Positions 1-64,000 of a DNA stretch of 64,000 bases are shown in pieces; positions within the stretch are counted from its first letter, which is position 1, and every line of letters starts with the position of its first letter. A program made the translations under genes and the position numbers. Source of the DNA: an uncultured Bacteroidales bacterium (GTDB lineage: Bacteria; Bacteroidota; Bacteroidia; Bacteroidales; Bacteroidaceae). The stretch is taken from positions 1 to 64,000 of the forward strand of contig CACZJU010000007.1 of assembly GCA_902781515.1 (NCBI GenBank), in the 5' to 3' direction. The notes below the pieces were generated by a model. It did not search any database and had not been told where the DNA came from. It saw only the letters and a list, made by a program, of their open reading frames with translations.

Positions 1-45
1 AGTTAGTGCAAGCGCGAATTGTAATGTGATAAATAGTTTCTTCAT
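1..45 (-). CDS. N-terminus of an exported protein (cut by window edge)
   Basis: Read on the minus strand, an ATG at 45 opens a frame that begins MKKLFITLQFALALT and runs off the start of the window. The two lysines followed by a hydrophobic stretch look like the beginning of a signal peptide, so the product is probably exported. Only 15 residues are visible and no family can be assigned. It starts 6 bases after the stop of the GH115 remnant, on the same strand, so the two are probably co-transcribed and may belong to one polysaccharide-degradation locus. Confidence 0.5.
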   Translation of the reverse strand, partial: MKKLFITLQFALALT

Positions 46-51
46 AATTGT

Positions 52-720
52 TTATTCTTTGCCGTGATAGGATGGATGTTCATTATCAGGATTAATGACA
101 AATTTTTCAACTACGATTTCCGGGTCTATCATAACAACTTTAACGGTATGATTGCCTGCTGTAGGTATGTCGAGGTCGATGCTGAGCCATCGGAGGTTGT
201 CGAAAATCTCGCTGCGCATACGTTGACGGGTACCAGACAGATAGATGCCGCTCTTGGCAAAGAGCTTTTTATGTTTCTGTATGGGTGCATCTGCCATCCA
301 GTACCAGGGTGAGACTCCTATTTGTCTTGACAGTTCATAGATGCCATAGATGGTCCCACGCTTGTCAGAACCCAGTATGACGAGCTTGCCCTTGTCCGTA
401 AAAATCAAATATTGTTCCCATTTGCCCTGTAGCTCTTTTGACTGTAGTTTGTACTTCTTGACCAGTTTGCTTTTTCCTACAGTGCCCACTACTACATGCG
501 CATTTACACTGCCGGTGACAGCTTTGAGGTCGTGACGCAGATTCTCTACAGCCATTTTTACTCCCTTCCAGTCGAGAGGGTCGTATGTAATGGTGTCCGA
601 TGTTCCTGTCAGTTCAATATCGGATAGTGAGTTGCGTTTGAAGGTTACAAAATCTGTGGCATATGCTATATTTGCGCATACTGCCATCAGAAGTAAGATG
701 ATAATTGTTCTTGTCTTCAT
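52..720 (-). pseudogene. GH115 alpha-glucuronidase remnant with large internal deletion
   Basis: The 222-residue frame starts with a signal peptide (residues 1-21, ending AYA). Residues 22-165 match the N-terminal domain of GH115 xylan alpha-1,2-glucuronidases, including GSDKRGTIYGIYELS and IGVSPWYWMADAP. Residues about 185-222 match the extreme C-terminus of the same family: GNHTVKVVMIDP, then a tail of the form INxxxxxPSYxG. Full GH115 enzymes are roughly 800-1000 residues, so the whole catalytic region is missing while the reading frame stays open across the junction (near residues 165-180). I infer an in-frame internal deletion that left a secreted protein with no activity. The next gene downstream starts 6 bases after its stop. 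A real small protein built from the two end domains is possible but less likely. An assembly error is also possible. Confidence 0.75.
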
Positions 721-760
721 ATTTGATTATTCAGCCTTTTGATGTTGGAAAGTTTCTTAT

Positions 761-2065
761 TTATATATATAGCAGGAGCGTCTTGCTGATTGCCTCTATA
801 TGCTCTGGTCTTACCCCACAATCTTTTGCTGTATCAGGCCAGGATGCTACTGTGGAGAGAACTTCCTCTATGATATGATTGGCATCGCGTATGCCGATGT
901 TCTGTGCCACAGCCAACAAGTCCTCCCGAGCAAAGTCATCAGTCTTGCTATTGAGTGAAAGCTGGTGACGGCTTGTCCATCTGCCTGCAGGATTGTATGA
1001 ATAGCATAAGTCATAAGCTGGGGCAAACGACCATTTTCCAGCCTTATCCATCAGGAAGGAGAAATTCTTGGTGTGGTCATCGTGGTTGCGTGCAATGACG
1101 TTGAACACCATGCGGCGATACAACTGCTCGAAGTCTTTGTAGTTCAGTTCCAGTCGTCGTAATATGCCAAATAGTTCCTCGTATGAATGGCGCACGTCTC
1201 TGTCCAAATGGGCGATGCCGGCTGCTGTTTGCATGTGAATTTTCTCTCCTGACGGTGTTCTGTCAAAACGACGGGTCATGAAGTGGTTGCAGTCACCTTC
1301 CGGCAACAGTCGGCACTCAGACATGGTGATGCCGCAGGCAGTAGCCATCTTGTAGTAGGCATATTCTATGTTTCCGATGCCTTGCGGATTATCGGTTATC
1401 TCATTATGTTCGCTATAAGTGCCTCCATCGAACTTCAACAGCCAATATGAAAATCCTTCTGGTGCAGGAACCTGGCCAGAACGTACTTCTCCTGTTTCTT
1501 CTTTGTAGGCAATAATCGCCTTTGGTTTCGCGCCGCCTGCAGACGTTCCCACTTTAAGGATGTCGAGAATCGACTTGTCGTTCTGGTGAATGAGTTCCTG
1601 AAACCTGCTTCGTTCCTTGAAGATTGAATCAGATAATGCCATCAGTTCGCGTATATAGATTTCTGTCGATTCGTTTACACCTTCCACATTGGCAGCGGGT
1701 ACAAACTCCAAAGCACCCATAGCCCGTTTTCCAACGTAGCACAGACGGTCGAGCGGAGTAATCATACCCTCCGTTTTACCTTGTTGCGCGAACCATTCCG
1801 TGATAAGTTGGCTACCAAACTTATCGGGGAGGGCGTCAGCTATCAAACCAGGAAGACCGCTGAAACACTTCGTTCTTGCATTTGTAGGGAATGAGACGAC
1901 ACCACGGGTTCTTGCCAATGGCATCATTAGTGGGGCGATATCTAAGCCTGACCTGCGGAAGCGGTCGTCAAACTGGAAATCCGCATAGCCTCTTTCATCA
2001 TCCCACGACATGGCTCCCACAAGGTTGCCCCACAGGTATATCTGTATTACTGGTATTTCTCCCAT
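761..2065 (-). CDS. hipA: HipA-family serine/threonine kinase toxin
   Basis: This is the kinase toxin of a type II toxin-antitoxin pair. HipA proteins phosphorylate a translation factor (the glutamyl-tRNA synthetase in E. coli), which stops growth and produces dormancy. The protein has 434 residues, the usual length. Visible signatures are an N-terminal HipA_N region (about 1-110), a Gly-rich ATP loop at 172-182 (GTSAGGAKPKA), the catalytic-loop motif HDDHTKN at 328-334, and a metal-binding YDL at 351-353, the DFG equivalent. Its ATG lies 3 bases after the antitoxin stop codon, so the two genes are translated together. The promoter is in front of hipB and is probably repressed by HipB-HipA. 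Catalytic residues are intact, so I expect an active kinase. The cellular target cannot be read from the sequence. Confidence 0.93.
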   Translation of the reverse strand: MGEIPVIQIYLWGNLVGAMSWDDERGYADFQFDDRFRRSGLDIAPLMMPLARTRGVVSFPTNARTKCFSGLPGLIADALPDKFGSQLITEWFAQQGKTEGMITPLDRLCYVGKRAMGALEFVPAANVEGVNESTEIYIRELMALSDSIFKERSRFQELIHQNDKSILDILKVGTSAGGAKPKAIIAYKEETGEVRSGQVPAPEGFSYWLLKFDGGTYSEHNEITDNPQGIGNIEYAYYKMATACGITMSECRLLPEGDCNHFMTRRFDRTPSGEKIHMQTAAGIAHLDRDVRHSYEELFGILRRLELNYKDFEQLYRRMVFNVIARNHDDHTKNFSFLMDKAGKWSFAPAYDLCYSYNPAGRWTSRHQLSLNSKTDDFAREDLLAVAQNIGIRDANHIIEEVLSTVASWPDTAKDCGVRPEHIEAISKTLLLYI

Positions 2066-2068
2066 TGT

Positions 2069-2371
2069 TTAATCCTTCTTTGTTCTTACGCGTTTTACCT
2101 GCTTGCCCTGCATCTTCAACAGTTCCATTGGCGATGGCTTCTGCTCTGGCACAAGCAAGTCTAGGTTTTCAAGCAATCCAAGCGTTCTCATGACACTGAT
2201 TAGTAATGAGAGCGAAACAGACTGCCCGCTTTCTATCTTGGCGATGGTACTTACTCCAACGCCTGACTCCGCAGCCAGTTCCTGCTGTTTAAGACCACTT
2301 GATATACGAGAAGCTTTTAGCCTCGTCCCAAGCTTGTTCAATATGGCTGTATCACTAAGTTCTGTCCACAT
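2069..2371 (-). CDS. hipB: HipB-like XRE-family antitoxin and repressor
   Basis: A 100-residue protein with one helix-turn-helix of the XRE/Cro type at about residues 13-70: LGTRLKASRISSGLKQQELA, followed by the recognition helix region GVGVSTIAKIESGQ. The C-terminal 30 residues are basic and probably disordered (KQVKRVRTKKD), which suits an antitoxin tail. It lies directly upstream of hipA with a 3-base gap. In known HipBA pairs, HipB neutralises the kinase and represses the operon by binding operators near the promoter. Here a strong promoter at 2400-2430 lies 29 bases upstream of the ATG. I infer autoregulation from the family; no operator pair was identified with certainty. Confidence 0.9.
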   Translation of the reverse strand: MWTELSDTAILNKLGTRLKASRISSGLKQQELAAESGVGVSTIAKIESGQSVSLSLLISVMRTLGLLENLDLLVPEQKPSPMELLKMQGKQVKRVRTKKD

Positions 2372-2399
2372 ATTATCAAAGTCTTATGTATTTCGGTTG

Positions 2400-2430
2400 C
2401 AAAGATAAAAATAAAAATTGTAAATGCAAA
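2400..2430 (-). promoter_or_regulatory. hipBA promoter
   Basis: On the minus strand the -33 box TTTG (2427-2430) is separated by 19 bases from the -7 box TATCTTTG (2400-2407), an exact match to the Bacteroidota primary-sigma consensus. The -33 TTTG is itself the end of a second TTATCTTTG, so a second -7 box overlaps just upstream. Confidence 0.8.
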
Positions 2431-2583
2431 GATAAAGACTAAAAACATTGCAAAATAATTGCAAAAACAATGATTAAACCTTGTTTTTGTTTGGTTGACT
2501 CCATCGTTTGGGGCATTTTTTACGATTACGGACAAGTCTGTACTTGTGAGCAAGGATAATAAAAAAAGGAAAAGGACAAAATG

Positions 2584-2635
2584 CTGCAAATATCAGGTGA
2601 CAACTACCCTCAAAATGAGTATCGGATATTTGCAG
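2584..2635. repeat. 11-bp inverted repeat in the mnmE-hipB gap
   Basis: CTGCAAATATC at 2584-2594 is matched exactly by its reverse complement at 2625-2635, with a 30-base loop that holds a smaller CTC/GAG dyad. It lies in the 329-base gap (2372-2700) between the 3' end of mnmE and hipB. It may end transcription of the mnmE operon, although there is no strong T-run. The rest of the gap is AT-rich and holds a weaker ACAAGT/ACTTGT dyad near 2532-2547. I see no gene in it. Confidence 0.45.
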
Positions 2636-2700
2636 ATTTTACCCCCTGTTTTTCGTACTTTCTACCGCAGAATGTGATAATAATAACAGTACACTAAAAC

Positions 2701-2808
2701 CTATTTTCCCACGCAGAAGTTTTTGAAGATGTTGGCGAGGACTTCGTCGGTGGTGATTTGGCCGAGGATTTGACTAAGGTGGTTAAGACACTGGCGGAGG
2801 TCTTCGAG
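2701..2808 (-). pseudogene. Out-of-frame C-terminal piece of MnmE
   Basis: Minus-strand reading in a different frame from the main mnmE ORF gives a clear MnmE C-terminus: EDLRQCLNHL, then GQITTDEVLANIF, then FCVGK and a TAG stop at 2701-2703. This matches the conserved end of MnmE, including the C-x-G-K motif whose cysteine is needed for tRNA modification. It cannot be translated with the upstream part because a deletion has shifted the frame. Confidence 0.85.
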
Positions 2809-3907
2809 CGTCGTAGTGGCGGAGGTTGGTAACAAGGAGGTCGTTGTCATCGTGTGGGACAGCAGCTACGAGTTGTTCTTCGAGTTCTTTGAGTCCGATG
2901 TTGTGGAGCGCCTGAAACTGTTCGGTCTTGTTGACAATTTTAAGAACAGTCTGGTCTTCGCGGACAAGTATGTCAGGATAGGGTATGCCTGGTTCGGTAA
3001 TGAGAATTATTATTTGTGCCTTTTCGGCTGCTTTGATGCTACGTTCGATACCCATCTGTTCAATGGTATCGGTGGTGTGGCGTATTCCTGCTGTATCGAT
3101 GAAGCGGAATGTGATGTCGTGTAGGGTGATAGTGTCTTCGATGATGTCGCGGGTGGTGCCTTGTATGTCGCTAACGATGGCTCGGTCGTCGCGGAGTAGG
3201 GCATTAAGCAGGGTGCTTTTACCAACGTTTGGGGCACCGATGATGGCTACGGGTACACCGTTTTTAATCGCATTTCCGAGATGAAAGGAGTTGGTGAGAC
3301 GATTGATTTCCTGATGGATGTTCTCTGCCAGTTTTACGAGTTTCTGTCGGTCGGCAAATTCAACATCTTCTTCGGAGAAGTCAAGCTCCAGTTCAAGCAG
3401 GGATGTAATCTCAAGGAGTTGTTCGCGTAATTCGTTCAGTTTGGTACTGTATCCACCCTTCATCTGCTGCATAGCAATCTTATGGGTGGAGGCGTTTCGC
3501 GAAGCAATCAAGTCTGCAACAGCTTCAGCCTGGCTGAGATCCATTTTGCCGTTGAGATATGCACGTTGGGTATATTCACCGGGTTGAGCCATCGTACAGC
3601 CATGTTGAAGAAGAAGTTCGATGATACGTTGCAGGATGTAGGCCGAACCGTGACACGATATCTCAGTGGAGTCTTCACCGGTGTAGGAGTGTGGAGCACG
3701 ATATACGGAAACGAGGACCTCGTCTATGAGAGTGCCATTGGTGTCGCGAATCTCACCGAAGTGCATGGTGTATGGCTTTACTTCGGTTAGGCGATGCTTG
3801 CCGACAAAGATGCTGTCGGTAATGCTAATAGCCTTGGGACCAGAGGTGCGAATGATACCTATGGCTCCTCCTTTGGCAGTAGATATGGCGCAGATGGTGT
3901 CTTTCAA
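2783..3907 (-). CDS. mnmE: MnmE tRNA-modifying GTPase, truncated by an internal deletion and frameshift
   Basis: MnmE with MnmG installs the carboxymethylaminomethyl group on wobble uridine 34 of certain tRNAs. The open frame has 374 residues against about 450-460 for the family. The N-terminal formyl-THF-binding domain (1-120), the helical domain, and the inserted G domain are present: P-loop GAPNVGKS at 224-231, TTRD at 251-254, DTAG at 271-274. After NLRHYDA (361-367) the protein ends in RRPPPVS, which is not MnmE-like, while the true C-terminus continues in another frame at 2701-2808. About 25 codons of the C-terminal helical domain are missing at the junction, with net loss of frame. The product lacks the C-x-G-K motif and should be inactive in modification. 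It lies 4 bases after the DUF486 gene in one operon. A sequencing or assembly fault is an alternative. Confidence 0.85.
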   Translation of the reverse strand: MKDTICAISTAKGGAIGIIRTSGPKAISITDSIFVGKHRLTEVKPYTMHFGEIRDTNGTLIDEVLVSVYRAPHSYTGEDSTEISCHGSAYILQRIIELLLQHGCTMAQPGEYTQRAYLNGKMDLSQAEAVADLIASRNASTHKIAMQQMKGGYSTKLNELREQLLEITSLLELELDFSEEDVEFADRQKLVKLAENIHQEINRLTNSFHLGNAIKNGVPVAIIGAPNVGKSTLLNALLRDDRAIVSDIQGTTRDIIEDTITLHDITFRFIDTAGIRHTTDTIEQMGIERSIKAAEKAQIIILITEPGIPYPDILVREDQTVLKIVNKTEQFQALHNIGLKELEEQLVAAVPHDDNDLLVTNLRHYDARRPPPVS

Positions 3908-3911
3908 AATA

Positions 3912-4280
3912 CTACTTCATGAAAACAAAGTAAACGGCAGCGATGAGGCAGATGAAGGCTGCAAAGTGGTTCCAGTGGAGACTTTCGTTTTGGAACATCA
4001 GATGTGCCATGATGGCGAATACGAGCAGAGAGACACACTCCTGAATCACTTTTAACTGTACGAGTGAGAATGGTCCTCCATTACCGGCGAAGCCAATGCG
4101 GTTAGCAGGAACCTGACAACAATACTCGAAGAAGGCTATTAGCCACGAGAAAGCAATGACACCAATCAGAGGCCAGTTGCTTGAGGTGCCTGTTTGCTGC
4201 AGTTTAAGATGCCCGTACCAGGCAAAGGTCATAAAGACGTTGCTAAGTACGAGCAACAAGAGGGTGTATATTCCGTTCAT
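3912..4280 (-). CDS. DUF486 (DMT-like) small membrane protein
   Basis: A 122-residue integral membrane protein with four predicted transmembrane segments (about 4-22, 34-52, 72-94, 103-121). It matches the DUF486 family, placed in the drug/metabolite transporter superfamily. Typical signatures are WYGHLK near residue 21, and SWLIAFFEYCCQVPANRIG in the middle followed by a conserved QLKVIQE segment. The substrate is unknown for the family. It sits between the nucleoside phosphorylase gene (5-base gap) and mnmE (4-base gap) on the same strand, so it is in the same transcript. Function stays unassigned. Confidence 0.85.
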   Translation of the reverse strand: MNGIYTLLLLVLSNVFMTFAWYGHLKLQQTGTSSNWPLIGVIAFSWLIAFFEYCCQVPANRIGFAGNGGPFSLVQLKVIQECVSLLVFAIMAHLMFQNESLHWNHFAAFICLIAAVYFVFMK

Positions 4281-4285
4281 AGGAT

Positions 4286-5155
4286 TCAGATACGGTCGAG
4301 AACAATTTTTATAAGCGTGTCTATGGAGTTCTTATACTCCGTATTCATCTTATGGGCATAGCGGTTGGCAATTACCATGCAGCAGGTCATAGCACGATGT
4401 CCCAACAGAGAAGCCAGACCGGCAAGCGCGGAAGATTCCATCTCGAAGTTGCATATCTTCATTCCGTCGTATTCAAAGCTTTCAACCTTTTCGTTCTGCT
4501 TCGGGTCGGCAATGTCGGCACGCAGTATTCGGCCTTGTGGACCATAGAAACCGCCACATGCGATAGTATATCCGCGAACCATGTCCTCGCCGGCAATCTG
4601 GTTGATGAGCTCAGGGTCGGCCTGTGCCACGTATGGTGCAGCGAGCAGAGGGTTCCATTGCATGTGCTTCTTGAAAGCCTCTTCAAGTTTTAGGTCACAC
4701 ACCTCGTTGCGTCCGGCATAGAAATTCAGCAGTCCGTCGAATCCTATGCTCTTCACCGATGCCACGAAACATCCCGTGGGAGTATATGGCTGCAGTCCTC
4801 CGCAAGTGCCTATGCGCACGCAGGTCAGCGTCCTGTGCTCGGGCTTTTCGGTACGGGTGTTGTAGTCGATATTGGCAAGCGTGTCGAGCTCGTTCATTAC
4901 GATGTCGATGTTGTCGCATCCTATTCCGTGACTCTGTGCCGTTATGCGTTTTCCCTTGTAAGTACCTGTGATAGTGTGGAATTCACGACTTGAAACCTCG
5001 CATTCGATAGAGTCGAAATGTGCGGCTACGGTATTCACACGGGCAGGGTCTCCCACGAGAACCACCTTGTCGGCCAGTTGTTCGGGTTTCAGGTGCAGAT
5101 GGAAGCATGAGCCATCGGCATTGATGATAAGTTCTGATTCAGGGAATGTCTTCAT
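4286..5155 (-). CDS. Nucleoside phosphorylase (uridine phosphorylase type)
   Basis: A 289-residue member of the PNP/UDP phosphorylase family, which cleaves nucleosides with phosphate to give a base and (deoxy)ribose-1-phosphate. Phosphate-site motifs are VLVGDPARV near residues 32-40 and CVRIGTCGGLQ near 112-122. The ribose-binding motif NFEMESSAL lies near 236-244. Family members that close to this length in Bacteroidota are annotated as uridine phosphorylase or plain nucleoside phosphorylase, and the exact base preference cannot be read here. It is co-directional with the PD40 gene upstream (22-base gap) and DUF486 downstream (5-base gap). The role is probably pyrimidine salvage. Confidence 0.85.
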   Translation of the reverse strand: MKTFPESELIINADGSCFHLHLKPEQLADKVVLVGDPARVNTVAAHFDSIECEVSSREFHTITGTYKGKRITAQSHGIGCDNIDIVMNELDTLANIDYNTRTEKPEHRTLTCVRIGTCGGLQPYTPTGCFVASVKSIGFDGLLNFYAGRNEVCDLKLEEAFKKHMQWNPLLAAPYVAQADPELINQIAGEDMVRGYTIACGGFYGPQGRILRADIADPKQNEKVESFEYDGMKICNFEMESSALAGLASLLGHRAMTCCMVIANRYAHKMNTEYKNSIDTLIKIVLDRI

Positions 5156-5177
5156 GATGTTTTCTCCTTTCTCTGTA

Positions 5178-6449
5178 TTATAGTCCTAATTCAGCCTTGC
5201 GAATTTCTTTTTCCAGTTGCTTGACTTGTGCCAGCAGTTGTTCCTCGCTCTTTTCCAGCGCGAGAATCTCCTCGCTCATTTCTGTTCGGCGCGTAGCATT
5301 TGCGCTGTGATATTCGCGTCGCATTTTGTCGAGTGTAACACGAGTCTTCTGTAATTGCTCCTTGGCATACGTCCACGAATCGAAGAGCTTTTGTGCAATG
5401 TCGCTGCGGAAGTCGCTTCGTTTTCCGTACACCATATTGTCCGTAACAATGAAGATGATGTCGGATTTGTCACTTGTCTGTGGCATCAAATTCGACGAGC
5501 GCATACGGAACTGTGCAGCGCGAACCGCTTCTGCATCGCTCCATGTGGCTTTGATGTCGGTGATTCGTGCCAGTTGTCGAATCTTCTCTGGTGAAGTCTC
5601 TTCCGGCAGATAGACCTTGCGTGTTTCGTTGGGAATGAAGGTGTAGATGCATACACTGTCGCCTCCCAGTCCGCGGTCGGTTGCGAACCATCCGAGATGG
5701 TTGAACTCATCTATAATATATAGGTAGTCGTTGGCTGGTGAGTTGAAGGGCATCCCAATGTTTTCCGGAGCAAGGAAACGCTTCTCGTCGGCATCGTAGC
5801 GCGACATGAAGATGTCGTAGCCTCCTAAGCTCTCAGGTCCCTGCGCAGCAAAATAGATTGTAGCGCCGTCGGTCATCATGAAGGGATAGTTCTGATGTTC
5901 CGATTCGTTCGAAATACCTTTGAGTAGGGTAGGTTCTGATGTCGTTCCGTCGCTGTACAGCGTCTTAGCATATAGGTTCAGAATGCCTGAGCCGTCGGGC
6001 TGTGAATAGTACACTTGGTCGCCCATTTCCGGCCTGAACACTGTGCAATCCATAGTGTCCGGCTGATGGAAGAAGCTTGTGAAACTGGTTATGGTGCCGC
6101 ATTCGGGGTTCAGTCGAATGTATTCAAGCACTTTGCTGCGAGGCACAATCATGCTGTCGATGAATGTAACCTGTTCTACGGCATTCAGCTTCATCTGTGC
6201 CTTGTGCAGCCACTGCAGCTTCTCCTCCTGCTCGAGTGTGGGCTCTTTCAGTTTCTGGCGTGTCGTCACTTCGTAGTTAAGCAACTGTTCGGCAGACGTG
6301 AAGTCATATATCGCCAAAGCCTCTGCCACAGTCATCTGCGGCAGTTGAGGCTCTGGCTCTTTAACGACTTTCTTTGTAGTCTTCTTGCGCTGGGCCTGCA
6401 CATTCGTCAGCATCAGCAGCACGAGCAACGACAACAGAAATCTTTTCAT
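5178..6449 (-). CDS. Exported PD40/beta-propeller protein with C-terminal coiled coil
   Basis: A 423-residue protein with a signal peptide (residues 1-19, ending VQA) and a basic, Pro-rich stretch after it (RKKTTKKVVKEPEPQ). Residues about 135-290 carry WD40-like (PD40) blades of the type found in OmpA-associated envelope proteins: FRPEMGDQVYYSQ, YPFMMTDGATIYFAAQG, GGYDIFMSRYD, SPANDYLYIID. The last 90 residues are highly charged and heptad-like, predicted coiled coil. It is probably periplasmic, because no lipobox or membrane anchor follows the signal. It is 7 bases downstream of the GltD-fusion gene and in the same operon. The role is unknown; an envelope function is likely from the fold. 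Confidence 0.7.
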   Translation of the reverse strand: MKRFLLSLLVLLMLTNVQAQRKKTTKKVVKEPEPQLPQMTVAEALAIYDFTSAEQLLNYEVTTRQKLKEPTLEQEEKLQWLHKAQMKLNAVEQVTFIDSMIVPRSKVLEYIRLNPECGTITSFTSFFHQPDTMDCTVFRPEMGDQVYYSQPDGSGILNLYAKTLYSDGTTSEPTLLKGISNESEHQNYPFMMTDGATIYFAAQGPESLGGYDIFMSRYDADEKRFLAPENIGMPFNSPANDYLYIIDEFNHLGWFATDRGLGGDSVCIYTFIPNETRKVYLPEETSPEKIRQLARITDIKATWSDAEAVRAAQFRMRSSNLMPQTSDKSDIIFIVTDNMVYGKRSDFRSDIAQKLFDSWTYAKEQLQKTRVTLDKMRREYHSANATRRTEMSEEILALEKSEEQLLAQVKQLEKEIRKAELGL

Positions 6450-6456
6450 CCTTTCT

Positions 6457-8814
6457 TTACTTATTCTTTAAGTATTCGTCCATTGCGGCAGCAGCGCGTC
6501 GTCCGTCGCCCATTGCGAGGATAACGGTAGCACCACCACGCACGATGTCACCACCGGCGAAGATGGTAGGAATGTTCGTCTGCATACCTTCGTTCACCAC
6601 GATGGTGTTCTTACGGCCCAGTTCCAGACCTTCGATGCTTGTGGGCACGATGGGGTTGGGGCTGACACCTACAGCCACGATGGCTTGGTCGATAGCGATG
6701 GTCTCAGTAGCACCTGGTATGGGCTGTGGACTACGACGTCCGCTGGCATCGGGCTCGCCCAGTTCCATCTTCTGCAGGACGACCTCGGTTACGTTACCCT
6801 TCTCATCGGCGTGGTACTCGATGGGGTTGTGCAGGGTCAGGAACTCTATGCCTTCCTCCTTGGCGTGCTTCACCTCCTCCAGACGGGCGGGCATTTCAGC
6901 CTCGCTGCGACGGTAGGCGATAAATACGCGCTCGGCACCCAGACGCTTGGCTGTGCGGCATGAGTCCATAGCGGTGTTACCGCCGCCGACCACCATCACG
7001 CTCTTAGCCTTCTTCACAGGAGTGTCGTATGCTGGGTTCGAAGCGTCCATCAGGTTCACACGTGTCAGGTATTCGTTGCTGGACATCACGCCGTTGGAGT
7101 TCTCACCGGGTATGTTCATGAAGTTGGGCAGACCTGCGCCAGAGCCTACGAAGATGCCCTCGAAGCCCTGTTCCTCCAGTTCCTTCACGGTGATGGTCTT
7201 GCCGATGATGCAGTCCTTCACGAACTTCACGCCAATCTTCTCCAAGTTGTTGATTTCCACGTCCACAATCTTGTTGGGCAGACGGAATTCGGGAATACCA
7301 TATTTCAGCACACCGCCGATTTCGTGCAGTGCCTCGAAGACGGTAACGTCGTAACCCATCTTTGCCATATCGCCAGCGAAGCTCAGTCCGCTGGGACCAG
7401 AACCCACTACGGCTATCTTCTTGCCGTTCTTCTCAGCCACCTCGGGCAGGGCAATGTTGCCGCTTTCGCGTTCGTAGTCGGCAGCGAAGCGCTCTAGGTT
7501 ACCGATGGCTACGGCGGGCTCCTTCATCTTCAGGTGGATACACATCGATTCGCACTGCTTCTCCTGTGGGCATACACGACCGCAGACGGCAGGCAGTGAA
7601 CTTGTAGATTTCAGAACGCGGGCAGCGTCGAGGAAGTGTCCGCGCTCGATGTTCTTGATGAACGAGGGGATGTTGATGCTTACGGGACAGCCCTGCATAC
7701 ATGTGGGGTTGGCGCAGTCGAGACAACGCTTAGCCTCGCGCTGAGCCTGCTCAACGCTGAGTCCCTTGTTCACTTCCTCTGTACGTGTTGTAGCACGATA
7801 TACGGGGTCGAGCTCAGGCATCTGGCAACGCTCAATCTGTGTGCGCTCCTTTGCCTTCATGCTCTTGCGCAGTTCCTCACGCCAAGGTGCGTTGCGGTCA
7901 GTCAGTTCAGAGATAGCAGCCCCCTCCTGACCTCCCCGAGGGGAGGAAGCTGCGGTTATAGGGGCGTTCTCCCCCTCGCCCTTTGGAGAGGGGGTATGGA
8001 GGGTGAGGCCTTCCATTGCTTCCAGCTCTTCAGCCTTGAAGGCACCGGCACGGCGCAGCATTTCGTCGAAGTCCACCTGATGTCCGTCAAACTCGGGACC
8101 ATCGACGCACACGAAGCGTGTCTTGCCACCAACGGTGATGCGGCAGGCACCACACATACCCGTACCGTCAACCATGATGGTGTTCAGGGATACATCAGTG
8201 GGAATTTCGTATTTCTTAGTTAAGAGACAGCAGAACTTCATCATGATGGCGGGACCGATGGCAAACACCTTGTCCACCTTTTCACGCTGGATTACCTGCT
8301 CAATGCCTACGGTTACCACACCCTTCTGGCCGTACGAACCGTCGTCGGTCATGATGATGACCTCGTCGCTCGACTTGCGTACCTCGTCTTCCAGGATAAT
8401 CAGGTCCTTCGAGCGGCCTGCCAATACGCTGATGACGCGGTTGCCGGCAGCCTTCAGTGCCTGTATGATGGGCAGCATCGGGGCTACACCCACGCCACCG
8501 CCGGCGCACACTACTGTGCCGAAGTTTTCGATGTGTGTGGCACGTCCCAGAGGACCTACCACGTCGGTGATGTAGTCGCCTTCGTTGAGGGCGCACAGCT
8601 TTGTGGTGCTTGCTCCTACGGTCTGGATAACCAGTGTGATGGTTCCTGCCACGGGGTCGCTGCCTGCAATGGTCAGGGGAATGCGTTCTCCGTTTTCACC
8701 CACGCGCACAATGACGAAGTGTCCTGCACGGCGTGCTTTTGCAATGAGCGGGGCTTCAACTACCAACTTGAAGACCTTCTCGCTGAACTGCTCTTTCTTA
8801 ACAATCTTGTTCAT
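6457..8814 (-). CDS. Fused ferredoxin-NADP reductase/DHODB-like subunit and GltD-type oxidoreductase
   Basis: A 785-residue cytosolic flavoprotein made of two units. Residues 1-250 are a ferredoxin-NAD(P)H reductase of the dihydroorotate dehydrogenase electron-transfer (PyrK-like) family, ending in the 2Fe-2S cysteine cluster GTGMCGACRITVGG. Residues about 310-785 are the small subunit of glutamate synthase (GltD): Fe-S cysteines in CLDCANPTCMQGCPV, an FAD fold GSGPSGLSFAG, and an NADPH fold VVGGGNTAMDSCRTAKR. This arrangement resembles NADH-dependent ferredoxin:NADP oxidoreductase (NfnAB) in a single chain. The start is the ATG at 8812-8814; an in-frame TTG three codons earlier has no support. 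Residues about 268-300 are foreign: a GC-rich repeat (7919-8010) encodes HTPSPKGEGENAP and SSPRGGQEG in the linker between the two units. It lies 37 bases after serS. Confidence 0.85.
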   Translation of the reverse strand: MNKIVKKEQFSEKVFKLVVEAPLIAKARRAGHFVIVRVGENGERIPLTIAGSDPVAGTITLVIQTVGASTTKLCALNEGDYITDVVGPLGRATHIENFGTVVCAGGGVGVAPMLPIIQALKAAGNRVISVLAGRSKDLIILEDEVRKSSDEVIIMTDDGSYGQKGVVTVGIEQVIQREKVDKVFAIGPAIMMKFCCLLTKKYEIPTDVSLNTIMVDGTGMCGACRITVGGKTRFVCVDGPEFDGHQVDFDEMLRRAGAFKAEELEAMEGLTLHTPSPKGEGENAPITAASSPRGGQEGAAISELTDRNAPWREELRKSMKAKERTQIERCQMPELDPVYRATTRTEEVNKGLSVEQAQREAKRCLDCANPTCMQGCPVSINIPSFIKNIERGHFLDAARVLKSTSSLPAVCGRVCPQEKQCESMCIHLKMKEPAVAIGNLERFAADYERESGNIALPEVAEKNGKKIAVVGSGPSGLSFAGDMAKMGYDVTVFEALHEIGGVLKYGIPEFRLPNKIVDVEINNLEKIGVKFVKDCIIGKTITVKELEEQGFEGIFVGSGAGLPNFMNIPGENSNGVMSSNEYLTRVNLMDASNPAYDTPVKKAKSVMVVGGGNTAMDSCRTAKRLGAERVFIAYRRSEAEMPARLEEVKHAKEEGIEFLTLHNPIEYHADEKGNVTEVVLQKMELGEPDASGRRSPQPIPGATETIAIDQAIVAVGVSPNPIVPTSIEGLELGRKNTIVVNEGMQTNIPTIFAGGDIVRGGATVILAMGDGRRAAAAMDEYLKNK
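7919..8010. repeat. GC-rich palindromic repeat pair inserted in frame in the fusion gene
   Basis: Two adjacent GC-rich elements lie inside the coding region. One carries the dyad CTCCCC-GAGGGGAG (7930-7946). The other carries CCCCCTC with GAGAGGGGG (7970-7995), followed by GGAGGGTGAGG. Base composition is sharply unlike the surrounding gene. Similar elements occur at 12203-12243, 12929-12984 and 42961-42989. Confidence 0.75.
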
Positions 8815-8841
8815 ACCTCTCAATCTTTTACCTTGTATTTA

Positions 8842-8866
8842 TTTTCAATTTTCAATCTTCAATCTT
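8842..8866. repeat. TTTTCAA-type tandem tract over the serS stop codon
   Basis: Imperfect 7-bp repeats (TTTTCAA, TCTTCAA) that cover the serS stop codon. On the minus strand they encode the final KIED of SerS and fill most of the gap to the next gene. Confidence 0.7.
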
Positions 8867-10180
8867 AATAATATCTGTTCCCATGTAGGGCTGGAGGGCG
8901 GCGGGGATGCGGATGCCTTCGGGAGTCTGGTTGTTCTCCAACAGGGCAGCCACGATGCGGGGCAGAGCCAGAGCCGAACCATTCAGCGTGTGAGCCAGTT
9001 CGGTCTTCTTGTCAGCCTGGCGACGTATGCGGCACTTCAGACGGTTGGCCTGATAGGTGTCGAAGTTAGATACCGACGAAACCTCCAGCCAGCGCTTCTG
9101 TGCCTCAGAATATACCTCGAAGTCGTAGCAGATGGCACTGGTGAACGACTGGTCGCCGCCACACAGGCGCAGGATGCGGTAGGGCAGTTCCAGCTTCTTC
9201 AGCAGACCTTCCACATGTTCCAGCATCTCTTTGTGGCTCTCGCGAGAGTGCTCGGGAGTGTCTATGCGGACGATTTCCACTTTCGAGAACTCGTGCAGAC
9301 GGTTCAGGCCGCGCACGTCCTTACCGTAGGCTCCAGCCTCGCGACGGAAGCACTGGGTGTAGGCGCAGTTCTTGATGGGGAGCTCCTGTTCGGGGATTAT
9401 TACATCGCGATAGATGTTCGTCACGGGAACCTCGGCAGTGGGGATGAGGTAGAGGTCGTCAACCTCGCAGTGGTACATCTGTCCTTCTTTGTCGGGCAAT
9501 TGACCTGTGCCGTAGCCGCTCTCCTTGTTCACCACCGTAGGGGGCATTATCTCCTCGTAGCCGGCAGCGCGTGCCTCGTCGAGGAAGAAGTTGATGAGAG
9601 CCCTTTGCAGACGGGCACCCATACCACGATATACTGGGAATCCGGCACCTGTAATCTTCACTCCCAGAGCAAAGTCTATGAGGTTGTACTGCTTGGCAAG
9701 TTCCCAGTGGGGCAGCTTAGCCTCGGGCACTTCGGGGTTCGTGTCCCAGTTGCCTACGGTATCCACACCCTCCTTGCACTCCTTCAGGTTCGACTTCACC
9801 ACCCAGTTGTCCTCGGCACATGTGCCTTCGGGTACTTCGTCGTATGGGATGTTGGGGATTTGGCAGAGCAGGGTAGTGAGGCGTTTCTCGGCCTCCTCCT
9901 TCTGCTGTTCCAGTTCCTGTCCCTGCTGTTTCAGCGCTGCCACGCGAGCCTTCACCTCTTCGGCTTCCTCGCGCTTGCCCTGTTTCATCAGTCCGCCAAT
10001 CTCGGCAGCCAGTTTCTTTCCCTCGCTCAGGTTTTGGTCGAGCAGGGTCTGTGCCTGACGGCGTGTTTTGTCAACCTCTATAACTTCTGCTATTGCCTCG
10101 CGGGCACCTGCAAAATTCTTCTTCTCCAGTCCGCGAACAACGCGTTCCGTTTCCTCTGTAATCAGTCGTAATGTTAGCAT
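8852..10180 (-). CDS. serS: Seryl-tRNA synthetase
   Basis: A class II aminoacyl-tRNA synthetase that charges tRNA-Ser with serine in the cytosol. The 442 residues comprise an N-terminal antiparallel coiled-coil arm (about 28-115, rich in E, K and A) that grips the tRNA long arm, and a catalytic core. Class II motifs are visible: GAGFPVYRGMGARLQRAL (motif 1 region), FRREAGAYGKDVRGLNRLHE (motif 2), and LNGSALALPRIVAALLEN (motif 3). Length is slightly above the common 420-430. The last residues KIED come from a repeat tract. It is the first gene of the minus-strand group running down to mnmE. The upstream gap (10181-10430) holds a TACCTTTG -7 box at 10221-10228. Confidence 0.97.
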   Translation of the reverse strand: MLTLRLITEETERVVRGLEKKNFAGAREAIAEVIEVDKTRRQAQTLLDQNLSEGKKLAAEIGGLMKQGKREEAEEVKARVAALKQQGQELEQQKEEAEKRLTTLLCQIPNIPYDEVPEGTCAEDNWVVKSNLKECKEGVDTVGNWDTNPEVPEAKLPHWELAKQYNLIDFALGVKITGAGFPVYRGMGARLQRALINFFLDEARAAGYEEIMPPTVVNKESGYGTGQLPDKEGQMYHCEVDDLYLIPTAEVPVTNIYRDVIIPEQELPIKNCAYTQCFRREAGAYGKDVRGLNRLHEFSKVEIVRIDTPEHSRESHKEMLEHVEGLLKKLELPYRILRLCGGDQSFTSAICYDFEVYSEAQKRWLEVSSVSNFDTYQANRLKCRIRRQADKKTELAHTLNGSALALPRIVAALLENNQTPEGIRIPAALQPYMGTDIIKIED

Positions 10181-10220
10181 GTTGCTGTTATCTTTATACC
10201 TTATTTATATATACGTCCGG

Positions 10221-10228
10221 CAAAGGTA
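10221..10228 (-). promoter_or_regulatory. Probable serS promoter, -7 box
   Basis: Minus-strand TACCTTTG followed by CC, 40 bases upstream of the serS ATG. No matching TTTG is present at the expected -33 distance, so only the -7 box is supported. Confidence 0.5.
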
Positions 10229-10336
10229 CAAAAAAAATCATTATCCTTCCCTCTTTTCCCCAATTTTTTATAAGTTATCCTTAGATAATCGTCCTCGCCC
10301 GCCTCCTCTGCGAATAAAGGTAAAGGGCAAAAGAAA

Positions 10337-10373
10337 AAAGGACAGACCTCGCAGCGGAGTGGGTCTGTCCTTT
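10337..10373 (-). terminator. Terminator of the lipoprotein gene
   Basis: A perfect 12-bp stem (AAAGGACAGACC with GGTCTGTCCTTT) and a 13-base loop. On the minus strand it is followed by a T-rich run. It lies 57 bases after the stop codon of the lipoprotein gene. Confidence 0.88.
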
Positions 10374-10430
10374 GATATTTGTGCTATGGTTCAAAATTAA
10401 TCGTCTAATTTTGCATCGTGGTCTTTGACT

Positions 10431-10832
10431 TTATGGTACGAAACGGGTTTTAAAAAGATTTCTATCATCTGCTTTCTCTATCTTAAAATCGCATTTCTTC
10501 CCTTCGCTATTTTGGTATTTCGCCTTCCCTTCTCTATTTTGGTATTCCGTAATTTTTATACTTTCGTTAAAGTTTTTTGATTGGCAACTTATCGTATTTC
10601 CAGACAGCACCCATGTTCCACTTCGTATATCTTTTCCATTAATTGTGTAATACGACTTATCGTTATGAAAATCAAAAATAGGGGACTCATTGCTATTAGA
10701 TAATACCCATGTCCCAACAATTTCACTCTCGGTAATAATCGTTTCTTCATCATCGCCGCAGGAGGTGAGACCAATACTTAGCATTGCTACCATCATAATG
10801 AAGAGCAGGCTCATAAAATTTTTTTTGTTCAT
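10431..10832 (-). CDS. Small lipoprotein, lipocalin-like
   Basis: A 133-residue protein with a lipoprotein signal peptide: the lipobox ends at Cys25 (GLTSC) and is followed by GDDEE, the acidic tail that in Bacteroidota marks surface-exposed lipoproteins. The mature part has the short beta-strand rhythm of lipocalin-like proteins of this phylum: EIVGTWVLSNS, FDFHNDKSYYTING, GTWVLSGNTISC. It also holds a near-duplicate pair, EYQNREGKAKYQNSEGKK (residues about 97-114). No precise family or ligand can be assigned. The gene stands alone: a 12-bp terminator follows it, and a 243-base structured leader and a palindrome array precede it. The signal start resembles that of the LRR lipoprotein at 50898, which has the same type of array upstream. 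Confidence 0.7.
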   Translation of the reverse strand: MNKKNFMSLLFIMMVAMLSIGLTSCGDDEETIITESEIVGTWVLSNSNESPIFDFHNDKSYYTINGKDIRSGTWVLSGNTISCQSKNFNESIKITEYQNREGKAKYQNSEGKKCDFKIEKADDRNLFKTRFVP

Positions 10833-11075
10833 AATTGTTATTATTTAAGGTTGTGCAATATTGCTGTTCATTTATATTTCGCTGGCATCTGCACAAACAT
10901 AAGAAAGCGCAGAGCCCCACATATCTCCGACAGGCCTTCCACAGCCTATATATTCCTATGCGAAGTCTGCGCTTGCGCACACTCCAATCGGAATATATTC
11001 ATGCTCGTATTTTCTTCTTGCGAGGTGGAAGTTCGTCGGAGAAATTGAGCAAAAAATGTTTGTGTTCCGCTGAAC
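10833..11075 (-). promoter_or_regulatory. Long structured 5' leader of the lipoprotein gene
   Basis: If transcription starts near 11075, as the promoter at 11082-11112 predicts, the mRNA has a leader of about 243 bases. It holds a 9-bp closing stem (AAGCGCAGA at 10905-10913 with TCTGCGCTT at 10966-10974) that encloses a smaller AGGC/GCCT hairpin (10932-10947), and a TGTTC/GAACA hairpin near its 5' end. No conserved riboswitch class is recognised. A 76-codon frame crosses it without a convincing start. Confidence 0.4.
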
Positions 11076-11081
11076 ACGTTG

Positions 11082-11112
11082 CAAAGATAGGAAATTAATT
11101 TTATCGAGAAAA
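11082..11112 (-). promoter_or_regulatory. Promoter of the lipoprotein gene
   Basis: Minus-strand TATCTTTG (11082-11089) with TTTT, a one-base variant of the -33 TTTG, at 11109-11112 and a 19-base spacer. The palindrome array starts 85 bases further upstream. Confidence 0.65.
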
Positions 11113-11196
11113 AGAAATGGTGCAGAAATATTTCAATAAGGAATCAACGCTTTAGTTGTGATAGACCTGAAAAATGCGTGTTCTCTTGAAAATCTA

Positions 11197-11458
11197 AGGC
11201 CGCCCGTCTTACGGCAACAAGACCTAGGTCTTATGCCCACAAGGTCTAGACCTTATGGCGATAGGTTCTAGACCTTACGTCGATAGGTTCTAGAACCTTC
11301 AGCCTTAGGTTAACTTAACCTATCAACGTAAGTTAACTTAACCTCCGGCCTTAGGTTAACTTAACCTTCGACAGACGCGATAGTAATGCTTCCGTCGTAG
11401 CATTACTAATCCTTCGGGTGGAACGATAGTAATCCTTCGGCAGACGCGATAGTAATGC
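11197..11458. repeat. Array of 12 palindromic units, 22-23 bp period, with graded cores
   Basis: Dyad centres fall at about 11203, 11225, 11247, 11269, 11291, 11314, 11337, 11360, 11383, 11406, 11429 and 11452. Each unit is a 14-15 bp palindrome plus about 8 bp of spacer. The cores change in order: a decayed CGTCTT half-site, AAGACCTAGGTCTT, AAGGTCTAGACCTT, AGGTTCTAGACCTT, AGGTTCTAGAACCT, AGGTTAACTTAACCT (three copies, one with AAGTT), then four half-type units with ATAGTAATGC or its complement. There is no gene here. The array fills most of the gap between the lipoprotein promoter and the cydB terminator. Confidence 0.9.
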
Positions 11459-11462
11459 AAAG

Positions 11463-11490
11463 AAAGAGGCGGCCAGATGGTCGCCCTTTT
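11463..11490 (-). terminator. Terminator of the cyd operon
   Basis: Hairpin of AAAGAGGCGGCC with GGTCGCCCTTTT around an AGAT loop, with one mismatch and one bulge. It is followed on the minus strand by a TCTTTCTTT run and lies 34 bases after the cydB stop codon. Between them is a TTACTTA-type tandem tract (11490-11519). Confidence 0.7.
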
Positions 11491-11523
11491 ACTTATTACT
11501 TATTACTTTTTACTTTATCTATT

Positions 11524-12690
11524 TTAATAGGCGTGGTCGTGATTTATTTCGTCGAGGGTGAGGGACTTGCGGTCGATGGAGCGCCAGGCATAGACGATGT
11601 AGGCGAGGACGAAGGGGATGAGGAGCGATACGTAGAACATGGTGCGCAGGGTGAACTCGCTGGACGAGGAGTTCTGCATGGTGAGCGACGACTGAAGGTC
11701 GGCTGTGGAGGGGTAGTAGGCGGTGTTGTTCCAAGCGGTGAGCAGGAGCAGGACTGTGACGGTGACTACCACGCCGAAACCTACAACCCAGAAGCCGCGT
11801 TTCCATTCCTTGTGGAGCAATGTGCGCAGGATGCCGAAGAGCACGAACACCACACCCACGAGCAGCAGTACGAGCAGAGGCCACATCGTGAGGAGGTTGT
11901 GGAGATACTTGTAGGGCTCCATGAAGATGACGCCTGTCTCTGGGTCAACGGCATAGCCCTCGCACATGAGGATGTGTCCCACGAAAGCAAGGAACAGAGC
12001 AAGGAAGAGCAACGTGTTGTGCCATAGGGGCTGGAGAAAGCGGTTGTGAGTGTCGAACTCGGCATCGTCAACCTGCATGTGGACGTAGAGGCAGCCCAGA
12101 ATTCTTGCGAGGAAGAATACGGCAAGGCCCAGACAGAGGTTCCAGGGGTTGAGCAAGGCATCGAGTCCGTGCGAGGCATTTGCCCATGAGCTTTCAACGA
12201 GTACCCCCCTCCCGAAATCACCCTCGGGGGATAATAGGGGGGACGTATTAATGATGAAGTTGGAGCCGGTGAAGAAGGTGGCAACGGCGCCGCCCAAGAG
12301 CAGAGGACCGAGGATGCCGTTGATGACGAGCATCCATTGGAAAGTCTTGGCACCAAACAGGTTGCCCATCTTGTTCTGGAACTCGTAGCTGACGGCCTGA
12401 AGGACGAAGGAGAAGAGGATAATCATCCAAAGCCAGTAGGCACCGCCGAAGCTGGTGGAGTAGAATAGGGGATAGGATGCGAAGAAGGCTCCGCCGAAGG
12501 TGACAAGGGTGGTGAATGTGAACTCCCACTTGCGACCTGTGGCGTTCACCAACAAACGACGTTCATCAGGTGTGCGACCCAGCGAGAATATGAGTGAATT
12601 GGCTCCCTGCACGAACATGAGGAAGACGAGCAGCGCTGCCAGCAGTGCCACTACGAAGCACCAATAATGCTGTAAAAATGCGTATGTCAT
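11524..12690 (-). CDS. cydB: Cytochrome bd ubiquinol oxidase subunit II
   Basis: Subunit II of the high-affinity bd-type terminal oxidase in the inner membrane, which with CydA transfers electrons from quinol to oxygen. The protein has 388 residues with about 9 hydrophobic segments. Family signatures include SYEFQNK near 120-126, SSWANASHGLDALLNPWNLCLGLAVFFLAR (about 168-197, read in pieces), and AWNNTAYYPS near 318-327. Its start overlaps the cydA stop by 4 bases (ATGA at 12687-12690). A GC-rich repeat at 12203-12243 adds residues TSPLLSPEGDFGRG in a loop before the conserved WANASHG, so the protein carries a foreign insert in an extramembrane loop. A hairpin terminator follows. In anaerobes of this phylum the complex supports growth at trace oxygen. 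Confidence 0.95.
   Translation of the reverse strand: MTYAFLQHYWCFVVALLAALLVFLMFVQGANSLIFSLGRTPDERRLLVNATGRKWEFTFTTLVTFGGAFFASYPLFYSTSFGGAYWLWMIILFSFVLQAVSYEFQNKMGNLFGAKTFQWMLVINGILGPLLLGGAVATFFTGSNFIINTSPLLSPEGDFGRGVLVESSWANASHGLDALLNPWNLCLGLAVFFLARILGCLYVHMQVDDAEFDTHNRFLQPLWHNTLLFLALFLAFVGHILMCEGYAVDPETGVIFMEPYKYLHNLLTMWPLLVLLLVGVVFVLFGILRTLLHKEWKRGFWVVGFGVVVTVTVLLLLTAWNNTAYYPSTADLQSSLTMQNSSSSEFTLRTMFYVSLLIPFVLAYIVYAWRSIDRKSLTLDEINHDHAY
12203..12243. repeat. GC-rich palindromic repeat inserted in cydB
   Basis: The element carries CCCCCCTCCC at one end, an inner CCCTCGGGGG, and AGGGGGG at the other end, giving a GC-rich dyad. It is in frame, adding TSPLLSPEGDFGRG to CydB. Confidence 0.7.
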
Positions 12691-14249
12691 AGTTCAGGTC
12701 CTTTCTTAATAGCTTTACACATGATGTTGATTTCTACGGCAAGGAGGGCTGTGAAGAGGACGAGGAAGAGAAAGAATGTAGTCATCACAGCGCCTGAACC
12801 AAGGTGGCTGACACCCGCCCACGTGGGCAGCATGTCCTGAATGGTCCAAGGCTGACGACCGAACTCTGCCACCAGCCATCCTGCCTCGCTGACGATGTAG
12901 GAAATGGGGATGCAGGCGAGGGCAAAGACCCCCTTCCATCTCCCCCGAGAGGGAGTGTTATCCTTCCCCCCACGGGTGGATGGGAAGAGCATGATTATAA
13001 ATAATAGGACAAAGAGGCAACCGCCGCCCACCATGATGCGGAAGGCATAGAAGCAGACGGGGATGAAGGGCACCACCTGCGAGCGGTCCTTCACGAATCC
13101 GTAGCCGAAGTAGGGTATGTTGGAGTTGAGAGTTGAGAGTTTAGAGTTTAGAGTGGCTTCATCTGCGCCTTCTGCCTTTGCCTTGCGAAATTCGGCAAGC
13201 GCGGTGATGGCAAGTTGACCGCGTTCTATCTTCTCGTTGAGCGACAGTTCCTGAGTGCCGTCGGGACGGGTGTAGCCGTCGAGAATGTCGCGAATGCCAG
13301 GCACATAACCATGTATGTCGTTAGTGGCGAGGAACGATAGAGCGTAGGGAACGGCAATCTTTAAGGGAGCCTCGTCCTGCGCCTCATAGTCGGGCTGCTC
13401 AAAGGGATTGATGCCGGCAATGAGTGTCAACGGCTGGTCGGCTCCACCTTTGTACAGAGCCTCCATAGCTGCCAGTTTCATGGGCTGTGTCTGAGCCACA
13501 GTGAAGGCCGAATGGTGTCCCGAAGCCATCAGCATCAAAGAAGCTATGATACCGAAAATGGCTCCCACGCGAAGGCTCTTCTGCGCGAACTCCTCGTTGC
13601 GTTTTTTCAGGATGTACCACGAGCTTACGCCAACCACAAACACGGCTCCCAGCACCCATGCTGAGAGGACGGTGTGTACGAATTTATCGACTGCCACAGG
13701 CGACAGGGCAACATCGGCAAACGAAGTCATCTCGTTGCGCATGGTCTCAGGATTAAACTCTTGGCCTACAGGATATTGCATCCACGAATTGGCGACCAGA
13801 ATCCACCATGCGGAAATGGTGGCTCCAAGCCCCGTGAGCCAAGTCGAAGCAAGGTGGAATCCCTTCGAAACCTTGTTCCATCCGAAGAACATCACTGCCA
13901 CGAAGGTGCTTTCCATGAAGAAGGCCACAATGCCTTCCACTGCCAGCGGAGCGCCGAAGATGTCGCCCACGAGGTACGAATAGTTGCTCCAGTTGGTGCC
14001 GAACTCAAACTCTAGAATGAGACCTGTGGCAATGCCCATAGCGAAATTGATGCCGAAGAGGCGTTGCCAATACTTTGCCGTCTGTTTCCAGAAGTCCTTT
14101 CCAGTGCGGTAATAGAGCGTCTCCATGATGCCCATTACTACAGCAAGTCCCAGTGTTAATGGGACGAACAGCCAATGATAGATGGCGGTCAGCGCGAACT
14201 GCGCCCGTGCCCAATCTACTGCTGCGAGGTCAATGTTTAATAGATTCAT
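12687..14249 (-). CDS. cydA: Cytochrome bd ubiquinol oxidase subunit I
   Basis: Catalytic subunit of the bd oxidase, holding hemes b558, b595 and d. The 520 residues include the expected ligands: a His in AIYHWLF (residue 25), a second His in DKFVHTVLS (about 191), and a Met in FRIMVGGG (about 395). The GRQPW motif (WLVAEFGRQPWTIQDMLPTW) is present near 450. Two foreign inserts are visible. One is encoded by 7-bp repeats at 13122-13154 (TLNSKLSTLNSN, in the variable Q-loop region). The other is a GC-rich repeat at 12929-12984 (FPSTRGGKDNTPSRGRW), which replaces the short loop between two membrane helices. Both keep the frame and lie outside conserved helices, so activity is probably kept. It overlaps DUF4492 upstream by 4 bases and cydB downstream by 4. 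Confidence 0.96.
   Translation of the reverse strand: MNLLNIDLAAVDWARAQFALTAIYHWLFVPLTLGLAVVMGIMETLYYRTGKDFWKQTAKYWQRLFGINFAMGIATGLILEFEFGTNWSNYSYLVGDIFGAPLAVEGIVAFFMESTFVAVMFFGWNKVSKGFHLASTWLTGLGATISAWWILVANSWMQYPVGQEFNPETMRNEMTSFADVALSPVAVDKFVHTVLSAWVLGAVFVVGVSSWYILKKRNEEFAQKSLRVGAIFGIIASLMLMASGHHSAFTVAQTQPMKLAAMEALYKGGADQPLTLIAGINPFEQPDYEAQDEAPLKIAVPYALSFLATNDIHGYVPGIRDILDGYTRPDGTQELSLNEKIERGQLAITALAEFRKAKAEGADEATLNSKLSTLNSNIPYFGYGFVKDRSQVVPFIPVCFYAFRIMVGGGCLFVLLFIIMLFPSTRGGKDNTPSRGRWKGVFALACIPISYIVSEAGWLVAEFGRQPWTIQDMLPTWAGVSHLGSGAVMTTFFLFLVLFTALLAVEINIMCKAIKKGPEL
12929..12984. repeat. GC-rich palindromic repeat inserted in cydA
   Basis: Two GC-rich dyads (CTCCCCCGAGAGGGAG and CCCCCCACGGGTGG) sit inside cydA, in frame, in an extramembrane loop. 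Composition differs sharply from the flanks, and the element resembles those at 7919-8010 and 12203-12243. Confidence 0.7.
13122..13154. repeat. 7-bp tandem tract inserted in cydA
   Basis: Imperfect GAGTTTA/GAGTTGA heptamers. On the coding strand they read as TLNSKLSTLNSN, which is absent from typical CydA at this place. Confidence 0.75.
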
Positions 14250-14449
14250 GGTTGTATAAGGTTTTTAGATACGAATTCGGCTTCGTCGCCATTAGCGTTT
14301 TGCTTGATGAAATCGGGAAAAAAGAACAGTTTGAGGATGACGAATATCACGAACAGCTTTACGAGGATAATCACCCACAGCGTCCGTCCGAGAGTCATTT
14401 GCCGGAAGCCGTCGTAGTATAAATGCCAGACCTCACTTATCCATTTCAT
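14246..14449 (-). CDS. DUF4492 family small membrane protein
   Basis: A 67-residue protein with one membrane segment (about residues 22-44, ILVKLFVIFVILKLFFFPDF) and charged ends. It matches DUF4492, a family found almost only upstream of cydAB in Bacteroidota and some Epsilonproteobacteria, and thought to be an accessory of the bd oxidase, comparable in position to small CydX-like subunits. The start chosen is the ATG at 14447-14449; an upstream in-frame TTG is not supported. The stop overlaps the cydA start by 4 bases. A TAAATTTG box lies just ahead of the ATG, so the transcript may have almost no leader. Confidence 0.85.
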   Translation of the reverse strand: MKWISEVWHLYYDGFRQMTLGRTLWVIILVKLFVIFVILKLFFFPDFIKQNANGDEAEFVSKNLIQP

Positions 14450-14546
14450 ACACCGCAAATTTATAAAGAATTTATCGAATTAACGTCAAAAACAATGCCT
14501 CTTTATATTATATTAATGTATAAATACCCTAAAAAAGGTTAATAAA

Positions 14547-14578
14547 TTTGCCCATATAGGAAAAATGTCGTACCTTTG
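14547..14578 (+). promoter_or_regulatory. ndk promoter
   Basis: TTTG at 14547-14550, a 20-base spacer, then TACCTTTG at 14571-14578, about 30 bases ahead of the ndk ATG. Confidence 0.8.
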
Positions 14579-14606
14579 CGGCGGATTTTAGAATACATCG
14601 ATATAA

Positions 14607-15074
14607 ATGGAAAGAACCCTAGTACTCCTGAAGCCTTCCGTAATCAAGCGAATGCTGATGGGTGAGATTATCACCAGATTTGAACGTAAAGGCCTCAGAA
14701 TTATAGGAATGAAGATGCTCTATATGACCGATGAATTGGTTGAAGAGCACTATTCCCACCTTAAAGATAAACCTTTCTTCCCACTGCTTAAAGCCTCAAT
14801 GCAAGCCACTCCGGTGGTCGCTTTGTGTATAGAGGGTGTTGAAGTCGTTCGCGTGGTTAGAGCTATGGCAGGTGTCACAAACGGACGAAATGCAGCCATC
14901 GGAACCATTCGCGGCGACTATGCAATGAGCAACCAGCAGAACATTGTACACGCCAGTGACGGTGTGTTTGCTGCCAGAGAGGAGATTGAGCGATTCTTCA
15001 AACCTGAAGAAGTGTTCGACTTCGGCGACCTGAACTTCAATGCAATATATGCAGTTGACGAAGTTGACATGTAA
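14607..15074 (+). CDS. ndk: Nucleoside diphosphate kinase
   Basis: Transfers the terminal phosphate between nucleoside triphosphates and diphosphates through a phospho-histidine, keeping nucleotide pools balanced in the cytosol. The protein has 155 residues, typical for the family. The catalytic histidine is His115 in NIVHASDG, and the nucleotide-binding segments TLVLLKPSVIKR (4-15) and GTIRGDYA (99-106) are present. The ATG at 14607 is 28 bases after a strong promoter. It heads the plus-strand run that continues with the M23 peptidase gene 49 bases downstream. Confidence 0.97.
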   Translation: MERTLVLLKPSVIKRMLMGEIITRFERKGLRIIGMKMLYMTDELVEEHYSHLKDKPFFPLLKASMQATPVVALCIEGVEVVRVVRAMAGVTNGRNAAIGTIRGDYAMSNQQNIVHASDGVFAAREEIERFFKPEEVFDFGDLNFNAIYAVDEVDM

Positions 15075-15123
15075 AAAGAGAGAATTAACCTTAAACAGAA
15101 TATCAACCCCTTAAATCGAAGAT

Positions 15124-16074
15124 ATGAATATGATTAAGATACTGAAATTTGTTTCACTGGCCGTGGTGGCCTTAGTAGCTACCCCGGCCCATGCGCAGGA
15201 CAAGTTGGCCCGTCAGGCTCCAATTGAAGTTAAGCTGCGCGCTATTGATTCCGTTGCAATTAAACGTCTGCAGAGAAACGAGTCACTCGAAAATCCTGCA
15301 GGCGATCTCTATCCCGACTTTTCGAACGCTTTCGTAGGATACAACCAGATGCCGCCAGCAGAGTTCCATATTGACCTGCGCGACTTCCACATGCCCTGCG
15401 ACAGCCGTGTTCTCAACTCTCACTATGGCTACCGCAAGCAGTTCGGTCGCCAGCATTATGGCACTGACATCAAGGTCTATATCGGCGATACTATCCGTGC
15501 TGTCTTCAGTGGCAAGGTGCGCATTGTGAAGGACCAGGGTCACAATGGTTATGGTAAGTACGTAGTAATCCGTCACCCCAACGGCTTGGAGACAGTCTAT
15601 GGACACATGTCGAAGCACCTCGTTCACGAGGGCGATATCCTGCGTGCCGGTCAGCCCATCGGTCTTGGTGGTAGCACAGGTCGCTCGACAGGTCCTCACC
15701 TCCATTTCGAGACTCGTCTGCTTGGTGAGAAGATTAACCCCGAGACACTGTTCTGCTTTGAGGCCGGCGACGTTCGCGGTGACTACTATGTATATCGTCG
15801 CGGTGGTCGTTCACAACTGATGGCAGCGCACGATGTAAGCAATCTGCCTGCACAGAGCGAGCAGACTGTGGAGGCAAAGGCCGAGGAATCGCGCCAGTTC
15901 CAGCAGCAGAAGATGGATCGCAGCACACGCTCACGTATCTATAAGGTACGTCAGGGCGATACGCTCAGCAAGATTGCCAACAGACATGGTATCACCGTTG
16001 ACCGTCTGTGCCGTTTGAACAACATTTCGCGTTCGAAGGCCCTGCGCCCCGGACAAATCCTGAAGTGCTCGTAA
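15124..16074 (+). CDS. Exported M23 peptidase with LysM domain
   Basis: A 316-residue cell-wall enzyme. A signal peptide covers residues 1-24 (ending AHA). The M23 (LytM) zinc peptidase domain covers about 95-200, with zinc and catalytic residues His111 and Asp115 (HYGTD), His161 (YGHMS) and the HLH pair at 192-194 (GPHLHFE). All are intact, so it should be an active endopeptidase on peptidoglycan cross-links. A Gln-rich linker follows, then a C-terminal LysM domain at about 272-315 (YKVRQGDTLSKIANRHG) for binding peptidoglycan. The stop codon directly abuts the ATG of the DUF1599 gene. It is likely periplasmic, with a role in septum splitting or wall remodelling. Confidence 0.93.
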   Translation: MNMIKILKFVSLAVVALVATPAHAQDKLARQAPIEVKLRAIDSVAIKRLQRNESLENPAGDLYPDFSNAFVGYNQMPPAEFHIDLRDFHMPCDSRVLNSHYGYRKQFGRQHYGTDIKVYIGDTIRAVFSGKVRIVKDQGHNGYGKYVVIRHPNGLETVYGHMSKHLVHEGDILRAGQPIGLGGSTGRSTGPHLHFETRLLGEKINPETLFCFEAGDVRGDYYVYRRGGRSQLMAAHDVSNLPAQSEQTVEAKAEESRQFQQQKMDRSTRSRIYKVRQGDTLSKIANRHGITVDRLCRLNNISRSKALRPGQILKCS

Positions 16075-16656
16075 ATGAATACCGAACAGCAATTTAGGCA
16101 GGTGATGGCCGAGTGCCGCTCACTGTTTGCCAATAAACTGCACGACTATGGGGCTGCATGGCGCATCATGCGGCCCTCTTCAATAACTGATCAGATTTAC
16201 ATCAAGGCAAATCGCATACGCAGTATTGAAACAAAAGGCGTCTCACTTGTCGGCGAGGGCATACGTCCCGAATTCATAGGTATCGTAAACTATGCCATCA
16301 TAGGACTGATACAACTTGAGCTTGGATTTGCCGATGTGGTGGACGATATGTCGAACGAAGAAGCCTTGGAGGCTTACGACCGTTGGGCAGAAAGAACGCT
16401 GGAACTGATGCTGCGCAAGAACCACGATTATGACGAGGCTTGGCGAGGTATGCGCGTGAGCAGCTACACCGACCTTATCCTGATGAAGATATTCCGTACG
16501 AAACAGATAGAATCGCTCAGCGGAGCGACGTTGGTGTCAGAGGGCATCGACGCAAACTATATGGACATGATGAACTATGCGGTCTTTGGCCTGATAAAGT
16601 TGACCTTTGGTGATGAAACAGAGCAGGAGCCGGAAGTTGAGGTGGCTGGGCGCTAA
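16075..16656 (+). CDS. DUF1599 protein with two tandem domain copies
   Basis: A 193-residue protein made of two copies of one module. Copy 1 (about 18-85) contains NKLHDYGAAWRIMRPSS and GEGIRPEFIGIVNYAIIG. Copy 2 (about 110-178) contains RKNHDYDEAWRGMRVSS and SEGIDANYMDMMNYAVFG. The DUF1599 family is linked to nucleotide-modification folds, but its reaction in this setting is unknown. In many Bacteroidota it lies in the same position, before the BT_3928-type gene and tpiA. Its 3' end overlaps the next gene by 44 bases in another frame, so the two are coupled. Cytosolic, with no signal or membrane segment. Confidence 0.85.
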   Translation: MNTEQQFRQVMAECRSLFANKLHDYGAAWRIMRPSSITDQIYIKANRIRSIETKGVSLVGEGIRPEFIGIVNYAIIGLIQLELGFADVVDDMSNEEALEAYDRWAERTLELMLRKNHDYDEAWRGMRVSSYTDLILMKIFRTKQIESLSGATLVSEGIDANYMDMMNYAVFGLIKLTFGDETEQEPEVEVAGR

Positions 16657-17791
16657 CCTTTGCAGGTTGGTCCTCGCCCTTACATTTGTGTTCTCGGGAG
16701 TGGTGAAACTCATTGACCCCCGAGGCACGCAATACAAGATAGAGGACTATGCCGTAGCCTTCGGCTTGCCAGCTCTCACCCCACACCTGATTCCGCTTGC
16801 AATGGCTGTCGCATTGGCGATGCTGGAGTTCTACATTGGATTCAATATATTCTTCGGCATTCGTCGGCGCACAACAACACGTTTGGCAATAGCCATGTTG
16901 GTTGTGATGACACCATTGACGCTGTATCTCGCCGTCACTAACGCCCACATGGATTGTGGATGCTTTGGCGATGCGGTATTGCTCAGCAACTGGCAGACAT
17001 TCGCAAAGAACCTTGTGCTACTGGGGGCTGCTGTGGTGGCAATGCTTAACTACCGTCGGCTCACACGATTCATCTCAGAGCGCAACCAATGGGTACTTAG
17101 CTTGTACGCCTTAGTGTTTGCCCTCGCGTTGGCATTATATAATATAAGGTATCTGCCTGTGATGGACTTCCGTCCGTATCGCGTGGGAACAGACCTGCCA
17201 AAGGCAATGATGGACGAATGGGAACATCCCGAGCAAATGAGATATGCTGACTTCGCAATCGTTTCGCCAGAAGAGGGAGATATTACGATGGAGTGGCTTG
17301 GGCAGCCAGGTTACAAGTTCCTGCTTATATCACCACATCTCGACGCTGCCGACGACGGTTCAATAGAGGAGATTAATGCAATCTACGACTATTGCCAGCA
17401 TCACGGATACCCGTTCCTCGCGCTGACATCGGGCAACGAAGAAGCCATAGACCGATGGAGAGACCTCACAGGAGCAGAGTATCAGTTTGCTCAGGCTGAT
17501 GGTATAGCACTGAAGACTGTTGTGCGCTCGAACCCTGGACTCGTGATGCTTCACGATGGAGTGGTCTTCCAGAAATGGTCGGTCAACGATATACCGCACA
17601 TCGAATCGCCGTCCCTGCCACTTGAGGAAACTCAACTGGGACAGATGCAGCAAAGCAGTCGTGCAAAAGCCGTATATCGATTGTTGCTGTGGTTCGTTGT
17701 TCCTATGCTCGTGTGGACAACCATCGACCGCATCTGGGTGGGAGAAAAACTATACAGACGTCATAAGATACATAAAACAATACAACATTAA
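16613..17791 (+). CDS. BT_3928-family DoxX-like membrane protein
   Basis: A 392-residue inner-membrane protein. The N-terminal half has DoxX/MauE-like helices: [18 protein letters not shown] (about 17-34), then hydrophobic stretches near 60-78, 84-104, 128-140 and 150-165. A CGCF motif follows the third helix ([10 protein letters not shown]), as in MauE-like quinone or thiol redox partners. A soluble periplasmic-type region (about 175-340) with a thioredoxin-like pattern ([14 protein letters not shown]) and a final helix near 352-372 complete it. The ATG at 16613 lies inside the DUF1599 gene; a TTG two codons earlier is in frame. The conserved place next to tpiA is well known in Bacteroidota, but the function is not. 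Confidence 0.85.
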
Positions 17792-17813
17792 TAACACAAA
17801 AACATTTAAGACT

Positions 17814-18575
17814 ATGAGAAAGAAGATTGTTGCAGGCAACTGGAAAATGAACCTCAACCTGCAGGAAGGTGTAGCACTGGCTACTGAGTTGAAAGCCGCT
17901 CTTGCTGCCGATAAACCCAATTGTGATGTAGTTATTTGCACTCCCTTCATCCACCTCGCCACCGTTGCAGGTATCACTGAAGGCACTGTTATCGGTCTGG
18001 GTGCTGAGAACTGCGCCGACAAGGAAAAGGGTGCATACACAGGTGAGGTTAGTGCCGCTCAGGTTAAGAGCACTGGTGCTCAGTATGTAATCCTCGGTCA
18101 TTCAGAGCGTCGTGCCTACTATGGTGAGACTCCTGAAATCCTGAAGGAGAAGGTGAACTTGGCTCTTGCCAACGGTCTGAAGGTTATCTTCTGCATCGGT
18201 GAGGTGCTGGAGGAGCGCGAGGCTGGCAAGCAGAACGAGGTTGTAGGTGGTCAGTTGGCTGACAGCCTGTTCGACCTGACTGACGAGCAGTTCGCAAACA
18301 TCATCCTTGCTTACGAACCCGTTTGGGCTATTGGTACTGGTAAGACCGCTACTGCTGAGCAGGCTCAGGATATGCACGAGTTCATCCGTGGTGTCATCGC
18401 CGGTCGCTTCGGTGAGGCTGCTGCCGAGAACGTAAGCATCCTGTATGGTGGTTCTTGCAAGCCTTCTAACGCAAAGGAAATCTTCTCTAAGCCCGATGTT
18501 GACGGTGGTCTCATTGGTGGCGCTGCTCTAAAGTGCGCTGACTTCAAGGGTATCATCGACGCTTGGAAGGATTAA
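17814..18575 (+). CDS. tpiA: Triosephosphate isomerase
   Basis: Interconverts dihydroxyacetone phosphate and glyceraldehyde-3-phosphate in glycolysis and gluconeogenesis. The 253-residue TIM barrel has all catalytic residues: Lys11 (NWKMN), His96 (GHSERR), Glu168 ([12 protein letters not shown]), and the phosphate-binding GGSCKP and GGLIGGAAL loops. The start is the ATG at 17814, because [13 protein letters not shown] is the normal N-terminus; the frame is open further upstream only by chance. It lies 22 bases after the BT_3928-type gene and is followed by a GATTGAA tandem tract. Confidence 0.98.
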
Positions 18576-18581
18576 TTGGGG

Positions 18582-18614
18582 GATTGAAGATTGAAGATTT
18601 AAGATTGAAAAATA
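18582..18614. repeat. GATTGAA tandem tract between tpiA and the SPOR gene
   Basis: Imperfect repeats of ATTGAAG/ATTGAAA fill the gap between two co-directional genes. A second tract of the same type in complementary sense (18668-18697, TTTTCAA units) lies within the next gene's signal peptide. Confidence 0.7.
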
Positions 18615-18621
18615 GAGGATT

Positions 18622-19185
18622 ATGAAGAATCGAATGCTTATGCTGGTTCTGCTATGTACAGCCCAGCTTTCAATTTTCAATTTTCAATTTTCAACTTTAT
18701 ACGCACAGGAAACGTATGTTGAGCGTCTGCAGATGCATGCAGAAGGACAGGGAACGGTGAGGCTTCATCACGATGCCGACATCGTAGCCCTGTTGCTTGG
18801 CAAACTTCGTGCTCCACGAGCAAATGCCACAACTCCTACCACACGAACTCATTCCGACTCCGTTGCTGTTGCACTCCATACCGACTCGTTGCAATTGGGG
18901 CATGCTCGCAAGGTTCGCACAACGGGCTATCGTGTTCAAGTGTATGCCGGCGGCAATTCGCGAGAAGCACAGCGTCGTGCCTATCAGATGGAGGCTCAGG
19001 TCAAGAGTCTTTTCCCAGGGCATTCTGTCTATACGCGTTTCGTTGCTCCACGTTGGATTTGCCATGTTGGTGACTTCCGCACACGTGAGGAGGCATTGGA
19101 ATTGTTACGTAGTATGCGTAGTACAGGTCGTTTCCCCGAAGCTATTACGGTAAAGTGCAAAATTAATGCTCACATCTATGAGTAA
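18622..19185 (+). CDS. Exported SPOR-domain protein
   Basis: A 187-residue protein with a signal peptide whose hydrophobic core is partly encoded by a TTTTCAA repeat tract (residues about 16-25, [10 protein letters not shown], cleavage near LYAQ). The C-terminal half (about 108-180) is a SPOR domain: [21 protein letters not shown], then [24 protein letters not shown] read in two pieces. SPOR domains bind denuded septal glycan, so the protein is probably recruited to division sites in the periplasm. Its 3' end overlaps the folE start. The same gene order, tpiA then SPOR then folE, is common in Bacteroides and Prevotella. Confidence 0.9.
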
Positions 19186-19738
19186 GCAAGAAGAGATAGA
19201 AGTTCGCATGCGCGAAATACTCAGTCTGCTAGGCGAGGATGCTACGCGTGAGGGGCTGCAGAAGACTCCTCATCGTGTTGCTAAAGCTATGGCTGACCTC
19301 ACTCGTGGATACGACGAAGACCCTGTTGAGGTGTTGAACTCTGCTAAGTTCAATGAGGACTACAGTCAGATGGTTATCGTAAAGGATATCAATTTCTATA
19401 GCCTCTGCGAGCATCATCTCTTGCCATTCTATGGTAAGGCTCACGTAGCATATATCCCTAACGGCTATATAACCGGTCTGTCGAAGATTGCCCGTGTCGT
19501 TGATATATACAGTCATCGTCTGCAAGTGCAAGAGCGCATGACTTTGCAGATTCGTGAAGCCATACAAAATGCCTTGAAGCCTCTTGGCGTAATGGTTGTT
19601 GTGGAGGCTCAGCATATGTGCATGCAGATGCGTGGTGTTGAAAAGCAAGGCTCCATTACTACCACCAGCGACTTCACAGGCGCATTTAATCAAGCAAAGA
19701 CTCGCGAGGAATTCTTGAAACTTATCAGCCACTCATAA
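19178..19738 (+). CDS. folE: GTP cyclohydrolase I
   Basis: Converts GTP to 7,8-dihydroneopterin triphosphate, the first step to tetrahydrofolate and, through QueD, to queuosine. From the ATG at 19178 the protein has 186 residues; an ATG four codons earlier (19166) is possible. Zinc ligands are Cys77 and His80 ([10 protein letters not shown]) and Cys148 (QHMCMQMRG), all in place. Other family motifs are [14 protein letters not shown] and [18 protein letters not shown]. The start codon overlaps the end of the SPOR gene by 8 bases. A hairpin terminator follows 24 bases after the stop. queE and queD, which use its product, are at 43895-44792. Confidence 0.97.
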
Positions 19739-19761
19739 GATAAGTAGAGTAGAGAATAAAT

Positions 19762-19798
19762 AATTAGGCCGCCGTTCAAATCGAACAGCGGCCTAATT
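19762..19798. terminator. Bidirectional terminator between folE and the LRR gene
   Basis: An 11-bp perfect outer stem (AATTAGGCCGC with GCGGCCTAATT) and an inner GTTC/GAAC stem. It is flanked by A- and T-rich sequence and lies between two convergent genes. Confidence 0.9.
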
Positions 19799-19820
19799 TC
19801 TGTTTATCTGTCTCCTGTGG

Positions 19821-22598
19821 TTACTTAACGATAACCTTGCGGATGCTTCCGTCAGACATTCTCAGCAGGTTGATACCGCGACGTGGCTGCGACAAACGAC
19901 GTCCGTTAGTATCAAATATTTCCTTGATATCAAGACCTTCTGCCTTTGCAGTTTCAATGGCGTCAACGTCAATGTCGCCCCTGATGTCGCTATTTTCCTC
20001 AGCATCCTGAGCAATCTTTACGAAGTCCTTCCATGTGTCGGCAGCCTTGTAGCTATCCAGAGCACCAGCAGCAACTTGCAGTTTGCATTTCGCTTTGTCG
20101 GCATCCTTGAATGTGTTAACACCGCATGTGGGAGGAACAAGGGCTGCAGAGTAGATACTATCGAACTTACAGCCAAGGAATGCTTCGTTGCCAAGGGCAT
20201 CAATGTCATTGCCAAGGACAAGAGTCTTTAATGCAGAAACATTGTGGAATGCATTGTGTTCTACAGAGTCGCGTACGTTGATTGTGGCACTGGCAAGCTT
20301 CGTGCATCCGAAGAATGCGTATGGCATTACAGACGATACTGGTAATTCTCCAAGGTTATAGTCATTAACTGTAGCTGGGATATTGGCAGAAGTGATAGTC
20401 AGATTAGGAATAGCAAATACTAATTTACCATAAGAAGCATATATATATGAGTTAGAACCAAATATGCTTGCTGTATTATCGTCGTTGACAATATAATTCC
20501 ATGTGCCGTCGGTATATAACTTATTAAGGTCAGCCGACAATGTTGCTACGTAGTCTTTCCAAACCGTTGTCCCCTTGTATGTATCGATAGCATTTGCCGG
20601 AACAATGAGCTTACATTTCTTTGCCTTATCTATGTTAGTCATAGCATCGGACTTCTCAATAGTTGGAGGTACCGCTGAGTTGGAGGCAAGTATAAGCATC
20701 TTCGTGCAACCGCTGAATGCCTTGCTGCCAATGCTCTTAATGTTGCTTCCAAGATATGCAACTGTCAAATTACTGCAACCTTCGAATGTTGAGTTAGACA
20801 AAACTCCGTCGTTGTACAATCCTATAACAGTTAGCAATTCTTGTCCAAAGAATGCATACGGAGTAACGTTGCGAACAGGGATACTTGTTCCTTGATAATA
20901 TATGTTTTCTGGGATGATACAAATACCAAGAGAGGCATAAGGAACTGCACCAAATACATCACATGAGTTACCTTCCTCAGTTAAAATATATTGTATAGAT
21001 CCGTTTTCAAATATCTTAGTAACATCAGCCTCTACACTAGCTGTTAAAGCCTTCCATCCAGTAGCTTTTTTGTATGTTGCAGAAGTTCCTACGGGCACAA
21101 CCAGTTTACATTTCTTAGCATCCAATTCTGTAATAGAATTGGCATTTGCGCAAGTTGCTGGAGTCGTAGCTGTGCTGGTAAGCATTCTTACATTCTTACA
21201 TCCACTAAATGCCTTGACTCCGATGTTCTTGACATTTGGCGAAATGAAGATGTGGCTTAAATTGGTGCAATTCAAGAATGCCTGCTCACCAATGCCTTTT
21301 GTGTTGTTCAGTTCTACATAATAGATATTAGTCAGAGCATTGAAGGCAACGCTCAGAATATCTTTTACTGCCAATGTCGTACCATTATAGTTGACAGAAG
21401 CGGGAATAATCAGTTTGTAACCTGTGAGAGGAGCACCACCGATAACGTCGCAAGAGTCACCTGCTTCATTGGCTACATATTTCAGTCCATCAACCTCGAA
21501 TATCTTGTCAAGGTTCGGATTTACGGCTATGCCCTTCAAACTCTTCATGGAACCAGTAGCCAAGTCGTTGCTCAGCACATAGTTGGCAGAAATGTCGAGG
21601 TTCGTGAATCCAACAGGAGGAGTTGTGGTGAGCCAGTATGCGATGGATGGCTTAGCAACGCCAAGAGAATCAGCCATTACCTGATCGAATGAGAATACAT
21701 CGAAGCCAATCTGTTCAACCTTCTTGCCGATGGTTACAAAACGGAACTTCGTATTGTAGAAGGCATTGTCGCCGATTACTGTAACATTGTCAGGAATAAC
21801 ACATGTGGGATTTGTCAGATTGTAGCACTCTGCAAAAGACCAGTCACCAATTTCAGTGATGCCATTGTGTAGGGTTATTGAGGTGAGGTTCGTGCCACCA
21901 TGGAAAGTATAGTCGTTAATCTTTGTTATAGTTGTGGGAATGACAACGTCCGTTACTTCTGTTCCAGCGATTTGCAGGTGGTGGGCAAAGAAGAGCGGGT
22001 TGCCTAACCATCCGAAATTGATAGAGCAAAGAGCTTCAATGCTTGGGAAATTTACTGAAGTAAGGTTGTTACAAGCATGGAACGCGTGTTCTGCAACATT
22101 CTGCATTGTTGCCGGGAATGTCACGTTGGTTAAACCTAAGCACTCATTGAAAGCCCACGCTTTGATGTCGGTGATACCCTCGGACAATGTCAGCGTTGTC
22201 AAGCCGGTACACTTTGAGAATGCGTATTTACCAATGGTGGTGACGTTGCCGGGAATGGTTACTGATGTCAGTCCAGTACACCATGCAAAAGCATTGCTGC
22301 CAATGGATGTAACACTATTGGGGATAGTAATAGATGTAAGATTCTTACAATTGATGAAAGCGCTTTTGCCGATAGCTACGACATTGTATGTAGTTCCATC
22401 GTTAGTAAAATTGGCAGGAATTGTCAAATTTCCGGCATACGCATTGCCATTGTTGTTGGCATCAAGATATGTCACCGTCGCATCGGTGCCTGCCAGATCG
22501 TAATAGAAATCTCCGACTTTCAAATCATAGGCAAAGGCTTTGCCCGTGGCTGCGCAAAGAAGCATGACAAACAGTGCTTTCGCGTTGAAGTTTTTCAT
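19821..22598 (-). CDS. Large secreted BspA-like leucine-rich repeat protein
   Basis: A 925-residue protein with a signal peptide (1-23, ending AFA) and many LRR_5 (BspA/TpLRR) repeats of the form AFxxCxxLTSVTIPxxVTxIGxxAF, clearest at about 75-200 and repeated in blocks to about 850. Blocks are separated by short segments such as CKLVVPVGTSATYK, CKLIVPANAIDTYK and CKLQVAAGALDSYK, so the mature protein is itself a larger repeat. The last 30 residues (DTNGRRLSQPRRGINLLRM, ending RKVIVK) resemble the C-terminal sorting tail of type IX secretion cargo. BspA-type proteins bind host or matrix proteins and mediate adhesion; the target here is unknown. A TATCTTTG box lies at 22631-22638. The gene stands alone between two terminators. 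Confidence 0.88.
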   Translation of the reverse strand: MKNFNAKALFVMLLCAATGKAFAYDLKVGDFYYDLAGTDATVTYLDANNNGNAYAGNLTIPANFTNDGTTYNVVAIGKSAFINCKNLTSITIPNSVTSIGSNAFAWCTGLTSVTIPGNVTTIGKYAFSKCTGLTTLTLSEGITDIKAWAFNECLGLTNVTFPATMQNVAEHAFHACNNLTSVNFPSIEALCSINFGWLGNPLFFAHHLQIAGTEVTDVVIPTTITKINDYTFHGGTNLTSITLHNGITEIGDWSFAECYNLTNPTCVIPDNVTVIGDNAFYNTKFRFVTIGKKVEQIGFDVFSFDQVMADSLGVAKPSIAYWLTTTPPVGFTNLDISANYVLSNDLATGSMKSLKGIAVNPNLDKIFEVDGLKYVANEAGDSCDVIGGAPLTGYKLIIPASVNYNGTTLAVKDILSVAFNALTNIYYVELNNTKGIGEQAFLNCTNLSHIFISPNVKNIGVKAFSGCKNVRMLTSTATTPATCANANSITELDAKKCKLVVPVGTSATYKKATGWKALTASVEADVTKIFENGSIQYILTEEGNSCDVFGAVPYASLGICIIPENIYYQGTSIPVRNVTPYAFFGQELLTVIGLYNDGVLSNSTFEGCSNLTVAYLGSNIKSIGSKAFSGCTKMLILASNSAVPPTIEKSDAMTNIDKAKKCKLIVPANAIDTYKGTTVWKDYVATLSADLNKLYTDGTWNYIVNDDNTASIFGSNSYIYASYGKLVFAIPNLTITSANIPATVNDYNLGELPVSSVMPYAFFGCTKLASATINVRDSVEHNAFHNVSALKTLVLGNDIDALGNEAFLGCKFDSIYSAALVPPTCGVNTFKDADKAKCKLQVAAGALDSYKAADTWKDFVKIAQDAEENSDIRGDIDVDAIETAKAEGLDIKEIFDTNGRRLSQPRRGINLLRMSDGSIRKVIVK

Positions 22599-22706
22599 AC
22601 AGTTTGTTTTTTTTAAGGTTACTTTCGTGACAAAGATAATGCATTTTTTTTATATAAAGGCACAATACTTAGGATTTTTTTACAATTCTTTATTTTAATA
22701 TATAAT

Positions 22707-22740
22707 AAAGCGCGATTCTCGTACATGAGAACCGCGCTTT
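22707..22740 (-). terminator. Terminator of the efflux operon
   Basis: AAAGCGCG paired with CGCGCTTT, plus an inner TTCTC/GAGAA stem, 21 bases after the stop of the outer-membrane channel gene. An AT-rich run follows on the minus strand. Confidence 0.85.
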
Positions 22741-22761
22741 GTAGGTGTAAGATGAGGGGCG

Positions 22762-24153
22762 TTATTTCGTACCGCCACCTAAAGCTTGGTACAGAGCGAT
22801 TACGCCAGAGATAATATTGAATTGATTCGTTGCCTGACTGATTTGGGCGCCTAAGAGTCCGCTCTGTGCAGTCAATACATTGAGATAGTTCACTTGATTG
22901 CTGTGGGTCATCAAGTCCTGAGTGGCCTCCACTGCTTCTGTCAGGCTTACAACCTGTTTGTCGATGTATTCCTGCTCAGCACTGAATACTTTGACGCGTG
23001 CCATTGAGGAGGCTACTTCGTATCCGGCATCAAGCACACTCTGCTGGAACCCAATTTGGGCAATCTCCATTTCTGCTTTTGCGTTCTTGTATGCTGCACG
23101 CAGTTTTCCTTGAGCAAATATGGGTTGAGCGAGACTACCAACCAATGATGCAATTATGCCACCAGGATTCAGTACCATATTGCCAAGGGAGTTTGTGTAC
23201 TGACCGGAAGCCGAAATGTTAAGAGCGGGGAAGAAGGAAGCCTTAGCTTGATTCTTTCCATAGAAAGCACTGGCTAATGCCAGTTCTGCCTGACGAACAT
23301 CCGGACGTCGTGACAGAATACTGATGGGTACACCTGTTACGCAGAGAGATGGCTTTTGGAAGGAGGCCAAGGTGTTGCGTTCAAAGGTATGGGGAACCTC
23401 ACCAATAAGGTTCGCCAGTGTGTTCTCTGTCTTTGTTATTTGGTCTTTTAATTCAATGATGCTTGCACAAACGCTCCAGTAGTTAGCCTCTGTGCTTGCA
23501 ACGGCTGCCTTATTCGACTGACCGGCTTCCATCAAGAGCTTGGTGACTTCCAAATTCTTTTCCCAGTTTGCCTTTGTTTGTTCTGTTATTCGTATCTGTT
23601 CGTCGAGCATACACAGAGTGTAGTAGAGTGTAGCTATATTTGCGATGACAGCCGTTTGTACAGCCTGTCGCACAGATTGCATATTCTCTACTGCAACCTC
23701 GCTGCCTTTCTTAGCATTACGCAACTGACCGAAGCAGTCAATCTGCCATTGGGCAGAAAGTGGAAGCGAGTATGTCTTTATAGAACCTCCTCCCAGTACG
23801 CCTCTGTCTTTAGGATCCCACATGCCTGAGACACTCCCTTGTGGATTGAATGTCAGCATTGGAAGGAACGCCAGTTTCGCAGCTTTCAGATTGTTTTGTG
23901 TTTCCTGAATACGAAGATCTGCCTGTCGGATGTTACTGTTTTGTGCAAGTCCACGTTCAATGATTCCCTGTAACAAAGGGTCTGTGAAAACTTCGCGCCA
24001 GCTTAGGTCGCCAAGTCCAAGTGAATCGCCACTAAGTGCGCGACCGTAAATACCGTCAACTTTAATATCTTCCGGTCGTTCGTAGTTCTTATATAATCCA
24101 CACGAACTGAGTAATATCAAAGATGAAAAAACTATAAATGATATGTGTTTCAT
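22762..24153 (-). CDS. RND efflux outer-membrane channel lipoprotein (OprM/NodT type)
   Basis: A 463-residue TolC-superfamily channel that completes the tripartite pump. The start chosen is the ATG at 24151-24153, giving MKHISFIVFSSLILLSSC with a lipobox Cys at residue 18; the longer frame upstream overlaps the RND gene and has no signal. The two OEP repeats are visible, with long helices rich in A, Q and E and conserved features such as SAQWQIDCFGQLRNAKKGSE and ISILSRRPDVRQAELALASA. The closing part (GVIALYQALGGG) is typical of the family. It is third in the operon, 10 bases after the RND gene. Substrates cannot be deduced. Confidence 0.93.
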   Translation of the reverse strand: MKHISFIVFSSLILLSSCGLYKNYERPEDIKVDGIYGRALSGDSLGLGDLSWREVFTDPLLQGIIERGLAQNSNIRQADLRIQETQNNLKAAKLAFLPMLTFNPQGSVSGMWDPKDRGVLGGGSIKTYSLPLSAQWQIDCFGQLRNAKKGSEVAVENMQSVRQAVQTAVIANIATLYYTLCMLDEQIRITEQTKANWEKNLEVTKLLMEAGQSNKAAVASTEANYWSVCASIIELKDQITKTENTLANLIGEVPHTFERNTLASFQKPSLCVTGVPISILSRRPDVRQAELALASAFYGKNQAKASFFPALNISASGQYTNSLGNMVLNPGGIIASLVGSLAQPIFAQGKLRAAYKNAKAEMEIAQIGFQQSVLDAGYEVASSMARVKVFSAEQEYIDKQVVSLTEAVEATQDLMTHSNQVNYLNVLTAQSGLLGAQISQATNQFNIISGVIALYQALGGGTK

Positions 24154-24163
24154 AATTGTCTTT

Positions 24164-27100
24164 TTACTCTTCTTTTCCGTTAAGTCCTTTCTCACGTAGG
24201 CTGCGTTCACGTTCCTTAAGGAACTGCTGGTCCGCTTCTTCTTTCATTGCCGGTCTAATTTTTTCCTGCAGAAATTCGAAGAATATGAAGAACACAGGTA
24301 CGGTAAACAGTATGGCCAGTGTACCTACTATCATACCACCTACAACACCAACGCCAATTGTACGGTTACCATTGGCTCCGGCACCGGTTGCCAATAATAG
24401 TGGAACCATACCTAGAACGGCTGTCAACACTGTCATAAGAATTGGGCGCAGACGAGCTTCGGCTGCAGCATAAGCGGCTTCTACGATACCCATACCTTTG
24501 CGACGGCGCTCCAATGCGTACTCAGTAATAAGGATGGCGGTCTTTGCCAACAAGCCGATGAGCATGATAACACCAGTTTGCAGATAGATGTTATTCTCGA
24601 TTCTACCGATGGGTGGGAATACAGCATAGACCTGATCCCATAACCATGCGAAGCCAAATGAACCCATGAGACCTGCAGGCACAGATAGGATGACGGCAAA
24701 TGGAACGAGAAAACTCTCATACAAACTTGCTAAAATCAAGAAGATTAGTATGACGCAGACACCGTAGATGAGCAACGATTTATTAGAGCCCATCTGTTCG
24801 TGCTCCTCACGCGATATACTACCATATTCATAACTGATATAGTCTGGCAGCGTCTGTTGCTTTACCTCTTCAATTGCTTTCATCACGTCTGTCGAGGTAT
24901 AGCCTTGAGCCGGCGAAGCCATGATGGAGATTTCTGAGAAGAGGTTGAATCGAGTGTCATTCTCAGGACCAAGCACCGGTGTCAATTTTATGAATTGTGA
25001 TAATGGTGCCATCTGTGTTCCGCTGCGAACGTACATGTTAGAGAGGTCCATCTCACTGGTACGCAGTTTTGGATCGGCTTGAAGCATTACACGATAAACC
25101 TTACCGAACTGGTTGAAGTTTGATACGTAGGAACCACCACAGTAACTACCCAATGTTGACAGTACTGTAGAGGGAGATATTCCAGCCATCTTACATTGTG
25201 CAGCGTCCACCTCAACTTGGAATTGTGGATATGTGCGAGCATATGATGTCATAGCCATCTGCACCTCGTCGCGCTGATTTAAAGCAGCAAGGAACTGGTT
25301 AGTGAGGTTCAGGAATTCACCCTTATCGCCGTCACTCTTGTCCTGGAGATGGAGGTCAACGTTTGAACCCATACCGTAACCAGGAATCATACCAGGTTCG
25401 AATACAAATATCTGTGCTTCTGGGATTTCTCTTGAGAGTTGTCCCATGAGCATATACTTCTTTATGCTGGAGTTGTGAATCATACCGGAACCGGGAATCC
25501 AGTTGCCGGAACGCTCACTCCAGTGCTTCAGTTTCAGAATGACCATAGCATTGGCAGCACCTTGTCCGCTCATCATACCATAACCCGATACGCGTGAGAA
25601 GTCGCGAATATCCTCGTCATTCTCCACGATAGCCTGAATCTTATCAAGCACTTTCTCTGTCTGTCCAAGGTTTGAACCTGGAGGACAGGTGACGTTCACC
25701 ATTAATACACCTTGGTCTTCTTGTGGTACAAGACCCTTGGGCAGGTTGGTCATTGCCAGATAAAGCAATGTGAAGGAAACAAGTACACTGATAGATGCAA
25801 CCCAACGATGATTAACCACGCCACGCAGGAAACGGGTATATTTACTCATAATTGCACCGAATGAAGCTTCATATGCAGAGCGAGTGCGTTTGTTGAGTCC
25901 AATGAAGAAACTGTCAATGGGATTCTTTGAGATACGTTCATCTTTGGGAGGACGCATCATCATGGCACATAGGGCGGGGCAGACAACAAGGGCTGATACG
26001 CAAGAGATACCCACGGCTGTAGCCAAAGTTACACCAAACTGGGTATAGAACATACCGCTGGTACCACCCATCATTGTTACTGGGATGAACACAGCCATAA
26101 ATACGAAGGTACATGAGATAACAGCCATAGTCACGTCGCCAAGTGCATCTTTTGTGGCTTGGTATGAACTCTTGTATCCTGCATCGAACTTTGCCTGTAC
26201 TGCTTCCACCACCACAATGGCGTCGTCAACAACTGTTCCGATTGCCAATACCAAAGCAAACAGGGTTAACAGGTTTAACGTGAAGCCTGCAACCTGCAAT
26301 GCTGCAAATGTTCCAATCAAAGAAATGATGATGGATATAGATGGAATAAGTGTTGCCTTGAAATCCTGCAGGAAGAAATAAACTACAACCAGCACCAACA
26401 ACAAGGCTATGAACAATGTTTCCTCAACGTTGGCAATGGAGGCCAGAAGGAAGTCGTTGGAGGACATAAGGTTCACAAAGTACATACCCTTGGGCAGGTC
26501 TTTTTCCAGTTCCTTAAGCTTTGCCGAGAAACGGTCGTTGGTTTCCTTTGCATTGGCACCAGCCAACTGGAAGGCCATAAACTGTACGGCGTGCTTGCCG
26601 TCCACTTGACCAGAGAAACCGTAATCGGCCTGACCCAGTTCTATGTCAGCTACATCTTTCAGACGCAAGATGCTTCCGTCGCCCTTTGCTTGTATGACAA
26701 TGTTCTGGAACTCTTCAACGGTCTTCAAGCGACCGGTATAGCGCATTGTGTACTGATATACATTGTCTACGGCCTTACCGCGTCCACCCTCGGTCGGCTT
26801 TTCACCTAACGTACCTACGGCTGCCTCCAAGTTTTGTTCGGCCAGACAGTTTGTGATGTCGCTAGGGATAAGTCCATGCTGAGCCATAACCTCTGGCTTC
26901 ATCCATACGCGCAGCGAATAAGTGGAACCTAACACGAACACTTCACCCACACCTTGAATTCGCTTCAGTTGAGGGGTGATGTTGATGTTCATGTAGTTCG
27001 ACATGAAGTTTGCATCATAATTGGGATTGTCCGTTACCAGTGCGTTAATCTGCAAGAAAGAGGTCTGACGCTTGTATGTTGTCACACCAATCTTGGTAAC

Positions 27101-27466
27101 TTCCTGAGGCAACAAACCTTGTGCCATTGATACACGGTTCTGCACGTTCACGGCTGCCATATCAGGATTTGTTCCCTGCTTGAAATATACAGTTATCGTA
27201 CCAGTACCGGAGTTTGTAGCGGTACTGGTCATATAAATCATGCTTTCAACACCATTGATGCTTTCTTCCAGAGGCTGAATGACAGCCTTAGTAACAGTCT
27301 CGGCGCTGGCACCAGGGTAGGTGGCATTTACCACAACTGTTGGAGGGGCAATGTCTGGAAACTGCTCTATTGGCAGTCCAAAGTACGACAGAGCACCCAA
27401 GAACAGTATGACGATGGCTATGGACAATGCCATCACCGGTCGTTTGATGAATATATTGCCCTTCAT
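24164..27466 (-). CDS. RND-family efflux pump inner-membrane transporter (AcrB/HAE1 type)
   Basis: A 1100-residue proton-driven exporter, somewhat longer than AcrB because of a charged C-terminal tail. It has 12 predicted helices. TM1 is at about 10-28 (RPVMALSIAIVILFLGALSY), followed by the first large periplasmic loop. The TM4 proton-relay aspartates are present (GTVVDDAIVVVEAV, about 408-421), as is the second half with LIGLLAKTAILITEYA. The NPxxRxRPIxMT-type motif appears as AAEARLRPILMTVLT. All features point to a hydrophobe/amphiphile exporter. It lies 1 base after the membrane-fusion gene and is followed by the channel gene. The divergent AraC regulator at 28746 is the obvious candidate controller. 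Confidence 0.96.
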   Translation of the reverse strand: MKGNIFIKRPVMALSIAIVILFLGALSYFGLPIEQFPDIAPPTVVVNATYPGASAETVTKAVIQPLEESINGVESMIYMTSTATNSGTGTITVYFKQGTNPDMAAVNVQNRVSMAQGLLPQEVTKIGVTTYKRQTSFLQINALVTDNPNYDANFMSNYMNINITPQLKRIQGVGEVFVLGSTYSLRVWMKPEVMAQHGLIPSDITNCLAEQNLEAAVGTLGEKPTEGGRGKAVDNVYQYTMRYTGRLKTVEEFQNIVIQAKGDGSILRLKDVADIELGQADYGFSGQVDGKHAVQFMAFQLAGANAKETNDRFSAKLKELEKDLPKGMYFVNLMSSNDFLLASIANVEETLFIALLLVLVVVYFFLQDFKATLIPSISIIISLIGTFAALQVAGFTLNLLTLFALVLAIGTVVDDAIVVVEAVQAKFDAGYKSSYQATKDALGDVTMAVISCTFVFMAVFIPVTMMGGTSGMFYTQFGVTLATAVGISCVSALVVCPALCAMMMRPPKDERISKNPIDSFFIGLNKRTRSAYEASFGAIMSKYTRFLRGVVNHRWVASISVLVSFTLLYLAMTNLPKGLVPQEDQGVLMVNVTCPPGSNLGQTEKVLDKIQAIVENDEDIRDFSRVSGYGMMSGQGAANAMVILKLKHWSERSGNWIPGSGMIHNSSIKKYMLMGQLSREIPEAQIFVFEPGMIPGYGMGSNVDLHLQDKSDGDKGEFLNLTNQFLAALNQRDEVQMAMTSYARTYPQFQVEVDAAQCKMAGISPSTVLSTLGSYCGGSYVSNFNQFGKVYRVMLQADPKLRTSEMDLSNMYVRSGTQMAPLSQFIKLTPVLGPENDTRFNLFSEISIMASPAQGYTSTDVMKAIEEVKQQTLPDYISYEYGSISREEHEQMGSNKSLLIYGVCVILIFLILASLYESFLVPFAVILSVPAGLMGSFGFAWLWDQVYAVFPPIGRIENNIYLQTGVIMLIGLLAKTAILITEYALERRRKGMGIVEAAYAAAEARLRPILMTVLTAVLGMVPLLLATGAGANGNRTIGVGVVGGMIVGTLAILFTVPVFFIFFEFLQEKIRPAMKEEADQQFLKERERSLREKGLNGKEE

Positions 27467-27467
27467 A

Positions 27468-28577
27468 TTATTTCTTCACTTTTTGATCGTCTTTCACCAT
27501 GCTTGCGCCTTCAGCAATAACTTCTACGCCTTCTTCCAGACCTTCTGTTACGATGAACTCCTTGCCAGTGTTCTTCTGCATAACAGTAACGATTTGGCTA
27601 TGTGCAACACCATTTTTGTCAACAACATATACCTTATGCTTGTCCTGTAACTGAACTACGCCAGAAGCAGGAACCACCAGCACTCCCTTGTGTTCTATGG
27701 GTACTATGATGTTGCCTGTAGAACCGGAATGTAACATGTGGTTGGGATTGGTGAAAACTGCACGTAGCTGAACACTACCAGTTGTTGGATCTACTACGCC
27801 ACTGGCAGTCTCCACACGGCCTGCAGTTTCATATATTGAACCATCTACCAACTGCAGTCTAACACTTGGCATTTGGTTTACAGCCTTTTCTGCACTGCCG
27901 GCCTTGCGTGACATCGCTAAGAACTCTGCTTCGCCCATGCTGAAATATACATACATCTGGTTATTGTCACTTACCGTAGTTAAGGCTTTAGGTATTGATG
28001 GACCTACTAATGCACCTTGACGGTAGGGCAGTGTACCAACAACACCATTTGCAGGACTCTTAACTACTGTGTAGGAAAGCGAGTTACGTGCATTTACAAC
28101 CTGGGCCTGTGCCTGAGCTACCTGTGCTTTGGCGCTCATAAGCGCATTCTGTGCTGTCTGCAGGTCATATTCGCTAATAACTTGCTTGTCAAACAATTGT
28201 TTTTTACTTTCGTATGTAAGCTGAGCTGTGGCTTCCTGTGCTTGTGCTGCTTTCAATGCAGCTTCGGCAGTGTTCAAAGCTGCTTGGTAAGGTACTTGGT
28301 CAATAATGAACAATGTCTGACCATTCGACACGCTCTGACCTTCGGTCACACAAAGGCGTTGAAGGGTGCCGCTAACCTGTGGGTAAACTTCAATGTCCTG
28401 ACGACCGCGAATCGTAGCACTATATTTCGACTCAAGTGTCACGTCTTGTTTCGTAACCTTAATGGTCTTAAACTCCACTACGGCTGCTTCTTGCTGTTGC
28501 TTCTTGCCACCGCACGATGCGAGCACTGTCATCATAATCAGTGCTACTGCCATCACGATTTTTGCGTTTGTTCTCAT
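27468..28577 (-). CDS. RND efflux periplasmic adaptor lipoprotein (AcrA/MexA type)
   Basis: A 369-residue membrane-fusion protein and first gene of the pump operon. The lipobox is LASCGG (Cys21 region), so it is anchored by lipid to the inner membrane. Domain order is a beta-barrel/lipoyl region split by a helical hairpin: the lipoyl half IRGRQDIEVYPQVSGTL, an A/Q-rich alpha hairpin (about 105-165), the second lipoyl half KSPANGVVGTLPYRQGALVG, then the beta-barrel and membrane-proximal domains. The promoter at 28612-28642 is 35 bases upstream of the ATG. It bridges the inner-membrane pump and the outer channel. Confidence 0.95.
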   Translation of the reverse strand: MRTNAKIVMAVALIMMTVLASCGGKKQQQEAAVVEFKTIKVTKQDVTLESKYSATIRGRQDIEVYPQVSGTLQRLCVTEGQSVSNGQTLFIIDQVPYQAALNTAEAALKAAQAQEATAQLTYESKKQLFDKQVISEYDLQTAQNALMSAKAQVAQAQAQVVNARNSLSYTVVKSPANGVVGTLPYRQGALVGPSIPKALTTVSDNNQMYVYFSMGEAEFLAMSRKAGSAEKAVNQMPSVRLQLVDGSIYETAGRVETASGVVDPTTGSVQLRAVFTNPNHMLHSGSTGNIIVPIEHKGVLVVPASGVVQLQDKHKVYVVDKNGVAHSQIVTVMQKNTGKEFIVTEGLEEGVEVIAEGASMVKDDQKVKK

Positions 28578-28611
28578 ATCGTTTAACTATAATTATTTTC
28601 AAAATCGGGTG

Positions 28612-28642
28612 CAAAGGTACGAATTTAATTGCATATGAGAAA
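28612..28642 (-). promoter_or_regulatory. Promoter of the efflux operon
   Basis: Minus-strand TACCTTTG (28612-28619), a 19-base spacer, and TTTC (28639-28642, one base off TTTG). It faces the AraC gene's promoter, with about 50 bases between the two -33 boxes, leaving room for a shared operator. Confidence 0.7.
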
Positions 28643-28693
28643 GCACTTTATATTCAAAAAGGGAATAATCTTTGTTCAAAAAAGGCCGAACCT

Positions 28694-28724
28694 TTTGCCA
28701 ATTAACAAACTTTATATAATTTTG
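28694..28724 (+). promoter_or_regulatory. Promoter of the efflux-linked AraC gene
   Basis: TTTG (28694-28697), a 19-base spacer, TAATTTTG (28717-28724), 21 bases ahead of the ATG. This is an exact consensus arrangement. Confidence 0.8.
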
Positions 28725-28745
28725 CGGTAACAAACCTTTTCGCAT

Positions 28746-29663
28746 ATGGAAAAAGAATGGAAAAACCTCGAAAAGGAGTTATATTTCTGTCGGTATATCG
28801 ACAGTAGTAATGCAATTTTAGAACCGGTGTCCGGTGGACGTTTCATTTTGGTGTTCACTCTTTCCGGAAAAGCTCAATTTATTCTCAACGACAAACCATT
28901 TGAAGTCAATGAGAGAAAGTTCCTGCTTCTTCATCCCCATGTCAAGAGTCATATCAGGAGTGTCTCTTCAGACTTTAGGGCGTGCTGCATTTGTTCTATG
29001 TTGGAATTGCAGGGTAATGTTACCTATAATATTCCACCTTCATTTATTGCACTATTGATACAGCATCCAGTGTGGGATATGGATGTAGAAACAACTCGTG
29101 CAGCGAGTGCTTTTTGTACACTTTTCGATTACAACTGCAAGAATGTTAGCGGTTCTCATGCTGCTAATATTGCAACTGCGCTCTTCACGGTTTTTGTACA
29201 GACATTTTATGAGAAAACAAAGAAGTACATACCACCAGAACAGATAGAGTCAGTGACTGTTATCACGCGCAATGTTATCACGCGTTTTATGACTGAGTTG
29301 CGTTATGGCTTTAAGACACAACATCAGGTGCGATACTATGCTGGAAAAGTGTGTGTTAGCCCTAAGTACTTAACGCAAGTAGTTAAGCGTTCTTTGGGGC
29401 TCACTCCTAAAGAAATAATTGATCGTAAATTGGCCGTTGAATCGATGTATCTTCTTGCCAAGAGCGAACTGTCAATACAGGAAGTCGGCAATGAACTTAA
29501 TTTCCCTGACCAATCTTATTTTGGTCGTTTCTTTAAACGGATGCTGGGCATCTCCCCTATGGCTTTTCGTCTCAATCCTGACATGCGACTAATGTCGCGG
29601 CTTAAGCCCATCCGTCGCGATCCTTCTGTTCAGTTGAATCTTGATTCTGCAGATAGTAAATAG
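28746..29663 (+). CDS. AraC-family transcriptional regulator, divergent from the efflux operon
   Basis: A 305-residue regulator. The N-terminal part (about 1-160) looks like a cupin ligand or dimer domain (SGGRFILVFTLSGKAQFILN, VNERKFLLLHPHVKSHI). The C-terminal 100 residues hold the two helix-turn-helix units of the AraC/XylS family: YYAGKVCVSPKYLTQVVKRS and LSIQEVGNELNFPDQSYFGR followed by FFKRMLGISPMAFR. It is transcribed away from the pump genes, and the two promoters lie back to back within 168 bases. Local control of the pump is therefore likely but not proven. It ends 7 bases from the convergent plsC gene. Confidence 0.92.
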   Translation: MEKEWKNLEKELYFCRYIDSSNAILEPVSGGRFILVFTLSGKAQFILNDKPFEVNERKFLLLHPHVKSHIRSVSSDFRACCICSMLELQGNVTYNIPPSFIALLIQHPVWDMDVETTRAASAFCTLFDYNCKNVSGSHAANIATALFTVFVQTFYEKTKKYIPPEQIESVTVITRNVITRFMTELRYGFKTQHQVRYYAGKVCVSPKYLTQVVKRSLGLTPKEIIDRKLAVESMYLLAKSELSIQEVGNELNFPDQSYFGRFFKRMLGISPMAFRLNPDMRLMSRLKPIRRDPSVQLNLDSADSK

Positions 29664-29670
29664 TCCCGTT

Positions 29671-30402
29671 TCATTCATTAGGAAGTGCAGATGCTATGGC
29701 CTCTCTTGAAAGGTCCATAGCATTTTTTATGTTCTCAGCACCCTTGCCAATAGGAGGAATTGGTTTGTGTATGGTCATACGAAGACGATGCCAGAAAACG
29801 AAGTTTATAGGACCGCGACTGCGTGCAAGAACTACGTAGGGACCATCAAGAGTAATAGGTACGACTGACATTTGAAGTTCGTCTGCCAATTGGTATGCTC
29901 CCCTAAAGAAAGGTCCCATTTTGCCAGTTAATGTGCGTTCGCCCTCTGGGAAAACCACCAATGATGTGCCTCCTTGTAATACTGCACGTGCCTGATCGTG
30001 AGTGTGTTGTATTGCCTTTGGACCATGCTTGTCAACAAATATGTGTCCTGCAGCCTCACAAGCCTTGCCAATAAGAGGTGTTTTTCTAAGAGCACTTTTC
30101 ATCATCCATTTGAAGTTCCGTCCGAGATAGCCGTAAATCATGAATATGTCGAAGGCTCCTTGGTGGTTAGCCACAAATACATAGCTTGTTTTATTGTCGA
30201 TATTTTCACGTCCCTCCACGTGTACTGGCAACAATAGTATGCGCATAAACCAGCGTGACCATATTCTGCCTGGCCAATAGCCCCAGAAATGCGCTGAGCC
30301 GATAGTTGAACCTATAATGGTTATTAGTGCTATCAGTACTGTGATGATAATTAGTAGCGGAGCTGCAATAAACAATTGGTATATTCTATAAAGTATTATC
30401 AT
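29671..30402 (-). CDS. plsC: 1-acyl-sn-glycerol-3-phosphate acyltransferase
   Basis: Adds the second acyl chain to lysophosphatidic acid to make phosphatidic acid, the precursor of membrane phospholipids. The 243-residue protein has an N-terminal membrane anchor (about 10-36) and the four acyltransferase blocks: block I NHQGAFD (79-85; His80 and Asp85 catalytic), block II near GRNFKWMMK, block III FPEGERT (about 153-159), and block IV VVPITLDG (about 178-185). It sits at the inner membrane facing the cytosol. The 20-base gap to the dihydroorotase gene upstream suggests one transcript from the pyrC side. Confidence 0.92.
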   Translation of the reverse strand: MIILYRIYQLFIAAPLLIIITVLIALITIIGSTIGSAHFWGYWPGRIWSRWFMRILLLPVHVEGRENIDNKTSYVFVANHQGAFDIFMIYGYLGRNFKWMMKSALRKTPLIGKACEAAGHIFVDKHGPKAIQHTHDQARAVLQGGTSLVVFPEGERTLTGKMGPFFRGAYQLADELQMSVVPITLDGPYVVLARSRGPINFVFWHRLRMTIHKPIPPIGKGAENIKNAMDLSREAIASALPNE

Positions 30403-30422
30403 ATCAGTAGTTATGATTTAAT

Positions 30423-31748
30423 TTATTTCATTATTAGTGCTTCACCGCGAACGGTGTCATATATTTCCCCATTATCAAATGCAAGTTTTCCGTTGACATA
30501 CGTCTGTTTTACCTGCCAATGGAAATTGTTTCCTTCCAACGGACTCCAGCCGCACTTACTAAATATGTCTTCAATTCCTAATTTCCAATTCTTTGGTTGC
30601 ACAAGAACTAAATCGGCTTTGTAACCTTTTCGGATGAAGCCTCTTTCTTGTATTCCGAACAACATTGCTGGTTGGTGACACATGGCATCAACCATTCGCT
30701 CAATGGAAAGAACGCCTTCATCCACCAGTCCCAGCATTGAAACTAATGAGAACTGTATCATAGGCATACCTGAAACTGCACTCTGACAGCCACCTTGTTT
30801 TTCTGAAAGCAGGTGGGGAGCATGGTCTGTACCTATTGTCAGGAGTGTGCCATCGGCCAAAGCCTTACGTAATGCCTCTCTGTCTTTACGAGTCTTTATA
30901 GCGGGATTGCATTTTATTCGAGTACCCAAAGTAGTATAGTCGTCATTCGTGAACAACAGATGTGGTACACATACCTCGCCTGTTACGTTCCCTCCCAGAA
31001 GTTCCAGTTCACGTGCTGTGGTGATGTGTGCAATGTGAAGTCTTGCTCCCGTTTCCCTTGCCATTTGTGCAGCAAGAGATGATGAACGGTAGCATGCCTC
31101 TTCGTCGCGAATCCAGGAGTGGTGCTCTACGGCAGGGTCGTCGCCCCAACGTTGTTTGGCTTCTGCCATTCTTTCGTTGATGCGAGGCGTGTCTTCACAG
31201 TGAGCCACAACGGGCACATCGTGTTCTGCAGCATATTGGAATATTCGTATCAGGGCTTCGCGCTTGTCTACAAGCATGTTGCCTGTAGAACTACCCATAA
31301 ACAGTTTTATCGGAATTGAAGGTGGATAGTTGGAAAATGATAATTCGTTGGTGGCACCTATATAATAGGAATAATTAATGCGACTCTTGGCTGCACCTAA
31401 AGCCATCCGCTCCTGCCAACGTTCAAGTGTTGTGGTTGGGGGATTGACATTGGGCATATCCAAAACAGAGGTTACTCCGCCAGCCAGTGCAGCACGACTT
31501 TCGCTTTCGATGTCTGCCTTATGGGTCATTCCGGGTTCACGGAAATGTACGTGAGTATCTATTATTCCTGGTAAAAGAAGCGCACCATCGGCATCAATAC
31601 TGGTGAATGATGACGGGTCAATGGAAAAGGAAGGGCTGTCGCCCTCATAGATGGCAGCAATACGGTCATCTTCAATAAGGACGGCACCTTTGAACTGCCG
31701 TCCCTCATTGACTATCTTCGCATTATGAATTAGCTTCTTCACTTTCAA
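30423..31748 (-). CDS. pyrC: Dihydroorotase
   Basis: Cyclises carbamoyl-aspartate to dihydroorotate in de novo pyrimidine synthesis. The 441-residue type I enzyme has the amidohydrolase barrel: metal ligands in DTHVHFREPG (His66, His68), HIAHITTAREL, and the catalytic Asp in GTDHAPHLLSEKQGG. Two N-terminal and C-terminal beta-sandwich strands complete the fold, with RKGYKADLVLV near 388-398. No ATG fits: the frame opens with TTG at 31748 or GTG at 31742, inside a TTCAAAT/CTCAATC-type tandem tract that also encodes the end of the upstream gene. The gene lies 3 bases after the glycosyltransferase gene, in one operon. Confidence 0.92.
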   Translation of the reverse strand: MKVKKLIHNAKIVNEGRQFKGAVLIEDDRIAAIYEGDSPSFSIDPSSFTSIDADGALLLPGIIDTHVHFREPGMTHKADIESESRAALAGGVTSVLDMPNVNPPTTTLERWQERMALGAAKSRINYSYYIGATNELSFSNYPPSIPIKLFMGSSTGNMLVDKREALIRIFQYAAEHDVPVVAHCEDTPRINERMAEAKQRWGDDPAVEHHSWIRDEEACYRSSSLAAQMARETGARLHIAHITTARELELLGGNVTGEVCVPHLLFTNDDYTTLGTRIKCNPAIKTRKDREALRKALADGTLLTIGTDHAPHLLSEKQGGCQSAVSGMPMIQFSLVSMLGLVDEGVLSIERMVDAMCHQPAMLFGIQERGFIRKGYKADLVLVQPKNWKLGIEDIFSKCGWSPLEGNNFHWQVKQTYVNGKLAFDNGEIYDTVRGEALIMK

Positions 31749-31751
31749 ATC

Positions 31752-32501
31752 TCAATCTTCAACTTTCTTCGGATATTTCCTAAACCATCCGTCCCAGCGT
31801 AGGCGCATAACACCGAATAGTGCCTCGGAGAAAATACCACCAGACATTTTGCTTGTGCCCAGTTCGCGGTTGACGAATATTACAGGCACTTCCTTTATCT
31901 TGAATCCACATTTAGCCGCTGTGAACTTCATCTCTATCTGGAATGCATAGCCCTTGAAGCGAATCTTGTCAAGTTCCAGTGTTTCAAGCACCTCGCGACG
32001 GTAGCATACAAAGCCAGCTGTGGTGTCGTGTATGTCCAAACCTGTCACCATGCGTACATACTTCGATGCGAAATACGACATCAGTACTCGTCCCATAGGC
32101 CAGTTCACTACGTTAACGCCAGTGATGTATCGGCTACCTATGGATACGTCGTAACCCTCGTCCTTGCAAGCAGCAAGCAGTCGCGGAAGGTCGCTGGGTG
32201 CATGGCTGAAGTCGGCATCCATCTCGAACACGAAGTCATACTTGTTTTCAATAGCCCATTGGAATCCACGTATGTATGCTGTGCCAAGCCCCAGTTTGCC
32301 GCTACGTTCAACAATAAACAGACGGTCCTTGAACTCGTCAGCCATTAGTCCCTTCACAATGTCGGCTGTACCATCAGGCGAACCATCGTCGATAACAAGT
32401 ACGTTGAATCCTTCTTCCAGTGCAGTTACAGCACGGATAATGTTTTCGATGTTTTCCTTTTCGTTGTACGTAGGAATGATGACTATGGAGCGTGTTTGCA
32501 T
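31752..32501 (-). CDS. Polyprenol-phosphate mannosyltransferase-like GT2 glycosyltransferase
   Basis: A 249-residue family GT2 enzyme resembling dolichol-phosphate mannose synthase (Dpm1). The start chosen is the ATG at 32499-32501, giving MQTRSIVIIPTYNEKENI, the normal N-terminus; the frame upstream lacks conserved sequence. Key features are the nucleotide-binding VIDDGSPDGTADIV (about 35-48), the metal-binding EMDADFSHAP near 93-102, and the acceptor-side GSRYITG. There is no membrane domain, so this is the short, soluble or peripheral form. It likely loads a hexose onto a lipid carrier for envelope glycans. Its last residues (KVED) are encoded in a repeat tract shared with the pyrC start. 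Confidence 0.88.
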   Translation of the reverse strand: MQTRSIVIIPTYNEKENIENIIRAVTALEEGFNVLVIDDGSPDGTADIVKGLMADEFKDRLFIVERSGKLGLGTAYIRGFQWAIENKYDFVFEMDADFSHAPSDLPRLLAACKDEGYDVSIGSRYITGVNVVNWPMGRVLMSYFASKYVRMVTGLDIHDTTAGFVCYRREVLETLELDKIRFKGYAFQIEMKFTAAKCGFKIKEVPVIFVNRELGTSKMSGGIFSEALFGVMRLRWDGWFRKYPKKVED

Positions 32502-32604
32502 GATACTGTTGTAATTAATTTTATGTTTGTACTCAACAAAGTTACGCATTAATTCGTATATCACAAATTTTTGCGTTTACTTTTTAGTATGATTGCCATA
32601 TCGA

Positions 32605-33471
32605 TTACATTTTCTTGCGATAATCACTGGGCGTAAGTCCTGTTCTTTGTTTGAAATGACGACTGAATGCCGACTGTTCTGGAAATCCGAGCCTATCGCT
32701 AATTTGCTGTATACTATAGTTCCTTTGCTGCAGTAACGACTGGGCTTGCATAACAATGAAATTACTTATCCATTCTGTGACGCTAACTCCGGTTTCTTGT
32801 TTTATAATCGATGCGAAATATTTGGCGGATAAATTCAGACGCTGTGCATAGAACTTTACCTCGTGGGATTGTTTGTGAAACTCTACGAGGTCGTTATAAA
32901 AACGATAAAACAGTTGCTCGCTACGTGGCCTTTCTTTAAGCATGGGCTTATTGCTGAATCGATATACATCAAGCATCTGTGAAAGTATGTCAAGTGTATC
33001 CAATAGCATTCCTTCGTTGGCGGGGCTTTCCATATCGCAGATAGCTTCCAGCATACCAATGAGGTGACATACGGCTTCGTATTGCTTGTCATTTAGCTGG
33101 AAGGCTGGTTCCTTCATGTATTCCAACTGATATTTGTATATACTCCTGTGCTGCAGTTTCATCAGGAATTCGCGAGATACGGCAACAAGTGTTGCGTTGT
33201 AGTCATCAGAAGTTTCGTGGGTCTTGAGAATATGGTCGGGATAGATGACTGATATCTCACGAGGATGGAACTCTATGGGCTTCAGGTCGTATTCGGCACG
33301 TAGCATTCCTTGGTGGTTTATTCCTATGACTGCATGGGGTGATATGTATGGTACTCCATAGATGGGTACGCTGGTTACATCACGGAACACAACCACACCT
33401 CGTTCCTTTATAAGACGATTGTGTTTTTCCAATGGATGCTGATATCCCCATTTGTTTTCCTTTTGTCCCAT
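32605..33471 (-). CDS. AraC-family transcriptional regulator
   Basis: A 288-residue regulator with a cupin-like N-terminal domain (about 20-150; YISPHAVIGINHQGMLRAEY, HPREISVIYPDHILK) and the AraC double helix-turn-helix at the C-terminus (LSAKYFASIIKQETGVSV, then IQQISDRLGFPEQSAFSRH and FKQRTGLTPSDYRKKM). The start is the ATG at 33469-33471: an in-frame TTG at 33495 would overlap the -7 box of its own promoter (33493-33523). It is divergent from the small secreted protein gene at 33644, which it may control together with the Cthe_2159 gene. The effector is unknown. Confidence 0.9.
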   Translation of the reverse strand: MGQKENKWGYQHPLEKHNRLIKERGVVVFRDVTSVPIYGVPYISPHAVIGINHQGMLRAEYDLKPIEFHPREISVIYPDHILKTHETSDDYNATLVAVSREFLMKLQHRSIYKYQLEYMKEPAFQLNDKQYEAVCHLIGMLEAICDMESPANEGMLLDTLDILSQMLDVYRFSNKPMLKERPRSEQLFYRFYNDLVEFHKQSHEVKFYAQRLNLSAKYFASIIKQETGVSVTEWISNFIVMQAQSLLQQRNYSIQQISDRLGFPEQSAFSRHFKQRTGLTPSDYRKKM

Positions 33472-33492
33472 AATATCTGCACTTTTGTATGG

Positions 33493-33523
33493 CAAAATTA
33501 GTTAAAATAAGGTTAAAAGCAAA
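33493..33523 (-). promoter_or_regulatory. Promoter of the second AraC gene
   Basis: Minus-strand TTTG (33520-33523), 19 bases, TAATTTTG (33493-33500). The exact consensus fixes the start codon downstream, at 33471. Confidence 0.8.
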
Positions 33524-33587
33524 TAGTATCGGAAGTTTTGTCAAATTTTCACACACTTTTGTTATACCTATATATATATTATAAGGG

Positions 33588-33595
33588 TAATTTTG
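33588..33595 (+). promoter_or_regulatory. Probable -7 box for the 33644-36957 gene pair
   Basis: TAATTTTG followed by CGG, 48 bases before the ATG. The only TTTG nearby (33558-33561) is 26 bases away, which is too far, so the match is partial. A run of TA repeats lies between. Confidence 0.45.
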
Positions 33596-33643
33596 CGGCA
33601 CGAATTGGATAGTGGATATTTTTTCTACATTATTATTATATTT

Positions 33644-34033
33644 ATGAAAGCATCTAAATTATTGCTTTTAATGATGTTGGTTATGGGTAGCCTTCAGTCT
33701 AAAGCCGAGGATTATCCGTATCTGGCATTCATGGGCACAGACGGGTCGGTGAAGACGGTGTCTGTGGAATCTTTGACGCTGACCGTCGAGGACGGACAGC
33801 TTGTTGCCACCAATGCTGCAGGGACGCAGCGTTTCACTTTGACGGAACTGATTAAGATGTACTTTACTTCCGAATCCACTAAGATTGAATCCATTGAGAT
33901 TTCTAATGAGGAGGGTGAGAGTGTAAAGGAAATATTCGACATGAGTGGCCGTGCCATAGCTGCCAAATCGCTTACGAAGGGTATCTATGTTGTAAAATAT
34001 CAGGGCAAGACCCGTAAAATCGTTGTGAAATGA
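33644..34033 (+). CDS. Small secreted protein with type IX-like sorting tail
   Basis: A 129-residue protein. A signal peptide covers residues 1-21 (ending SKA). The middle (about 25-85) holds a short beta module with FTLTELIKMYF, a phrase that recurs in the N-terminus of the next protein as FSLSEIEQMYV. The end (SVKEIFDMSGRAIAAKSLTK, then GIYVVKYQGKTRKIVVK) is the conserved C-terminal sorting tail seen in type IX secretion cargo, as in the LRR protein at 19821. So the protein is almost only a signal, one module and a tail. Its stop overlaps the next gene's start (ATGA at 34030-34033), so the two are translationally coupled. Function unknown. Confidence 0.75.
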   Translation: MKASKLLLLMMLVMGSLQSKAEDYPYLAFMGTDGSVKTVSVESLTLTVEDGQLVATNAAGTQRFTLTELIKMYFTSESTKIESIEISNEEGESVKEIFDMSGRAIAAKSLTKGIYVVKYQGKTRKIVVK

Positions 34034-36957
34034 GACGCCTGTTTACACTTATTGCTCTTATGCTGTCGATAGTAGCTGGAGCACAAACCCTGAATGTGAA
34101 GCAGGGTAGTGTGGTATATGCTATTCCTGCTTCCAAAGCTGGCGATATGACATATAGCGATGGTTCTTCGCTTACCATTCTCGACAAGACATTCAGCCTA
34201 AGCGAAATCGAACAGATGTATGTTGATGATAGTGCTGTTGCAGATAATACTGTGTCTGTGGCATATAATGGCGAATCGGCAACTGTCACCATTGCTGGCA
34301 ACGTGGCGAAGTATGTTAGTGCAAAGGTCAGCGGAGCACATGTCAGCATTGAGCAGACAAACACAGCCGATGTTGATGGTGATGAGATTACATATGTGCT
34401 TTCTGGAGCCAGTACCGACGGCGAGTTCTATATGACTGGTTCTTACAAAGCTACAGTAGAATTGAACGGTCTGACACTAACCAATGCCAATCCGGTATAT
34501 TCGGGTGCAGCAGTATGCATTATGGATGGCAAGCGCATAGAACTCAGTGTCAAGAAGGACACGGAGAACACACTGGCCGATTGTGCCACTCCCTCTTCTT
34601 CTCTCGCACAAAAGGCTGCACTCTACTGCAAGGGACACTTGGAGCTGAAGGGACAGGGAGTACTGAACGTTTATGCTAAGTATGCTCATGCTATCAAGAG
34701 TGCCGAGTACATGCAGATGCGCAAGTGCACCATAAATATTCTTGAGGCAGCTAAGGACGGTATTTCGTGCGACGAGTATTTCCTTATGGAAAGTGGCTCG
34801 TTGACAATTAAGGAAACTGCCGATGATGCCATTCAGTGCGACATTGACGGTGCGACTTCAACAGGTGCTACTACTGATCACGAAGACGAAGACTCTGGCA
34901 ACATCTACATTGTGGATGGAACCGTCAACATCACGGCTTCGGTCGATGGTGGTAAGGGCATTAAGGCAGGTGGTGATGTGGTTATTTCTGGAGGTACAGT
35001 ATCCGTTGTCCAGACAGGCAACATCGTTGTAGAGGGTGAAGATATCAGCTATCCCACTTCCATAAAGAGTACTGGAAACATCAATATCACAGGTGGAAAA
35101 GTTACCATTAACAATACAGCACAAGGCGGAAAGGGATTCTCTGCTGATGGTTCTGTGACGATTGATGAATCGAGTGCCACCACAGTTGTGAATATTACAG
35201 CCAACGGTACTGGAGGTACTGCAGAGACTTCGAGCAGCGGCAGTAGCGAAGAACCTGCTGCTTCCTACAAGGTTTATGTTTCAATCCCAACGAGCGGTGG
35301 CGGTGGTCCTGGTGGAGGCAACAATGCTTGGAAGTCTGTATATCTCTACAAGAGCGACGGAACTCTTGTTCAGCAGCTTACAAGCACAGTCAACAAATCG
35401 AGTGGATATTCCACGCTGACATTCTACTATTACGACTTCCAGAGTGCAAGCAGCGATTCATATTATTTCAAGAGCGACAACTATACGAGTCGCAATCAGA
35501 CAACATATACCATTAAATCAGGTACTTTCACAGCTCCATCGTCTGGCTCAGATATATATTATAGTATAAGCAACAGCTACTCACCAAGTGGCACCACGCG
35601 CACATATTCGTTGTCGAATGTCACTAATACTTACGGCGGCACCAGCGATGTGAGCGAAGATAATGGTACTGCCTACAATGCTGCGGGCATTAAGGCTGAC
35701 GGCAATGTCACCATCACGGCAGGAACCATTACCATTGGCAATAGCGGCGCTATGAGTAAGAGCATTAAGTCGAAGGCAACGGTCACCGTCAATGGCGGAA
35801 CTATTACACTAAAGCCTTCTGGAGCTATGCAAGTCATTAACAGCGATGCTTCATACAGCTCTGGCGTCAAGACAAAGGACTTCATCCAAAACGATGGTTC
35901 GCTCACAATCACTCCTACGGGCTCTGCCTCGCGAGGCATCTCTGCCACTAATATCACTACTAATGGAGGTACGCTTAAGATTACCGGTAGTGGCGCAGGA
36001 ATGCAAGGCAGCAACGACAACTACACATCAAAGGGTCTGAAGGCCGGTAGCAGCATCAAACTGAATGCCGGCACTATCACTATCACTATGAGCGGAACGG
36101 GCGGCAAAGGCATCAAGAGTTCGGGCACATACACCCAAGGTACAAGTGACGGCAATGGTCCTACACTCACGGTCACAACTACAGGTAGCTCGCTTGGTGG
36201 TAGTTCGCAGCAGAGCGGTTTTGCCCCTCCGGGTCAGCAAAGCAGCGGTGGTTCGTCGGCTAAGGGCATTAAGGTGCAGGGTACCATCTATATCTATGGC
36301 GGTACCAGCGAAATATACACCTCTACCGATGGTGCCGAAGGACTGGAGTCGAAGACTGCTATATATGTCGAGGGCGGCAAGCACTACTTCAAGTGCTACG
36401 ACGACTGTATCAATTCCAGCGGTAAGATATACTTCAACGGCGGCGTAACGGTTTGCTACGGCTATGGCAATGATGCTATAGATTCCAATGCCGGTCAGAC
36501 AGGTGCAATCACCATTGGCAACGGTGCGGTCTTTACATATACCACCAAGGGTTCACCAGAGGAAGGCTTCGACTGCGACAACAACTCCTACATTCAGATA
36601 ACTGGCACTGGCATCGGCATTTCTGCAGGTGGAGCACAAGGTGGCGGAAGCAGCAGTAGTTCCATCTCCAACGCTCAGCAGGGTTACAAGTTCGTTACCA
36701 GTAGCATCAGCTACACCTCTGGCCGCTACTATACTTTGTCTGATGCCAGCGGTAAAAACCTTGTGACTTACAGCTTCGAGGCCAGTTGCTCCAGTTCGCT
36801 TGCGATGTTCACGGCTACAGGTATGGTGAAAGGTTCTACTTACTATGTCAAGTACGGAACTTCTGCACCCACCGATGCCACAACTGCTTGGCACGGGCTC
36901 TACCTTGGCTCGTCGGCTACAGGTTCCAACAGTGTCACAAGTTTCTCAGCTCAGTAA
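34030..36957 (+). CDS. Secreted Cthe_2159-type carbohydrate-binding beta-helix protein
   Basis: A 975-residue protein with a signal peptide (1-18, ending AGA) and a long repetitive body of the DUF4353/Cthe_2159 family. Cthe_2159 from Clostridium thermocellum is a beta-helix that binds cellulose and acidic polysaccharides with calcium. Recurrent phrases are KGIKAGGDVVISGGTVSV, AAGIKADGNVTITAGTITIG, SKGLKAGSSIKLNAGTITI and AEGLESKTAIYVEGGKHYF, each a rung set of the helix. Acidic loops such as KDGISCDEYF and DDAIQCDIDG suit calcium. Residues about 375-560 are a Ser/Gly-rich insert. It lacks the sorting tail present in its coupled small partner. A four-unit palindrome array follows 12 bases after the stop. 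Confidence 0.85.
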   Translation: MRRLFTLIALMLSIVAGAQTLNVKQGSVVYAIPASKAGDMTYSDGSSLTILDKTFSLSEIEQMYVDDSAVADNTVSVAYNGESATVTIAGNVAKYVSAKVSGAHVSIEQTNTADVDGDEITYVLSGASTDGEFYMTGSYKATVELNGLTLTNANPVYSGAAVCIMDGKRIELSVKKDTENTLADCATPSSSLAQKAALYCKGHLELKGQGVLNVYAKYAHAIKSAEYMQMRKCTINILEAAKDGISCDEYFLMESGSLTIKETADDAIQCDIDGATSTGATTDHEDEDSGNIYIVDGTVNITASVDGGKGIKAGGDVVISGGTVSVVQTGNIVVEGEDISYPTSIKSTGNINITGGKVTINNTAQGGKGFSADGSVTIDESSATTVVNITANGTGGTAETSSSGSSEEPAASYKVYVSIPTSGGGGPGGGNNAWKSVYLYKSDGTLVQQLTSTVNKSSGYSTLTFYYYDFQSASSDSYYFKSDNYTSRNQTTYTIKSGTFTAPSSGSDIYYSISNSYSPSGTTRTYSLSNVTNTYGGTSDVSEDNGTAYNAAGIKADGNVTITAGTITIGNSGAMSKSIKSKATVTVNGGTITLKPSGAMQVINSDASYSSGVKTKDFIQNDGSLTITPTGSASRGISATNITTNGGTLKITGSGAGMQGSNDNYTSKGLKAGSSIKLNAGTITITMSGTGGKGIKSSGTYTQGTSDGNGPTLTVTTTGSSLGGSSQQSGFAPPGQQSSGGSSAKGIKVQGTIYIYGGTSEIYTSTDGAEGLESKTAIYVEGGKHYFKCYDDCINSSGKIYFNGGVTVCYGYGNDAIDSNAGQTGAITIGNGAVFTYTTKGSPEEGFDCDNNSYIQITGTGIGISAGGAQGGGSSSSSISNAQQGYKFVTSSISYTSGRYYTLSDASGKNLVTYSFEASCSSSLAMFTATGMVKGSTYYVKYGTSAPTDATTAWHGLYLGSSATGSNSVTSFSAQ

Positions 36958-36969
36958 CGTTCCCAATCA

Positions 36970-37060
36970 AACATTACTAATGTTCGACGCTGAACATTAC
37001 TAATGTTTGGGGCAATACATTACTAATGTTTGACGCCATGCACTACTAATGCATGGCGCC
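36970..37060. repeat. Four-unit palindrome array, 23-bp period
   Basis: AACATTACTAATGTT occurs perfectly at 36970-36984 and 36993-37007, with a near copy at 37016-37030 and a variant (TGCACTACTAATGCA) at 37039-37053. Centres are exactly 23 bases apart (36977, 37000, 37023, 37046), and the spacers are 8 bases. The last unit extends to CGCCATGC/GCATGGCG, a strong hairpin. It lies between convergent genes and may also end transcription. Confidence 0.9.
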
Positions 37061-37065
37061 TTGCG

Positions 37066-37566
37066 TTATAAGTGGAGGAGGAAAAGGGTTGCAGAGTGAC
37101 GACCTTCAATCCAATTGGGAAGGTTGGCAGCGGTAGTGTAGCCCGCACGGCGGAAAAGAGCCTGTGCTGCTGTGTTGTTCTCGGCTACGTAAGCATAGAG
37201 CGTTGCAAGATGGAGATGCTCTGTTGCATAGAGCGCTATCTGATGCAGAGCTTCGGTTGCAATACCTTTACGATGAAACGAAGGCAAGAGCACGATGCCC
37301 ACTTCGGCACGTAGGTGATGAGGTGAGAAATCAGTGAGATCTATAATGCCAACTGCTTTTCCGTCACACGTGATTACGAGTCGCAACTGCCCGTCCTGAT
37401 AAATGTCAGAGTGCTGTTGAGCGAGATATTGGCGCACGGTATAGTGAGAGATGGGTTGACTGAGAACTCCCCATGCCCACAGCGAAGAGTCGTTCTCTAT
37501 CGTGTGAACGAGTTCGAGGTCTTCCGGCTCCAGTGCTCTTAATGCAATATTATTTGAATATTCCAT
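37066..37566 (-). CDS. GNAT-family N-acetyltransferase
   Basis: A 166-residue acetyltransferase of the RimJ/SpeG-like GNAT group. The acetyl-CoA site is visible as GIVLLPSFHRKGIATEALHQ (about 90-109; the Q/RxxGxG/A pattern appears as RKGIAT), followed by YAYVAENNTAAQALFRRAGY, the usual motif B end. Opening residues LRALEPEDLELVHTIEND are typical of protein or polyamine acetyltransferases. The acceptor is not known. The start lies inside the 3' end of the GT2 gene (17-base overlap), so the two are coupled. It is the last gene of the minus-strand run that begins with hisG or recR. Confidence 0.88.
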   Translation of the reverse strand: MEYSNNIALRALEPEDLELVHTIENDSSLWAWGVLSQPISHYTVRQYLAQQHSDIYQDGQLRLVITCDGKAVGIIDLTDFSPHHLRAEVGIVLLPSFHRKGIATEALHQIALYATEHLHLATLYAYVAENNTAAQALFRRAGYTTAANLPNWIEGRHSATLFLLHL

Positions 37567-38692
37567 TAGTCATTATCATTATGGCAGTCTTGGGATTGTA
37601 GGTTGCCATCATAATGTTTTCACCACGACCGTATGCGGCAATGGTATTACTGAGCATATCGCCATAAGTGTATCGCTGAGAGTCGAAGAGCCAAATGTTG
37701 ACGTCAGTTCCGGCTTTGTCAACCGGTTCGAATCCATTTCTCTTACACAACTCACGCATCTTTTCAAGTGTAGCACCTTCGGAGAGGCAAAGTACTTTGC
37801 CGCAGATAACCGTTGTGTAATGTTTGCGCGGCAGCATGTGCTTAAAGAATCGTATTCCCATACCGATGGCTGCTCGCATATACACAGCAGAACGAATGAT
37901 GAAGACCATGAAGCGGTAGCGCTGACGGAGATGCTTGTCGAAGAAAATGAGCATTGCCTCGTAGAAACGCTGGACATAGCGGTACGAAGACTTCTGTGTG
38001 CTCTCACCTTTATAGTGGATGATGGGCGTGGGCAGATAAGCATTACGCCAACCGGCTTGGAGAATGCGATATGAGAGGTCTATGTCCTCGCCGTACATGA
38101 AGAATGTCTCATCGAGAAGTCCCACCTTGTCCAATACCTCGCGGCGAATCATCATGAAGGCACCGCTCATAATCTCTATGTAATTATACTCCTCACGATT
38201 CAGGTAGCGCATGTGGTAGCGTCCGAATCGACGGCTGTGGGGGAACAGGGCAGCAAGGCCTATCATCTTACAGAACGAAGTCCAAGGTGTTGGGATTCCT
38301 CTTCGTGATTCCCATGCAAAGCGCCCGTCGGTACCATACATCGCTACGCCAGTGGCTCCCACTTCAGGATGCTGTTCGAGGAATGTAATACAATCTTTGA
38401 AAGTCGTTTCCGTAACTATTGTATCTGGGTTTAGCAACAGGATATAGCGCCCCTTAGCTTCACGAATCGCCTGATTGTTGGCACGCGAGAAGCCGCGATT
38501 ATCCGTATTGGCAATAATGTGAACGTTGGGGAAACGCTCGGATAGATATGCTACGCTATCATCCGTAGAGGCATTGTCAACGACGAACACCTCCATATCA
38601 TACTCCCCCTGTGCTGCAAAAACAGAGTGTAGGCACTGCTCGACGTAGTACCTTACATTATAGTTGACTATTATGACCGATAAATCCTTCAC
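37550..38692 (-). CDS. GT2 glycosyltransferase (rhamnosyltransferase-like)
   Basis: A 380-residue family 2 glycosyltransferase. The GT-A core covers about 1-260: VIIVNYNVRYYVEQCLHS at the start, VVDNASTDDSV for the nucleotide, LLLNPDTIV as the DxD-type site, and FMYGEDIDLSYRIL, the acidic catalytic segment seen in WbbL-like rhamnosyltransferases. A hydrophobic stretch near 260-285 may attach it to the membrane. A C-terminal extension of about 80 residues has no clear match. The gene overlaps the small membrane protein gene upstream by 4 bases and GNAT downstream by 17. It likely acts in surface polysaccharide assembly, but the sugar is undetermined. Confidence 0.88.
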   Translation of the reverse strand: MKDLSVIIVNYNVRYYVEQCLHSVFAAQGEYDMEVFVVDNASTDDSVAYLSERFPNVHIIANTDNRGFSRANNQAIREAKGRYILLLNPDTIVTETTFKDCITFLEQHPEVGATGVAMYGTDGRFAWESRRGIPTPWTSFCKMIGLAALFPHSRRFGRYHMRYLNREEYNYIEIMSGAFMMIRREVLDKVGLLDETFFMYGEDIDLSYRILQAGWRNAYLPTPIIHYKGESTQKSSYRYVQRFYEAMLIFFDKHLRQRYRFMVFIIRSAVYMRAAIGMGIRFFKHMLPRKHYTTVICGKVLCLSEGATLEKMRELCKRNGFEPVDKAGTDVNIWLFDSQRYTYGDMLSNTIAAYGRGENIMMATYNPKTAIMIMTNGIFK

Positions 38693-38952
38693 TCCTCAAC
38701 CTCCTTTTCCTTCTCCTTCTCCTGTCCTGGGTGAAAGACTACAGCCAGCAGAGTCATCACTGCCATAAGCATGATATACACTGCGCTATTGTCCTTCGTT
38801 ATCAGGAAGTATATGCCGCCGTAGATTATGGGACATAGCACAATGAGGGCACGAATGCTCTTACGCAGTAGCTTCTTCGTGAGCGCAACAGGAATTGCCA
38901 CGAGAGTAATGAGGCAGAGTATAAACAGATAAATGTATGTATGTTCGTTCAT
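38689..38952 (-). CDS. Small membrane protein of unknown function
   Basis: An 87-residue protein with three predicted transmembrane helices (about 5-24, 33-51, 55-78) and a charged C-terminal tail ([12 protein letters not shown]). I recognise no family. It overlaps recR upstream and the GT2 gene downstream by 4 bases each, so it is translated as part of a tight unit. Overlap on both sides and the hydrophobic pattern make it a real gene. The position suggests a link to the glycosyltransferase rather than to RecR, but this is inference. Confidence 0.75.
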
Positions 38953-39566
38953 AGACTTATGTTGAAAGGTGTACGGTTGACGATAGAACGTCCGAGCGTT
39001 ACTTCGTCAGTATATTGCAGTTCATCGTTTTGTGCCACACCACGGGCAATAACGCTCAATTTTACTCCGCTGTCGGAAAGTTTCCGATAGATGTAGAAGT
39101 TTGTGGTGTCGCCCTCCATTGTGGGACTTAGGGCAAGTATGACCTCTGAGATATCTCCTGCGTTGACACGCTCTATGAGACTTTGTATCTGCAAGTCGCT
39201 TGGTCCTATGCCGTCCATCGGTGAGATTACTCCTCCAAGCACATGGTAAGTACCGCGATACTGCTGTGTGGCTTCTATTGCCATCACGTCCTGAATGTTC
39301 TCCACTACGCAGATTATCGAGTGGTCGCGTCGAGGGTTAGCACATATATCACAGGTGTCTGTGTCGGATATGTTGTGACAGACTTTGCAGAACTTTACCT
39401 CCTGACGCAGACGGATGATACTCTGTCCGAAGGACTCCACACTCTTTACGTCTTGACGCAACAGGTGAAGGACCAGCCGCATGGCGGTCTTTGAACCTAC
39501 GCCTGGAAGTTTTGCAAACTCCTCGACGGCCCTTTCCAATAACTGTGAGGGATAGTGCTGTATCAT
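38949..39566 (-). CDS. recR: Recombination mediator RecR
   Basis: A 205-residue DNA-binding protein that with RecO and RecF loads RecA at gaps. Domain order is standard: an N-terminal helix-hairpin-helix ([20 protein letters not shown], about 18-37), a four-cysteine zinc finger (CKVC ... CDIC, about 60-76), the TOPRIM domain ([30 protein letters not shown]-type loop as [15 protein letters not shown]), and a C-terminal tail. Length matches the family (about 200). It overlaps hisB upstream by 4 bases, so it is co-translated with the histidine genes, an order often seen in Prevotella and relatives. Confidence 0.97.
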
Positions 39567-40627
39567 AGCACACCTTTGCTGGATGGTAATTGCATGTGAT
39601 GTATGTCGCGACGGACGGCCATCTTCAGGGCACGTGCAAGGGCTTTGAATATTCCTTCTATCTTGTGGTGCTCGTTGTCGCCCTCTGCCTTTATGTTCAG
39701 GTTCATACGTGCAGCATCGCTTAGGCTCTTGAAGAAGTGCAGGAACATTTCGGTAGGCATTTCTCCAATTCGCTCGCGATGGAACTCAGCATTCCAAACG
39801 AGCCAGGGACGACCTCCGAAATCGAGAGCTACCTGACACAGACAGTCGTCCATTGGCAGACAATATCCGTAGCGCTCTATGCCACGTTTATCGCCAAGTG
39901 CTTTAGCCAGACATTCACCCAAAGCCAGAGCTGTATCCTCGATGGTGTGGTGCTCATCGACGTGTAGGTCACCTTTGCAGCGAACGGTCAAATCGATATT
40001 GCCGTGCTTGGCTATCTGCTCAAGCATATGGTCGAAGAATCCTAAGCCAGTATTGATGTCGGCCTTACCGTCTCCGTCGAGATTCACACTTACGAGTATG
40101 TCCGTCTCCTTAGTCGTGCGCTTCACCTCTGCTGTGCGTTCACCTGCATACACCGTTTCACAAATTTTCTCCCAGTCCATAGTGGGGGACAGGATAAGGG
40201 CTTTGCAACCGAGATTCTTTGCCAGTTGGGCGTCAGTCTCACGGTCGCCGATGACATAGCTGTTGGCAATGTCGAACGAACCATCGAGATATGGAGTCAG
40301 CATAGCAGTACCTGGCTTGCGCGTAGGACGGTTGTCTTCAGGGAACGAACGGTCGATATGTTGTGCATCGAACTCTACGCCTTCGCTGTGAAGCGTTTCC
40401 AGCATGAGATTATGAGTTGGCCAGAAGTCGGCTTCGGGATACGACGATGTTCCTAATCCGTCTTGGTTCGAAACCATCACGAACAGGTAGTCGGTGTGCT
40501 TACGCAGGAAACTGAGAGCCGATATGGCGCCAGGTACAAAACGAAACTTCTCGAACGAGTCTATCTGCTCGTCTTCGGGCTCCTTCAGAATCGTCCCGTC
40601 TCTGTCTATAAATAGTATCTTTTTCAT
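39563..40627 (-). CDS. hisB: Bifunctional histidinol-phosphatase / imidazoleglycerol-phosphate dehydratase
   Basis: A two-domain enzyme for steps 6 and 8 of histidine synthesis. The N-terminal HAD phosphatase (about 1-165) has the nucleophile pair in FIDRDGTIL (Asp8, Asp10), and VSNQDGLGT. The C-terminal dehydratase (about 170-354) has the manganese-binding histidine motifs [29 protein letters not shown] and the C-terminal [16 protein letters not shown]. It is 354 residues, as for the fused enterobacterial and Bacteroidota form. It overlaps hisC upstream and recR downstream by 4 bases each. Confidence 0.97.
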
Positions 40628-41664
40628 GGGCGATATTGTCTTAGAGCACTCAGCAGTTCACAGTTTTCCTGTGGCGTGCCGATAGTTATTCTCAGACAGT
40701 TTCCACAGAGTTCCACGCGATTACGGTTGCGCACTATGATACCACGTTCCACGAGATAGTGGTATATGCTGTCGGCATCCGTTACTTTTACTAAGAAAAA
40801 ATTAGCATCGGTGGGATACATCTTCTGGCAAATAGGAAGTTCAGCCACAGCTGGAACCAAATGTGCACGCTCCGTTATGATAATGCTGAGCCATTGCTGG
40901 AACTTCTGTACAGAGTGCAACATCTCCACAGCCTGTTTCTGAGTGAGTTGGTTTACATTGTAGGGATATTTCACCTTGTTGAACAAAGCGATTATTTCTG
41001 GTGATGCAAAAGCCATACCCAGACGTATAGCAGCACTTGCCCAAGCCTTGCTCATAGTGTTCAGTACAATGAGGTTAGGGTATTGTGGCAGCTCGTAGCG
41101 GAAAGGCCTCTCCTGAGCAAAATCGCTATATGCTTCATCGAGAACCACTATGCCGTCGAAACCCTTTAGCACCTTCACTATTTGTTTACGTTCAAGACAG
41201 TTGCCCGTAGGATTGTTGGGCGAACACATCCATATTACCTTGGTGTGAGCATCGCATGCAGCCAACAGTTTGTCAGCATCGAGCTGGAAGTTCTCGTTGA
41301 GTAATACCGTACGATACTCCACATCGTTGATGTCGGCACACACCTTATACATACCGTATGTTGGTGCTATAGCTACAACGTTGTCCTCTTTTGGTTCGCA
41401 GAATATGCGATATACAAGGTCTATTGCTTCGTCGCTACCATTGCCAAGAAACATATATTCGGCAGGTACATCCTTCACCTTTGCCAACTCGGCTTTCAGT
41501 TCCTCCTGCAGAGGGTCGGGATAGCGATTGAAGTTAGTGTTGTATGGATTCTCGTTAGCATCGATGAAAACGTGTGCCTCGCGACCTTTGAACTCATCGC
41601 GTGCACAGCTGTATGGAGTCAGCCGCTGTATGTTTGGTCGTACCAGTTTCTCTAAATTTCTCAT
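40624..41664 (-). CDS. hisC: Histidinol-phosphate aminotransferase
   Basis: A 346-residue class II aminotransferase using pyridoxal phosphate to convert imidazole-acetol phosphate to histidinol phosphate. The cofactor lysine is Lys206 in [16 protein letters not shown]. Other signatures are [10 protein letters not shown] near 35-44, the SPNNPTGN loop (148-155), and VLDEAYSDF (about 174-182). The gene lies 5 bases after hisD and overlaps hisB by 4 bases. Confidence 0.96.
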
Positions 41665-41669
41665 AATCC

Positions 41670-42947
41670 TTAATCCCTCAATCTCAGTGTCATCGCGTTA
41701 CGATGCGCATTCAGTTGTTCGTTTTCAGCCATCAGTTCCACAGCATGTCCTATGGTCTTGATTCCTTCGCGAGTCAACTCTTGGAAAGTCACCTTACGCT
41801 GATAACTGTCTAGATTTACTCCGTTGTATGCCACAGCATATCCGTTGGTGGGCAGCGTGTGATTCGTTCCGCTGGCATAGTCTCCTGCACTTTCCGGTGT
41901 GAGATGTCCGAGGAATACGCTTCCTGCATTCACAACCTTGTCTGCCAGTTCCATGTAATTCTCAGTCTCTATGATAAGATGCTCTGGGGCATACATATTG
42001 GTCAGACGCATCATCTCTTCGTCGTTCCCAACAAGAATAATCTTGCTGTGCTTCAGAGCCTCTGCTGCAATCTCCTGACGAGGCAACTGTGCCAGTTGGC
42101 GTTCCACTTCGGCTTCCACCTTTGAGATTAGTTCCTCACAAGTGGTTACGAGCAGTACCTGACTGTCCACACCATGTTCTGCCTGTGACAGGAGGTCGGC
42201 AGCTACGAAAGCAGGATTAGCCGTTTTGTCGGCAAGAACTTCTACCTCGCTGGGACCTGCAGGCATATCAATGGCAACATCGTGCAGAGACACCTGCTGC
42301 TTGGCACACATAACATACTGATTGCCCGGACCGAATATCTTGTAAACCTTGGGCACCGATTCTGTACCGTATGCCATAGCGCCGATTGCTTGTACACCGC
42401 CAATTTTGAATATTCGACTGACACCGGCTATGCGTGCTGCCACCAGTATGACGGGATTTACTTTCCCTTCACGGTTTGGGGGAGTGCAGAGCACAATCTC
42501 GCTGCAACCGGCAATCTTGGCAGGAGTTGCCAACATCAGTACTGTGCTGAACAGAGGGGCAGTGCCACCAGGAATGTATAGACCTACGCGCTCTATGGGA
42601 ATGCTCTTCTGCCAACATGTGACGCCTGTTGTTACCTGGCATTTCTTACCTTCGAAACGCTGTGCTGCGTGGAAGGTGTGTATGTTGCGGTGTGCCAGTT
42701 CCAGAGCCTGCTTCAGTTCGTCGCTGACCAAAGTCTCTGCCTCTTGCATCTCCTCTGCTGTGACTGCTAAGGACTGAAGGCTAACGTGGTCGAACTGTTC
42801 CTCAAACTTCTTAACGGCTTCATCACCCTGCTGGCGCACTTCTGTCAACACCTTGGTAACAGTGTCGTTGAGTTGCTGCGCATCCTTTGTCGGACGTTGC
42901 AACAGTTCTGCCCATTCCTCCTTGTTAGGATATCTGTAAATATTCAT
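41670..42947 (-). CDS. hisD: Histidinol dehydrogenase
   Basis: A 425-residue zinc enzyme that oxidises histidinol to histidine in two NAD-dependent steps, the last reactions of the pathway. Motifs include [48 protein letters not shown], the zinc-ligand region [12 protein letters not shown] (Gln and His) and the catalytic Glu-His pair in APEHLIIE. The start (ATG 42945-42947) is 42 bases after the hisG stop, and a GC-rich repeat lies in that gap. Confidence 0.97.
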
Positions 42948-42960
42948 ATTATAAGTTGTT

Positions 42961-42989
42961 CACCCTCCTTCAGGGAGGGATGGGGTAGG
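42961..42989. repeat. GC-rich palindromic repeat between hisG and hisD
   Basis: CACCCTCC-TTCA-GGGAGGG forms a near-perfect dyad and is followed by ATGGGGTAGG. It starts right after the hisG stop and ends 13 bases before hisD. It resembles the elements in the GltD fusion, cydA and cydB, but is outside coding sequence. The hairpin could lower expression of hisDCB relative to hisG. Confidence 0.65.
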
Positions 42990-43841
42990 CTATAATATCA
43001 TTTTCTCAACAGGAATCACGAGAATGCCTTCGGCTCCCAGTTCCTTCAACTTACTGATGATTTGCCAAAAGCTCTTCTCGTCAATAACTGTGTGCACACT
43101 GTTCCATCCTGGTGTTGCAAGGGGCATCACCGTTGGGCTCTTCATGCCTGGCAATACCTTGATGATGGCATCGAGACTCTCTGTGGGCACGTTCATCAGT
43201 ACGTACTTCTTGTCCTCTGCATTCTTGACTGCTTCTATGCGGAACAACAGTTCATCGAGTATGGCACGTTTCTCTTCGCTGAGATTTGGAGTGCCTATGA
43301 GCAAAGCCTCGCTCTTCATCACCACTTCCACCTCGCGCAGGTTGTTGCTCACCAGCGTGCTGCCGCTGGACACGATGTCGAATATGGCGTCGGCCAGACC
43401 GATGCCCGGACTTATCTCAACACTACCCGTGATGACATGTATTTCGGCATTGATGCCGTGCTGCTGCATAAAGCGGCGCAGGATGCCAGGATAGCTGGTG
43501 GCAATCTTCTTGCCCTCAAACCAAGTGAGACCGGGATAATCTATAGCCTTGGGAATAGCTAACGACAGACGGCACTTGCTGAAGCCGAGCGGACGGATGA
43601 TGTCTGCTTTTTCCTGACGTTCCTCAAACTCGTTCTGTCCCACAATTCCAAGATCGGCAACGCCCGATGCTACGCTCTGTGGAATATCGTCGTCGCGCAG
43701 ATACAGCACTTCGATGGGGAAATTTGTACTCTCCACCAACAGCGTACGCTTGCTGCTGGGTATCTTTATTCCTGCTTCAGAGAGCAGGCTTATGGTGTCT
43801 TCGTAAAGACGTCCTTTCGATTGAACGGCTATTCTAATCAT
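42990..43841 (-). CDS. hisG: ATP phosphoribosyltransferase, long form
   Basis: First enzyme of histidine synthesis, joining ATP and PRPP, and normally inhibited by histidine. From the ATG at 43839-43841 (MIRIAVQSKGRLYEDT) the protein has 283 residues: two catalytic domains (about 1-210) and the C-terminal regulatory ACT-like domain of the long form (VLMNVPTESLDAIIKVLPGM, then the end GAEGILVIPVEKMI). The PRPP loop appears as DAIFDIVSSGSTLVSN. It needs no HisZ partner. The longer upstream frame overlaps queE and is not coding. A consensus promoter lies 22 bases ahead. No T-box or leader-peptide attenuator is visible. Confidence 0.96.
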   Translation of the reverse strand: MIRIAVQSKGRLYEDTISLLSEAGIKIPSSKRTLLVESTNFPIEVLYLRDDDIPQSVASGVADLGIVGQNEFEERQEKADIIRPLGFSKCRLSLAIPKAIDYPGLTWFEGKKIATSYPGILRRFMQQHGINAEIHVITGSVEISPGIGLADAIFDIVSSGSTLVSNNLREVEVVMKSEALLIGTPNLSEEKRAILDELLFRIEAVKNAEDKKYVLMNVPTESLDAIIKVLPGMKSPTVMPLATPGWNSVHTVIDEKSFWQIISKLKELGAEGILVIPVEKMIL

Positions 43842-43862
43842 ACTTTTTACATTAAACGCGTG

Positions 43863-43893
43863 CAAAGATACGAATAATCTGTGATATAACAAA
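43863..43893 (-). promoter_or_regulatory. Promoter of the his operon
   Basis: Minus-strand TTTG (43890-43893), 19 bases, TATCTTTG (43863-43870). The -33 box starts one base after the queE stop codon. Confidence 0.83.
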
Positions 43894-43894
43894 A

Positions 43895-44464
43895 TCAGCG
43901 CACACCTATCAGCTTGTGAGTCTGCAAGCTGAGTCGCCACATTGGGTGCGAGATTATGTAGTCGACGGCTTCATTTAGCAGTTTGTCGTTTTTCTCCTTG
44001 TTTCCTGTGTCGCAGGGCTGAAGACTCCACACCTGTGGACGAAACATCTGTTCGTATGGCTTCATATCCTGCCCTTCAAAGACTACCTTCACTTCGTGCG
44101 GCTCAAGAATTACGGTCTCTTCGAGAACCTTTGGAGAACAGGTAATCCAGTCAATAGTGGAAGGAAGGTGTCGTGTGCCGTTAGTCTCTATCTGAACATA
44201 GAAACCTACTTCGTGCAGAGCGTCAACCAAAGTTGGGAGGTCCTTTTGCAATGAAGGTTCTCCGCCTGTGATTACAGCGTGACGAGGCGCATAGGATGAG
44301 GCTGCCACCACTATTTCCTCAACCGACATCTCCCATCCCTCTTCGTGCTTTGTATCGCAGAAAGGACAGCGCAGATTGCAGCCGCTGGTGCGGATAAAAA
44401 CAGAGGGCGTACCTGTGTAGTATCCCTCTCCCTGAATAGAACAGAAGATTTCGTTAATCCTCAT
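43895..44464 (-). CDS. queE: 7-carboxy-7-deazaguanine synthase (radical SAM)
   Basis: Converts 6-carboxytetrahydropterin to 7-carboxy-7-deazaguanine in queuosine synthesis. The 189-residue protein is a short radical SAM enzyme. The 4Fe-4S ligands are in SGCNLRCPFCDT (CxxxCxxC), preceded by SIQGEGYYTGTPSVFIR, and the SAM-binding GGE is in AVITGGEPSLQ. Other conserved parts are QIETNGTRHLP and ITCSPKV. Its start overlaps the end of queD by 11 bases in another frame, so the pair is coupled. folE (19178) supplies the precursor pathway elsewhere in the window. Confidence 0.95.
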   Translation of the reverse strand: MRINEIFCSIQGEGYYTGTPSVFIRTSGCNLRCPFCDTKHEEGWEMSVEEIVVAASSYAPRHAVITGGEPSLQKDLPTLVDALHEVGFYVQIETNGTRHLPSTIDWITCSPKVLEETVILEPHEVKVVFEGQDMKPYEQMFRPQVWSLQPCDTGNKEKNDKLLNEAVDYIISHPMWRLSLQTHKLIGVR

Positions 44465-44792
44465 CTTTCTCGTATGAGGCTTGGTTGTTCATGCTCTCAA
44501 TCACATCCACACGATATGCCTGCGGCACTTGGTCGCATACCCATCGGGCGATGTTCTCGGCTGTTGGATTGAAAGGCAATATCTCGTTGAGGTTGGTATG
44601 GTCCAGACGGTCGCGGAACAATCGCTTCAGGTGTGTGAAGTCCACCACCATACCGTTCTTGTCCAATTCTCGAGCCTTGCAATGTACGGTAATAATCCAG
44701 TTGTGACCATGCAACTGCTGGCACTTGCTTTCGTAGTCAAGCGTCAGTTTGTGGCTGGCCGATATTTCAAAAGTCTTCTTTATGTAATACAC
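44454..44792 (-). CDS. queD: 6-carboxy-5,6,7,8-tetrahydropterin synthase
   Basis: A 112-residue member of the PTPS family. It makes 6-carboxytetrahydropterin from dihydroneopterin triphosphate. Zinc-binding histidines are in SASHKL (His14) and QLHGHNW (His29 and His31). The catalytic Cys precedes them in SKCQQLHGH, which separates QueD from the eukaryotic-type sepiapterin enzymes. The C-terminal NPTAENIARWVCDQV and the following VIESMNNQASYE are typical. It is followed by queE with an 11-base overlap. An AT-rich tract with TTTTCAA repeats separates it from the aminopeptidase gene upstream. Confidence 0.95.
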   Translation of the reverse strand: MYYIKKTFEISASHKLTLDYESKCQQLHGHNWIITVHCKARELDKNGMVVDFTHLKRLFRDRLDHTNLNEILPFNPTAENIARWVCDQVPQAYRVDVIESMNNQASYEKDED

Positions 44793-44827
44793 GGATTTTA
44801 TATAATTTAAAATTCAATTTTCAATCT

Positions 44828-46111
44828 TCAATTTTCATCATAGAATTTGGTGAATGCACGGATGCAGAAGTCGTGGTCGGCAAGAGTGCCGGTCTCCCTG
44901 CATGAGTGCATAGCCCAAATGGGGTTGCCCATATCCACTCCGCGTAGGGGCAGACTTGCGGCAAGTATGTTGCCCAATGTGCTTCCGCCAGCTACGTCGC
45001 TGTGGTTTACGAAATACTGGCAAGGAACGCCTGCTTCGCGACATATCTCTGCAAACACGGCTGCCGAACTGGCATCGGTGGCATATTTCTGTGCTGCGTT
45101 TATCTTTATTACCGGTCCGCCGCCCATCTGTGGGTGGTTCGTCGGGTCGTATTTCTCAGAGTAGTTGGGATGCCAAGCGTGGGCATTATCGGCACTTATC
45201 ATAAAGGCCTGTTCTACGGCGCGGAACCAATCGTCCATTGTTCCTCCCTGTGCCAGCACTATACGCTGAAGCATTGTCGAGAGGAAAGGACTGCCTGCAC
45301 CTTGCTTTGTCTGACTTCCTGTCTCCTCGTTGTCGAAGATTGCCAACACCTGAGTCACCTCCGGAGACTTGTTGGCTGCAAGAAGAGCTTCCAGTCCTGC
45401 GTGCACCATCGAGAGGTCGTCGAGCCTTCCGCTGCTGATGAACTCTCCGTTGAGACCTACGGCACAGGTTGGTGTGGCATCATAGAGGTAGAGGTCGAAA
45501 TCCAGAATATCCTGCTTCTCCACATTCAGTTCTTTGCTTATGAGATTCAGCAGCACACCGCCTTCAAGCTGCTCGTTTATGATGCCTATAATGGGCAGCA
45601 TATCCTTCTGTTTGCTCAGTTTCACACCATCGTTGACCTGACGGTTGAAATGTATGGCAAGATTGGGGATTACCAGCAATGGACGCTTAATGTGCAGCAA
45701 GCGTGTCTCAGGGTGCAAAGCATCTTTTCCGCGCAGCATAACACGTCCGGCAAGCGACAGGGGACGGTCCATCCAAGTGCTCATAATAGGACCTCCATAA
45801 ACTTCTGTGTTCAGTTTCATCAGTCCTCCCTCGCATTTCATTTCGCCCTGTGGCTTAATGCGGAAAGTGGGGGAGTCGCAATGTGCACAGATGATATGGA
45901 AACCGCTCTCTGCCATTGGTTTGCTACCAATGCGGAACGCATAGAGCGATGAATCGTTCTTGGTTACGAAAAACTGGTCGCCTGCCTTTACTTCTGAAAG
46001 GGGCTTTGTAGTGTCGAAATGCTTGAACCCAGCGGCTTCAAGCACTTCTTTTATGGTGTTTACAGCCAGAAAGTTAACTGGCGATTTATCTAAAAACTCA
46101 AATATCTTCAT
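44828..46111 (-). CDS. M18-family aspartyl aminopeptidase
   Basis: A 427-residue cytosolic di-zinc aminopeptidase that removes N-terminal acidic residues, with a role in peptide turnover. Metal-site motifs are ICAHCDSPTF (about 74-83), SGRLDDLSMVHAGLEALL (about 227-244), IFDNEETGSQTKQGAGS (about 260-276, general-base Glu pair), SADNAHAWHPNYSEKYD, and the final His region WAMHSCRETGTLADH. Length matches M18. Repeat tracts flank both ends: TTTTCAA units just after the stop (44808-44837) and ACTCTCA units before the ATG (46112-46143). It sits between queD and the TIR-like gene on the same strand. Confidence 0.94.
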   Translation of the reverse strand: MKIFEFLDKSPVNFLAVNTIKEVLEAAGFKHFDTTKPLSEVKAGDQFFVTKNDSSLYAFRIGSKPMAESGFHIICAHCDSPTFRIKPQGEMKCEGGLMKLNTEVYGGPIMSTWMDRPLSLAGRVMLRGKDALHPETRLLHIKRPLLVIPNLAIHFNRQVNDGVKLSKQKDMLPIIGIINEQLEGGVLLNLISKELNVEKQDILDFDLYLYDATPTCAVGLNGEFISSGRLDDLSMVHAGLEALLAANKSPEVTQVLAIFDNEETGSQTKQGAGSPFLSTMLQRIVLAQGGTMDDWFRAVEQAFMISADNAHAWHPNYSEKYDPTNHPQMGGGPVIKINAAQKYATDASSAAVFAEICREAGVPCQYFVNHSDVAGGSTLGNILAASLPLRGVDMGNPIWAMHSCRETGTLADHDFCIRAFTKFYDEN

Positions 46112-46143
46112 ACTCTCAACTCTAAACTCTCAACTCTCAACTA
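46112..46143. repeat. ACTCTCA/ACTCTAA tandem tract between two genes
   Basis: Imperfect heptamers fill the whole gap between the M18 start and the TIR-like stop; the stop codon (46141-46143) lies in the tract. Confidence 0.75.
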
Positions 46144-46668
46144 GAATATGGTAGTCGAATTCCACGGGTAGAACTGTTCGCTGACGCTGAACGTACCCAA
46201 AGCACGCTCCAACTTGTCGCGCGTCAGGGGAATATGAGCCATACGTGCGCTATCCAATCCTATGTACTTACGCGGTTTGTTTGGCAACCACTCCCAGAAT
46301 TTCTCCACGCTGTTCTCGTCGAGTTCCTCCAATCCTGCATAGGCAATGACTACGGGCAGGTGGAAACGGTTGACACAGCGCGATATCTGCCAGTTGAGAA
46401 TATGACTTTCTGTATTTAAAACAGGACTGGCCACCACCAGCAGATTGTCGGCTTCTGCCATCAGTTTCAGGAAACGCGTCTTCGTAGTTGTCTCCAGCAA
46501 ATCCTCGTGCTCGGCAGAGAACTTAATCTCGTGCATATTCACGAAATTGAAACGGTCGGGATGGCGCTTTTGCCATTCATCCAACTGCTGGAATGTATGC
46601 CAGTTGCTGTTCACTTTGTCTGATACGGCATCGGCATCAAATGCGATGTAAGTGGCTCTTGCTTTCAT
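46141..46668 (-). CDS. TIR-like (MTH538/DUF1863-type) domain protein
   Basis: A 175-residue soluble protein. Its order of elements resembles the TIR-like domain of the MTH538/ThsB group: a first strand ATYIAFDADAV, a second strand FNFVNMHEI, a helix TKTRFLKLMAEADNLLVV leading to a strand, then LNWQISRCVNRFHLPVVIAY. In active TIR NADases the tryptophan or tyrosine is followed by a catalytic Glu (W/Y-E-I); here the residue is Gln94, so NADase activity is doubtful. The C-terminal 60 residues are family-specific. The gene is downstream of its own promoter and 29 bases before the M18 gene. No Thoeris ThsA partner or other defence gene is adjacent. Assignment is by fold pattern only; a small flavodoxin-like protein is an alternative. 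Confidence 0.5.
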   Translation of the reverse strand: MKARATYIAFDADAVSDKVNSNWHTFQQLDEWQKRHPDRFNFVNMHEIKFSAEHEDLLETTTKTRFLKLMAEADNLLVVASPVLNTESHILNWQISRCVNRFHLPVVIAYAGLEELDENSVEKFWEWLPNKPRKYIGLDSARMAHIPLTRDKLERALGTFSVSEQFYPWNSTTIF

Positions 46669-46688
46669 ATTTTTATTATTACGTGTGG

Positions 46689-46746
46689 CAAAGATACAAT
46701 AATTAAATCAAAAATTAAAAATTAAAAATTAAAAGTTGTATATTTG
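46689..46746. promoter_or_regulatory. Back-to-back promoters around an AATTAAAA tract
   Basis: Minus-strand TATCTTTG (46689-46696) serves the TIR-like gene, and plus-strand TATATTTG (46739-46746) serves the GH92 gene. The 42 bases between are ATTAAAA-type tandem repeats. Neither promoter has a clear -33 TTTG; both would place it (TTTA/TAAA, 46716-46719) in the repeat. Confidence 0.6.
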
Positions 46747-46768
46747 CCGTGAATTTAACTACAAAACG

Positions 46769-48913
46769 ATGAAACGCATACTCTTTTTCTTCATTCTTTC
46801 ATTTTTACATTCTTTCATTTTTTACTCGTTTGCTCAGCGCCTGACCGACTATGTTGACCCAATGATAGGTTCGGGCGACCACGGTCATGTTTTTGTTGGA
46901 GCAAATGTCCCTCACGGAATGGTGAATGCTGGTCCTACACAACTTGAAACAGGGTGGGACTGGTGCTCGGGCTATCACTACGATGGAAGGCAGATTGTGG
47001 GTTTCGGACAGATGCACCTTAGCGGTACTGGATGTAGCGACCTTGGCGACATTTCCCTGATGCCTACTTTGCACGATTTGGAACTCAGTCGCGAGGGACT
47101 TGCAACTACTTTCAGCCATGAGCGTGAGATTGTAAAACCAGGCTATTATGCGGTTACTCTTAACCGCGATAATGTCAGAGCAGAAATGACAGCCACTCAA
47201 CGTGTTGCATTTTATCGTTATACTTTTCCTCGAGGTTCAAATAATGCTCGCATTATCATCGATTTGGCTAATGCTGTTGGCGATAGAATGACTGAATCGC
47301 GCATCTATCAACTCGACGATTACACCCTTGCCGGCTATCGCATAAGTCATGGTTGGGCTAATCGTCAGCAGGTGTATTTTCTCATCAGTTTCTCACATCC
47401 CATCCACAATTTCCTTTCTGCCTCTATCGCTTCTCCCTATGCTGAGGCTACGTTCGAGGTGGCTCCTGGTGAGAGTGTGATGACAAAGGTGGCTTTGTCG
47501 CCCACCAACGAGGCTGCAGCACGCATGAATATGGCTGTGGAACTGCCCGGTTGGGACTTTGAAGCAACATGCAAGCAGGCTCGCGACAAATGGGATGCAG
47601 AGCTCGGTCGCATAAGTGCCACATTCCGAACCGAACGCGAGCGCCGCATTTTCTACACAGCCTTGTATCACTTCCTCTATGCCCCTGTGGTGTGGAACGA
47701 TGTCACGGGTGATTATATGGGTTGCGACGGACGCATCCACCATGCTGCCGATTTCCAGAACTACACCACGTGGAGCCTCTGGGATACATATCGCGCAGCA
47801 CATCCGTTGGCAACGATTATCCTGCGCGACAAGCTTTCCGACTATGCAAAGACAATGCTGCGCATATTCGATGAACAAGGCGAACTGCCGGTGTGGCACC
47901 TGATGTCCAACGAGACATATTGTATGGTGGGTTGTCCTGCTGTTCCTGTGCTTGCAGATATGGTGCTGAAGGGTGTTGAGGGTATCGACTACAAACATGC
48001 TTTCCGAGCCATGAAGGAGAGCCTGATGAAGGACAACCGTTCGCTCAACCGCATGAAACAGTATGGATGGGTAACTTGGGACACTGGCGATGGTGAGGCT
48101 GTGGCAAAGAGCCTCGAATACTACCTTGCCGACTGGAGTGCAGCGCAGGTGGCAGGACTGGTAGGCGAGAAGCAGGACAGCATCTATTTCCACAATCGCA
48201 GCATGGGCTACAAGCGTATGTTCGACAAGGAGAAGCTTTGTATGCGAGCCTTATCTACTGAAGGAAAGTTCCGCGACGAGCCTGATTTCAATCCCTGTCA
48301 TCAGACACGCGACTACACAGAGGGCAACCCCTGGCAATACACTTGGCTGGTGCCTCACGATGTGAAGGGACTGATAGCTTGCTTCCCCTCGCAACAGGCT
48401 TTCATCAATCGTCTCGATGCGCTTTTCGAGGCCGATGGCGACTTGGGCGAGAATGCCAATCCCGATATCACAGGTCTCATTGGTCAGTATGCTCACGGCA
48501 ACGAACCCAGTCATCACATCCTATACCTATATAATTATGCAGGACAGGCTCGGAAGACTCAGCAGCGTGTGCGTCAGGTTATGCGCGAACTCTATACCGA
48601 CCAGCCTGCAGGACTTTGTGGCAACGAGGATGTAGGTCAGATGTCGGCTTGGTACATTCTCTCTGCACTGGGGCTCTATCAGGTGGAGCCCTGCGGCGGA
48701 CGCTATCAGTTGGGTAGTCCTATCGTTGAGGAGGCTGTGCTGAATGTTGGTGAAGGCAAGACTTTCACCATCCGTACTCACGGCAACAGCGATGAGGCTG
48801 TTTATGTCAAGGAGGTTCGTCTGAATGGGCGCAAGCTCGCAGTTCCGTACATCGATTACCGCGATATCATAGCCGGCGGCACTCTGGATTTCTACATGTG
48901 CTCTAAACACTAA
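46769..48913 (+). CDS. GH92 family alpha-mannosidase
   Basis: A 714-residue exported calcium-dependent exo-alpha-mannosidase of family GH92, used by gut Bacteroidota to trim N-glycans or yeast mannan. The start is the ATG at 46769 (MKRILFFFILSFLHS), and the signal-peptide core is encoded in a TTCTTTCATTTTT tandem tract. GH92 signatures are DYVDPMIGSGDHGHVFVGAN and PHGMVNAGPTQLETGWDWCS at the N-terminus, HLSGTGCSDLGDI, TTWSLWDTYRAAHPL, and near the end GLCGNEDVGQMSAWYILSALG, with the acidic catalytic and calcium residues in place. GNEPSHHILYLYNYAGQ is also typical. The linkage preference is not deducible. It converges with the pseudouridine synthase gene with only 3 bases between stop codons. 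Confidence 0.95.
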   Translation: MKRILFFFILSFLHSFIFYSFAQRLTDYVDPMIGSGDHGHVFVGANVPHGMVNAGPTQLETGWDWCSGYHYDGRQIVGFGQMHLSGTGCSDLGDISLMPTLHDLELSREGLATTFSHEREIVKPGYYAVTLNRDNVRAEMTATQRVAFYRYTFPRGSNNARIIIDLANAVGDRMTESRIYQLDDYTLAGYRISHGWANRQQVYFLISFSHPIHNFLSASIASPYAEATFEVAPGESVMTKVALSPTNEAAARMNMAVELPGWDFEATCKQARDKWDAELGRISATFRTERERRIFYTALYHFLYAPVVWNDVTGDYMGCDGRIHHAADFQNYTTWSLWDTYRAAHPLATIILRDKLSDYAKTMLRIFDEQGELPVWHLMSNETYCMVGCPAVPVLADMVLKGVEGIDYKHAFRAMKESLMKDNRSLNRMKQYGWVTWDTGDGEAVAKSLEYYLADWSAAQVAGLVGEKQDSIYFHNRSMGYKRMFDKEKLCMRALSTEGKFRDEPDFNPCHQTRDYTEGNPWQYTWLVPHDVKGLIACFPSQQAFINRLDALFEADGDLGENANPDITGLIGQYAHGNEPSHHILYLYNYAGQARKTQQRVRQVMRELYTDQPAGLCGNEDVGQMSAWYILSALGLYQVEPCGGRYQLGSPIVEEAVLNVGEGKTFTIRTHGNSDEAVYVKEVRLNGRKLAVPYIDYRDIIAGGTLDFYMCSKH

Positions 48914-48940
48914 ACTCTAAACACTAAACTCTAAACTCTC
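48902..48940. repeat. ACTCTAA/ACACTAA tract spanning two convergent stop codons
   Basis: Five to six imperfect heptamers cover the last codons of GH92 (CSKH) on the plus strand and the last codons of the RluA-type protein (SLEFSV) on the minus strand. Both stop codons are repeat units. Confidence 0.8.
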
Positions 48941-50230
48941 CCCTGAAACGGGGTGCTGAAATCCGAGCACATCGGCAAAAAGCATCAACCGCTCTCCGGC
49001 ATTTCCGTAAAGACGGTCGCCCACTATGGGGTTTCCCAGACCTTCTTTCGCAGCCATATGTAGGCGTAGCTGGTGGGTGCGTCCAGTGTCTGGCCAGAGA
49101 TGGATTCGGGCGTGTCCGTCCTCGTTCCTAACCACTTCGTAGTGCGTGATAGAGCGTCGTCCGTATTCCTCGTTCACAATCTGGCGCGGACGGTCGTAGG
49201 GGTTAGGACAAATCAGCAAGTCGATAGTTCCCTTTTCGCCTACTGTCATAGGGTGTTCCAGCAGGGCGGTGTAGCGTTTTCTTATCGTGTGCTCCACAAA
49301 CTGGCGCTGCAGCGTGTGATAGGCCTCGTCGGTCAGCGCGACAACCATCAGTCCGCTCGTCTCCATGTCCAAACGGTGCACAATCATCGGTCCTTCGGCC
49401 TCTGGATAACGTTCGCGCATGATGTCCAGAAGACTTGGCAGATTGTCCTTACCTGGTACTGAAAGCATTCCCGAAGGCTTGTCCACCACCACAAAATACC
49501 TGTCTTCGTGCACTATGCGCAACTGTTTCATCACTCTGTCGTAGTCCTTCATCAGCGGATTCGGCTCCACATCCAGTCCCTGCATCATCCATGTTAGTAT
49601 GGGCTTGCATTTGTGTTGGCACGAAGGGTAGAAATGTCCCTCTTCGCGCACCTCGCCGCGTGGCGAACGTCCCATCCAGAACTCACCCATACACAGAGGA
49701 CGAAGTCCGTGCTTGTAGGCATATTGCAGCAGTTTTGGGGCACAACATTCGCCAGCACCCGAAGGCGGCACCTTGGGATTGAAAATGTCGAGTAGGGGGC
49801 ACTCCTCGCCGCGAGCGTTCAGGAACGAAAACTGCTCGAAGAGCCATTGCTGCAGAGCCTGACTCCTTGCTATGCGCTCCTCGCCCATTGGCATTGCCGA
49901 AATGCGACGTTCCTCCTCCTCGAAATACGTCCCGTGGAGGTCGAACACAGGCGGCACGAAGTAGGGTAGAGTGCTCCTTCCGCACAGGGTTCCGGAGAAG
50001 GCAGCGAGGAACCGTCCGCCCTCCACCACCAGCACTCCCAGCATCTTCCCTTCCTCTATCTCGTTCTGCCACTCAGCATGTCGCGCCACCTCTGCCATAA
50101 CCTCCCTTGCAGCCAGCCTCACCAATTGGTGCGGCTCGTAGCAAAAGGGGAAGGTCATCTGCTTGGGCTCCTCCACATTCAGAGCCTCCCTCGGCATCTC
50201 ATGCAGTAATGCAAACTGGCTCTCTTCCAT
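48917..50230 (-). CDS. RluA-family pseudouridine synthase with N-terminal extension
   Basis: A 437-residue protein. The C-terminal 220 residues are an RluA/RsuA-type synthase that isomerises uridine in tRNA or rRNA: KPSGMLSVPGKDN, the catalytic Asp in IVHRLDMETSGLMVVA, VEHTIRKRYTALLE, and TGRTHQLRLHMA. The N-terminal 210 residues are not part of the catalytic fold and are shared by a Bacteroidota subgroup. They hold GLRPLCMGEFWMG and a cysteine-containing QHKCKPILTW. The ATG at 50230 is preferred to 50242, because the promoter at 50250-50281 would place the RNA start near 50243. RNA target unknown. Confidence 0.9.
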   Translation of the reverse strand: MEESQFALLHEMPREALNVEEPKQMTFPFCYEPHQLVRLAAREVMAEVARHAEWQNEIEEGKMLGVLVVEGGRFLAAFSGTLCGRSTLPYFVPPVFDLHGTYFEEEERRISAMPMGEERIARSQALQQWLFEQFSFLNARGEECPLLDIFNPKVPPSGAGECCAPKLLQYAYKHGLRPLCMGEFWMGRSPRGEVREEGHFYPSCQHKCKPILTWMMQGLDVEPNPLMKDYDRVMKQLRIVHEDRYFVVVDKPSGMLSVPGKDNLPSLLDIMRERYPEAEGPMIVHRLDMETSGLMVVALTDEAYHTLQRQFVEHTIRKRYTALLEHPMTVGEKGTIDLLICPNPYDRPRQIVNEEYGRRSITHYEVVRNEDGHARIHLWPDTGRTHQLRLHMAAKEGLGNPIVGDRLYGNAGERLMLFADVLGFQHPVSGESLEFSV

Positions 50231-50249
50231 ACTTTCCACCATTTCCCTG

Positions 50250-50281
50250 CAAAGATACGATTAAGTGAGTAAAATGTCAAA
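50250..50281 (-). promoter_or_regulatory. Promoter of the RluA-type gene
   Basis: Minus-strand TTTG (50278-50281), a 20-base spacer that ends TCACTTAATCG, then TATCTTTG (50250-50257). The spacer end resembles that of the rplU promoters. Confidence 0.8.
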
Positions 50282-50393
50282 TTTTGGAGCAGCGAATACA
50301 ATGATATGCTTGTATAATCATTGTTGAGTCGCGACAATATTCGACGAAGTCAAACTTGTTTGAACATTTTCGAGTGAGAGTATCTAAAACCAA

Positions 50394-50495
50394 AGGTTAA
50401 CTTAACCTATCGACACAAGTTCTAGAACCTATCGCCATAAGGTCTAGACCTTATCGCCGTAAGACGGGCGTCTTATTGCCGTAAGACGGTAGGGC
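50394..50495. repeat. Five-unit palindrome array, 22 bp period, reverse copy of the 11197 type
   Basis: Cores in order are AGGTTAACTTAACCT (centre 50401), AAGTTCTAGAACCT (50423), AAGGTCTAGACCTT (50445), AAGACGGGCGTCTT (50467) and a decayed AAGACGG (about 50489). Spacers such as ATCGCCAT and ATCGCCGT are reverse complements of those in the 11197-11458 array. It lies upstream of the LRR lipoprotein gene at 50898. Confidence 0.9.
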
Positions 50496-50524
50496 TTTTA
50501 ATTCTGCCAATCTCCCTGCCAATT

Positions 50525-50756
50525 TGACAATGTGTAGACTACGACGCATTATCGCATTATCGCATTATCACATTATCATTTATGAAAATGCACATTGTCA
50601 TAGCTTAGAGATTATAAAGTATATTATATATTATAATATATATATTATAATATATAATATAAAATATTTACTTATAATATGATAGTATAAAGCAACCAAG
50701 AAATCCATCACTAGAATACCAAATGATAACGTGATAATGTGATAATGTGATAGCGC
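50525..50756. repeat. Nested inverted-repeat element with octamer arms
   Basis: Left arm: four copies of GCATTATC (the last ACATTATC) at 50546-50577. Right arm: four copies of GATAATGT-type octamers at 50725-50756 in inverted sense. The left arm is itself enclosed by a perfect 10-bp inverted repeat (TGACAATGTG at 50525-50534 and CACATTGTCA at 50591-50600). The 147 bases between the arms include a 60-base TATAAT-type palindromic core. No coding sequence. The element could be MITE-like or a structural DNA site. Confidence 0.75.
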
Positions 50757-50780
50757 GTAAAAATAAATACTGCATCGGTC

Positions 50781-50811
50781 TTGGTGTTCTCGCAGTTTCT
50801 CCGTATCTTAG
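50781..50811 (+). promoter_or_regulatory. Possible promoter of the LRR lipoprotein gene
   Basis: TTGG (50781-50784), 19 bases, TATCTTAG (50804-50811): each box is one base off consensus. The leader to the ATG would be about 80 bases. Confidence 0.5.
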
Positions 50812-50897
50812 CGGTCGAATATAAGAGAAACGGTAGAGAATTGGCTTTTGACGATGACGACGAGAACTTTGAGTAACACAATTAAATATAAATCAAT

Positions 50898-51797
50898 ATG
50901 AAAAAAAATTTTTATTTCTTGGCATTTGTAATGCTGTCATTTGCCTTCATTTCGTGTGGCGATGACGAGGAGGGTGGACCAAATAACTCGCAGGGTAGTC
51001 AGACAGTAACTATTGTGACACCGCCTGCTATGCGGAACATCATAGTGATGGTGGACGCTAATGGTAATGTCAGCGGTGGGCACGAGTTTACGGAAATTGC
51101 CAGCGACATATTCATGGTGGATGGTGTGAAGTACCAAACTCCCGACAACTCCAATCTGTTTGTATGCGGCTATGACCCTGAAAAAATTAAGAGCAACGTG
51201 GAACTCATCTCCACGCTGATTTACAAGGGAAACAGCATGAAGACATACGTCATAGACAGTAATGCTTTCTACGGGTGCGAGAAATTGACCACCATAATGA
51301 TACCTGATGGGCTGAATAGAATACATGGTGCGGCATTCAGCTATTGCAAAAATCTGGCGACGATAGCAATCCCGTCTTCTGTACAAAACATCACAAGTAG
51401 CGCGTTCAGCAGTTGTAACAATATGCTCAACGTAGTCATCTATAGCAGCTCGATAGCCGAGAAGAAGACTCTGCACGAAATTTTCGGCCCACAGGTGTTG
51501 AAGTACACGCTGGATGGGAATGTAGAAAGGACAGGAACTTCAACCTTTGAGGGTTGCGGAAACCTGAATACCGTTGTTTTGTCTAATAAAGTGGAATACC
51601 TTGGCAGAAACACGTTCTCTGACTGTCCTGCGCTACGCCACATCTACTGCTATGCCACCACGCCACCCGATGGTATTGGAGCTTTCTCAAATACAAGTAT
51701 TGAGCGCATCAAAGTGCATGTGCCCAGTGGTAGCATTAGTGCTTACCAAGCTTCCGATACTTGGATGAACTTTGGCAGCATCGTCGCCATAGAGTAG
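50898..51797 (+). CDS. LRR_5 (BspA-like) surface lipoprotein
   Basis: A 299-residue lipoprotein: the lipobox cysteine is residue 20 (FISC) and is followed by GDDEEGG, the export tag for the outer leaflet in this phylum. After a Gly/Asn-rich linker, residues about 110-290 hold BspA-type leucine-rich repeats: SNAFYGCEKLTTIMIPDGLN, AAFSYCKNLATIAIPSSVQ, STFEGCGNLNTVVLSNKV and NTFSDCPALRHIYCYATTP. The closing phrase VHVPSGSISAYQASDTW matches the block ends in the large LRR protein at 19821 (VPxGxxxxYKxxTxW). It probably binds external ligands. The gene stands alone, with a palindrome array and a large inverted repeat upstream. Confidence 0.85.
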   Translation: MKKNFYFLAFVMLSFAFISCGDDEEGGPNNSQGSQTVTIVTPPAMRNIIVMVDANGNVSGGHEFTEIASDIFMVDGVKYQTPDNSNLFVCGYDPEKIKSNVELISTLIYKGNSMKTYVIDSNAFYGCEKLTTIMIPDGLNRIHGAAFSYCKNLATIAIPSSVQNITSSAFSSCNNMLNVVIYSSSIAEKKTLHEIFGPQVLKYTLDGNVERTGTSTFEGCGNLNTVVLSNKVEYLGRNTFSDCPALRHIYCYATTPPDGIGAFSNTSIERIKVHVPSGSISAYQASDTWMNFGSIVAIE

Positions 51798-51806
51798 TTT
51801 TTTGTA

Positions 51807-51924
51807 TTTGTTTTTCACTCACTAAATCGTATCTCTGACCCAGCTTCGCAGGGTCGAAGATAGGCTGCATCTCGGAAATAAAAGAATAAATTCTTTGTAT
51901 TTCGCTCGATTTGCACTATCTTTG
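51807..51924 (+). promoter_or_regulatory. Tandem promoters of the sigma-54 activator operon
   Basis: The distal copy is TTTG (51807-51810), 19 bases ending CACTAAATCG, TATCTCTG (51830-51837; one base off). The proximal copy is TTTG (51894-51897), 19 bases, TATCTTTG (51917-51924), an exact match 18 bases ahead of the ATG. Confidence 0.72.
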
Positions 51925-51942
51925 CACCCGCAAACTGACAAT

Positions 51943-53181
51943 ATGGCAGGAATTGATTTGAATCAGATAAAGCAGAGGTACGGCATAATCGGTCGTGACC
52001 CGAAGCTGGACAACGTGCTGGATACGGCGCTGCAAGTGGCAAAGACTAACCTTGCGGTGTTCATTCAGGGCGAGAGCGGTACGGGTAAGGAAGTGATTCC
52101 GCGAATTATTCACGACCACTCGCTGCGTAAGACGAAACGATATATAGCCATCAACTGCGGCTCTATTCCCGAGGGCACTATAGACAGCGAGCTTTTCGGA
52201 CACGTGAAGGGTTCGTTCACAGGTGCCATAAGTGACCACGATGGATATTTCGGTGCTGCAAACGGTGGTACACTGTTCCTCGACGAGGTGGGCGAACTGC
52301 CTCTCTCTACTCAGGTGCGCCTGTTGCGTGTGCTGGAGACTGGGGAATATATACCAGTGGGTGGCAGTGAACCTAAGAAGACGGATGTGCGCATAGTTGC
52401 TGCTACGAATGTGAAGATAGAAAAGGCAATCAGGGAGGGAAAGTTCCGTGAGGACCTCTATTACCGCCTGTGCACCATAAGTGTGAAGATGCCGCCTCTC
52501 AGAGAACGTGGGGAGGACGTGCTGCTGCTGTTCAAGAAGTTCGCTATGGACACAGCACAGCAGTACAGCATTCCTGAACCTATCCGACTGACTCCTGAGG
52601 CTGGGCTTGTGATGATGTCATACAAATGGCCTGGCAACATACGCCAGTTCAAGAATGTGGTGGAGCAGATGAGCATTCTCTCCGAGGAACGTATCATCAC
52701 ACCCGAAATACTGACGAAATACGAGATTACTCCTTCGTCGGAAACTACAGAACTGGTGGTGCGCGACAACTCCATTTCCTCGCAGCCTTCCGACGGCAGC
52801 ATGGAGCACGCGATGAAGATGATGCAACTGATGATTCACTCGTTGAAGATGGATGTGGAGATGCTGAAGCAGCGCGTGGATAATAAAGCCGAAGAGCCAC
52901 AGCACATCATTCACCGGTTGCCGGCTCCTCCACAGCCCATACAGCATGCACAGCCCGTACAGCCTACGCACACGGAATTCTCGGAGTATTCGGAATACTC
53001 GGAGCGTCCCTCGGCTGACGACGATGACGAAGAGGACTTGAATCTGGAGCAGATGGAACGTCGCTTGATAGAGAAGGCTCTGCGCCGCAGTCGTAACCGC
53101 CGTAAGGTGGCTGCCGACGAGCTGGGTATCTCTGAACGCACATTGTATAGGAAAATAAAGGATTATGGAATAGAAGAATGA
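51943..53181 (+). CDS. Sigma-54-dependent activator without receiver domain
   Basis: A 412-residue NtrC-type enhancer-binding protein. The start is the ATG at 51943; upstream in-frame codons overlap the promoter. The AAA+ domain occupies about 12-245: Walker A GESGTGKE (43-50), the sigma-54 contact loop GSFTGA at 90-95 (the usual form is GAFTGA), Walker [10 protein letters not shown] (111-119), and the R-finger region FREDLYYRL. There is no N-terminal receiver or GAF domain. A Pro- and acidic-rich linker (about 285-365) leads to a Fis-type helix-turn-helix ([20 protein letters not shown]). Its stop overlaps lptE by 4 bases. The same order, activator-lptE-TPR-secG, recurs in Bacteroidota, so it may respond to envelope state; that is inference. 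Confidence 0.93.
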
Positions 53182-53690
53182 AGAAGAAAGCATTTTTACT
53201 TTTTACTTTTTACTTTTTACTTTTCCTTTGTGCATGTACGGTATCATACAAGTTCAATGGTGCCAGCATAGACTATACAAAGACAAAGACCATTCAGATA
53301 GACAATTTCCCAATACGTTCCGCCTATGTGTGGTCGCCCATGCAGTCCATTTTCCAAAACAAGCTCAGCGACCAATTTGCTTCGCAAACTAAGCTGAAAC
53401 AGGTGAAGAAGGGAGGCGACTTGGTGCTGGCTGGTGAAATCACAGGCTTCGACCAGTTCAACAAAGCCATATCGGCTGAAGGATACTCCAGTCAGGTGCA
53501 GTTGAAGATGACGGTAAACGTGCGATTTACCAACAACGCCAATCACGCTGAGGACTTTGAACGCTCATTCTCTGCCACCAGCGAATACGAAAGCAGTCAG
53601 CAGCTCGTGAACGTGCAGGAGCAGTTAGTGACGGAAATGACAAAGGAGATTGTAGATCAAATATTTAATGCAACGGTTGCAAACTGGTAA
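53178..53690 (+). CDS. lptE: LptE-family outer-membrane lipoprotein
   Basis: A 170-residue lipoprotein that plugs the LptD barrel and helps insert lipopolysaccharide in the outer membrane. The signal peptide runs to Cys20 (LFLCAC), and its hydrophobic core (LLFTFYFLLF) is encoded by a TTTTTAC tandem tract at 53192-53225. The body matches Bacteroidota LptE: YKFNGASIDYTKTKTIQIDN, SDQFASQTKLKQV, LAGEITGF, and VQEQLVTEMTKEIVDQIFNA at the end. It is coupled to the upstream activator by a 4-base overlap. LptE in this phylum is divergent, so the name rests on family and gene context. Confidence 0.87.
   Translation: MKKKAFLLFTFYFLLFLCACTVSYKFNGASIDYTKTKTIQIDNFPIRSAYVWSPMQSIFQNKLSDQFASQTKLKQVKKGGDLVLAGEITGFDQFNKAISAEGYSSQVQLKMTVNVRFTNNANHAEDFERSFSATSEYESSQQLVNVQEQLVTEMTKEIVDQIFNATVANW
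53192..53225. repeat. TTTTTAC tandem tract inside the lptE signal peptide
   Basis: Four to five copies of TTTTTAC/TTTTACT encode the hydrophobic core of the signal peptide. A change in copy number by three units would keep the frame; other changes would switch it. Confidence 0.8.
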
Positions 53691-53695
53691 ATATC

Positions 53696-54424
53696 ATGGC
53701 AAAACGCATAACTGAATATATTGACAACCAAAAGAGTGGGGGACAGACGGCGCAGAAACAATTGCGCCAACTGGTGGAACGCTACCCGTATTATCAGGCT
53801 GCACGCCTGCTGCTGCTGCGCTCGCTCTACGAAAGCCACGACCCTTCGTTCGGACAGGAACTGCGTCGTGCCGCATTGTACGTCCCTTCGCGTCGTGTGC
53901 TCTACAACCTCATTGAGGCAGACAGACTGAAACCGCAGCCCGAAGCCAAGGTGCGCAGATATGAGGATGACGGCGATGATGCAATAGACCGTACAAATTC
54001 GCTCATCACAAACTTCCTGAGCAATCTGCCCGAAGAAGAGGAGAAACCCAAGCGCCGCGCTCGCACAACGGTTGATGCCTCTACCGACTATATGGGATAT
54101 ATGATGCAGTTGGAGTCGGACACGAATGGTGGAGAGAGAGAAGAAAATATTGCATACGGACAGCATATTCTCGATAATTTCCTCGAACTCGGAAAGATTA
54201 CCATACAGGATCATCCCGACGAAGAACTGCAACGTCCCGAAGAAGCATTAAATAGTGAGGTTTTGACCGAAACTTTAGCCCAAATCTACATCAAACAGGG
54301 CAAATATGACAAGGCTCTTGAAATTATTCAGCGACTTTCCTTGAAATATCCAAAAAAAAATCGTTACTTTGCAGACCAAATCCGCTATTTGGAGAAAATT
54401 ATAGCTAATAATAACAATAAATAA
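53696..54424 (+). CDS. TPR-like cytosolic protein of the lptE-secG operon
   Basis: A 242-residue protein without signal peptide. N-terminal helices (LRQLVERYPYYQAARLLLLRSLYES, about 24-48) and the phrase AALYVPSRRVLYNLIEAD are hallmarks of a Bacteroidota-specific family annotated as tetratricopeptide repeat protein. An acidic linker (about 83-130) follows, then a final TPR unit: LAQIYIKQGKYDKALEII, then LSLKYPKKNRYFADQIRYLEK. It probably forms protein-protein contacts; the partner is unknown. It is 5 bases after lptE and 9 before secG, in the same operon. Codons near the end include a run of A (residues KKN), a possible slippery site, though the frame is intact. Confidence 0.8.
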   Translation: MAKRITEYIDNQKSGGQTAQKQLRQLVERYPYYQAARLLLLRSLYESHDPSFGQELRRAALYVPSRRVLYNLIEADRLKPQPEAKVRRYEDDGDDAIDRTNSLITNFLSNLPEEEEKPKRRARTTVDASTDYMGYMMQLESDTNGGEREENIAYGQHILDNFLELGKITIQDHPDEELQRPEEALNSEVLTETLAQIYIKQGKYDKALEIIQRLSLKYPKKNRYFADQIRYLEKIIANNNNK

Positions 54425-54433
54425 CCAATAAAA

Positions 54434-54778
54434 ATGTACAACGCAATCGTAATTCTAATAGTTGTAGTTTCGGTACTTATGTGCCTTATCGTACTCGTTC
54501 AGGAATCTAAGGGCGGCGGCTTGGCAAGCGGCTTTGCTGACAACAACGCCATGCTGGGTGTACGCAAGACCACCGATGTTATTGAGAAGACCACTTGGGG
54601 ACTGGCTGCCGCAATGGTGATACTGAGCATCATCAGTGTTGCTTTCCTCGCTTCTCACAACACCACAGGCTCAACCGTTATGGAACAGGCTGTAGAGCAG
54701 ACCACAGAGACAAACAGTCTGCCTGCTCTTCCTCAGACAGATGCAGCTCCTGCTGCCGAAACTCCTGCAGGCGAGTAA
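54434..54778 (+). CDS. secG: Preprotein translocase subunit SecG
   Basis: A 114-residue membrane protein, an accessory of the SecYEG channel. Two helices are visible (about 2-20 and 52-72), joined by the conserved loop VQESKGGGLASGFADNNAMLGVRKTTDVIEK (read in pieces; GGGLASGF is the family core). The C-terminal tail is Thr-, Pro- and Ala-rich, a feature of SecG in this phylum. It ends the activator-lptE-TPR operon. A hairpin terminator follows 22 bases after the stop. Confidence 0.94.
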   Translation: MYNAIVILIVVVSVLMCLIVLVQESKGGGLASGFADNNAMLGVRKTTDVIEKTTWGLAAAMVILSIISVAFLASHNTTGSTVMEQAVEQTTETNSLPALPQTDAAPAAETPAGE

Positions 54779-54800
54779 TCCTACAACTTTACAGACAAAC

Positions 54801-54835
54801 AAATATCCCCACGATGATGAGTCGCGGGGATATTT
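54801..54835. terminator. Bidirectional terminator between secG and asnA
   Basis: AAATATCCCC pairs perfectly with GGGGATATTT (10-bp stem, 15-base loop), with T-rich sequence on both sides, between convergent genes. Confidence 0.88.
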
Positions 54836-54859
54836 TATTATTATATAATAGGTAATGTC

Positions 54860-55900
54860 TTAGATGAGAGGCATTCCTGCCAGACGGCACTCCTGACGCA
54901 TAGAGTCGGGCCAGATGCTCGACTGGGTTTCGCCGATGTGTGCCTTGTGAAGCAATACCATGCACAGACGGCTCTGACCTATGCCGCCACCGATGCTGAG
55001 AGGCAGACGGTCCTTGAGCAGACGCTTGTGGAAATACAGCTCCTTGCGGTCTTCCTTGCCCTGCAGAGCCAACTGACGCAGCAGCGCCTCCTTGTCAACA
55101 CGGATGCCCATAGACGACAGCTCGATAGCACGATTCAGAACAGGATACCATATCAGCAGGTCGCCGTTGAGCCCCTTGAAACCATCTTCGTTGTCTGTAC
55201 TCCAGTCGTCGTAGTCAGGAGCTCTCATATCGTGAACTGTGCCGTCGCCCAGCTTACCGCCGATGCCCATGATGAATACTGCTCCGTGTTCCTTGCAGAT
55301 GGCATCCTCGCGCTCCTTTGCAGTCATGTTGGGGTACATCTGACGCAACTGCTCGCTGTGGATGAAGAAAACATCCTCGGGCAGATAGGGACGGAGCTGG
55401 GGATAGGTTTCGCAGATGAAGAACTCGGTGCGCAGTATTGCTGAATATATCTTGTTGACAATCTTCTTAAGGAACACGAGATTGCGGTCTTCGGCATTCA
55501 TCACACGCTCCCAATCCCATTGGTCAACGTAGAGGGAGTGTATGTTGTCCAAATCCTCGTCGGCACGTATGGCATTCATGTCTGTGACAATACCAAAGCC
55601 AGGCTTCACTTCGTATTCAGCCAAAGTCACACGCTTCCACTTTGCAAGCGAATGAACCACTTCTGCCATGCTCTCATTCATGCATTTGATGGGGAACGAT
55701 ACAGGACGTTCGATACCATTCAGGTCGTCATTGAGTCCCAGACCGCGCAATACGAAAAGGGGAGCGGTGACACGACGCAGTCGCAATTCTGTGGAAAGAC
55801 TTTCCAGGAAGAAGTCCTTAATCTTCTTAATAGCCAGTTCCGTCTGCTTCAAATCGAGCAGTGCTGTGTAACCATTTGGCTTTATAAGTTGGTGTTCCAT
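54860..55900 (-). CDS. asnA: Aspartate-ammonia ligase (asparagine synthetase A)
   Basis: Makes asparagine from aspartate, ammonia and ATP. A 346-residue class II synthetase-like enzyme in the cytosol, related to aspartyl-tRNA synthetase. Signatures are APLFVLRGLGLNDDLNG near 45-61, SLAKWKRVTLAEYEVKPGFG (about 84-103), SLYVDQWDWERV (about 121-132), and the ATP-site motif LSIGGGIGQSRLCMVLL (about 306-322), with RLAGMPLI at the end. It stands alone. A TAACTTTG -7 box (55927-55934) is 27 bases upstream. Confidence 0.96.
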   Translation of the reverse strand: MEHQLIKPNGYTALLDLKQTELAIKKIKDFFLESLSTELRLRRVTAPLFVLRGLGLNDDLNGIERPVSFPIKCMNESMAEVVHSLAKWKRVTLAEYEVKPGFGIVTDMNAIRADEDLDNIHSLYVDQWDWERVMNAEDRNLVFLKKIVNKIYSAILRTEFFICETYPQLRPYLPEDVFFIHSEQLRQMYPNMTAKEREDAICKEHGAVFIMGIGGKLGDGTVHDMRAPDYDDWSTDNEDGFKGLNGDLLIWYPVLNRAIELSSMGIRVDKEALLRQLALQGKEDRKELYFHKRLLKDRLPLSIGGGIGQSRLCMVLLHKAHIGETQSSIWPDSMRQECRLAGMPLI

Positions 55901-55926
55901 AAATCGGTTCTTTTCTCAAAACTGCG

Positions 55927-55934
55927 CAAAGTTA
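55927..55934 (-). promoter_or_regulatory. asnA promoter, -7 box
   Basis: Minus-strand TAACTTTG followed by CGC. The expected -33 position has no TTTG, so support is partial. Confidence 0.5.
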
Positions 55935-55981
55935 GTAATTATTTACGAATTAGGTATTAGTATTTACTAATTTTTATGCAT

Positions 55982-56102
55982 TTTTATTTTGTTCTTCGCT
56001 CACTTATTCGTAACTTTAAACACATTGTCGAAGTTACTTTCGTTCGGAAGAAAAAATAAATGTAATTTTATTTTGTTCTTCGCTCACTTATTCGTAACTT
56101 TG
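55982..56102 (+). promoter_or_regulatory. Duplicated rplU-rpmA promoter, one copy decayed
   Basis: A 36-base sequence occurs twice, 84 bases apart (55982-56017 and 56066-56101). Each copy holds TTTG, a 19-base spacer ending CTCACTTATTCG, and a -7 box. Copy 2 has TAACTTTG (56095-56102), an exact consensus. Copy 1 has TAACTTTA (56011-56018), with the final G lost. Copy 2 should be the working promoter. Confidence 0.8.
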
Positions 56103-56190
56103 CAGCCGATTATGCCGAAGGGGCTCGAATAAGTGGGCTACGAGATGGCCTCGCCTCCCGGTGAAACCCGTTAAATAACAAACAAATAAA
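56103..56190 (+). promoter_or_regulatory. 5' leader of the rplU-rpmA operon
   Basis: About 80 bases of leader, GC-rich compared with the region upstream, with small dyads (GGGCTCG, CGAG/CTCG around 56140-56153, CGGGTTTCACCGGG-type near 56158-56170). Ribosomal operons often carry protein-binding leaders, but I cannot assign this one to a known class. Confidence 0.35.
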
Positions 56191-56508
56191 ATGTACGCAA
56201 TCGTAGAGATTAACGGTCAACAGTTCCGTACGGAAGCCGGCAAGAAACTGTTCGTACACCACATCGAGGGTGTCGAGGCTGGCCAGACTGTTGAGTTTGA
56301 GAGAGTGTTGTTGGTAGACAACGACGGTGCCATCACCGTAGGTGCTCCCGAGATTAAGGGTGCCAAGGTTGTTGCTGAGGTAGTTAGTCCCCTGGTAAAG
56401 GGTGATAAGGTGCTCGTCTTCCACAAGAAGCGTCGCAAGGGCTATCGCAAGCTGAATGGTCATCGTCAGCAGTTCACAGAGCTGACTATCAAGGAAGTAG
56501 TTGCTTAA
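56191..56508 (+). CDS. rplU: 50S ribosomal protein L21
   Basis: A 105-residue ribosomal protein that binds 23S rRNA near L20. [20 protein letters not shown] at the N-terminus and [24 protein letters not shown] at the C-terminus (in pieces) are diagnostic; length is standard. The ATG at 56191 follows the leader, and the rpmA gene lies 26 bases downstream with an AGAAGGAGA stretch before it, one of the few Shine-Dalgarno-like sites in the window. Confidence 0.98.
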
Positions 56509-56534
56509 CAATTAATTTAGAAGGAGAACAAGTT

Positions 56535-56792
56535 ATGGCACATAAAAAAGGTGTTGGTAGTTCTAAGAACGGCCGCGAGAGTGCAGCCCAAAGATTAGGC
56601 GTTAAGATTTTTGGTGGTGAGAAGTGCATTGCTGGCAACGTCATTGTTCGTCAGCGTGGTACTCGTCACTATGCAGGTGAGAACGTTGCTATGGGTAAGG
56701 ACAATACCCTGTATGCCCTGAAGGACGGAATCGTTAGCTTCAAGAAGGGTCGTCGCGATCGTTCTACCGTTAGCGTTATGCCAGAGGCATAA
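56535..56792 (+). CDS. rpmA: 50S ribosomal protein L27
   Basis: An 85-residue ribosomal protein whose N-terminal tail reaches the peptidyl-transferase centre. [20 protein letters not shown] is the standard start; there is no Firmicutes-type N-terminal prosequence. The core [21 protein letters not shown] is conserved. It is co-transcribed with rplU and ended by a strong hairpin at 56814-56843. Confidence 0.98.
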
Positions 56793-56813
56793 TACTCTCT
56801 GAACAGAAAAATT

Positions 56814-56843
56814 AATCCTCCTCAGTTTTGGCTGGGGAGGATT
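56814..56843. terminator. Terminator of rplU-rpmA and of the ABC operon
   Basis: AATCCTCCTCAG pairs with CTGGGGAGGATT (12 bp, one G-T) around a 6-base loop, followed by TTTTTT on the plus strand. It lies 8 bases from the convergent ABC ATPase stop. Confidence 0.92.
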
Positions 56844-56850
56844 TTTTGTG

Positions 56851-57585
56851 TCACTCTGTGACGTCGAAGTATGATTCGAGTTCTGCTTCGGCCTCTCCGT
56901 TGCTGTTGTCGATATCACGGATTATCTTTCCATTTTCGAGCAGCGCTATGCGAGGACAAATGTCAACGGTGTGGTTGAGGTTATGACTGGAAACGAGAAT
57001 GGTGGCTCCAGTTTCTTTGTTATAGTCGGTAAGCAGATGCTTGATGACGTGCTGCGACGATGGGTCGAGGAAGTTGAAGGGTTCGTCGAGGATGAGCACC
57101 TTGGGACGGAGCAGCATTGCTGCCACAATACCTACCTTCTGTTTGTTGCCGGCAGAGAGATTACGGATGAGTTTGGTTTGTCCTGACACTTCGCCTGCCA
57201 TAAAGTGTTCGTACTTCTTCATCTCTTCGTCGAGAAATTCATCGTTCATGCCTGCAATGCGGGCTATGAAGTGGAAGTATTCGTCGGGTGTGAGATAGTC
57301 GATGAGGAAAGATTCATCAACATAGGCTCCTGTCCAGTCTTTCCATTCTTCTGTTTCTGCAACATTAATGTCAATGTCGCATCCATTTGACATTCTCACA
57401 CTGCCAGTATCGGCCTTAATGAGGTCGAGAATGAGACGGAACAGAGTGCTCTTGCCAGCACCGTTGTTTCCCACGAGTCCGAGTATCTCTCCCGAGTGTA
57501 TCTCGTATTGTTCTATATCTACGGCTACCTTGATGTTGTCTTTGTTGCCGAAGGTTTTCTTGAGGTTGTCAATTTTTATGTTCAT
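56851..57585 (-). CDS. ABC transporter ATP-binding protein
   Basis: A 244-residue ATPase that pairs with the membrane protein encoded just upstream. Walker A is GNNGAGKST (about 39-47), the signature is LSAGNKQKVGI (about 143-153), Walker B is VLILDEPFNFLDP (about 162-174), and the switch His is in SSHNLNHTVD. The subtype is that of single-ATPase exporters or membrane-remodelling transporters. Its ATG lies in a short CCCATTA/CCCATAA repeat tract (57584-57613). The gap to the permease gene is 33 bases. Substrate unknown. Confidence 0.92.
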   Translation of the reverse strand: MNIKIDNLKKTFGNKDNIKVAVDIEQYEIHSGEILGLVGNNGAGKSTLFRLILDLIKADTGSVRMSNGCDIDINVAETEEWKDWTGAYVDESFLIDYLTPDEYFHFIARIAGMNDEFLDEEMKKYEHFMAGEVSGQTKLIRNLSAGNKQKVGIVAAMLLRPKVLILDEPFNFLDPSSQHVIKHLLTDYNKETGATILVSSHNLNHTVDICPRIALLENGKIIRDIDNSNGEAEAELESYFDVTE

Positions 57586-57618
57586 GGGTTTTATGGGTCT
57601 AATGGGTTAATGGGATAT

Positions 57619-59115
57619 TTATGAGTTGCGGGAGGCACGGAAGGCTTCCATGTTCTCGAAGCGGCGAACCATAAACCTGCGATAGATGTTACGGAGCCAC
57701 TGACGATGGGTCGCTATTCCTACGATTCCAAGTATGATAAGCGGCATATAGCCCCATACTGGACCAAGCAGCAAAACGCTTATCTTCTCAAATGCAATGG
57801 GCAGGAAGAGAATGACGATGGAGATAATGCTCTGCATCATGGTTCCTGAATTTGCCTTTGTAAGTTTTACATTCAGCGGTAGAGTGTTCTTATTGTATAA
57901 AGCCAACTGGAATACGCATGGGTAGAGGACACCAACTGTGAAGAAAAGATAACCGAGGTTCATCCAAAGACTGATTTTACCGATAATCATCAAAGGAGTG
58001 ATGAGTATGAATGGTATGAGCAGCATTGCTGAGTTGAAGTAATACTTCGCACGCAGAAGTTCGAAGATACTGTCGCGCCGACTCATAAGACCGTCGATGT
58101 AGTTGCCCTCGTAGCACATGATAGTGATGAGTGTTGTTGCTCCCAGAATGACATAGTCGTAAAGACAGATGAAAGACTTCATGAAGCCCGTGTCGTAAAC
58201 GTCCGTGAAGTAGAGCATTAAGCTGAAGAATGTAATTAGTCCTATTCCTATGAAGAACTGCATCTTCGGCTGCTTGTTGCGCATACGAAGTTTTATTTCC
58301 ATCTTCAGATATTCGCCCAATGCTCCATAACGGTTAAGGGCACGGAATTGTGAAACATTCTTCAGATATACTTCTTCCTTCTTCCCAATCTCGTTATAAA
58401 CCATTCCCATCTGCAATCGGAAGTTTGCCCAATAGGCAAATGCTATGATTGCACCAACTATGAGATAGGGTAGAGGTTGCCATTGTACGAAGGCATTCAT
58501 GAATAGCACGAATGGCACACGCAAGACATTATGGTCGGGCACAACACACACGCAGACAAGGGCTGTATGTACGGCTGCTGCCGACAGAAACCATAGCATG
58601 TGCTTCATACAGAGAGCACGTATGTAGAGGTATGCAAGTCCGTTTGCTACGAATAGCAGCCAATAGCCCAACAGCCAACCGACGAATGCCAACCAACCAG
58701 CAACGGGAACCACCGACATGAGACCAAATGGCACAAGGAAAAAGCCCCAGAACAAGTTGCCCCACGACAGCATAGCTCGAATGAGATAGCCGTGCATTAG
58801 GAAGGAGCGATGAATGGGAAGCAGGGCGTATGAGTGAGCCTTCTGAGCTGGTGTCTCCTGCATTGTGAAGCGCATCCAGAAATCTATGATGAGCAGATAG
58901 AAGAATCCTCCGTCGAGCCTGTGGTATGCGGCAGAGTAATCGCCTTTGAGACCGAAGCCCAACGTTACACCCAAGAAGAGCATTATGGCAGCATAATAGG
59001 CCACCATGAACCACATTAGGAACTTCATGAACTTGTTGCGCTCGAACATCGGATGGCGCTTATCCTTCAGTTCCTCCGTGCGTTCTATGAGGTGATATAG
59101 TTGGTATTTGTTCAT
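57619..59115 (-). CDS. DUF5687-family ABC transporter permease
   Basis: A 498-residue inner-membrane protein with about 11-12 hydrophobic segments and no large extracytoplasmic domain. It matches the DUF5687 family of Bacteroidota membrane proteins that sit beside an ABC ATPase. Charged, conserved loops include KEEVYLKNVSQFRALNRYGA and EYLKMEIKLRMRNKQPKMQ, a likely contact with the ATPase, and YEGNYIDGLMSRRDSIFELL. It is 18 bases after trxB and 33 before the ATPase gene. With the ATPase it forms a two-gene transporter of unknown cargo. Confidence 0.87.
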   Translation of the reverse strand: MNKYQLYHLIERTEELKDKRHPMFERNKFMKFLMWFMVAYYAAIMLFLGVTLGFGLKGDYSAAYHRLDGGFFYLLIIDFWMRFTMQETPAQKAHSYALLPIHRSFLMHGYLIRAMLSWGNLFWGFFLVPFGLMSVVPVAGWLAFVGWLLGYWLLFVANGLAYLYIRALCMKHMLWFLSAAAVHTALVCVCVVPDHNVLRVPFVLFMNAFVQWQPLPYLIVGAIIAFAYWANFRLQMGMVYNEIGKKEEVYLKNVSQFRALNRYGALGEYLKMEIKLRMRNKQPKMQFFIGIGLITFFSLMLYFTDVYDTGFMKSFICLYDYVILGATTLITIMCYEGNYIDGLMSRRDSIFELLRAKYYFNSAMLLIPFILITPLMIIGKISLWMNLGYLFFTVGVLYPCVFQLALYNKNTLPLNVKLTKANSGTMMQSIISIVILFLPIAFEKISVLLLGPVWGYMPLIILGIVGIATHRQWLRNIYRRFMVRRFENMEAFRASRNS

Positions 59116-59133
59116 AGAGTTTATAGGAAGATA

Positions 59134-60066
59134 TTAAAGAGTGGCGAGGTAGCGCTCAGCCTCAATTGCTGCCTTTGCACCACTGCCTGCTGCAATCACA
59201 GCCTGACGGTAATGTGGGTCTGCTACATCTCCTGCTGCGAATACTCCTGGAACACCAGTACGTGGAGAATCTCCCTCTACGATAATGTAACCTGTTTCGT
59301 CGGTCTTTACCCACGGACGGAATATGTCGCTGTTGGGCTTGTGCCCAATGGCAAGGAAGAAACCATCTATGGAGATGTCGTAGCGACGTTCATCGACCTC
59401 GCCTTTGCGATATACCACATGAGCCCCTTCCAGCTTCTCGTTGCCAAAGAGTCCTTCTGTATTGTGTTCGAAGAGTACTTCTATCTTAGGGTTCTCGAGT
59501 ACTCTATCCTGCATAATCTTCGATGCGCGCAGGAATGGTTTGCGAACGATGAGATAGACCTTAGCTGCAAGTCCGGCAAGATACGATGCTTCTTCGCAGG
59601 CTGTATCTCCGCCGCCTACAACAGCAACGGTCTTCTTACGATAGAAGAATCCATCGCAGGTGGCACAAGCACTTACGCCTCGTCCGTTGAATTCCTCTTC
59701 GTCCTTCAAACCAAGATACTTTGCTTTGGCACCTGTGGCAATGATTATGGTATCGGCTGTAACCTCTGTCTCATCATCGAACCACACATGATAAGGGGCT
59801 TTGCTTAGGTCAGTCTTTACGGCAACACCCTGATGCATTTGGCAACCGAAACGTTCTGCCTGACGACGTATTTCGTCCATCATGTCGAAGCCCTGCACTC
59901 CTTCGGGGTATCCAGGGAAGTTCTCAACCTCTGTTGTTTGTGTCAACTGTCCACCGGGCTGTATTCCTTCGTAAAGAACTGGATTGAGGTTTGCACGTCC
60001 GGCATATATTGCTGCCGTATATCCGGCAGGTCCTGCTCCAATAATCAAGCAACGTATGTGTTCCAT
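59134..60066 (-). CDS. trxB: Thioredoxin reductase
   Basis: A 310-residue NADPH-dependent flavoprotein that keeps thioredoxin reduced. FAD motif GAGPAGYTAAIYAGRA (11-26), the active-site disulfide SACATCDG (about 134-141; CATC), the NADPH motif VVGGGDTACEEASYL (about 151-165), and the C-terminal FAD motif GVFAAGDVADPHYRQAV are all present. The cysteine pair is intact. It lies 37 bases after lolA, with an AATTAAA-type tract between, and 18 before the permease gene. Confidence 0.97.
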   Translation of the reverse strand: MEHIRCLIIGAGPAGYTAAIYAGRANLNPVLYEGIQPGGQLTQTTEVENFPGYPEGVQGFDMMDEIRRQAERFGCQMHQGVAVKTDLSKAPYHVWFDDETEVTADTIIIATGAKAKYLGLKDEEEFNGRGVSACATCDGFFYRKKTVAVVGGGDTACEEASYLAGLAAKVYLIVRKPFLRASKIMQDRVLENPKIEVLFEHNTEGLFGNEKLEGAHVVYRKGEVDERRYDISIDGFFLAIGHKPNSDIFRPWVKTDETGYIIVEGDSPRTGVPGVFAAGDVADPHYRQAVIAAGSGAKAAIEAERYLATL

Positions 60067-60103
60067 CTTTTTAAATTAACAATTAAGAATTAATAATTAA
60101 AAA

Positions 60104-60757
60104 TTAGCGGAGATCGATGATTTCCACTTTGGGATAACGCTTCTTTGGGAATGTGAAGTGCGAAACTTCGAATTTCTGTCCCGTTGCAAAGCGGTTGACC
60201 ACAAGGCGCACCCATTGATTCTTACCCTGACGGATGGAGATGCGGACGGGGTTGTACTGATTATCAACCTCGAGAAACATCTCGCGAATCTCCTGCTTCG
60301 AGTTATCGGCTGTGAGGGTAATCTTATAGCCTGCTTTGCCGTTCGACATAGTTCCTTTTTTCATCTTGTAGTTGAATCCCTTTTTATATATATTAATGAA
60401 TGCGTAGGGATTGATGGTCTGAAGCTCGACACCTGTTGGTTCTGTCATACTCACCTCTGTATCTCCTGTCTGTAGTGTCCATTGTGTTTTACCGTCGAAC
60501 CAAGTTTGTACCTCTGGAGTCTTCATGTAGAACTTGCGTCCTTGAATGTCCATCGTACCGCTTGTGCTCCCTTGACTGGCTTTGCCCACAATAGTAGAGG
60601 CGGTGAACTGAATGTTCATTGCTCCGGCTTTGTTGATGCGCTGAGCCGTTGCATCCAGAACCTTGCGTGTTGCAGGGTCTTTGCTTGCTGCAAAAACATT
60701 CGGAAGAATGAGTGTTTGAGCAAATGAGAGTATGAGAAGGAATAATATTCTTTTCAT
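60104..60757 (-). CDS. lolA: LolA-like periplasmic lipoprotein carrier
   Basis: A 217-residue exported protein with a signal peptide (1-23, ending VFA; MKRILFLLILSFAQ start). It matches LolA, which ferries outer-membrane lipoproteins across the periplasm: half-barrel strands in MNIQFTASTIVGKASQGSTS, then GRKFYMKTPEVQTWFDGKTQW, and the closing FPKKRYPKVEIIDLR. The start is the ATG at 60755-60757, one base after the ftsK stop region; the upstream frame overlaps ftsK. The order ftsK-lolA is conserved in Bacteroidota, as in Proteobacteria. The last codons and the following gap are AT-rich repeats. Confidence 0.93.
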   Translation of the reverse strand: MKRILFLLILSFAQTLILPNVFAASKDPATRKVLDATAQRINKAGAMNIQFTASTIVGKASQGSTSGTMDIQGRKFYMKTPEVQTWFDGKTQWTLQTGDTEVSMTEPTGVELQTINPYAFINIYKKGFNYKMKKGTMSNGKAGYKITLTADNSKQEIREMFLEVDNQYNPVRISIRQGKNQWVRLVVNRFATGQKFEVSHFTFPKKRYPKVEIIDLR

Positions 60758-60758
60758 A

Positions 60759-63224
60759 TTAATGCAGATTGTTGAGGATTTCAAGTAACTGAACGTCGCC
60801 CATTACCAATACTTCGCGAGGTTTGCTGCCCTGTGCCGGTCCTACAATGCCTGCAGCTTCGAGCTGGTCCATGAGACGGCCTGCACGATTGAAACCGATT
60901 GCGAACTTGCGCTGAATCATACTTGTGCTTCCCTGCTGGGTTTGTACAACAAGTTTGGCAACCTCCTCGAACATTGGGTCGAGGTGATTCATATCTACAT
61001 CGGCAGCTCCGCTTTCGTCTCCTTCCATAGGAACAGGAGGCAAGGGGAACGGACGGTTGTAACTCTGCTGGCATGCAATGAAGTTGGCAATGGCTTCTAC
61101 TTCCGGAGTATCAACGAATGCACATTGTACGCGCACAGGCTCCATTCCTGCAAGGAACAGAAGATCGCCCTTGCCCACAAGCTGGTTAGCACCAGGACGG
61201 TCGAGAATGGTACGTGAATCGACCATAGCACTAACCTTAAACGCCATACGTGCAGGGAAGTTAGCTTTGATGGTACCTGTGATAATGTTCGTGGTAGGAC
61301 GCTGTGTGGCGATAATCATGTGTATGCCGACGGCACGAGCCAACTGTGCGATGCGGGCGATAGGAAGTTCAATCTCCTTGCCTGCTGTCATGATGAGGTC
61401 GCCGAACTCGTCGATTATGACCACGATATATGGCATGAACTTGTGACCATTGTTCGGATTGAGGCGACGCTCCTTGAACTTCTCGTTGTATTCCTTAATG
61501 TTACGTGCACGGGCTTTCTTGAGCAAGTCGTATCGTGTATCCATCTCCACGCAGAGACTTTTCAGTGTCTGGATTACCTTGTTTACATCGGTGATGATGG
61601 GCTCTTCTGTTTCTTCGTTGCCCTCGACCTGTGCCAGAAAATGGTTCACAATGGGAGCATAGACGCTGAATTCCACCTTCTTAGGGTCAACCATCACGAG
61701 CTTAAGTTCTGCCGGATGCTTCTTGTAGAGCAGGGAAGTGATGATGGCGTTTAGTCCGACTGATTTACCCTGACCAGTGGCACCGGCTACGAGCAAGTGG
61801 GGCATCTTTGCAAGGTCCACCATGAATATTTCGTTGGTGATGGTCTTTCCCAAAGCCATTGGCAATTCATATTCTGTCTCTTGGAACTTGCGACTGTTGA
61901 TGAGGCTTTCCATCGATACTATCTGCGGCTTGGCGTTAGGAACCTCGATGCCCACAGTACCTTTGCCGGGTATGGGGGCGATAATACGTATGCCCTTTGC
62001 CGACAATGAGAGAGCGATATCATCCTCAAGGTTTCGGATAGTGGCGATGCGAATACCAGGGGCGGGTGTTACTTCGTAGAGAGTAACGGTCGGACCAACT
62101 GTTGCCTTGATGTTACTGATTTCCACCTTAAAGTTATGCAGTACGCGCAGAATCTGGTCTTTGTTTTGTTTCAACTCCTCCATATCAACGCTGGGAGCGT
62201 TGTTGTCGTACCTCTTCAAGAGATCTATAGTGGGGTACTTATAATGACTGAGGTCTAGCTTCGGGTCGTAAGGTTCCAAAGCACCAGTCTCGTCAAGGTC
62301 TGCTTCTTCTTCCTCTATGCCTTCGTGTATCTCCATCTTTAGGTCTTCGGCTTTAGAAGTTGCTGGTTTCTCGGGACCTGTTACTTCGAATGGAACATCA
62401 CCTCCCGTTGTAGGTTGTACATCTTCAGCAGGCATATCTGTGAAGGTTACCGTTGTGGCAGTCTTTGCTATTCTTTTTTCGTCCACTTCGTCGAGGTCTA
62501 TTACACGCGAACGTGTATTTTCGTCCTGATGGTAGTCTCCTTCATCCTGTGACAGGTCTGTTTCACCATCCTTGTCATAATCCGATGTCGAGCGTTCAGC
62601 ACGACGCCGTGCAGCCTCAAGCGTACGACGTATGATGTTTACGGTCTCGCCTGTGAGGTAAAGAACGTATGCCACAGCCGTCACTATCAGTCCTATCATC
62701 ACACCGGCAGTACCAATGTTTTGCTTTAGATACTCGAGGGCAGTCTGTCCGTGCCCTCCACCGATGTTGATGTACGAGTTCTCGAATAAGTATGTCTGCA
62801 ACAGAGCTCCGGCTATTGACAACCATACCATCAGCAGAGCACAATTGATGAACCACTTCCACAACCTTATATGACCTATTGCTAAGAGACGCAGTGTTGT
62901 GACTATCATCAATATGGGAATCAATATCGACGCCAGGCCGAAGGTGGTGTCCATTATATTCTTGGAAAGTCCTACACCAAATCGTCCGAGCCAGTTGTGG
63001 GCATGCTCCCCATCGGCGAGGTTCTGGTCGTAATGTCCTGTGAATATGTATGATGTGAAGGCAATGAGCAGGAGTATTGAGAAAAATGCCAGCAGTCCTC
63101 CTACAATCCATTTCGTCAGTTCGAGTTTGCTGACCGGTTCTTCCATTTCTCCATTATCGGTCATCACTTTCCTGCGTCCCTTTACAGTCTTCTTAGTTAT
63201 CTTCGGTGTCGTGTCTTTTGCCAT
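60759..63224 (-). CDS. ftsK: DNA translocase FtsK
   Basis: An 821-residue septal DNA pump that moves chromosome ends through the closing septum and activates XerCD. Four membrane helices lie in the first 220 residues (LLAFFSILLLIAFTSYIF and others). A charged linker follows (about 225-330, with NTRSRVIDLDEVDEKR). The motor has Walker A in LLVAGATGQGKSVGLNA (about 480-496), Walker B in YIVVIIDEFGDL, and TQRPTTNIITGTIKANFPAR. The C-terminal gamma domain (STSMIQRKFAIGFNRAGRLM) is a winged helix that reads polar chromosome motifs. The start is the ATG at 63222-63224; the longer frame overlaps its promoter. Confidence 0.96.
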   Translation of the reverse strand: MAKDTTPKITKKTVKGRRKVMTDNGEMEEPVSKLELTKWIVGGLLAFFSILLLIAFTSYIFTGHYDQNLADGEHAHNWLGRFGVGLSKNIMDTTFGLASILIPILMIVTTLRLLAIGHIRLWKWFINCALLMVWLSIAGALLQTYLFENSYINIGGGHGQTALEYLKQNIGTAGVMIGLIVTAVAYVLYLTGETVNIIRRTLEAARRRAERSTSDYDKDGETDLSQDEGDYHQDENTRSRVIDLDEVDEKRIAKTATTVTFTDMPAEDVQPTTGGDVPFEVTGPEKPATSKAEDLKMEIHEGIEEEEADLDETGALEPYDPKLDLSHYKYPTIDLLKRYDNNAPSVDMEELKQNKDQILRVLHNFKVEISNIKATVGPTVTLYEVTPAPGIRIATIRNLEDDIALSLSAKGIRIIAPIPGKGTVGIEVPNAKPQIVSMESLINSRKFQETEYELPMALGKTITNEIFMVDLAKMPHLLVAGATGQGKSVGLNAIITSLLYKKHPAELKLVMVDPKKVEFSVYAPIVNHFLAQVEGNEETEEPIITDVNKVIQTLKSLCVEMDTRYDLLKKARARNIKEYNEKFKERRLNPNNGHKFMPYIVVIIDEFGDLIMTAGKEIELPIARIAQLARAVGIHMIIATQRPTTNIITGTIKANFPARMAFKVSAMVDSRTILDRPGANQLVGKGDLLFLAGMEPVRVQCAFVDTPEVEAIANFIACQQSYNRPFPLPPVPMEGDESGAADVDMNHLDPMFEEVAKLVVQTQQGSTSMIQRKFAIGFNRAGRLMDQLEAAGIVGPAQGSKPREVLVMGDVQLLEILNNLH

Positions 63225-63272
63225 ATCGCGCGTGTATATGTATATTATATATATGTATGTATAAACAGCCCA

Positions 63273-63280
63273 CAAAGATA
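63273..63280 (-). promoter_or_regulatory. ftsK promoter, -7 box
   Basis: Minus-strand TATCTTTG followed by TGG, about 50 bases ahead of the ATG. No clear TTTG at -33. Confidence 0.55.
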
Positions 63281-63334
63281 CATAAAAAATTGCGATATGT
63301 AATAAAACGATGCGGCATTTTAGAGAGAATTTTG

Positions 63335-63342
63335 TATATTTG
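63335..63342 (+). promoter_or_regulatory. Promoter of the 3'-5' exonuclease gene, -7 box
   Basis: TATATTTG followed by C, 28 bases ahead of the ATG at 63370. It is divergent from the ftsK promoter; no TTTG at the exact -33 distance. Confidence 0.5.
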
Positions 63343-63369
63343 CACGGATTATTGAGTTATGCAGACATA

Positions 63370-64000
63370 ATGATGACTGAGCAAAGGCGCATATTGATGG
63401 ATAAGTTCGACAAGCAACAGCTTGCCTCTTTACCGCGAGCTGTGTTTACAGGACGTATTATCGTCATTGACACAGAGCGTGAGGCAGAGAAGGCTGTGGC
63501 TTATCTTATGCGACAACCTCTGTTGGGCTTCGACACTGAAACTCGCCCCACATTCAGGCCCGGTCCTATGCACCCTGTAGCCCTTTTGCAGGTTTCTACG
63601 CTCGATACGTGCTTTCTCTTTCGCCTCAATATCATCGATATACCTGACTGCCTTGTACAGTTGCTTGGAGAAAACGATATAACGAAGGTTGCCTTATCGT
63701 GGAGCGATGACAGAGGGCAGCTTATGCGACGTCGTGCTTTCAAGATGGGGCAGTTCGTGGAGTTGCAAACATACGTGCGACAGTTCGGAATCGAGGATAT
63801 GAGCCTGCAGAAACTATATGCCAATATCTTTGGCGAGAAAATATCCAAGACGCAACAGCTTACCAATTGGGAGGCCGAAACCCTTACAGCAGCACAGAAA
63901 ACGTATGCTGCTACTGATGCTTGGGCCTGTCTGCGCCTTTACAAGGAATTGGAGCGCTTGCGCGAAACAAATAATTGGGAATTAAAAAGATATGTTGAAC
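63370..64000 (+). CDS. 3'-5' exonuclease, RNase D-like DEDDy fold (cut by window edge)
   Basis: The frame from the ATG at 63370 stays open to the end of the window, giving 210 residues without a stop. Exonuclease motifs are ExoI GFDTETRPTF (Asp/Glu pair, about 56-65), ExoII region TKVALSWSDDRGQLM, and ExoIII YAATDAWACLRLY, with the tyrosine four residues before the last Asp that defines the DEDDy type. No HRDC domain is seen, so it is the short stand-alone form common in Bacteroidota. It may act in RNA or DNA 3'-end processing. It is transcribed away from ftsK. The missing part is probably only the C-terminal tail. Confidence 0.88.
   Translation, partial: MMTEQRRILMDKFDKQQLASLPRAVFTGRIIVIDTEREAEKAVAYLMRQPLLGFDTETRPTFRPGPMHPVALLQVSTLDTCFLFRLNIIDIPDCLVQLLGENDITKVALSWSDDRGQLMRRRAFKMGQFVELQTYVRQFGIEDMSLQKLYANIFGEKISKTQQLTNWEAETLTAAQKTYAATDAWACLRLYKELERLRETNNWELKRYVE

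What the first reader, a model, noticed from the sequence alone, without database searches (positions are those of the whole stretch)
11197..11458. Twelve-unit palindrome array with a 22-23 bp period and a core that changes stepwise
Dyad centres keep a steady 22-23 base step across 250 bases, about two turns of DNA, so successive dyads face the same side of the helix. The cores are not identical. They pass from AAGACC-type to AAGGTC, AGGTTC, AGGTTAA and then ATTACTA, each sharing letters with its neighbour, while the 8-base spacers stay similar. This is not a CRISPR (no constant repeat, spacers too short) and not a simple tandem repeat. It may be an operator ladder for a dimeric regulator family, or a transcribed chain of small hairpins. 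The array ends 85 bases upstream of a predicted promoter, the usual place for activator sites. I know of no described element with this layout.
Basis: partly seen in the sequence, partly recalled or inferred. Interest (0 to 1): 0.85.

Follow-up and report, generated by a model that had tools for sequence, protein, structure and literature searches.

The report
Dispersed arrays of 22-bp palindromes
The array is real and is one of many copies of a repeated, non-coding DNA element scattered between genes; related gut bacteria carry arrays of much the same spacing but mostly different palindrome letters, which suggests that the spacing, not the wording, is what matters.

Summary
The array scores 74.3; the best of 2000 shuffles scores 18.7. 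Nine of twelve units match as dyads at 5 or more of 7 arm positions; units 9, 11, 12 are weak. The grading is real: half-site identity falls from 5.0 to 1.9 of 7 between lags 1 and 7.

It is not a local operator ladder. The window holds two more arrays and the host genome many, often in the same module order. None of 18 relatives with a full-length cydB shows a comparable array in the flanks held. The array plus the hairpin beside cydB is one of three copies of a repeat; flanks of this copy are unrelated.

Arrays with a 21-23 bp period occur between genes in 10 of 24 sampled genus members and in named Bacteroidales loci, mostly with unrelated cores; 200 kb of E. coli shows no peak.

Best reading: a REP/BIME-like dispersed extragenic repeat whose unit is a symmetric double-stranded DNA site spaced at about two helical turns. 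No binding protein or mobiliser was found; a Y1 transposase is not detected in this genome. Function remains inferred.

The parts
11199..11218 (-). left end of the element: half unit (CCGCCCGTCTT) that also reads as a terminator-like hairpin on the minus strand
   Evidence: three-copy alignment: similarity with the other two copies begins here; terminator scan
11219..11232 (.). unit 2, AAGACCTAGGTCTT, 7/7 dyad
11241..11254 (.). unit 3, AAGGTCTAGACCTT, 7/7 dyad
11263..11276 (.). unit 4, AGGTTCTAGACCTT, 5/7, a hybrid of its neighbours
11285..11298 (.). unit 5, AGGTTCTAGAACCT, 7/7 dyad
11307..11321 (.). unit 6, AGGTTAACTTAACCT, 7/7 dyad (15 bp)
11330..11344 (.). unit 7, AAGTTAACTTAACCT, 6/7
11353..11367 (.). 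unit 8, AGGTTAACTTAACCT, 7/7 dyad
11376..11459 (.). units 9-12, second module (TAGTAATGC / AGCATTACTAATCCT type), dyad matches 4,6,3,4 of 7
   Evidence: direct repeats D1 and D3
11468..11485 (.). hairpin GGCGGCC-AGAT-GGTCGCC at the right end, terminator-like, beside the cydB stop; similar in the other two copies of the element
   Evidence: cydB named by Pfam PF02322
36970..37053 (.). second array in the window, 4 units AACATTACTAATGTT-type, 23 bp step, almost fills a 108-bp convergent intergenic region
50394..50489 (.). third array, same module order as the main array in inverse orientation

Best explanation
A dispersed, non-coding extragenic repeat that behaves like REP/BIME elements. The unit is a 14-15 bp two-fold-symmetric site plus a 7-8 bp spacer, repeated head to tail at about 22 bp. 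Arrays grow and shrink by whole units, form hybrid cores by recombination or slippage between neighbouring units (hence the stepwise change), and also spread as modules to other intergenic sites, often near gene ends. I infer that the symmetric unit is read as double-stranded DNA by a dimeric protein, and that the two-turn spacing lets neighbouring dimers sit on roughly one face; the effect would be on transcription 3' ends or local chromosome structure. Shown by sequence: dispersal, intergenic site, symmetry, period, graded order in this genome, turnover between species. Inferred: how units are gained and spread, the protein, the effect, the mobilising enzyme.
For: Dispersal in the own genome: 97 forward hits to AGGTTAANTTAACCT at up to 2 mismatches against 3 for the reversed control; 26 BLAST matches, self included; listed arrays often share modules in the same order. 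Three-copy element with a conserved left end and right hairpin, unrelated flanks around the window copy, and different unit numbers. Paralogous arrays differ by tandem copies of a 23-bp unit that is a left/right hybrid. Intergenic: 45 of 46 arrays in 14 sampled sets; 17 of 45 lie between convergent genes against 89 of 454 intergenic regions of 60 bp or more. Period, counts of arrays scoring 20 or more: own+G017+G001 peak 21 (at 23; elsewhere mostly 0-6, but 10 at 45, twice the period); G012 peak 12 (elsewhere 0-1); other congeners peak 13 at 22 (elsewhere 1-8); 80 named serS loci peak 17 at 21 (elsewhere 0-7, but 10 at 34) (exact triplets peak at 22 to 22.5). Cores differ between most of these sets. 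E. coli, 200 kb: 1 at 22, no peak. G012 has 390 adjacent-unit pairs against 1-3 in controls. Symmetry: own dyad above 8-nt-loop hairpin in 25 of 33 loci.
Against: No binding protein was found. In G012 the unit is not fully symmetric: the third position is A/A or T/T in 40 of 74 units and complementary in 18, so the unit has polarity, which a simple homodimer site would not need. The own-dyad preference depends partly on how arrays are recruited: with hairpin-based recruitment it reverses in four of the five genome sets, G001 being the exception. In 13 of 24 sampled genus members the stretches (3.4-80 kb each) held no array over threshold, G011's only one lies in coding sequence, and three of the ten positives rest on one array each (G003, G013, G016). 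On contig C1 of the own genome the excess is small: 4 arrays against 1 and 2 at control periods. Some arrays, mainly in G012 and G024, end in T-rich flanks as terminators do.
Confidence: 0.62

Rival explanations
1. Transcribed chains of hairpins acting as terminators or 3'-end stabilisers of mRNA. Adjacent palindromes can pair with each other as stems of up to 14 bp.
For: Lean to gene 3' ends and convergent regions. The 36970 array almost fills a 108-bp convergent gap. T-rich array flanks in G012 and G024. Both ends of the main element score as terminator-like. The array folds to -92 and -104 kcal/mol on the two strands (no shuffle control was run for these). Own-dyad symmetry does not exclude pairing of whole neighbouring units; outer-arm pairing is only a little lower than own-dyad matching in G000 C7 (5.29 against 5.88 of 7).
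Against: No clear excess of G-U pairs (53 of 285 non-complementary positions; about 1 in 6 would arise by chance at equal base composition; G017 alone is higher, 13 of 44). Own-dyad symmetry exceeds 8-nt-loop hairpins in 25 of 33 loci. RNA pairing gives no evident reason for a fixed 22-bp period. T-run flanks are rare in G000, G001 and G017 (4 of 60 ends).
Confidence: 0.2
2. Operator ladder for one regulator of the adjacent genes.
For: Dyad symmetry and a two-turn period fit cooperative dimers.
Against: Dispersed family; no comparable array by cydB in 18 of 18 relatives with full-length hits; no target promoter found (sigma-70 consensus only); many different cores in one genome.
Confidence: 0.04
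3. Purely mutational product: slippage and template switching in short inverted repeats make and repair palindromes, with no function and no trans-acting factor.
For: Hybrid cores and unit gains; neighbour similarity decays with lag in G000; symmetric changes are what template switching would give (inference).
Against: Does not explain the 21-23 bp peak in sets with mostly unrelated cores, the intergenic limits, or shared modules at other loci.
Confidence: 0.14

Closest known systems
REP / BIME repeats (repetitive extragenic palindromes)
   Same: Short palindromes, extragenic, many copies, clustered at regular spacing, sequence differing between species, often near gene ends
   Different: No constant GTAG or CGTC tag seen in the listed units (by inspection); palindrome 14-15 bp with no loop rather than the 20-40 bp given in PMC3733652 (passages read); Y1 transposase (PF01797) not detected in 4 of the 6 array carriers covered (G000, G001, G002, G012), but present in G013 and marginal in G003; graded cores within one array
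PINSR, the 188-bp Prevotella intermedia/nigrescens group repeat (PMC4755523; passages read)
   Same: Intergenic, highly amplified repeat in a related lineage, judged non-coding by its authors, no known mobiliser
   Different: Described as one 188-bp incomplete repeat without terminal inverted repeats; its consensus is only in a figure that is not held, so I could not test whether it is built of 22-bp dyads
Dispersed palindromic sites of chromosome-organising proteins (Noc, SlmA, ParB/sopC), recalled, not tested
   Same: 14-16 bp palindromes, dispersed (Noc, SlmA) or in a tandem array at integral helical turns (sopC)
   Different: Here dispersed AND tandem, with several cores per genome; no cognate protein known
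Intrinsic terminators
   Same: Hairpin-forming, gene 3' ends, some with T-runs
   Different: Many units, most array ends lack a T-run, fixed period of about 22 bp

Membership tests
REP/BIME | High-copy extragenic palindromes | tested here: met
   97 hits against 3 in control; 45 of 46 arrays intergenic
REP/BIME | GTAG or CGTC tag at one end of a 20-40 bp stem-loop | tested here: not met
   unit list shows variable 8-bp spacers and 14-15 bp cores, no constant tag (by inspection)
REP/BIME | Cognate RAYT (Y1 transposase) in the genome | tested here: inconclusive
   PF01797 not detected in the own genome or in carriers G001, G002, G012; detected in carrier G013 (E 2.2e-18, 2 matches) and marginally in G003 (2.2e-4); carriers G016, G017, G022, G024 were not in that search. 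The own assembly is 86% complete, so absence is not certain
CRISPR | Constant repeat with unique spacers of usual length | tested here: not met
   cores change, spacers 8 bp
MITE | Terminal inverted repeats and target-site duplication | tested here: inconclusive
   ends carry GGCCGCC and GGCGGCC in the main copy, no obvious duplication in the flanks (by inspection)
Intrinsic terminator | GC-rich hairpin followed by a T-run | tested here: inconclusive
   both ends of the main element match the scan, which finds 4 sites in the region against a mean of 2.5 in shuffles; TTTT near only 4 of 36 array ends in G000 and 6 of 26 in G012
Known structured RNA | Match to an Rfam family | tested here: not met
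   no gathering-score match in 9500-13500
Operator array of a dimeric regulator | A protein that binds the unit | not testable with these tools
   none identified

The most novel reading that the evidence does not exclude
A class of chromosome-wide DNA site arrays in Bacteroidales, not found described in my eight literature searches, in which the geometry (symmetric site about every 22 bp, two helical turns) is conserved while the site sequence is re-invented lineage by lineage, because a rapidly evolving dimeric DNA-binding protein co-evolves with its arrays. At two sites beside a homologous gene (90% and 88% identical) both species keep an array but with largely different core sets.
Probability: 0.25. 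Interest if true: 0.85.

Novelty: new variant of a known kind. Interest (0 to 1): 0.57.

Why it matters
REP-like repeats are usually defined by their sequence, tag and transposase. Here the constant feature across species is a spacing of about 22 bp, while most cores differ. That makes an untested question concrete: what reads a palindrome every two helical turns, and why is its wording free to drift? It also warns that sequence-similarity searches will miss relatives of such elements: BLAST of this array found matches in 3 of 41 genomes, all three among the 25 genus members, own included, whereas the dyad-period scan found intergenic arrays in 10 of 24 genus members sampled, own included.

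Tried and rejected
Local operator ladder: rejected on dispersal and lack of a counterpart by cydB. RAYT-driven REP: not supported for this genome, but not excluded for the group (hits in carriers G013 and, marginally, G003). Phage origin: two exact patterns gave 0 hits each in viral contigs; other cores were not searched there. Rfam: none. Tyrosine-recombinase-type sites (arm-8 bp-arm): considered, because arms flank an 8-bp spacer, but dyad symmetry is stronger than cross-spacer symmetry in 25 of 33 loci. Orientation in G012 against gene direction: 12 codirectional, 6 opposed in tandem contexts, not decisive. Own-versus-neighbour discordance test: the result depends on the recruitment method, so I do not lean on it. 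The gene caller in my scripts is crude: it missed the ORF 10431-10832 that the ORF listing shows; that ORF looks like a lipoprotein to me and has only a sub-threshold Pfam match. Array counts use a score threshold of 20; some listed arrays are AT-rich or doubtful, and one of the 15 in the named loci is a tRNA gene.

Literature: eight searches (one search returned nothing) listed no paper whose title or shown abstract start describes a 22-bp dyad array in this group. From four papers I saw passages (PMC4755523, PMC8040213, PMC3733652, PMC6006769); the rest only as listings. Supplements were not read.

I left the odds as they were.

Full report
What is there. The stretch 11197-11459 holds twelve 14-15 bp units at 22-23 bp steps with 8-bp spacers. 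Nine are dyads at 5 or more of 7 arm positions in the best register. The chain scores 74.3; 2000 first-order Markov shuffles of the same bases reach at most 18.7. Half-site identity between units falls steadily with distance along the array in this genome, so the stepwise change is real. In G001 it does not fall with lag (4.16 at lag 1, 4.12 at lag 6) and in G017 it falls only at lag 4, so grading is not universal.

The array is one of many. Tandem Repeats Finder and a dyad-chain scanner find two more arrays in the window, at 36970-37053 and 50394-50489, the latter in the same module order and inverse orientation. The own genome holds 97 forward matches to one core at up to two mismatches, against 3 for the reversed control, and 26 BLAST matches to the array, self included. 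The arrays listed, which come from 434 kb plus loci recruited by pattern or BLAST, reuse the same modules (AAGAC.., AAGGTCT.., AGGTTCT.., AGGTTAA.., AGGTTATAT.., AGGGATA/AGGATTA/AGCATTA..). The order is often the same but not always: in L005 and L011, for example, the blocks are joined differently. The last class tends to lie at array ends.

It is a unit of dispersal. Three loci (C7:11.2 kb, C7:130.4 kb, C16:40.1 kb) share a left end at CCGCCCGTCTTACGGCAA and a right end that includes AAAGAAAGAGGCGGCC and the following hairpin. They differ in unit number. Flanks of the window copy are unrelated to the other two, which share a further 190 bp or so. The hairpin that looks like the cydB terminator is therefore part of the element. 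Paralogous arrays at C7:91.5 kb, C8:68.1 kb and C25:22.7 kb differ by tandem copies of a hybrid unit, which points to recombination or slippage between neighbours as the source of graded cores (inference).

Its neighbours. Pfam names the flanking genes: cytochrome bd oxidase subunit II (cydB, 11524-12690 minus), seryl-tRNA synthetase (serS, 8852-10180 minus) and nucleoside diphosphate kinase (ndk, 14607-15074 plus); the ORF 10431-10832 minus has only a sub-threshold lipocalin-like match.

It is not a conserved regulatory site of its neighbours. The cydB search matched 21 of 41 genomes. I scanned the 19 full-length loci (own genome and 18 relatives); only the own genome shows a strong array. 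Weak two-unit chains appear in L050 (15.5), L054 (15.5) and, AT-rich, L062 (19.6). Flanks held are 1.5 kb on the 3' side for most and at least 0.5 kb for all. The two remaining hits, with distant homologues, were not in that scan. Among 11 array sites with a homologous flanking gene in another sampled genome, 2 have an array there too, with largely different core sets; synteny at the other nine was not checked further.

Geometry recurs with other letters. In sampled stretches of 24 members of the genus (own included; G020 was not sampled), 10 show at least one intergenic array over the threshold, with cores such as AATGGTTAACCATT (G012, G024), CTCCCCTAGGCGAG (G002), TTTCTGCWGCAGAAA (G022) and TTCATCGCGATGAA (G013). 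Three of the ten (G003, G013, G016) rest on a single array. One further genome, G011, has its only array in coding sequence; 13 show none in 3.4-80 kb each. G012 holds 390 adjacent-unit pairs genome-wide against 1-3 in controls. In the 80 best loci around serS, from named records of Bacteroidaceae, Prevotellaceae and relatives (594 loci matched, 80 kept), 15 arrays pass against 1.2 expected from shuffles and 2-4 at control periods; 14 are intergenic and 1 is a tRNA gene. When the period is varied from 15 to 45, counts peak at 21-23 in four sets, which may overlap in species, and exact triplets peak at 22 to 22.5. Lesser maxima are 10 at 45 in the own group (twice the period) and 10 at 34 in the named loci. 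Sixty kb of a genome from another family (G026) showed no peak. E. coli K-12, 200 kb, shows 1 chain at 22 and no peak.

DNA or RNA level. Intergenic position with a lean to convergent regions (17 convergent, 21 tandem, 7 divergent of 45 arrays, against 89, 245, 120 of 454 intergenic regions) suits both terminators and REP-like repeats. In loci recruited by pattern or BLAST, own-dyad symmetry scores above 8-nt-loop hairpins in 25 of 33, below in 6, equal in 2; recruiting by hairpins instead reverses the preference in four of five sets. G-U pairs make up 53 of 285 non-complementary positions, about what chance gives. A fixed two-turn period is natural for proteins on DNA and has no evident reason in RNA (inference). 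Against a simple homodimer site stands G012, where the unit has polarity: the third position is A/A or T/T in 40 of 74 units.

Mechanism, with status. Shown: dispersed, intergenic, symmetric, periodic, graded by neighbour similarity in this genome, turning over between species. Inferred: read as double-stranded DNA by a dimer; spread by recombination between units and by an unknown copying step. Unknown: the protein, the effect on the cell. Y1 transposases, the known partners of REPs, were not detected in the own genome or in carriers G001, G002 and G012, but are present in carrier G013 and marginal in G003; four other carriers were not covered. Assemblies are incomplete.

Taxonomy. The closest named serS loci (84% identity) come from uncultured Bacteroidaceae and Prevotellaceae assemblies, several labelled from ruminants.

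Verdict.

Noticed in passing
G000 C7:91643-91697 (locus L090): One palindrome of an array is split at its centre by a 43-bp insert that paralogous arrays at C8 and C25 lack; no close second copy of the insert in the pieces searched.
   Followed up: partly
window 50611-50680: Long alternating TATA-rich stretch next to the third array.
   Followed up: no
window 11489-11515: About four copies of the heptamer TTACTTA directly beside the element's right hairpin and the cydB stop; heptamer repeats occur at a number of other places in the window.
   Followed up: no
G017 C6:56651 and 106424: Arrays of longer hairpins (GTGGCACA..TGTGCCAC) found at the same period, apparently a different palindrome family.
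   Followed up: no
G012 C1, oriented units: The G012 unit is a polar 22-bp repeat, AAAGGTTAACCATTATKGCC, whose neighbours mostly share orientation (30 of 38 pairs with both orientations defined).
   Followed up: partly
L200 (Bacteroidaceae MAG, horse feces) 4662 and 13746: Two nearly identical three-unit arrays of AAGTTGTACAACTT flanked by A-runs and T-runs, in one 21-kb locus, looking like bidirectional terminators.
   Followed up: no
L153, L185, L186, L187 (short contigs of G018 and G005): These fetched contigs read wholly as N and were lost from the sample.
   Followed up: no
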